This document shows, piece after piece, positions 1 through 24,323 of a stretch of DNA of 24,323 nt (position 1 is its first letter; each line of letters starts with the position of its first letter). Below the pieces are notes generated by a model, which searched no databases, was not told the DNA's origin, and saw nothing but the letters and a program-made list of their open reading frames with translations. Source of the DNA: a virus. Both the position numbers and the translations under genes were made by a program. Where the stretch lies: IMG/VR virus record IMGVR_UViG_3300025112_000182, positions 1 to 24,323 of that record; one strand, written 5' to 3'.

Positions 1-2
1 AG

Positions 3-233
3 ATTAACACCCCCAGAACAAATAATCCTGGTGCCGTAGGTTACGAAACCTTGCATCACCTCTCGTCTATCGGGGATGAGTTCAGAAAAGGTGGATTATA
101 CCAAGAACAAGAAAGTGGTGATGATAATTTAGAAGAAAGACAATTATTTGAGGTAAAACACGAAATAAAGAAACTAATTACAGAACTAGATAATAGCGGA
201 CTAGGGGATACAGATGACGAGAAGAAGGCATAA
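3..233 (+). CDS. C-terminal end of an unidentified phage protein (5' partial)
   Basis: The frame is already open at the window edge and stays open to a TAA at 231-233, so about 76 C-terminal residues are visible. An in-frame TTG at 51 could be misread as a start, but the open codons before it and the lack of a Shine-Dalgarno sequence argue for a truncated longer gene. The visible tail is hydrophilic and rich in Glu and Asp, with a stretch that could form a helix (HEIKKLITELDNSG) near the end. In T4-type phages the portal gene (gp20) lies upstream of the protease region, so this could be a portal C-terminus, but I see no diagnostic motif and do not name it. It overlaps the next gene by 20 bases. 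Confidence 0.6.
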   Translation: MNTPRTNNPGAVGYETLHHLSSIGDEFRKGGLYQEQESGDDNLEERQLFEVKHEIKKLITELDNSGLGDTDDEKKA

Positions 234-1050
234 TAAAAAACGAAATACTGCTTTTCTATATGAAGCACTAATACGAGAAATGACCAAGGCAGTTGTATCT
301 AAAGACGATACAATCAAAACAAGTGTTGTGCAATTATTAAAAGAATTTTTTGCACCCAACTCTGTGTTGTCGAAGGAGCTTGCGTTATATCACACATTAT
401 CGGACACAGATGATCTGGATCCAATAACCGCAGAAAAATTAGTTTATCAAGTACGAGAAGCTCATTCGGCGCTAGATAAAAAAGATATTTATAATGCTCA
501 AAGTCACCTGATTAAAAGAATAAATACACAATTGTCAACAGGGGTATATAATAATTTTGTACCAAACTATAAAAGCATAGCTACTCTATCACAGCTTTTC
601 GGCTCCAACGAAGATGTGCACGACATTAAAAGAGGCGTTATTCTAGAACAGCAGATCATTACTAGTCTAACAAATAAAAACAATTCATCGATAGAGTCGG
701 AACTGAAGCCAATTGATAATTTGGTTTTCACAACATTTGTTTCTAAATTTAATGATACATATTCCGAAGGATTGCTGCGCGAACAAAAAGAACTATTAAA
801 TAGATATATTCTGTCCTTTACGGATAATGGTATCGATGTAAAAATATATTTAAATGAAGAAATATCACGGCTACAAAATGCACTAGTATCTGCTCTGGGT
901 ACCAAAGAAATAAGCTCAGATGATAATATGAAAGAATCCGTCACATCGGTTCTTGTAATGATCGAAGAATTTAAAACAAGTCCCGTAGACAAGGAGCTTG
1001 TAGAAAAAGTTTTGAAGATTCAAAATGTAGTGCACGAGATTGAAGCATAA
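214..1050 (+). CDS. Unrecognised phage protein, 278 aa, head-gene neighbourhood
   Basis: I do not recognise this family. The start at 214 is supported by AGGGG at 203-207, six bases upstream, and the gene begins inside the end of the preceding one. The N-terminus is strongly basic (MTRRRHNKKRN). The rest is predicted mostly helical and charged, with no signal peptide, membrane segment or cysteine motif. Its stop overlaps the next start as TAATG at 1048-1052, so the two are probably translated together. In T4 the small prohead core proteins gp67 and gp68 lie between the portal and protease genes. This gene sits in a similar position, but that is only positional and no sequence similarity is visible. 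It could equally be a conserved phage gene of unknown role. Confidence 0.85.
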   Translation: MTRRRHNKKRNTAFLYEALIREMTKAVVSKDDTIKTSVVQLLKEFFAPNSVLSKELALYHTLSDTDDLDPITAEKLVYQVREAHSALDKKDIYNAQSHLIKRINTQLSTGVYNNFVPNYKSIATLSQLFGSNEDVHDIKRGVILEQQIITSLTNKNNSSIESELKPIDNLVFTTFVSKFNDTYSEGLLREQKELLNRYILSFTDNGIDVKIYLNEEISRLQNALVSALGTKEISSDDNMKESVTSVLVMIEEFKTSPVDKELVEKVLKIQNVVHEIEA

Positions 1051-1589
1051 TGTCTATTAAAGTTACCATACCTCGCATTAAAGCCAAGATAGGTATCAAA
1101 CAAGATATCACCCTAGAGGTCAGAAAAACACTCGGTAATCAACTAGTTGTATTTGACCATCCAGATGTTGATATTGTAATATACCCAGAAAGTAAAAAAA
1201 TACTTGCTCTTGCCAAAGACGTAACAAGCGAAGAAGTGTATGACACACAAGATAGGCTGTTTTTACTTTTGAGAAAAGAGGGGCTCATTGAACCAGAAAG
1301 CGTTAAGTCGGGATTTGTATATGGATCAATGGAGGCACAAATGTTTTTAAACGAAGAATATGATATGGTTCAAGCTGCTCTATACGGCATAGATAAGTTT
1401 ATTAAAGAAGAAGCGCCGTACTTTGAACACATTGAAGAATTTGAGCGTGCCGTCGATGATTACATTACAGAGCCCGCAGACGAAGATAGTACCCCGCTCG
1501 GTGAAGTCCCGCAAGAGCCTACGAAGGGCTCAATCAGACCCGGCTGGATTCGAGGTCCATACGGCATGAGCATTATGCACAGGACATGA
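1050..1589 (+). CDS. Unrecognised phage protein, 179 aa
   Basis: The ATG overlaps the stop of the upstream 278 aa gene (TAATG), which fixes the start and suggests translational coupling. The N-terminal part (residues about 1-60) alternates hydrophobic and charged residues as in a small beta-rich domain. The middle is helical and acidic. The C-terminus is proline-rich and ends in a glycine/tryptophan segment (RPGWIRGPYGMSIMHRT) that looks like a conserved peptide tail rather than random coil. There is no signal peptide or membrane segment. The position just upstream of the prohead protease suggests a head-morphogenesis or core role, but nothing in the sequence proves it. Confidence 0.85.
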   Translation: MSIKVTIPRIKAKIGIKQDITLEVRKTLGNQLVVFDHPDVDIVIYPESKKILALAKDVTSEEVYDTQDRLFLLLRKEGLIEPESVKSGFVYGSMEAQMFLNEEYDMVQAALYGIDKFIKEEAPYFEHIEEFERAVDDYITEPADEDSTPLGEVPQEPTKGSIRPGWIRGPYGMSIMHRT

Positions 1590-1590
1590 T

Positions 1591-1905
1591 ATGGACCTCT
1601 TATATTTTGTGCTTGCCTCTTATGGCTTGACACAGATTTTAGTATATGGAACAATATTTAATTCCGTTAGACCAGTAAAGGGAAAACTAGGAGAATTATT
1701 TCATTGTCCAATGTGCCTCGGCTTTTGGGTCGGGGCATTTTTATTTGGAATTAATGGGTACACAGAACTATTTACATTCGAGTATACTTTCGCTAATCTT
1801 TTTATTTTAGGGTGGCTGTCGTCAGGAACGTCATATATCCTAAGTATGATATTTTGTGACAATGGTATACAGATAGGAGTAAACAATGGGCAACTGGACA
1901 AGTAG
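1591..1905 (+). CDS. DUF1360-like small membrane protein with CPMCLGFW motif
   Basis: The 104 aa protein has about three hydrophobic membrane segments, near residues 2-22, 40-56 and 68-90. The motif CPMCLGFW (about residues 39-46) has the paired cysteines followed by Gly-Phe-Trp that mark DUF1360-type membrane proteins, a family of unknown function in bacteria and some phages. The paired cysteines could bind metal or take part in a disulfide, which is inference. It starts one base after the stop of the preceding gene and reads in the same direction as the head genes, so it is likely co-expressed late. It has no signal peptidase site and is probably placed in the inner membrane of the infected cell. 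A role in lysis timing, envelope modification or exclusion of other phages is possible but unproven. Confidence 0.75.
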   Translation: MDLLYFVLASYGLTQILVYGTIFNSVRPVKGKLGELFHCPMCLGFWVGAFLFGINGYTELFTFEYTFANLFILGWLSSGTSYILSMIFCDNGIQIGVNNGQLDK

Positions 1906-1948
1906 ATGGATGCTTCAACCTGTTAGACGGTGTTGTAAGGGTTCTTAG
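1886..1948 (+). CDS. Possible 20-residue microprotein ORF
   Basis: A short ORF of 20 codons starts inside the end of the membrane protein gene, in another frame. It is preceded by a good Shine-Dalgarno sequence, AGGAG at 1875-1879, six bases from the ATG. The product would be MGNWTSRWMLQPVRRCCKGS, a basic peptide with a Cys-Cys pair. It is too short to judge by composition and no relatives are known to me. The AGGAG may be incidental, so this is a tentative entry. Confidence 0.25.
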   Translation: MGNWTSRWMLQPVRRCCKGS

Positions 1949-1983
1949 ATCCCGCAGGTTGCGCCTGCATATGGAAAACTAAA

Positions 1984-2586
1984 ATGAGTAAATTATTATT
2001 AACAGAATATTATGAACTATGTCCCAACGGGAAGTGCGATGATCTTCTGACAGAAGAAGAAAAAAGAATGGTTCGTGAAGATAATGCTATGTTTTTAACT
2101 GGTGTTATGCAAAGATGTAACCATCTCAATGGCAATGGTCGTGTCTATAGCCGCCCCATTTTAGAACGGGAAGTGGATAATTATGGCAAGCTTGTTCGTG
2201 AAAGACGTGCGCTAGGCGAGCTTGATCATCCAGATTCTGCGGTTATTAATTTGGCAAATGCCGCCCACCTTGTAACTGAAGTATGGTGGGACAGCGATGC
2301 TGTTATGGGTAAGGTGCAAATTTTGAATACTCCATCCGGGCAAATTCTTCGCTCTCTTGTAGAAAGCGGAGTTAAGCTTGGCATATCTTCCAGAGGCATG
2401 GGTTCTGTTCATGAATCAAATGGACAAACAATTGTTGAAGATGACTTTCAATTAATTTGTTTTGATTTTGTCTCTGAACCCTCTACAACGGGTGCCTTCA
2501 TGGTGAAAGAAAACAAACAATCAAACATTATCACAAAGGCAGATAGAATCAACAGAGCACTTAATGATGTTTTGAGGGATAAATGA
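1984..2586 (+). CDS. 21: Prohead maturation protease, T4 gp21 type
   Basis: The 200 aa length is close to the 212 aa of T4 gp21. The visible match covers most of the protein: the strand around FLTGVMQRCNHLNGNGRVY, the ALGELDHP motif with the likely catalytic His82, the WW pair at 101-102, and GISSRGMGS with the likely nucleophile serine at 135 or 136. These correspond to GELNHP and GVSSRG of the T4 enzyme, a serine protease of the herpesvirus-assemblin-like fold. In T4 it sits in the prohead core and cleaves scaffold and capsid proteins at sites of the form (L/I)-x-E. The start is the first in-frame ATG after the spacer; its Shine-Dalgarno sequence is weak. It overlaps the next gene by ATGA. 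The scaffold gene that normally follows is displaced about 9 kb downstream. Confidence 0.93.
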   Translation: MSKLLLTEYYELCPNGKCDDLLTEEEKRMVREDNAMFLTGVMQRCNHLNGNGRVYSRPILEREVDNYGKLVRERRALGELDHPDSAVINLANAAHLVTEVWWDSDAVMGKVQILNTPSGQILRSLVESGVKLGISSRGMGSVHESNGQTIVEDDFQLICFDFVSEPSTTGAFMVKENKQSNIITKADRINRALNDVLRDK

Positions 2587-2999
2587 AAAAATCAGAGTTG
2601 AAGCAGGTTCTTAGACCGCTTATAAAAGAATGTATTAAAGAAGTGATATTTGAAGAAGGCATTTTGTCTAATATTGTATCCGAGGTGGCTCAAGGGCTTG
2701 GAGGTGGTACAATTGTTGAATCAAAGCAGCACGTTATATCTTCTGAGCAGCAAGATGAACAAAGGCAGCAAGAAGAAGAAGTGGCACGCCAAAAAATACA
2801 GGAAACAAGAAAGAAAATGTTGAATGCTATTGGAGCCGATTCTTACAACGGGGTAGACCTCTTTGAAGGCACGTCCCCCGCACTACAGGAATCAGACCAA
2901 ACTGCTGCACTTTCAGGAATCGATCCTTCAGATGCCGGTGCTGACATTAGTAAACTTTTTGGAGGGACCAATAAAAACTGGTCACATATGTTTAAATGA
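2583..2999 (+). CDS. Unrecognised 138 aa protein coupled to gp21
   Basis: The ATG overlaps the protease stop as ATGA, so the two are very likely translationally coupled. The first 40 residues form an amphipathic helix (KKSELKQVLRPLIKECIKEV). A Gln/Glu-rich coiled-coil-like segment follows at about 55-80, then a Gly/Asp/Ser-rich, probably disordered C-terminus ending SHMFK. There is no cysteine motif, signal or membrane segment. The helical, charged make-up and the position next to the protease would fit a prohead core or internal protein, but I do not recognise the family. It ends by overlapping the bS21 gene with another ATGA. Confidence 0.8.
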   Translation: MKKSELKQVLRPLIKECIKEVIFEEGILSNIVSEVAQGLGGGTIVESKQHVISSEQQDEQRQQEEEVARQKIQETRKKMLNAIGADSYNGVDLFEGTSPALQESDQTAALSGIDPSDAGADISKLFGGTNKNWSHMFK

Positions 3000-3205
3000 G
3001 TAAAGTAGTTAATATTTCTGTCAAGCCCTTACGCAAAGACCGACCAGAGAAAATGATTCGGAGATTTACTCGTAAAGTAAAAAAAGCCGGAATTCTTGAC
3101 GAGGTTAAAAGAAGAAGGTATTATAAAAAGCCATCCGAAGTTAGAAGAGAAAAAAATATTCGTAGAAAACGAGAAACAGCAAAATTAGAGAGAAAAAAGA
3201 AGTAA
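2996..3205 (+). CDS. rpsU: Phage-encoded ribosomal protein bS21
   Basis: The 69 aa, very basic protein aligns by eye with E. coli bS21 (71 aa). The shared pattern is R-R-F at residues 22-24, KKAGILDEV at 29-37 (E. coli EKAGVLAEV), RRRYYKKPSE at 39-48 (E. coli RREFYEKPTT), and a Lys/Arg-rich C-terminal helix. bS21 is a small-subunit protein near the 3' end of 16S rRNA and the anti-Shine-Dalgarno region, where it affects translation initiation. A phage copy could replace or compete with the host protein and favour late phage mRNA; that is inference, though bS21 is known in various tailed phages. It has no clear Shine-Dalgarno sequence and starts in an ATGA overlap, so its expression probably depends on coupling to the gp21 operon. 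Confidence 0.88.
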   Translation: MSKVVNISVKPLRKDRPEKMIRRFTRKVKKAGILDEVKRRRYYKKPSEVRREKNIRRKRETAKLERKKK

Positions 3206-3210
3206 TTAGA

Positions 3211-3234
3211 TACTAATTATTAGGTACTAATTAT
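3211..3234 (+). repeat. Direct repeat TACTAATTAT x2 in the leader of the decoration gene
   Basis: Two exact copies of TACTAATTAT lie at 3211-3220 and 3225-3234, 14 bases apart, in the spacer after bS21. A near copy (TACTAATTAC) lies at 20980-20989 ahead of the gp26-type gene. The AT-rich sequence could be a promoter or regulator site, or chance in AT-rich spacer DNA. Confidence 0.4.
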
Positions 3235-3260
3235 AAGGAAAAAGTGAGAGTTTAATAACA

Positions 3261-3695
3261 ATGGGCGCAGATTCTGGACCTAACCAATACAAATCATTCG
3301 GACGAACTCGTTCAATTGTTAACCTAGCGAGCAATGGCGATGCTGGCGTGCTTGCGTATACTTTTACAGCCACAACTTCCGCCCCCGAGACAGCGGCCGA
3401 TGGTTATGCAAATTACGGTCAAAACAAGAACTTGCATGTTGTACTTATGAACAACAATGCTGGCACATGCAAATTTACATTTTATTTATACCACTCTTTT
3501 GCAAATCAATGGGGTAACCTACACACTATAGATCCAGATGCAGGCACTGATACTATTATCGAAGTAACAGTAGCTGCCAACCTAGACCAGTACTATATAA
3601 TCCCAATTGAGGGTGCCGAAAGAGTTGCTGTTAGATGTACCACCTATGCTGGAGGTAACAGCGTCACCTGTTATCTGGGCGTGAACTCCATATAA
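3261..3695 (+). CDS. Small beta-rich protein, 144 aa, possible virion decoration protein
   Basis: I do not recognise a named family. The sequence is predicted all-beta with many Thr, Asn, Gly and Tyr residues, no charge clusters, signal or membrane segment. Three cysteines are visible, in GTCKF, VRCTT and TCYLG. The product begins MGADSGPNQYKS; the next genes also begin with Met-Gly (MGSDPF, MGFQGS, MGEFGW), which suggests N-termini that act alike. Translation may start from the weak GTGAGAG at 3244-3250; a better AAGG is too far away. Being first in a block that runs into the fibre genes, a role as a capsid decoration or fibre-associated protein is likely but inferred only from size, fold type and neighbours. 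Confidence 0.85.
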   Translation: MGADSGPNQYKSFGRTRSIVNLASNGDAGVLAYTFTATTSAPETAADGYANYGQNKNLHVVLMNNNAGTCKFTFYLYHSFANQWGNLHTIDPDAGTDTIIEVTVAANLDQYYIIPIEGAERVAVRCTTYAGGNSVTCYLGVNSI

Positions 3696-3709
3696 CGAGG
3701 AATAGCTTA

Positions 3710-3793
3710 ATGAATAAATTTAGCAAGGTGGCTCTTAATACCATGTACAACCTATTTATAGTAAACAATTATAATTATAGGAGCGTTGTTTAA
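3710..3793 (+). CDS. Possible 27-residue ORF in the spacer
   Basis: A 27-codon ORF starts 14 bases after the preceding gene's stop. It has AGGA at 3698-3701, eight bases from its ATG, and ends in a TAATG overlap with the start of the next gene, the same layout seen at other junctions here. The peptide (MNKFSKVALNTMYNLFIVNN...) is partly hydrophobic. The candidate promoter motif at 3752-3760 lies inside it, and the next gene has its own Shine-Dalgarno sequence, so it may be fortuitous. Confidence 0.3.
   Translation: MNKFSKVALNTMYNLFIVNNYNYRSVV
3752..3760 (+). promoter_or_regulatory. Candidate late promoter element CTATTTATA
   Basis: CTATTTATA preceded by ACAAC lies 32 bases before the ATG of the 142 aa gene. 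Related sequences occur in four other leaders (6715, 11678, 14573, 17311). The T4 late promoter is TATAAATA on the coding strand; this is not that sequence, so a distinct sigma-factor preference would be needed. Similar octamers also occur inside genes, so the assignment is tentative. Confidence 0.35.
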
Positions 3794-4221
3794 TGGGTTC
3801 AGATCCTTTTAGTCATTATAAAGTAGGAGTTAATAACGTTGGCTCTTATCAGGTTGCGGGAATTCCGTGGATTACTGGCTCCAGTGCTCTGGGAAAGGGG
3901 CACGAAGTTCGGTTTGAATTTCCTAAAATTACAAAAAATATTACTGTAATTAATCAAAGCACTCATGATATACGTGTACATTTCAACACAACTGCCTCTA
4001 CCAATGTGGTAAACGGTTTACATTATGTGCTTTTTAATTCCAAAGAAGACTCATATACTTTCAATGTTAAAGCAGACTCTATTTATGTTTCTTGTGTAGA
4101 CGATAGCGTACATGGTTCTGCTTCGTTTACTATTGTTGCCGAATTAACACAAATTCCCGTGCCAAGAGAATGGGCTGGAACTATGACTGGCTCAGGCTTA
4201 ACCACGCTTGATGGATCTTAA
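3793..4221 (+). CDS. Small beta-rich protein, 142 aa, possible virion or fibre-associated protein
   Basis: The ATG has a good Shine-Dalgarno sequence (ATAGGAGC, about 3777-3784). The product is predicted beta-sandwich-like, with alternating hydrophobic and polar residues (ITKNITVINQSTHDIRVHFN) and aromatic residues spread along its length. The C-terminus, TGSGLTTLDGS, is flexible. Size, composition and the MGSDPF start resemble the 144 aa protein upstream, though the two are not obviously homologous beyond that. It is followed 12 bases later by the 808 aa fibre gene, so it may be a baseplate-proximal fibre adaptor, collar or head decoration protein. I recognise no named family. Confidence 0.85.
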   Translation: MGSDPFSHYKVGVNNVGSYQVAGIPWITGSSALGKGHEVRFEFPKITKNITVINQSTHDIRVHFNTTASTNVVNGLHYVLFNSKEDSYTFNVKADSIYVSCVDDSVHGSASFTIVAELTQIPVPREWAGTMTGSGLTTLDGS

Positions 4222-4233
4222 CGAGGGTTTTTA

Positions 4234-6660
4234 ATGGGTTTTCAAGGAAGCAAATTTGAACCAGGAATGGTTCCCGAAAGTGGAACACTAGCAGGGGCAG
4301 GCAGTTATGTTGCGTTAAATTCTGATGACGAATTTATTTTAACAAGTTTCTTTTCTGGCTCGGGCGGCGGTGGTGAGGGTGCCGTTACAGCCCTTAATAA
4401 TAAAGCACAAAGCCGCCTTGTTACGATTGGCTCAACAACAACCGAATTAGATGGCGAAGCTAACTTAACTTATGATGGCTCAACCTTTTCTATCGATGAC
4501 GCTGCTGTGTTTAATGATAGTGGAGCAGACAAGGATTTCAGAGTTGAATCCGATGACGAAACACACATGTTTTTTGTTGACGCTGGAAACAACCGCGTAA
4601 GCATTGGCGATTCAGACGATGCTCCTGCTGCAACTTTAGAGGTTACAAACCACGCATCTGCTGGCGCAACCGGTGTTGCCCTTGTGCAGCTTAATAGTAA
4701 CGATCTTGATAAAGTTGCACTTGATATCAATGCTGCAAATACAACTGCCAACGCTGTTGATATCGCTGCTGATGTAACAACTGCCGCAGCAGTCGCAGTC
4801 ACCGCTAATGATCTAACAACAGGTGCTGGATTAAGCGTAACAAGTACAAGCACAGATACAGGCACCGGCAACTCTGTGCTGGCTCAGTTCAAATCTACTG
4901 GCGACCGTGGGCATGATTCAAATCTTCATGCCGGGGTGTATATTGATTTCGACTCCACAGCCGGTACCGCTGCTAAGGCTTTATGGATTGACTCTGAACA
5001 AACAACAGGAAAAGTAATTGATGTAGACGCCGATCAGATAACAACAGGGGTCGCATTAGAGATTTCCACCGACGCAAGAACAACCGGCACAGCGTTAAAC
5101 ATCTCAGACTCTGCAACTGGAGACAGTGCAGGAAGCTTGGTCAAGATCGCCCAGACAGGCAACAGAGCAGGCTCTGCCGCAAGCATCGGTTTAGATATCG
5201 ATTTTGACACAGCAGCAAACGCAAACGCAAGAGCGCTCCGAATTGATTCAGAGCAGACAACTGGTGTAGTTGCTGAAATTAATGGCGATGCATTAACCAC
5301 TGGAACAGCAATAGATATTTCTACTGATGCGAGAACAACCGGAACAGCGCTTAATATTTCAGATTCCGCAACCAATGATAATGCTGGTAGTTTGGTCAAG
5401 ATTGCACAGACAGGCAACAGAGCAGGCTCTGCCGCTAGTATTGGCTTAGAAATCGACTTTGATACAGCGGCAAACGCAGCCGCCAGAGCGCTCAAAATCG
5501 ACTCAGAACAAACAACTGGTATCATTGCTGAAATTAACGGTGATGCTTTAACAAGTGGAACAGCATTGGATATTTCTGCTGATGCTCTAACAACTGGAAA
5601 CGTAATTAGCATTGGTGTCGATGACTGCCTGCTTTCAGGAAAAATAATTGCCATCGATCACAATGACGCTGCCACCGACCCAGGCGCTTCGACAGTCGGT
5701 ATCTTATATGATTTCGATAAAGATGGTACCGTCGCTGCTTCAGTCAGTTCAGGTCATACTGCACTAGAAATCAACATGGCAGACGCTGCCACCAACGATT
5801 CAAACTCCGCAGTAACGATGAAGGGTCTTGATATTGATGTCGATTCTGCAAGCAACTCGGGTAATAACACCAATATTGGTGTGGACATAAAAGCCACTGA
5901 CGCAACAAATAACTATGGCATTGTCATTATTACAGACGACGACTCTGCAACGAGTGCTGACATTGTGATGAAGTCCGATGCGAATAATAACGATATGGCT
6001 ATTCTAGCTGTCGGTGGCGAGGGTGCACTAACTATAAAAACCATCGATGCTGATACAGCCGCTGCCAACTTGACACTTACTATCGATGGTGACATTACAG
6101 CCACCGCTGCCGGTGGCGATATTACAATGACAACTGCCACAGCCACAGCCGCCGGATCTGGCGTTAGCGATGCCACTTCTCAAACTATGTATGTAGAGAA
6201 GAAAAACGGCGTAATTAAAACCACAATTTTAATTGATATCGCAGGTCTTAGTTCGGCGGACACTGTTGGCAAGGTCATTGGCGACACCACGGATGCCAAT
6301 GCTTATCTTACAAAACTTACATATGCAATAAACGGAATAGTCTATGAAGCTCGAATGGGCTGTATGGAAACTCCTAACAGTGCGGGCACCCACACAAAAA
6401 ATATCGATTTACGAGCAAGCACTACTAATCGCGCCGGAGCCGCAGACGGTAGCGGTGACCCTCTGTGGCTTGATTGTGGTAGCGTAGATTGGTCCATCGG
6501 TGCGAAACGAACCCCTCCACCAGAGGATGTTCTCGCAGCGCTGGGATCCGCCGATGATCTTTATCTATACCTCAGTGCCGGTACTACCGTCAGCAGCGCA
6601 ACAGCCGCATATAATGCTGGACAGTTTATTATCGAACTGTGGGGTGCCCCCACCCTATAG
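4234..6660 (+). CDS. Large repetitive tail fibre or fibre-like protein, 808 aa
   Basis: The protein is extremely rich in Ala, Thr, Asp, Gly and Ser, with very few aromatic residues over about 600 residues, as in trimeric beta-helical phage fibres. It opens with MGFQGSKFEPG, then a Gly-rich hinge (SGSGGGGEGA, near residue 43) and a segment with TELDGEANLTYDGSTFSI that resembles the start of many environmental phage fibres. A module with ESDDETHMFFVDAGNNRVS (about residues 105-125) recurs in the 1234 aa protein. From about residue 280 an 85-residue unit repeats, each copy carrying DARTTGTALNISDSA and IDSEQTTG. The C-terminal 170 residues are non-repetitive and richer in hydrophobic residues, and may be the receptor-binding or trimerisation end. 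It is likely exported on the virion, with host adsorption as the probable role. Confidence 0.85.
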   Translation: MGFQGSKFEPGMVPESGTLAGAGSYVALNSDDEFILTSFFSGSGGGGEGAVTALNNKAQSRLVTIGSTTTELDGEANLTYDGSTFSIDDAAVFNDSGADKDFRVESDDETHMFFVDAGNNRVSIGDSDDAPAATLEVTNHASAGATGVALVQLNSNDLDKVALDINAANTTANAVDIAADVTTAAAVAVTANDLTTGAGLSVTSTSTDTGTGNSVLAQFKSTGDRGHDSNLHAGVYIDFDSTAGTAAKALWIDSEQTTGKVIDVDADQITTGVALEISTDARTTGTALNISDSATGDSAGSLVKIAQTGNRAGSAASIGLDIDFDTAANANARALRIDSEQTTGVVAEINGDALTTGTAIDISTDARTTGTALNISDSATNDNAGSLVKIAQTGNRAGSAASIGLEIDFDTAANAAARALKIDSEQTTGIIAEINGDALTSGTALDISADALTTGNVISIGVDDCLLSGKIIAIDHNDAATDPGASTVGILYDFDKDGTVAASVSSGHTALEINMADAATNDSNSAVTMKGLDIDVDSASNSGNNTNIGVDIKATDATNNYGIVIITDDDSATSADIVMKSDANNNDMAILAVGGEGALTIKTIDADTAAANLTLTIDGDITATAAGGDITMTTATATAAGSGVSDATSQTMYVEKKNGVIKTTILIDIAGLSSADTVGKVIGDTTDANAYLTKLTYAINGIVYEARMGCMETPNSAGTHTKNIDLRASTTNRAGAADGSGDPLWLDCGSVDWSIGAKRTPPPEDVLAALGSADDLYLYLSAGTTVSSATAAYNAGQFIIELWGAPTL
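5071..5580 (+). repeat. Two tandem 255-bp (85-residue) repeats in the 808 aa fibre gene
   Basis: The phrase GATGC(A/G)AGAACAACC starts at 5071 and again at 5326, exactly 255 bases later. A third, degenerate phrase starts at 5581, again 255 bases on. Both full units encode ISDSAT, NAGSLVKIAQTGNRAGSAAS and IDSEQTTG. An older, more diverged unit of similar layout precedes them (about 4804-5070). The exact in-frame period suggests recent tandem duplication that lengthens the fibre shaft. Confidence 0.85.
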
Positions 6661-6714
6661 GTTCGAGCAGCACTACAAATCTTAAATAAGAGAGCCCTTA
6701 TTGCCATTTGCTAT

Positions 6715-6723
6715 CTATTTATA
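6715..6723 (+). promoter_or_regulatory. Candidate late promoter element CTATTTATA
   Basis: CTATTTATA lies 35 bases before the ATG of the 1234 aa fibre gene, in a 98-base spacer. The spacer also holds a small AT-rich hairpin (AATAAG/CTTATT, 6685-6702) and a strong Shine-Dalgarno sequence (TATAGGAGC, 6742-6750). It is the same element as at 3752. Confidence 0.35.
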
Positions 6724-6758
6724 TTGACGAATAATATATATTATAGGAGCTTTAAGTA

Positions 6759-9700
6759 ATGGGCGAATTTGGATGGGCTTATATAAAAGGCGCACTAACC
6801 GCAAGTGGACCTACCGGATCTTTACAATTTAGAGACGACAACGATGGGGGCACTAATAATGGTGTTTTAACCGGCAGCGCTAGATTAATATTCAATACTG
6901 CATCGAACTCCCTTCTGGTTACGGGAAGCGTTATCATTAATGGCGATTTAATTGTCAGTGGCTCAAGTTTTTCGATCTCCTCAAGTAACCTTGTTATACA
7001 CGATCCAATAATCGGTCTTGGATTCGGAACGTCAAGTGCTATGACAGGTGCTGCTGGTGACCGTGGGTTTATTTTTGGTCTTCCAACCGATAACAACCAA
7101 GCGCTGCTCTGGGATCAAACCTCCGCAAGTTTTATTGTTGGAAAAGTTGGCGCACCTGGACCAGAGAGAGGAGCTTACGATATTGCCGAAGGCAATTATA
7201 GTACTCTAAAAGTAGGAAACCTAAGAGCATCCGGCAGCACCGGACAAGTTTTTGCTTATAAAATATTGACAAGCGGAGACGTTAATGCTTCTGGAAACGT
7301 TAATGTTGGTGGAAACTATTCCGGCTCCAAGGGCTTGTTCACTAGTCAACTCAATGTCGCCGGTCCCTTCCGTGTTACGGGAAGCTTCTCGGGATCTAGT
7401 ACCGGCTATCTTGGCGCACTTGATGTTGCAGGCAATATTGGCACTTCCGGCTCCGTAACAGTTAAGTCTGTACTTTCAGGCACTAATGCCATCTTCGGCG
7501 GGGGCGGTGGCGTTAACGTCGCTGGACCGCTTCGTGTTACAGGAAGTATTTCTGGGTCCAATAGAATTTTTGGATACGGGATAGAAACAAGTGGGCAATT
7601 AGGAGTTTCAGGTTCGTCCGTGCTCAAGTCCACCTTATCAGGGACTAATGCCATCTTTGGCGGCGGGGGCGGCGTTAACGTCGCTGGTCCCTTCCGTGTT
7701 ACAGGAAGCTTCTCGGGATCTAAAGGCATATTTAATCACCAGCTTGATGTCGCAGGCAATCTCGGGGTTTCTGGCTCAACAACCTTTAAAGGAGATTTCT
7801 CTGGGTCTAAAGGTATCTTCAGCAACCAACTTAACGTCGCTGATAATTTAAGAGTTTCGGGAAGCTTCTCGGGCTCCAAAGGCATCTTTAATCACCAGCT
7901 TAACGTCGCCGGTCCCTTCCGTGTTACGGGAAGCTTCTCGGGATCTAGTACCGGCTATCTTGGTGCGCTTGATGTTGCAGGCAATATTGGCGCTTCCGGC
8001 TCTGCAACAGTTAAATCTTTTCTTTCGGGCACTAATGCAATCTTTGCCAAGGGTGTTGACATTGCAGGAAATCTTAATGTTTCAGGCGCGGCAGTATTCA
8101 ATGATGGTGGCGGCGATAACGACTTTCGAATTGAATCCGATGACGAAACCCATATGATTTTTGTTGAGGGGTCATCCAATAGAGTAAGCATCGGTGATTC
8201 CGTAGACTCTCCCGCAGCCACCTTAGAAATCACAAACAATGCATCTGCTGGAGCGTATAACGTTCCTCTTGTGCAGCTTAATAATAATGATGTTGATCAA
8301 CACGCCTTACTCATCGAGGCCGCAAACACAACTGTTCAAGTAGCTCAGATTAAAGCATCAAATACTACAAGCAATGTAATAGAGGTAACAGGAAGTGCTC
8401 TCACAACAGGCGGATTACTTCACTTACAATCAGACTCTTCTGATGCCGGTAACAGAACTCTTTTTACTGTCCACAATGACAACACAGCAGCGGTTGGCGT
8501 TCAGATGGTTCATTTCAAGAATGACGCCGTTGGGGGTGCTGGGGATCCGATACTCCTGGTCGAGTCAACAGCAGCAGAGACAGAAGCGATTGTTGAGATA
8601 AGAAACTCGAACACCGCGACGGACAAGCCACCGATACTCAAGCTCAATCGCGCATCGTGGGCTGATGCTGACGATATGGGTATCGGCACCATCATATTCC
8701 AGGGTGTGCACGACGCCGCAAGCTGGCCGGATAATATCGAATACGCAACCATTGTAGGATCTGCTTCCGACACAGCCGAGGATGACGAGGGAGGTAAGAT
8801 TGTATTCAACGTGTTTGCTGGAGGACAAGCAGGCACCGCTGCATCAACAAATCTCTTGTCGATAGGTGGCGAGGTCAAAGACGGTGCCGTATGTGAAGTA
8901 GTTGTTAATGATGCTGGAATTGACTGTGATTTCCGCATCGAGGGAGATAGTGAAACCCACCTCATTTTCGCAGAAGCGGCGAACGACCGTGTTAGTATCG
9001 GTGCCTCCGTTGATAGTCCCGCCGCAACGTTGGAAGTTACTAATGCTAGTGATGGTGGTGTCCCTCTTATACAACTTAATAGCAACGATACTGATAAGAC
9101 AGCGTTAGATATTAATGCTGCAAATATTGATGCTTCTGTTGTTGATATTACTGCCAATGCTGTAACAACTGCTGCTGCATTAAATATCGACGCTAATGCT
9201 CTAACAACAGGAGCCGGGTTGGTTGTGGCAAGTACAAGCACTCAGACCGGTTCCGCTTCTGCTTTGGTTGCGATTAAATCCAATGGCGACCGAGGGCATG
9301 CCTCAAACCGTCACTCAGGATTGTTTATTGATTATGACTCAACAGCGGGAGCCGCTGCTGCTGCTTTATATATCGACTCCGAACAAACAACGGGTATTGT
9401 AGTCGATGTCGACGCGACAGAAGTAACAACAGGAACGGGTCACAGGCTTAGTCTTGGCAATGTTACCACTGGAGCCGGATTAGTAATCGATCACAACGAT
9501 TCTCAAACTGGAGACGAAGTAAATCCAACAACTTTGCATATTGATTATGATAAAAGCGGAGTAGCTGCCGATGAAGCCGAACAGCGCCCCACTGCGGTAA
9601 AGATTGATATGAGTGATGCTGCTACCAACCACGCAGGTAGTGAGGTAACAATGACAGGCTTGGATGTTAACGTGGACTCTGCCAACACCCAAGGCACTAC

Positions 9701-10463
9701 AATCAATACTGGTATAGATATTAGTGTCACTGATGCAGCCTCCAACTATGGGCTCGTTATCGCCGCAGAAGATGGCGCAGGGAGCGATATTCAAATAAAA
9801 TCCACCGCTGACGGCGGCGATTACTGTACAATTGCAACTATAGCAGACGGAGAAACAACTATCACCACTAGTGAAGCCGGTGGTGGAGCGACTGCTCATT
9901 TTAATCATGTGATTGATGGAAATATCTCGTCTTCAGCAAATAACGGGGCAGGAACCTACAAGGTCCAAGCCACGACATTTGACATTGATGCTGGCTCGTT
10001 TGGAGTGAATGTTGGAGGCGGGACAGTAGCTACATCAAGTCTTGGTGTAAATGCTCATTTTAACCCAACTACATTAAAATCGGCAACAGGAGGTGGAGAA
10101 GTCGTGACATTTGGAGCAGAGGATGGTTCCGATACTCTCGCCGCAGGTAAACTAATGTGCTTGCAAGATGATGGAGTTTGGAACTATGCAGACGCAGATG
10201 AATTACTCAGCAGCAGTGCCCTGCTCGGAGTAGCGCTTGGAACTTCTATAACTGATGGTATCCTTGTACGAGGCTACTTCCATTTTGCTTCTGTACAAGG
10301 AAGTTTTAAAGCTGGTCAACCATGTTATGTGTCAGAAAATGCTGGCTCCGTTGATTTCGTTGCCCCAAATTCCTCTGGTGATACTGTACGAGTAGTCGGC
10401 TATGGAACTAGTGTGACTAATGTTATATATTTCTGTCCAGATAATACCTGGATTGAACTATAA
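6759..10463 (+). CDS. Very large repetitive tail fibre protein, 1234 aa
   Basis: The start follows a clear AGGAG at 6745-6749. The N-terminus (MGEFGWAYIKGALTASGPTG, then FRDDNDGG) and the strands after it resemble the virion-attachment end of marine phage fibres. Residues about 165-445 are built from degenerate repeats of 23-29 residues with FSGSKGIF, LNVAG and FRVTGS, typical of a triple-stranded beta-helix shaft. Two modules with ESDDETHMIFVE (about 458) and EGDSETHLIFAE (about 727), each followed by RVSIG and AATLE(I/V)TN, match the module in the 808 aa fibre. The last 130 residues (GVALGTSITDGILVRGYF to PDNTWIEL) form a compact C-terminal domain common in environmental phage fibres. It probably forms a long adsorption fibre. 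The stop overlaps the next start (TAATG). Confidence 0.87.
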   Translation: MGEFGWAYIKGALTASGPTGSLQFRDDNDGGTNNGVLTGSARLIFNTASNSLLVTGSVIINGDLIVSGSSFSISSSNLVIHDPIIGLGFGTSSAMTGAAGDRGFIFGLPTDNNQALLWDQTSASFIVGKVGAPGPERGAYDIAEGNYSTLKVGNLRASGSTGQVFAYKILTSGDVNASGNVNVGGNYSGSKGLFTSQLNVAGPFRVTGSFSGSSTGYLGALDVAGNIGTSGSVTVKSVLSGTNAIFGGGGGVNVAGPLRVTGSISGSNRIFGYGIETSGQLGVSGSSVLKSTLSGTNAIFGGGGGVNVAGPFRVTGSFSGSKGIFNHQLDVAGNLGVSGSTTFKGDFSGSKGIFSNQLNVADNLRVSGSFSGSKGIFNHQLNVAGPFRVTGSFSGSSTGYLGALDVAGNIGASGSATVKSFLSGTNAIFAKGVDIAGNLNVSGAAVFNDGGGDNDFRIESDDETHMIFVEGSSNRVSIGDSVDSPAATLEITNNASAGAYNVPLVQLNNNDVDQHALLIEAANTTVQVAQIKASNTTSNVIEVTGSALTTGGLLHLQSDSSDAGNRTLFTVHNDNTAAVGVQMVHFKNDAVGGAGDPILLVESTAAETEAIVEIRNSNTATDKPPILKLNRASWADADDMGIGTIIFQGVHDAASWPDNIEYATIVGSASDTAEDDEGGKIVFNVFAGGQAGTAASTNLLSIGGEVKDGAVCEVVVNDAGIDCDFRIEGDSETHLIFAEAANDRVSIGASVDSPAATLEVTNASDGGVPLIQLNSNDTDKTALDINAANIDASVVDITANAVTTAAALNIDANALTTGAGLVVASTSTQTGSASALVAIKSNGDRGHASNRHSGLFIDYDSTAGAAAAALYIDSEQTTGIVVDVDATEVTTGTGHRLSLGNVTTGAGLVIDHNDSQTGDEVNPTTLHIDYDKSGVAADEAEQRPTAVKIDMSDAATNHAGSEVTMTGLDVNVDSANTQGTTINTGIDISVTDAASNYGLVIAAEDGAGSDIQIKSTADGGDYCTIATIADGETTITTSEAGGGATAHFNHVIDGNISSSANNGAGTYKVQATTFDIDAGSFGVNVGGGTVATSSLGVNAHFNPTTLKSATGGGEVVTFGAEDGSDTLAAGKLMCLQDDGVWNYADADELLSSSALLGVALGTSITDGILVRGYFHFASVQGSFKAGQPCYVSENAGSVDFVAPNSSGDTVRVVGYGTSVTNVIYFCPDNTWIEL
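7321..8090 (+). repeat. Array of degenerate 23-29 residue repeats in the 1234 aa fibre gene
   Basis: Units with the pattern FSGSKGIF-x-x-Q-L-N-V-A-G-x-x-R-V-(S/T)-G-S recur through this part. Some blocks are nearly identical at DNA level: about 95 bases from 7356 recur at 7905 (549 bases, 183 codons apart), and a block beginning ACTAATGCCATCTT at 7482 recurs at 7644 (162 bases, 54 codons). The spacings keep the frame, as expected of recombination within the shaft. Confidence 0.85.
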
Positions 10464-11629
10464 TGGCCAACATACTTAAAGTAAATGGCGTTGAAGGCTG
10501 CGATGCAGTCAAAGTAGGCGAGACTGAAATCAGTAATATTCTTACCTGTGCAGGTAAAGATTACACAACCTGTGCAGCTACAAGATGGATGGCAGGCGCG
10601 AACACTGGCAGGGTATTTTCCACAACCGCTTCAAATGGACTCAATGGATGGGGTGATGGTCTTGGCACAAACGGATCTCTTCTAGATCTCGGAAATGGAG
10701 ATGTTGAGACTGTTGCCTATGGCAGAAGTAGCGACGATGCCCTCGATCCCGACCGTTGGATAGTTGGTCTTAATCTCAAGAGCGGACCCTTTGGTGCAAT
10801 AGTTTATATTAATTCTGGTTCTGGAATTGATGGTGCTGGTAGACCATATTATACAACATCTAGTAATTGGACTTCAGGATCCGCTCCTGAGATGGTGGCT
10901 GGATTTCAGGGTGTACAGGGTATTGGTTATGGAAATGATATTTGGATGGGTGCCGGTCAAGACGAAAATGTTAGTGGCGACTATCGAACGTTTTACAGAT
11001 CGAGTAACTATGGAGTCTTTTGGACTCGGTTAATAGAAAGCAATGATGAAGCGGATGAAGCAATGGCGGTGTGTTATAAGGGTACTGGCGATACATGGCT
11101 GGCAGCACATGGTAAATCTATCTGGAGATCCACTGACAATGGAGCTAATTGGACAAGAGTATTGACTGGTGGTACGGCGACTTGGACTTCTATCGCCTAC
11201 GACGGTGCGGGTCGATGGATGATTGTGGGAAACAGCGGTGATGCTCTTTACACCGACGATGATGGAGACAACTTTGTAGATCAAAGTTCAAAGACCGGAA
11301 CGTCTTTGCACCTTATGCAAGTAGTGTATATGAAAGGGAGTGTAAATAGGTGGATTGCGGTCGGACAAAACGGAGTAGGCAAAAGCCAAACCAATGCAGC
11401 TATTGATGAAGGTGATGACAATTGGACCAATATGTCACCTCCCGATTCCACCAGTATGAACGCAATTGCAACAGATCACAAGACAGCCGTCGCCGTGGGG
11501 CAGAGCGGTAGAATCTGGGCTACTACTAATGGTACATCTTGGACAGCAGCCGTCCGCGCTGACAATGTTGGCACCAACGCCTTAAAATCTATTGCATGCG
11601 ATATTATAGGGTCAGGAATCTACAAATAG
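10463..11629 (+). CDS. Asp-box (BNR-type) beta-propeller protein, 388 aa, fibre-associated
   Basis: The ATG overlaps the stop of the large fibre gene (TAATG), so the two are coupled. The protein carries at least four Asp-box-like motifs, S/T-x-(D/N)-x-G-x-x-W/F: SSNYGVFW at 180-187, RSTDNGANW at 222-230, YTDDDGDNF at 263-271 and ATTNGTSW at 353-360. Between them lie repeated hydrophobic strands such as RWMIVGNSG, RWIAVGQNG and TAVAVGQSG. This is the layout of BNR/sialidase-type and Ycf48-like beta-propellers. No sialidase active-site arginine triad can be assigned, so enzymatic activity is not claimed; a glycan- or receptor-binding propeller at the fibre tip is more likely. The N-terminal 40 residues carry four cysteines and may be the attachment end. 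No signal peptide is present. Confidence 0.85.
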   Translation: MANILKVNGVEGCDAVKVGETEISNILTCAGKDYTTCAATRWMAGANTGRVFSTTASNGLNGWGDGLGTNGSLLDLGNGDVETVAYGRSSDDALDPDRWIVGLNLKSGPFGAIVYINSGSGIDGAGRPYYTTSSNWTSGSAPEMVAGFQGVQGIGYGNDIWMGAGQDENVSGDYRTFYRSSNYGVFWTRLIESNDEADEAMAVCYKGTGDTWLAAHGKSIWRSTDNGANWTRVLTGGTATWTSIAYDGAGRWMIVGNSGDALYTDDDGDNFVDQSSKTGTSLHLMQVVYMKGSVNRWIAVGQNGVGKSQTNAAIDEGDDNWTNMSPPDSTSMNAIATDHKTAVAVGQSGRIWATTNGTSWTAAVRADNVGTNALKSIACDIIGSGIYK

Positions 11630-11677
11630 GACGATGCAGGAATAACCATAAAATCTGGCATTTAACTTTTTAGAACA

Positions 11678-11686
11678 CTATTTATT
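11678..11686 (+). promoter_or_regulatory. Candidate late promoter element CTATTTATT
   Basis: CTATTTATT preceded by AACA lies 33 bases before the preferred scaffold start, in the 90-base gap after the propeller gene. It is related to the elements at 3752, 6715, 14573 and 17311. It would give the scaffold and capsid genes their own transcript. Confidence 0.35.
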
Positions 11687-11719
11687 TGTGATTAAGTATC
11701 TTTAATGGAGTTTATTTAT

Positions 11720-12685
11720 ATGTCTACTTTGCTTGAGCAAGCGATAGTTGATGCCGAGGCACTAAAAGAAGCCGCTATGAAAAACGCAGAAGCATCTATT
11801 ATTGAAAAATATTCCTCTGAGGTTAAAGCCGCAGTTGCATCTTTAATTGAACAAGGGGGCGAAGATCTCCTTGGCGATCTTGAAGAAGCCCCAGAGGATG
11901 AAAGTCCAGTAATGGACGAGGTTCCTTTTGCAGTTGAAGAAGGCGACGATCCAATTATGGTTCGACTTGATCTCGAAGCATTAGAACGTGCGCTCCAAGA
12001 AGAAGGTTCCACCGATGCTGAAGAAACACACGAAGAACTTGCCGAAGATCTTGAAGACGATATTCAAGAAGAAGATATTGAGCTTGATGAGATGATTCTT
12101 AATGCCATAGCAGAAGAATTAAAAGTTGACGTAGGAATTCCAGATCAAGGACTTGGTGGACGCACAACTCCAACTGATAGAAATTTAGAAGGGCAAAAAG
12201 TACAACTTGCTGCCCTTAAGGATGATGAACTTGCAGAAGAACATGCTGCTCTAGAAAAAGCTAGAGAAGAAGCTGGTATGTACATGGAGCAAGTGGAAAC
12301 CCTTAGAACTCAAAAATCAAAATTAGAAAAAACAGTTTTACATCTTAAGGAGCGATTGGAAGAAGTTAATCTTTCCAACGCTCGTTTACTTTATACAAAT
12401 CGAGTATTAAATAGCACCTCCTTGAATGAGCGACAAAAAATTAAAATTGTCGAGTCTATTTCAAACGCAGATTCTGTAGAAGAGGCGAAGGTCATTTACG
12501 AAACCCTTCAAAGCGCCGTGGGAGATGCTAGAAATAGTCAATCTCCACAATCACTACGCGAAGCAGTAGAGAAACCATCGCCAACGCTTCCCCGAAGCAT
12601 TGCAAGAAGGGAGGCACTTAGTGTTCAAAATCCGCATTTTGATCGGATGAGAGCACTAGCAGGCATTAAAGGAGGTAATAAATAA
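11720..12685 (+). CDS. 22: Prohead scaffold/core protein, T4 gp22-like
   Basis: It lies directly before the major capsid gene, as gp22 does in T4, and has the expected make-up: very acidic, almost entirely helical, and with a strong coiled coil in about residues 175-235. I prefer the ATG at 11720 (321 aa, MSTLLEQAIVDAEALKE) because GGAG at 11707-11710 sits nine bases upstream; the in-frame ATG at 11705 would overlap that Shine-Dalgarno sequence. The protein should form the internal core on which the capsid assembles and then be destroyed by the gp21 protease. Several Leu/Ile-x-Glu triplets are available for cleavage. Family assignment rests on position and composition, since scaffold sequences diverge quickly. 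The TAA ends at 12685, overlapping the capsid ATG by one base. Confidence 0.82.
   Translation: MSTLLEQAIVDAEALKEAAMKNAEASIIEKYSSEVKAAVASLIEQGGEDLLGDLEEAPEDESPVMDEVPFAVEEGDDPIMVRLDLEALERALQEEGSTDAEETHEELAEDLEDDIQEEDIELDEMILNAIAEELKVDVGIPDQGLGGRTTPTDRNLEGQKVQLAALKDDELAEEHAALEKAREEAGMYMEQVETLRTQKSKLEKTVLHLKERLEEVNLSNARLLYTNRVLNSTSLNERQKIKIVESISNADSVEEAKVIYETLQSAVGDARNSQSPQSLREAVEKPSPTLPRSIARREALSVQNPHFDRMRALAGIKGGNK
12668..12676 (+). promoter_or_regulatory. Very strong Shine-Dalgarno sequence of the capsid gene
   Basis: AAAGGAGGT lies at 12668-12676, eight bases before the capsid ATG at 12685. It is among the longest anti-Shine-Dalgarno matches in the window, fitting the most abundant virion protein. 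It overlaps the last codons of the scaffold gene. Confidence 0.8.
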
Positions 12686-14499
12686 TGTCCGTATTAAAAA
12701 AACTAACTGAAGGCATTGTCGATAGAGATCTTTCAAAGGAAGGTGCTGCACTTTTATCAAAGTGGGAACGCACTGGACTTTTGGAAGGTTTAGACAATGA
12801 CCGTACTAAGCAAAGTATGGCTCGTCTTCTAGAGAACCAAGCTAAGGAACTTCTTCGTGAAACTTCCGCTATGGCTGGTGGTGATGTAGAAGGTTTTGCC
12901 GCTGTTGCTTTCCCCATTGTTCGTCGTGTATTCGGCGGCTTGGTTGCTAACGATCTTGTTAGCGTTCAGCCCATGAGCTTGCCCTCTGGTCTGATTTTCT
13001 TCCTTGACTTTACTGTTTCTGATGAAACTGGTGCTCGGGGTGGATATGAGTCTGGTGATTCCATTTATGGTGGTGGCAAGGTCGCTGCTGAGATTACTGG
13101 TGGTGTTTCGCTTTCCGGTGATGAGGCAGAAGATAGCTTCTACAACTTAAATAATGGCTATTCTTCACCAACTGGTTCCGCTGCGGTAACCATTCAAGGT
13201 GTTGCTTCCGGCACATTCGGTGGTAGTGGATATAAGACTACCCAATGGAATGCACAAACCAATGTAAACGTGCTTGGTTCAATTATGTCTGGTGCGCTGG
13301 GAGATCAGCTTTGCCGATTCGATCCAGAATTTACTTCTGGTACAACCAATGTTATGATCGGTAGAGTTGCAATTGCAAGTCTCTCTCAGATCAATAAGAG
13401 GAATTGGGTTACTGTCAGTGCATCTCTTGGTTTGGGCTCAGGTGTTCAACTGAATCGTAGATTGACTCAGCTTTCTGGATCTGCTGCGAATAAGGGTATT
13501 TGGAAGCCCGGTGATGCAGAAACTCATCTTTTGATGTTCTGGTCTTCGGACTCACAAACTATTGCACAGTTGTCGGCTTCAATTCAACCGTTGACCTACC
13601 TCTCTCCCGAAACCTCTTGGTCCATCGATGATGATTTCGTCGCTGGTGGAGCAAAGGGTTCAGTGATTGGGGATCCCCTTTGGGGTCTTGAGCAGGCAGC
13701 AGCTAGCGCTAGCGAGGCCAACGGACGAGATGTCATCCCTGAGATTGATATCAAGGTTGACTCTGTGAGCATTACTGCTATGACCAAGAAGCTGAAAGCC
13801 AAGTGGACACCGGAGTTAGGACAAGATCTTAACGCCTATCACAACTTGGATGCAGAAGTAGAGCTTACTAGCATTCTCTCTGAGCAAATTGCTCTTGAGA
13901 TTGACCGGGAGATCCTCGCGGACCTCGTGAATGGTCAAACTGCCGGTAAGTACTATTGGTCCAGGGCACCCGGTAGGTTTGTGAGACGAACCGGTACCGG
14001 CGCTGGTGAAGAAGTTGGTGTAACTACGGCTACACCTGACTTTACCGGTACTGTGTCTGAATGGTATGAAACTCTTGTTGAAACAATCAATGATGTTTCT
14101 GCACAAATTCATCGCAAGACCTTAAGAGGTGGCGCTAACTTCATCGTCGTTGGACCTGAAGTAGCAAACATTCTTGAGTTCACTGCGGGATTCCGTGCAA
14201 ATGTCACTGGTGATGTTGACAAGGGTACTGTTGGCGCAGTCAAGACTGGAGCGCTTTCTAAGAAGTGGGATGTCTATGTAGACCCCTACTTCCCTCGAAA
14301 CCTCGTTCTCGTCGGTCGCAAGGGTGGCTCTTTCTTGGAAAGTGGCTACGTGTATGCCCCATATGTGCCATTACAGGTCACGCCCACTATCTTCGGAACC
14401 GAAGACTTCGTACCCCGCAAGGGAGTTATGACGCGCTACGGCAAGAAGATGGTTCGTCCTGACATGTATGGACTAGTCGTCGTACTTGACCTCGTATAA
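12685..14499 (+). CDS. 23: Major capsid protein, T4 gp23-like
   Basis: The N-terminus shares with T4 gp23 the pattern LLSKWERTGLLEGL, ARLLENQAKE, then AFPIVRRVFGGLVANDLVSVQPMSLPSG at about 75-103 (T4 has VRR, then VQPMNSPTG). The HK97-like fold and gp21 processing are known for this family. Candidate cleavage triplets before the mature domain are LLE at 32-34, LLE at 48-50 and LRE at 57-59, and I cannot choose between them. At 604 aa it is about 80 residues longer than T4 gp23 (521 aa). The extra length appears to lie in a Ser/Thr/Gly-rich region at about 130-350, where an insertion domain would be exposed on the capsid. Translation should be very strong (AAAGGAGGT). A terminator follows 32 bases after the stop. 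Confidence 0.95.
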   Translation: MSVLKKLTEGIVDRDLSKEGAALLSKWERTGLLEGLDNDRTKQSMARLLENQAKELLRETSAMAGGDVEGFAAVAFPIVRRVFGGLVANDLVSVQPMSLPSGLIFFLDFTVSDETGARGGYESGDSIYGGGKVAAEITGGVSLSGDEAEDSFYNLNNGYSSPTGSAAVTIQGVASGTFGGSGYKTTQWNAQTNVNVLGSIMSGALGDQLCRFDPEFTSGTTNVMIGRVAIASLSQINKRNWVTVSASLGLGSGVQLNRRLTQLSGSAANKGIWKPGDAETHLLMFWSSDSQTIAQLSASIQPLTYLSPETSWSIDDDFVAGGAKGSVIGDPLWGLEQAAASASEANGRDVIPEIDIKVDSVSITAMTKKLKAKWTPELGQDLNAYHNLDAEVELTSILSEQIALEIDREILADLVNGQTAGKYYWSRAPGRFVRRTGTGAGEEVGVTTATPDFTGTVSEWYETLVETINDVSAQIHRKTLRGGANFIVVGPEVANILEFTAGFRANVTGDVDKGTVGAVKTGALSKKWDVYVDPYFPRNLVLVGRKGGSFLESGYVYAPYVPLQVTPTIFGTEDFVPRKGVMTRYGKKMVRPDMYGLVVVLDLV

Positions 14500-14530
14500 G
14501 CGAGCAAAAAAGCGATAATATAAAAGATTG

Positions 14531-14564
14531 CCCTCGTCATGCAAATGGCGGGGGTTTTCTTTTA
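14531..14564 (+). terminator. Rho-independent terminator after the capsid gene
   Basis: CCCTCGTCAT and ATGGCGGGGG form a 10-bp stem with two G-U pairs and a GCAA tetraloop (14531-14554), followed by TTTTCTTTT. It lies 32 bases after the capsid stop and would separate the abundant capsid message from the neck genes. Confidence 0.88.
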
Positions 14565-14572
14565 GTGCTCAA

Positions 14573-14581
14573 CTATTTACA
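14573..14581 (+). promoter_or_regulatory. Candidate late promoter element CTATTTACA
   Basis: The element, within GCTCAACTATTTACA, lies just nine bases after the terminator T-run and 19 bases before the neck gene ATG. The extended context CAACTATTTA is also found at 17308-17317. Immediate placement after a terminator is what a new promoter would require, making this the best-placed of the five copies. Confidence 0.42.
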
Positions 14582-14600
14582 GTGAGGAGGCTTATACCCA

Positions 14601-15890
14601 ATGGCGATACCCACCCTTACTCCAAAAAGCACAGTTAGTGCAATCGTACTTCCTGCCACGGGCTCAGCCCTATATGTGGCAGATCAGTGTCCGTTTGGGA
14701 TGTTTACCGGTTCTACAGAGTTTTTATCTGGAGCCGCAGAACAGGTTGCATATACATATAAAAAGCTTGGTGGAGATGTTTTAGATCTTGAAATTACAAC
14801 CGGAAGTGTTTATGCTTCCTACGAAGAGGCAGTATTAGAATATTCTTATATTGTCAACATGCATCAGGCAAAAAATATATTATCAGATGTTTTGGGAATG
14901 ACAACTGGTACTTTCAATAGTGACGGGGAACTGCTTGCAGGCACATTGTCTTCTAGTCTTAGCGGCACACACGTTGCTCTTAAGTATCCACAGTTTACAT
15001 TTTCATACGCACAAAGGGTAGCAGATGCCTTTTCAACCGAGGCACGCGCAGGAGGTACCACGAGAATATATTCCGCATCCTTCAGCACCACTGGAAGTGT
15101 ACAGGATTATGATTTACAGCAGATTCTCCATAGCTCTAGTGTTAATAATTTAGATGCAGCCACAGGCGAACCAGTCCCTTATGCCGGGTTTGTAAGTGGA
15201 AGCAGAATAATAGTGGAAAAAGTTTATTATAAAACTCCTTCATCAATGTGGAGATTTTTTGGATATTATGGCGGACTAAATACCGTGGGTAACCTAGCAA
15301 ACTATGGACAATATGCAGACGATTCAACATTTCAACTAGTCCCAGTTTGGCAAAATAAGGCGCAGGCAATGGCGTTTGAAGACTCGATTTATTCGAGAAA
15401 TTCCCACTGGTCCTTCGAACTAAATAATAATATGTTAAGAATATTTCCTACACCAGTTCAAGGAGGGGCTTCACCGAACTATTTCTGGTTTAATTTTCGG
15501 ATAGTTGAAGATGCCTGGACAGCCTCCTCGGGCTCTATGGTAGATGGAATTAATAATATGAATACAATTCCATTTGCAAATATTCCTTACCAAAATATTA
15601 ATTCTATTGGTAAGCAGTGGATTCGCCGCTTTTCGCTTTCTTTATCAAAAGAGACTCTGGGTCAAGTACGATCCAAATTTGCCACAGTCCCCATTCCAGG
15701 CGAATCTGTTACGCTTAATGGTCCTGCTCTGATCTCGGAGGCACGAGAAGACCAAGACAAGCTCAGAACAGAGTTAAAAGAAACGCTTGATCAATTAACA
15801 TATCAAGCCTTGATGGAGAAGGATTCAGCTATTGCGGAATCAGCCAACACAATTAACCAAAATGTACCAGCAGGCGTGTATGTTGGGTAG
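14601..15890 (+). CDS. 13: Neck protein, T4 gp13-like
   Basis: It follows the capsid gene and precedes gp14- and gp15-like genes, the known T4 neck order. The C-terminal part is the best evidence: LGQVRSKFATVPIPGESVTL at about 354-373 is a conserved stretch of gp13-type neck proteins, followed by a charged helix (EAREDQDKLRTELKETLDQL). The N-terminal half is beta-rich, with aromatic clusters (MWRFFGYYGG, NYFWFNFR). At 429 aa it is longer than T4 gp13 (309 aa), with the extra sequence probably in the N-terminal half. With gp14 it closes the filled head and makes the tail-binding site. Shine-Dalgarno GAGGAGG at about 14584-14590 supports the start. Confidence 0.85.
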   Translation: MAIPTLTPKSTVSAIVLPATGSALYVADQCPFGMFTGSTEFLSGAAEQVAYTYKKLGGDVLDLEITTGSVYASYEEAVLEYSYIVNMHQAKNILSDVLGMTTGTFNSDGELLAGTLSSSLSGTHVALKYPQFTFSYAQRVADAFSTEARAGGTTRIYSASFSTTGSVQDYDLQQILHSSSVNNLDAATGEPVPYAGFVSGSRIIVEKVYYKTPSSMWRFFGYYGGLNTVGNLANYGQYADDSTFQLVPVWQNKAQAMAFEDSIYSRNSHWSFELNNNMLRIFPTPVQGGASPNYFWFNFRIVEDAWTASSGSMVDGINNMNTIPFANIPYQNINSIGKQWIRRFSLSLSKETLGQVRSKFATVPIPGESVTLNGPALISEAREDQDKLRTELKETLDQLTYQALMEKDSAIAESANTINQNVPAGVYVG

Positions 15891-15903
15891 GGGGGTATTT
15901 TAA

Positions 15904-16395
15904 ATGGCTGATGACAAATGGTCCCAACCTTCGCAAGCACCTCCACCACTATTTGTAGGCGAAAAAGAACGTAATCTTGTTAAGCAGGTCAATGATGAAC
16001 TTATTGAACGAGTTATCGGACAACAAGTTGTTTATTATCCCATTGATCAAACTATTACAAATTATAATGATCTTTATGGAGAGGCGATTGAGAAATCATT
16101 TCTACCACCAATACGAGTATACGCACTAGTCGATTACCAAAGTACTGAAACGAAAGCCGATGAATCGGTTGGTATTGATAAGTCTAATACAATTACTATT
16201 TATTTTCACAAAAGAAGGTTGACAGACGATCAAGACTTGTATGTGCGGGAGGGCGACTTTGTTTTATACGGAGACTATTTTTACGAAATAACAAGCGTAT
16301 CCTGGGCACGGCAATTGTTTGGACAGATAGATCATAAATTCGAAATTGTAGCAACATGTTACTATTCAAGAGAGGGACTGTTCGATGCCACCTGA
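15904..16395 (+). CDS. 14: Neck/head closure protein, T4 gp14-like
   Basis: The 163 aa protein is shorter than T4 gp14 (256 aa) but keeps its core. The segment VREGDFVLYGDYFYEITSV followed by ARQLFGQIDHKFEIVA matches the gp14 pattern of EGDLIYFPMDNSLFEINWV followed by FYQLGQN. The N-terminus (MADDKWSQPSQAPPPL) is Pro/Gln-rich and probably extended. It should pair with the gp13-like protein at the head-tail junction. The start lies behind a G-run (TAGGGGGG, about 15888-15895). The last 11 bases overlap the gp15-like gene. Confidence 0.83.
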   Translation: MADDKWSQPSQAPPPLFVGEKERNLVKQVNDELIERVIGQQVVYYPIDQTITNYNDLYGEAIEKSFLPPIRVYALVDYQSTETKADESVGIDKSNTITIYFHKRRLTDDQDLYVREGDFVLYGDYFYEITSVSWARQLFGQIDHKFEIVATCYYSREGLFDAT

Positions 16396-17275
16396 TAACC
16401 CAAGAAACCAAGACTTGGCACCTTTGCAAGAAATACCTTTTATGCCCTCGACAATCGAGACTATTGATCGTGCTTTGTTTGATTATATTGATGATGAGTT
16501 AAATATATCTTGCACGACGAACAAGGGTTTTAATAAATTACCTTTTATCTGGACAGGTGCAGAGCGGGCTTATCAAATTAAACACAATAAAGATTTAAGG
16601 GATTCTAATGGTTTTTTAATATATCCAATAATGACTCTTGAAAGAACAGCTATTTCAAAAGATGTGTCAAAGAGAGGTGCATTTTATGCTGCGATACCCA
16701 ACAGACAAGATGCTAAAGGCGGTTTGATGACAGTCGCAAGAATGATTAAACAAGATAAAACAGCAAATTTTGCCAATGCCGATTCAAAAAGACTTATAAA
16801 TAACAACATAGGAAACAAACAAAACAATTTCCCAAAACATAACTCCAAAGTCGTCTATGAAACGATCACTATGCCCATTCCAATGTATTTAGAAGTACAA
16901 TACACTTTAACTATCCACGCAGAATATCAACAGCAAATAAACGAAGCTCTTACAGCGCTTATGACCACCTCAGTATATGGACCGGATTATTTTAATATTT
17001 CCAAAGATGGACACCATTTTGAAGCTTTCATTGAATCAGACTATGATTTAAATAATAATGCCGCTTCGCTGATGGAGGATACAAGAGGATATCAAACACA
17101 GGCATCTCTTAGGGTACGGGGATATATTATTGGTGGCGATAAAAACGAAGATCGCCCCAAGATTGTTAGACGAGAGAATGCGGTCGAAGTTAAGATCCCA
17201 CGCGAACAGGTAATATTCGGAGACATTCCAGAAAATCTACATGTCAGCGGAAACGTGCCATTTTATCGAGAGTAG
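16385..17275 (+). CDS. 15: Proximal tail sheath stabiliser/tail completion protein, T4 gp15-like
   Basis: The 296 aa protein is close to T4 gp15 (272 aa). Shared features are an N-terminal segment ending FIWTGAERAYQIK, a core with YPIMTLERTA, and the strand pair TMPIPMYLEVQYTLTIHAEYQQQINEALTAL, where T4 has IKMIYELSIFTRYEDDMFQIVEQIL. A C-terminal part with RGYIIGGDKNEDRPKIVRRE is like T4's FEVNGWMYPP. In T4 a gp15 hexamer caps the sheath and binds gp13/14. Start support is AGAGGG at 16371-16376, eight bases upstream and inside the gp14-like gene. A weak hairpin follows the stop. Confidence 0.87.
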   Translation: MPPDNPRNQDLAPLQEIPFMPSTIETIDRALFDYIDDELNISCTTNKGFNKLPFIWTGAERAYQIKHNKDLRDSNGFLIYPIMTLERTAISKDVSKRGAFYAAIPNRQDAKGGLMTVARMIKQDKTANFANADSKRLINNNIGNKQNNFPKHNSKVVYETITMPIPMYLEVQYTLTIHAEYQQQINEALTALMTTSVYGPDYFNISKDGHHFEAFIESDYDLNNNAASLMEDTRGYQTQASLRVRGYIIGGDKNEDRPKIVRRENAVEVKIPREQVIFGDIPENLHVSGNVPFYRE

Positions 17276-17288
17276 TTTTGACTTATTT

Positions 17289-17305
17289 GGGGCTTTCGCC
17301 TTTTG
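17289..17305 (+). terminator. Weak possible terminator after the gp15-like gene
   Basis: GGGGC, TTTC and GCCTT can form a short stem of three Watson-Crick and two G-T pairs, followed by a few T bases. It is much weaker than the other terminators. Its position, just before a promoter-like element at 17311, repeats the layout after the capsid gene. Confidence 0.35.
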
Positions 17306-17310
17306 TTCAA

Positions 17311-17319
17311 CTATTTATT
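17311..17319 (+). promoter_or_regulatory. Candidate late promoter element CTATTTATT
   Basis: The element sits in TTCAACTATTTATTAACG, 68 bases before the sheath ATG, and shares CAACTATTTA with the copy at 14571-14579. The 112-base leader also carries a strong Shine-Dalgarno sequence (AAGGAGA, about 17370-17376) and nothing else I can identify. Confidence 0.4.
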
Positions 17320-17387
17320 AACGATAGCAAGAATATAAAATATTCATATTAATATTGTATTGAAGCAGTACAAGGAGACACTTCATA

Positions 17388-20369
17388 ATGGCAGCTAAGT
17401 CTTTCAAGTTTATTTCACCCGGCATTTTTATTGATGAAATTGATAATTCAGAATTGCCAGCACTTCCAGAGGAAATGGGTCCAGTTATTATCGGACGCAC
17501 AGAACGTGGTCCATCGATGCGACCCATCACGGTTAACGCCTTTTCGGAATTCGTTCAAATATTTGGAAACCCCATCCCAGGCGGACAGGGCGGCGATGTT
17601 TGGCGTGACGGAAACTACCTTGCTCCCACATATGCTGCATATGCTGCTCAAGCGTATTTGAAGAACAGTAACGCTGTTACAATGGTGCGTCTTGCTGGCG
17701 CTCAAAAAAGCGGACTTTCACACGGCTCTTCTGGAGAAGCAGGGTGGCAGACAGCCGCGAAATCAAACGCCGCTAGCGAAGCCACTAATGGCGGCGCTTA
17801 TGGATTGTTTGTTTTCCCATCAGCGTCGGCTCCCACGGCGGCTGGACAAATAATGACAGGTGCCCTTGCCGCAGTCTGGTATTTAAACGAAGGTTCACTC
17901 ACCATTTCGGGATCGGCAAGAAACTGCACTGGAGCAGGAGCGCTCGGCTCTTTCGTTACTGGTAGTGGTGTTATGATTAGATCTTTAAGTGCCAATACAC
18001 GGGTTGCAGGAACCGCACAGTCTTCCTCCGCAGCGGTTGCTAATGAGTTTTATGCAATTATCAAAAACAACGACGGTAATATTGTAGAAGAAACCGCATT
18101 TAACTTTTCTCCCTCTTCCGCGAGATACATAAGAAAAGTTTTCAACACAAACCCAACTCTTGTAAACTCAGCAATTACCAGAACGGCACAACAAAAAACT
18201 TATTTCCTTGGTGGAAGTTTTGAAAGACACTTAGGTGTCTATGCTACCGGCTCTTCAGCGGGACAATCATGGGGCGTCGTTCTGGGTCTTGATAGTGGCT
18301 CCAGTGCCGCTGCTGCTGATTTCCGTATGGGATTCCAAGCGGCACAAACTCCCTGGATTATTTCACAAGATCTTCAGTCATCTTATACCAACTACGAAAT
18401 AACGAACACTAGTCGTGTTAGGAAACTGTTCAAGTTCCACACGCTTGATGCCGGTGAAGATGAGATGAAGAAACTTAAGATCTCTATTACCGACATTAAG
18501 GTTGCAACCAATGATTTTGATCCTTACGGTTCATTCAGTGTCGAAATCAGAGATGCGCGTGATAATGACAATGCACCAGTTGTGCTAGAAAGATTTAATG
18601 CCTGTAACCTTAACCCTAACTCGAACAAATATGTTTCACGAGTTATCGGAGATCAATACCTTTCATGGGATGATACCGAAAGACGACATAGATTATACGG
18701 AAATTATCTTAATGCATCACAATATGTGCGCGTTGAAGTTAATAGTGACGTAGATGCTGGTGTAACGGATCCGGCACTTCTTCCCTTCGGTTCATATGGA
18801 CCCATTCGGATGAAGTCGTGGACATTTCATAGTGGCGCGGCCGCCACATCGCCCGATGCCTCTGGTCAAAACGCCTGGGTACGTGGCGGAAGTAATATCA
18901 CCCAACCAGTGAAGGGTGTTGATCAATTATTCATAAACATATCGGGCTCGCAAGTCGCGGCTGGGGACGGTGACAATTTCCCGATCCGTGACGAATGGTA
19001 CACTCAGCTTAAAGCGGTATATCCCACTCTTCCATTGAGAGCAAGCGCTTCCGCTGGTGGCGTTCCTAATCCAAAGGATGCATATTTCGGAGCGGACTCC
19101 ACACAGGCTTCCAACAACCGACATGATGATAGCTATGCCGATGTGCTACAGGTACTGCCATATTCTGGCGACTCCTTTACCACAGCCGCAGGCACTGAAT
19201 TTTCATATCTATTTAGCCTTGATGACCTAAGCTCTTCTGCTGGAAATCTCGCCGGAACAGGTGTTGCGGTTTGGGTTTCTGGTTCCCGCGCAGCCGGAAC
19301 ATCTTACACGGCTCTAAGTGGTACGTATAAAGAGGTCTTAGATGAGGGATATAACAGATTTACTGTTCCACTCTATGGCGGGTTCAACGGTCTAGATATT
19401 AGAGACAAAGAACCTTTTAACAATACCGATCTCGCTGATGGAGCAGATTCAACAAATTATGGTTACTATTCCGTTAAGCGAGCAATTGATACGGTTGCTG
19501 ACCCAGAGGTTGCAGAATATAACTTAATGGCTGCACCCGGTATCTGGAATGAAAGCCTTACTGCCCATATGATTGAGGTATGTGAAGCTCGGGGCGATGC
19601 GCTCGCAGTCATCGATCCTAAGACCGGCTTCTATGCCGAGACAGAAAACACAAACTCAGTGAGTTCTAACCTAGGATCTGTCGCAACAGCCGTCACAAAC
19701 ATGAGAAATAGAAAGATTAATTCAAGTTATGGATGTGCTTACTACCCATGGGTCCAGATTAGAGACAATATTAGTAACAGCATTCTGTGGGCACCCCCCA
19801 GTATTGTAGCGCTTGGTACATTCTCTAGCGCACAAAAGAGGAGCGAGCTTTGGTTTGCCCCCGCTGGCTTTACGAGGGGAGGTTTGACCGAAGGCTCTGC
19901 TGGATTACCAGTATTACAGACCCGCGAAAGACTAACCTCCAAGAACCGTGATGATCTCTATGAAGCAAACATTAATCCAATTGCTACATTCCCAGCAGAG
20001 GGTATTGTAATCTTTGGTCAAAAGACACTTCAGGTAACGCCTTCGGCATTAGACAGAATTAATGTGCGTCGTTTGATGATTTTTGTCAAGAAAGAGATTT
20101 CAAGAATGGCAGCTACGCTTCTATTCGATCAAAACGTGCAATCAACTTGGGATCGGTTCTTAAACAAGGTTAACCCCTTCTTAAGAAGTGTGCAGGCGAG
20201 ACTTGGACTTACAGACTTTAGAGTTATTTTGGATGAAACCACAACAACTCCAGAGCTAATTGATAGAAACATTATGTACGCTAAGATTCTATTAAAACCC
20301 GCACGAGCAATTGAGTTTATTGCACTCGATTTTGTTATCACAAATACAGGTGCTAGCTTTGAAGATTAA
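17388..20369 (+). CDS. 18: Contractile tail sheath protein, T4 gp18-like
   Basis: The N-terminal FISPGIFIDEID, then GPVIIGRTERGP and the AYAAQAYLKNSNAVTMVRL helix are hallmarks of phage sheath proteins. The C-terminal conserved domain is also clear: TFPAEGIVIFGQKTLQ, RINVRRLMIFVKKEI, then FRVILDETTTTPELIDRN and KPARAIEFIALDFV. The conserved N- and C-terminal domains form the inner polymer around the tube and drive contraction. At 993 aa it is far longer than T4 gp18 (659 aa). The additional sequence lies in the middle (about residues 120-650), rich in Ser, Ala and Gly, and probably forms outward-facing domains. It is probably transcribed with the tube gene, from the element at 17311 if that is a promoter. 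Confidence 0.95.
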   Translation: MAAKSFKFISPGIFIDEIDNSELPALPEEMGPVIIGRTERGPSMRPITVNAFSEFVQIFGNPIPGGQGGDVWRDGNYLAPTYAAYAAQAYLKNSNAVTMVRLAGAQKSGLSHGSSGEAGWQTAAKSNAASEATNGGAYGLFVFPSASAPTAAGQIMTGALAAVWYLNEGSLTISGSARNCTGAGALGSFVTGSGVMIRSLSANTRVAGTAQSSSAAVANEFYAIIKNNDGNIVEETAFNFSPSSARYIRKVFNTNPTLVNSAITRTAQQKTYFLGGSFERHLGVYATGSSAGQSWGVVLGLDSGSSAAAADFRMGFQAAQTPWIISQDLQSSYTNYEITNTSRVRKLFKFHTLDAGEDEMKKLKISITDIKVATNDFDPYGSFSVEIRDARDNDNAPVVLERFNACNLNPNSNKYVSRVIGDQYLSWDDTERRHRLYGNYLNASQYVRVEVNSDVDAGVTDPALLPFGSYGPIRMKSWTFHSGAAATSPDASGQNAWVRGGSNITQPVKGVDQLFINISGSQVAAGDGDNFPIRDEWYTQLKAVYPTLPLRASASAGGVPNPKDAYFGADSTQASNNRHDDSYADVLQVLPYSGDSFTTAAGTEFSYLFSLDDLSSSAGNLAGTGVAVWVSGSRAAGTSYTALSGTYKEVLDEGYNRFTVPLYGGFNGLDIRDKEPFNNTDLADGADSTNYGYYSVKRAIDTVADPEVAEYNLMAAPGIWNESLTAHMIEVCEARGDALAVIDPKTGFYAETENTNSVSSNLGSVATAVTNMRNRKINSSYGCAYYPWVQIRDNISNSILWAPPSIVALGTFSSAQKRSELWFAPAGFTRGGLTEGSAGLPVLQTRERLTSKNRDDLYEANINPIATFPAEGIVIFGQKTLQVTPSALDRINVRRLMIFVKKEISRMAATLLFDQNVQSTWDRFLNKVNPFLRSVQARLGLTDFRVILDETTTTPELIDRNIMYAKILLKPARAIEFIALDFVITNTGASFED

Positions 20370-20411
20370 GAATAAAAGAACTATATATTATAGAAACAGG
20401 AGAAACAAATA

Positions 20412-20963
20412 ATGGCACAAAATTTCTGGTCATCAAAGGACTTAGAGCCAAAACGCCAGTTTAGATTTATTGTAAGCTTACAGCCCGGTGGAACCGAGTT
20501 GAGATTTGCTTGTAAAACGGCAGATCGCCCAAGTTATACAGTTGGCGAACAAGAGCACCGATTCTTTAACCACACTTTTTATTATCCTGGTAGAATGAAC
20601 TGGAATACAGTTGGGATGACCCTAGTTGACGCCATAACTCCAGGTTCAACCGAAGTTCTTTATGACTATTTATCTGATATCGGTATTCAGCAGCCCAGGG
20701 ATTTTACTTCCGCGACATCGACAACGATTACGAAGCAGTCTGCTGTAAACTCGCTTGGCGATGTTAAGATCAGGGAACTTGGCACAAATGATAAGGGTGA
20801 TACGGTCATTATAGGCGAATGGGCACTAGTTAATGCTTTTATAACCGAAGTAAACTTCGGTAGCCACTCATATGATGCAGATGAGATGGTTGAAATAAGC
20901 CTAACATTGCGATATGATTGGGCAGAATATGATGCAATACCGACAGGTAGAAAATTAGCATAA
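20412..20963 (+). CDS. 19: Tail tube protein, T4 gp19-like
   Basis: The 183 aa protein lies directly after the sheath gene, as in T4 (gp19, 163 aa). It shows the expected pattern: an N-terminal FWSSKDLEPKRQFRFIVSLQ, a mid-strand RPSYTVGEQEHRFFNHTFYYPGR, and a C-terminal FITEVNFGSHSYDADEMVEI strand followed by SLTLRYDWAEYDA. Its hexamers stack to form the inner tube that passes DNA and is driven into the host when the sheath contracts. Shine-Dalgarno CAGGAG (about 20398-20403) supports the start. Confidence 0.95.
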   Translation: MAQNFWSSKDLEPKRQFRFIVSLQPGGTELRFACKTADRPSYTVGEQEHRFFNHTFYYPGRMNWNTVGMTLVDAITPGSTEVLYDYLSDIGIQQPRDFTSATSTTITKQSAVNSLGDVKIRELGTNDKGDTVIIGEWALVNAFITEVNFGSHSYDADEMVEISLTLRYDWAEYDAIPTGRKLA

Positions 20964-20989
20964 TTTAATTTTAAAAATTATACTAATTA

Positions 20990-21011
20990 CTGTATACTAT
21001 AACATATACAG
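20990..21011 (+). promoter_or_regulatory. Hairpin touching the Shine-Dalgarno sequence of the gp26-type gene
   Basis: CTGTATA (20990-20996) and TATACAG (21005-21011) are perfect inverted repeats with an eight-base loop. The right arm overlaps the start of the AGAGG Shine-Dalgarno sequence (21010-21014). If folded in RNA it could limit ribosome access to the gene at 21020. It is AT-rich, so its stability is modest, and an operator role is also possible. Confidence 0.4.
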
Positions 21012-21019
21012 AGGTATAA

Positions 21020-21895
21020 ATGGCTAGAAATAATCAAGCACGCACTGGTGTTGCGGAAGCACCAACCGATGCTGTTGAAAACGAAACTCCGGTGGAGCCC
21101 AAGGCACCACCCAAGCCGGGTGGTCTTGCATATGTCGCCCCCACAGAGTTTGTAGAGCTTCCGTCCGAGGGGCGCTATTACCCTCCGGGACACCCGCTAT
21201 ATAAGCAGGATACGGTTGAGATAAGATATATGACTGCCAAAGACGAAGATATTCTGACATCACAGACTCTTTTGCGTAAAGGCGTTGCGGTTGATCGAAT
21301 GCTGGAAAATCTCTTGATTAACCAAGATATTGATGTTGATGATTTGCTTGCTGGCGACAAGAGCGCACTAATTCTTGCCGCTAGGATTTCTGGATATGGT
21401 TCGTCTTATCAAACTAGAGTCACATGTCCAGGGTGCAAAATAGCATCGGTTTATGATTTCGATCTTGACGCAACTTCTACAAGTCCAGGCACAGTTGTGA
21501 CAGAAGGAGTTGAGGAAGTTGAGATATCCCCAAACGGCACTTTTTTGGTAACACTACCTACAACAGAATATCAAGTTGAGTTTCGACTCTTAACTGGAAA
21601 AGATGAAAAATACTTAACAGAAGCAGCCAATAAAAAATCAAAGATGAATTTACCAGATTCCAATTCTACAGAATTGTTAAAAAGGCTTATTATCTCAGTT
21701 AACGATGTTACCAATAGCAGAGAAGTAAGTGATTTTGTTGATAATATGCCAGCCCTCGATTCGCGTTTCCTTCGGGCTTGTGTTATTGGCGCAACTCCAA
21801 ACGTTGACATGTCACAAGAATACTCTTGCTCTAACTGCGGCTATGAATCCGAAATGGAGGTGCCGCTTACAGCGGACTTTTTTTGGCCTGGGTAA
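21020..21895 (+). CDS. 26: Baseplate/tail assembly protein, T4 gp26 type, with zinc ribbon
   Basis: After a Pro/Glu-rich N-terminus (1-40) comes the family motif VELPSEGRYYPPGHPLY at 45-61, then EIRYMTAKDEDILTS, which mark T4 gp26/baseplate-type proteins. Cys136-x-x-Cys139 (CPGC) and Cys270-x-x-Cys273 (CSNC) form a likely zinc ribbon. The C-terminus is VPLTADFFWPG. In T4, gp26 is a hub-assembly component; related proteins next to tape measure genes probably act as tail assembly chaperones, which is inference. Start support is AGAGG at 21010-21014. Near the 3' end a run of seven T bases could shift ribosomes into the +1 frame (see 21878-21884). Confidence 0.87.
   Translation: MARNNQARTGVAEAPTDAVENETPVEPKAPPKPGGLAYVAPTEFVELPSEGRYYPPGHPLYKQDTVEIRYMTAKDEDILTSQTLLRKGVAVDRMLENLLINQDIDVDDLLAGDKSALILAARISGYGSSYQTRVTCPGCKIASVYDFDLDATSTSPGTVVTEGVEEVEISPNGTFLVTLPTTEYQVEFRLLTGKDEKYLTEAANKKSKMNLPDSNSTELLKRLIISVNDVTNSREVSDFVDNMPALDSRFLRACVIGATPNVDMSQEYSCSNCGYESEMEVPLTADFFWPG
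21878..21884 (+). other. Candidate programmed +1 frameshift site (T7 run)
   Basis: The zero frame reads TTT TTT TGG CCT GGG TAA. A +1 slip of the second TTT (21881-21883) onto 21882-21884 keeps full Phe pairing and enters a frame open from 21885 to the TGA at 22082. The fused product would have 288 residues of the gp26-type protein plus 65 more, 353 in all. The T run lies four codons before the zero-frame stop. A -1 slip would need a C-U-U codon and enters the wrong frame. This is sequence inference only. Confidence 0.4.
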
Positions 21896-21902
21896 TGAAT
21901 AT

Positions 21903-22082
21903 ATGGAGATGGTTTACGAGCATTTCTTTTATTTAAAAATGCACGGTAACTGGGGCTTTCAAGAGGCATATAATTTACCAATTGGGTTGCGTAATTGGTT
22001 TGTGAAAAGGCTATCGAAACATTTCGAAGAACAAAATCACGAAGTAGAAAAAGCAAAAAACAAGTCGAAAGTCCGCCGCTGA
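21903..22082 (+). CDS. Small tail assembly protein or frameshift extension, 59 aa from its own ATG
   Basis: The small ORF (MEMVYEHFFYLKMHGNWGFQ, then EAYNLPIGLRNWFVKRLSKH and a Lys-rich tail) lies in the +1 frame of the gp26-type gene and starts eight bases after its stop. Its make-up, a short helix with Trp-Gly/Phe, a NLP-x-G-L-R-x-W-F segment and a charged C-terminus, is like small proteins that follow gp26-type genes in other phages. I see no Shine-Dalgarno sequence at a proper distance (the nearest, GGAGG at about 21856, is too far), so it is made either by re-initiation after the upstream stop or by frameshift fusion at 21878. The layout parallels the G/GT tail chaperones of lambda-like phages. 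Confidence 0.7.
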   Translation: MEMVYEHFFYLKMHGNWGFQEAYNLPIGLRNWFVKRLSKHFEEQNHEVEKAKNKSKVRR

Positions 22083-22095
22083 ACTTATACTATGA

Positions 22096-22128
22096 GAAAA
22101 TTGGGTTAACGCCCAATTTTCTTTTTTT
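22096..22128 (+). terminator. Strong rho-independent terminator
   Basis: GAAAATTGGG (22096-22105) and CCCAATTTTC (22112-22121) are perfect inverted repeats with a six-base loop, followed by seven T bases at 22122-22128. It lies 13 bases after the small ORF and would separate the assembly genes from the tape measure gene. An A-run on the opposite strand is lacking, so it acts mainly in the plus direction. Confidence 0.92.
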
Positions 22129-22170
22129 ATGGAACTAATTAAAGAAGCAGCAATATAAGGAAAACTTCTC

Positions 22171-22506
22171 ATGAAAGATAATGGTGACTTAGTGCCAATT
22201 AAAATTGATTTAACAATTGGCAATGCAATTAACGAAAGTTACCTTGCTATGTTTGGTGGCGCAATTCAAACAATTCTAGGTGGAATGTTTGGTGCTCGAA
22301 GCCCCGCTCTTGTTCCCGTTAATGTTGTGGGATCGAGTTCACAAATTAAATCTTTTGAAAAAGCTCTCGCGGGTGAAGCCAAATACCTCAGAGCAATGAA
22401 CAAATATGGTTTAAATGATCCAAAGGTTGTAAAGAACAAAGCAGCTTTAGATAAAGCAATAAAAAGCTTCGAAAAAGAAACCGGAATTATTTGGCCATTT
22501 AAATAG
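22171..22506 (+). CDS. Unrecognised 111 aa protein before the tape measure gene
   Basis: The start has AAGG at 22157-22160, ten bases upstream. The N-terminal half includes hydrophobic Gly-rich stretches (LAMFGGAIQTILGGMFGA, about 26-43) that could form a membrane-active or packed helix. The C-terminal half is a charged Lys-rich helix pair ending IIWPFK. No cysteine or catalytic motif is visible. Position between a terminator and the tape measure gene suggests a tail-associated protein. The hydrophobic helix would fit something released with, or chaperoning, the tape measure protein, but that is a guess. Confidence 0.75.
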   Translation: MKDNGDLVPIKIDLTIGNAINESYLAMFGGAIQTILGGMFGARSPALVPVNVVGSSSQIKSFEKALAGEAKYLRAMNKYGLNDPKVVKNKAALDKAIKSFEKETGIIWPFK

Positions 22507-22519
22507 GATTTAATAAATT

Positions 22520-24323
22520 ATGGCTCTGACCCCCGAAGAAATTGAAGCACTCGAACAACAGTTAGCTGACCTTCGCGCCGAAGTCTCCGCGCTCGGTGCT
22601 GAAGGCGCGGCACGGGCAGCAGAGCTAGATATTCTGGAAGATGCGCTGACTAGGGGCGGTGAAGCCGCTGCGGGCGTTGCCTCCGCAATGGCAAGAATGC
22701 GCCGCGAAATAGCGGAAACCTCCGACGCCTCCAGGACTCTTGCAAGAGGTACTGAGCGCTTAATTAGAACACTAACCGGTGTTGAAAGAGGTGCAGATGG
22801 AGCGGCCGCCGGTTTCGCCAGAATGATTTCCGAAGGTGAGGCTGTTGGAACCGCCTTTCACATAATGGGTAAAGAAATTGCAGAAACGCTGACACCGACG
22901 AACTTGGCGATTGCAGGTTTTAAAAAGTTTGTTGAAGCGTCAACTGTCTTAACTCTAAGTGTTGATAACGCTACTGCGGCGTTTGCCAAATCCACAGGAA
23001 CCGGATTAAAATATAGGGATGTAATCAAATCGGTAGAGTATCAAAATCGTGATCTTGGTGTAACCGCAGATCAGGCAGCTACCGCAGTTGGTGCTCTTCA
23101 AGGCGGATTTTCTGAATTCTTAATGATGTCCGAGAAAGCACAAAAAGATTTAGCTGGTACCGTGGCTCAATTTGAAACATTCGGTGTCTCTGCGGATAAT
23201 ACAACTGGTTTTCTACAAGCCGTCACTAGAACAACTGGCAGGACAAGAACTGGTGCTCTAAAACTTCAAAAGTCTATAATGGGTACTGCAAAAGCCTTTG
23301 GGGATGATCTAAATAAGGTCATGCAGGAAGCCAGCACAATAATGCCCAAGCTTGCAATTCACGGACGAAATATGGAAAAAGTCTTTGATGACCTCTATTC
23401 TGCCTCCAAACGAACTGGCATGGGAATGCAAGATATTGTATCCCTGTCTGAGCAGTTTGACACGTTTGAGAGTGCTGCCGACGCAGCCGGAAACTTAAAC
23501 GCTGTTCTTGCTTCAATGGGTGGCACGCCGCTTGTTGACACAATGGAAATTCTTGAAACTACAAATCCGGCTGAAAGAATGGAGCTATTCCGCAATGCTA
23601 TTTCGCAATCCGTTGGTGATTTCGAAAGTCTTGATTATTGGTCACAAAAGGCTCTAGCTAGCACATTAGGAATGTCAAGTGAACAATTGCTTATGATGAT
23701 GAACCAAGAGGAGCAGGTAGACGCGCTAGAGGCTGCTATGACAAAAGCCGGATTAAGACAAGACGAGATGGTAGAGCTACAGAAAGCAGGTCGAGATTTT
23801 GCAACGGAAGCGAAAATTTTAGCAATGTCGTTTGCAGTATCTCTCCAGGGTCCATTAAATCGACTCAAGGACACAATGGGTGCCATTAGCGGCTTCTTAA
23901 ATTCTTTTAACGAAAGTTTTGGCTGGATGGCGGGGATTGCGAAAGTTGGTGGGATGTTGATCGCATCCTTAGTGGGGGGCACACTCATGACCCTCGTTGG
24001 TTCTCTAATGATGCGAGGTTCAAACCCTTTGATGCAAACCTATGCGTCGGACGTAACGACTCATACCCTCCTGACCCAACTCCTCGCTACGTCAACCACC
24101 GACGCTGCGACAGGAGCAGTAACAACCTCTGCCTCCGGTGTGGGTGCCTCCATCGGGAAGGGTACCGCACTCACCATAGCCATCGCAGCAGCGGTAATGG
24201 GGGTAACTAAACTTATAAGTGATATAGAACGAGACAAGGCAGCGGGGGAAGAAGAAAAAGCCAAGCACAGAGCGCAAATCGGAACCGCGCTAGCCGTTGT
24301 AGGGGGGATCGGCGGGGCGGGAG
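22520..24323 (+). CDS. Tail tape measure protein (3' partial)
   Basis: The frame opened by the ATG at 22520 stays open to the window end, giving 601 codons without a stop. It starts 14 bases after the preceding gene, with AGGA at 22505-22508. The first 30 residues are a charged heptad-like helix (LTPEEIEALEQQLADLRAEV), followed by long Ala-rich helical stretches, as expected of tape measure proteins. Hydrophobic Gly/Ala segments lie at about 468-500 (GWMAGIAKVGGMLIASLVGG), about 548-565 and at the cut end (about 590-601), possible membrane-inserting segments used in DNA entry. It should set tail length and fill the tube. It already exceeds the 590 aa of T4 gp29, so it is probably much longer. 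Confidence 0.87.
   Translation, partial: MALTPEEIEALEQQLADLRAEVSALGAEGAARAAELDILEDALTRGGEAAAGVASAMARMRREIAETSDASRTLARGTERLIRTLTGVERGADGAAAGFARMISEGEAVGTAFHIMGKEIAETLTPTNLAIAGFKKFVEASTVLTLSVDNATAAFAKSTGTGLKYRDVIKSVEYQNRDLGVTADQAATAVGALQGGFSEFLMMSEKAQKDLAGTVAQFETFGVSADNTTGFLQAVTRTTGRTRTGALKLQKSIMGTAKAFGDDLNKVMQEASTIMPKLAIHGRNMEKVFDDLYSASKRTGMGMQDIVSLSEQFDTFESAADAAGNLNAVLASMGGTPLVDTMEILETTNPAERMELFRNAISQSVGDFESLDYWSQKALASTLGMSSEQLLMMMNQEEQVDALEAAMTKAGLRQDEMVELQKAGRDFATEAKILAMSFAVSLQGPLNRLKDTMGAISGFLNSFNESFGWMAGIAKVGGMLIASLVGGTLMTLVGSLMMRGSNPLMQTYASDVTTHTLLTQLLATSTTDAATGAVTTSASGVGASIGKGTALTIAIAAAVMGVTKLISDIERDKAAGEEEKAKHRAQIGTALAVVGGIGGAG

Follow-up and report, generated by a model that had tools for sequence, protein, structure and literature searches.

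Why phages carry genes for ribosomal proteins is an open question. The protein bS21 lies on the platform of the 30S subunit, near the anti-Shine-Dalgarno (anti-SD) sequence, and is one of those ribosomal proteins that are loosely bound and can be exchanged. In the phages described by Chen et al. (2022; PMC9723584), bS21 is encoded a few genes from those for prohead protease, portal, terminase and capsid proteins, with the prohead protease gene at most ten genes away in 310 of 900 published genomes, and late expression and hijacking of the ribosome were proposed. The clades in question are Bacteroidetes jumbo phages that carry bS21 on the reverse strand, with an aromatic residue at the place of Tyr54, and in lake phages bS21 was found to be expressed late, alongside structural genes (PMC9723584). 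A myovirus bS21 is also known from Pelagibacter phages (HTVC008M, Mizuno et al., 2019, PMC6375957; Mosig EXVC030M). The HTVC008M protein entered E. coli 70S ribosomes, and the ribosomes that carried it retained approximately 5% of their activity (PMC6375957). Phage bS21 genes close to prohead protease and capsid genes, their late expression and the hypothesis of ribosome hijacking or bS21 swapping are thus already published (PMC9723584, PMC6375957). Shine-Dalgarno (SD) sequences that are bridged to their start codons by hairpins have been described for genes 25 and 38 of phage T4, and for gene 25 the description is backed by reporter and probing experiments (PMC3014915).

Here we analyzed a virus record of 24,323 bases (the window), which is a fragment of an aquatic T4-like myovirus and represents a T4-like late gene cluster, since genes for gp21, gp23, tail sheath and tail tube lie in one late cluster (Table 1). 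It contains no tRNA genes, and an Rfam search gave no matches. The genes for gp21, for a 138-aa protein that we call X and for bS21 are on the same strand, and ATGA overlaps are present both between gp21 and X (2583-2586) and between X and bS21 (2996-2999), in agreement with the late head operon and the ATGA-coupled trio that a first-pass annotation of this DNA had recognized. Downstream of bS21 follow, in order, genes for two large repeat-bearing proteins, a 326-aa protein, gp23, a head-tail adaptor, sheath, tube and baseplate proteins. The 326-aa protein encoded 5' of gp23 is a putative scaffold by position only. The two large proteins (808 and 1234 aa; 4234-10463) have similar repeat modules and are inserted between bS21 and the scaffold/capsid genes. 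In the tail region, a hairpin (TTGGGTTAACGCCCAA) followed by a T run at 22100-22130 is likely to be an intrinsic terminator.

Table 1. Features of the gp21-X-bS21 locus and the major capsid gene in the window.
Feature	Position	Strand	Evidence or remark
DUF1360 protein gene, hosts the CTATTTA element	1591..1905	+	PF07098, E 4.5e-6
CTATTTA element, 216 nt 5' of gp21 and within the DUF1360 gene	1768..1774	+	Candidate promoter of gp21-X-bS21
gp21 prohead protease (Peptidase_S77)	1984..2586	+	PF03420, E 5e-31
X, 138 aa, conserved partner	2583..2999	+	53-member alignment; ATGA overlap at either end
GGAGG, distal half of putative split Shine-Dalgarno for bS21, within X	2961..2965	+	At synonymous sites; conserved in all 11 close relatives
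Hairpin GACCA/TGGTC, between GGAGG and the bS21 ATG	2966..2983	+	-6.4 kcal/mol; spacing 30 -> 12 nt
bS21 gene, 69 aa	2996..3205	+	PF01165, E 1.1e-10; PHROG 21469; solved bS21 chains; dN/dS ~0.1
Major capsid gene Shine-Dalgarno AAAGGAGGT	12668..12676	+	Duplex dG -12.9, top SD in window
gp23 major capsid protein	12685..14499	+	PF07068, E 5e-71

The open reading frame at 2996-3205 almost certainly encodes a genuine bS21. A profile search, which had been named beforehand as a possible refutation of this assignment, returned an above-threshold match to Pfam Ribosomal_S21 (PF01165; E 1.1e-10, 41.5 bits with a cut-off of 27); PHROG 21469 ("ribosomal protein S21") was matched with E 9e-9, and solved bS21 chains were aligned along most of its length (best E 9e-9). 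The protein is basic, with a charge of +21. Its residue R59 sits where Tyr54, the anti-SD-blocking aromatic residue of Bacteroidota described for F. johnsoniae, would be, the equivalent position being extrapolated six residues past the aligned stretch, and an aromatic residue was found there in one of 110 viral sequences. By this predicted correspondence, the window protein is not a bS21 of the Bacteroidota anti-SD-blocking type, and a bS21 without the blocking aromatic in a phage that uses SDs fits with ribosomes that read SDs.

We sampled relatives of the locus in three ways, by bS21, by gp21 and by X. In the searches with gp21 and with X, the 80 best of over 590 matches were retained, so that the resulting figures describe the group to which the window belongs and not all T4-like phages. 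The gp21 sample (the 80 best among over 590 matches) includes 47 distinct loci that extend 3 kb or more downstream; 45 of these have bS21 located 3' of gp21 on the same strand, one gene away in 23 and at a distance of 1.1-3.6 kb in 22, and X is directly 5' of bS21 in 38 of the 45. Such a frequency among relatives sampled by gp21 alone makes the linkage between bS21 and gp21 more than chance. Sampling by X, again limited to the 80 best of over 590 matches, placed bS21 directly 3' of X in 74 of 75 distinct loci and gp21 upstream in 72 of 73. X and bS21, adjacent in 74/75 loci, thus form the fixed unit. The gene for gp21 is usually found upstream of this unit and adjoins it in about half of the relatives. 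The fixed coupling of bS21 to head morphogenesis that had been claimed for this locus is therefore borne out as a same-strand linkage to gp21 (45/47 in the sample just described), but the strict partner of bS21 is X and not the protease, and the ATGA junction of X and bS21 is one among several junction types in the relatives.

One bS21 copy was found in each of the 15 bS21-positive records that we examined, and bS21 is absent from the cultured phages T4, VH7D, S-RSM4 and Flavobacterium phage immuto. The sole X gene without an adjoining bS21 (locus L314, 4001-4414) belongs to a 70.8-kb record across which no bS21 was found. No bS21 was found in the 43.6 kb of locus L083, and locus L041 gave a sub-threshold bS21 match only.

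Protein X had no match in Pfam and no useful match in PHROG, and structure prediction returned no confident fold (pTM 0.25). Its charge is not conserved: the window copy is acidic (-6.3), and values range from -4 to +15 across relatives. An LFEG motif, which could be a gp21 cleavage site, is not invariant, and X as a cleaved gp21 substrate was rejected on this basis. A role alongside bS21 or within the prohead core is the most likely one for X.

bS21 had been described as a gene without its own SD, which is true only of the canonical position, because a GGAGG within X is probably joined to the bS21 start codon by a hairpin. The ATG is preceded by no SD at the usual distance (dG -2.2), although most other genes in the window have one. 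The GGAGG (dG -9.8) is found 30 nt before the ATG, and 18 of these 30 nt form the hairpin, which gives an effective spacing of 12. This is the layout of a split ribosome-binding site of the T4 gene 25 type, with a distal SD and a conserved intervening stem. Both GGAGG and hairpin are kept in all 11 distinct close sequences (the window included), in which the synonymous sites of X are nearly saturated, such that 6 of 59 invariant-residue codons are identical in all 11. In the hairpin stem, 87% of cells are paired, as against at most 43% when the stem is slid. The fold of the window alone is not exceptional when compared with shuffles, and moderate nearer SD matches can also be seen in two of the 11 close relatives.

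The GGAGG and hairpin could instead be by-products of the FGGT-NW peptide encoded by X, with bS21 started by ATGA re-initiation after X only. The constraint on this peptide does favour GG codons and TGG, and no double compensatory changes were seen in the hairpin. We nevertheless consider this reading unlikely, given that synonymous codon randomisation produced an equal or better combination of SD and hairpin in at most 1.8% of trials per sequence (joint p <=0.018 in all 11), and that among the ten invariant glycines of X the codon is kept only at the one in GGAGG. A sister clade with the same FGG..NW peptide has, moreover, lost both GGAGG and hairpin and has a nearer SD instead (mean -6.0 vs -3.2). 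The synonymous-site test thus weakens an explanation by coupling without any SD, and it is likely, as judged from these sequence comparisons, that bS21 uses a split ribosome-binding site jointly with ATGA re-initiation.

In 68 of 87 loci, gp21 is preceded by the motif CTATTTA, mostly at 136-252 nt and almost only in the sense orientation. It falls at the peptide TELF of the DUF1360 gene, and CTA and TTT codons followed by A were observed in all 80 distinct DUF1360 ORFs with a locatable site, eight others being without the peptide. The residue encoded after these codons varies (T, S, I, N, M), yet the next base is constantly A, and elsewhere in the same ORFs CTA makes up 10.7% of leucine codons. 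In four related genomes, 39-43% of CTATTTA sites are intergenic, compared with 8-10% expected, and the motif is approximately three times commoner before late-cluster genes (Fisher p 8e-5, five genomes pooled), although some non-late genes are preceded by it too. Apart from the copy listed in Table 1, sense copies are found before late genes of the window at 3752-3758, 6715-6721, 11678-11684, 14573-14579 and 17311-17317. The T4 late promoter TATAAATA was rejected as the driver of gp21, as its single coding-strand copy is far from that gene. The simplest reading of CTATTTA is a promoter that would serve gp21-X-bS21, while an mRNA processing site or a protein-binding site is possible. We regard it as a candidate promoter motif of this phage group, distinct from the T4 late promoter in the same orientation.

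The SD of the major capsid gene to which the first-pass annotation had drawn attention is present and is the strongest in the window, and the capsid SD ranks within the top 2% of genes in three genomes. A comparison of late with other genes, which had been suggested as a check, found stronger SDs in late genes of four bS21-carrying genomes (Mann-Whitney p 3e-5, 7e-5, 0.05 and 0.008). This lends weak support to the proposed switch of host ribosomes to late messages, but few genomes enter the comparison, genes were called with a simple program, and host and ancestry are confounding factors. The same limits apply to the observation that SDs at dG -8 or stronger account for 21-45% in the four bS21-carrying genomes and for 0-12% in three bS21-less T4-like phages. 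Strong SDs are also not a necessary companion of the bS21 gene, because Microcystis phage Mel-JY01 (PP395634), with a bS21 gene and a similar gene order, uses weak SDs.

The model that we somewhat favour as a whole joins a late gp21-X-bS21 unit, a split SD, a swap of bS21 on the 30S subunit and SD-rich late messages. The unit, with bS21 as its last cistron, is probably transcribed from the CTATTTA-type promoter inside the DUF1360 gene, and late co-expression of bS21 is highly probable. bS21 would then be translated by two linked routes, namely ATGA re-initiation after X and the hairpin-bridged split SD. Having kept its core, the phage protein would take the place of the weakly bound host bS21 on the 30S subunit during head production; by analogy, phage bS21 probably enters host ribosomes as particle building starts. 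Finally, phage bS21 could keep active, or favour, initiation on the SD-rich late messages of the phage. This step is the weakest and least secure of the model, and selection of late messages by phage bS21 is a tentative suggestion that we hold to be somewhat doubtful. The approximately 5% activity of E. coli ribosomes with the pelagiphage protein (PMC6375957) and the weak SDs of Mel-JY01 speak against the model.

Phage bS21 might alternatively displace host bS21 to shut off the host, leaving ribosomes that are poor at host messages, with no selection of late messages by SD strength. This would be in line with the approximately 5% activity of ribosomes with pelagiphage bS21 in the heterologous E. 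coli assay (PMC6375957) and with the retention of the gene by Mel-JY01 in the absence of strong SDs. However, the E. coli result may reflect a mismatch of species, late production would be an odd timing for shut-off, and the synthesis of capsid protein needs active ribosomes, all of which make this alternative unlikely. It is improbable, too, that X and bS21 act together as a single module for a late switch in translation, in which X would help to load bS21 onto the 30S subunit and the split SD would be read differently by phage-type and host-type ribosomes, resulting in feedback on bS21 output and in a timed move towards SD-rich messages for the capsid.

In another reading, bS21 would be a basic RNA-binding protein of the head, perhaps together with X, and would either be located in the prohead core or be packaged and injected with the DNA for the start of the next infection. 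Packaging has also been suggested by Chen et al. (PMC9723584), the gene sits between gp21 and the capsid genes, and the strong positive charge of bS21 (+21) could be set beside the acidic X of the window (-6.3). The charge of X, however, is not conserved among relatives, nor is its LFEG motif invariant, and most of the bS21 sequence aligns with ribosomal chains, its core being conserved under selection. We consider such a role very doubtful.

Purifying selection acts on bS21, as seen from dN/dS values of 0.09-0.12, which are close to those of X and higher than those of gp21. The divergence of bS21 follows that of X more closely than that of gp21: in Mantel tests, the pairwise distances of bS21 and X give r 0.77 (0.60 for distant members), compared with 0.69 (0.39 for distant members) for bS21 and gp21. 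In a tree of 86 sequences and 81 columns, a weakly supported grouping (44/64) separates the X-linked viral bS21s from the bacteria that were sampled, and the pelagiphage copy places among bacteria, outside the X-linked group. Because the distances of X and bS21 correlate and the X-linked viral bS21s group apart in the tree, the data would fit an old viral lineage and not a recent acquisition from a host. A captured host gene retained by chance is thus extremely improbable and was rejected: phages do acquire host genes, but dN/dS is about 0.1, presence in the group is near-universal and the tree grouping is virus-only.

No close bacterial kin of the viral bS21s were found among the sampled Pseudomonadota, Planctomycetota and Acidobacteriota in a search biased toward gammaproteobacterial sequence in its query. 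The tree had been put forward as a guide to the host lineage; it indicated no host among the sampled phyla, with Chloroflexota and Bdellovibrionota represented by one row each and Bacteroidota and Cyanobacteriota left out. The top "bacterial" match (L162, PBOB01000007.1) was rejected as a bacterial bS21, since the contig is itself phage DNA with X-bS21; it is filed in a GTDB Acidiferrobacteraceae MAG, and is either mis-binned or a clue to the host.

According to the literature that we searched, three aspects of this locus are new: X and bS21 as a near-obligate same-strand pair in a T4-like group, the presence of a putative split ribosome-binding site at a ribosomal-protein gene of a phage, and an upstream CTATTTA element that is strictly conserved. 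X-bS21 after gp21 is a deep and consistent arrangement in many aquatic T4-like phages, and if bS21 retunes ribosomes late in infection, then X, the split ribosome-binding site and the upstream element are parts that can be mutated.

The window differs from the clades of Chen et al. (2022; PMC9723584) in its same-strand coupled gp21-X-bS21 unit, in a bS21 without the aromatic residue and in the use of SDs by the phage. bS21 shares the strand of gp21 in the window, as it does in 45 of 47 relatives (taken from the 80 best of over 590 matches), and is not on the opposite strand as in those clades; X may or may not correspond to the bS21 neighbour family that they reported. In the pelagiphage Mosig EXVC030M, bS21 adjoins neither gp21 nor X, and in the tree the protein falls outside the X-linked group. 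The T4 split sites belong to other genes and to another phage group, and the window site is predicted from sequence, but the changes in spacing are comparable in kind, from 27 to 11 for gene 25, from 22 to 5 for gene 38 (PMC3014915) and from 30 to 12 for bS21. Mel-JY01 is a cultured phage with a similar order, in which terminase, gp21, a small protein, bS21 and capsid genes are arranged in the same order and on the same strand, although its small protein is weakly X-like (E 0.006), its genes have no overlaps, its SDs are weak and its host is a cyanobacterium.
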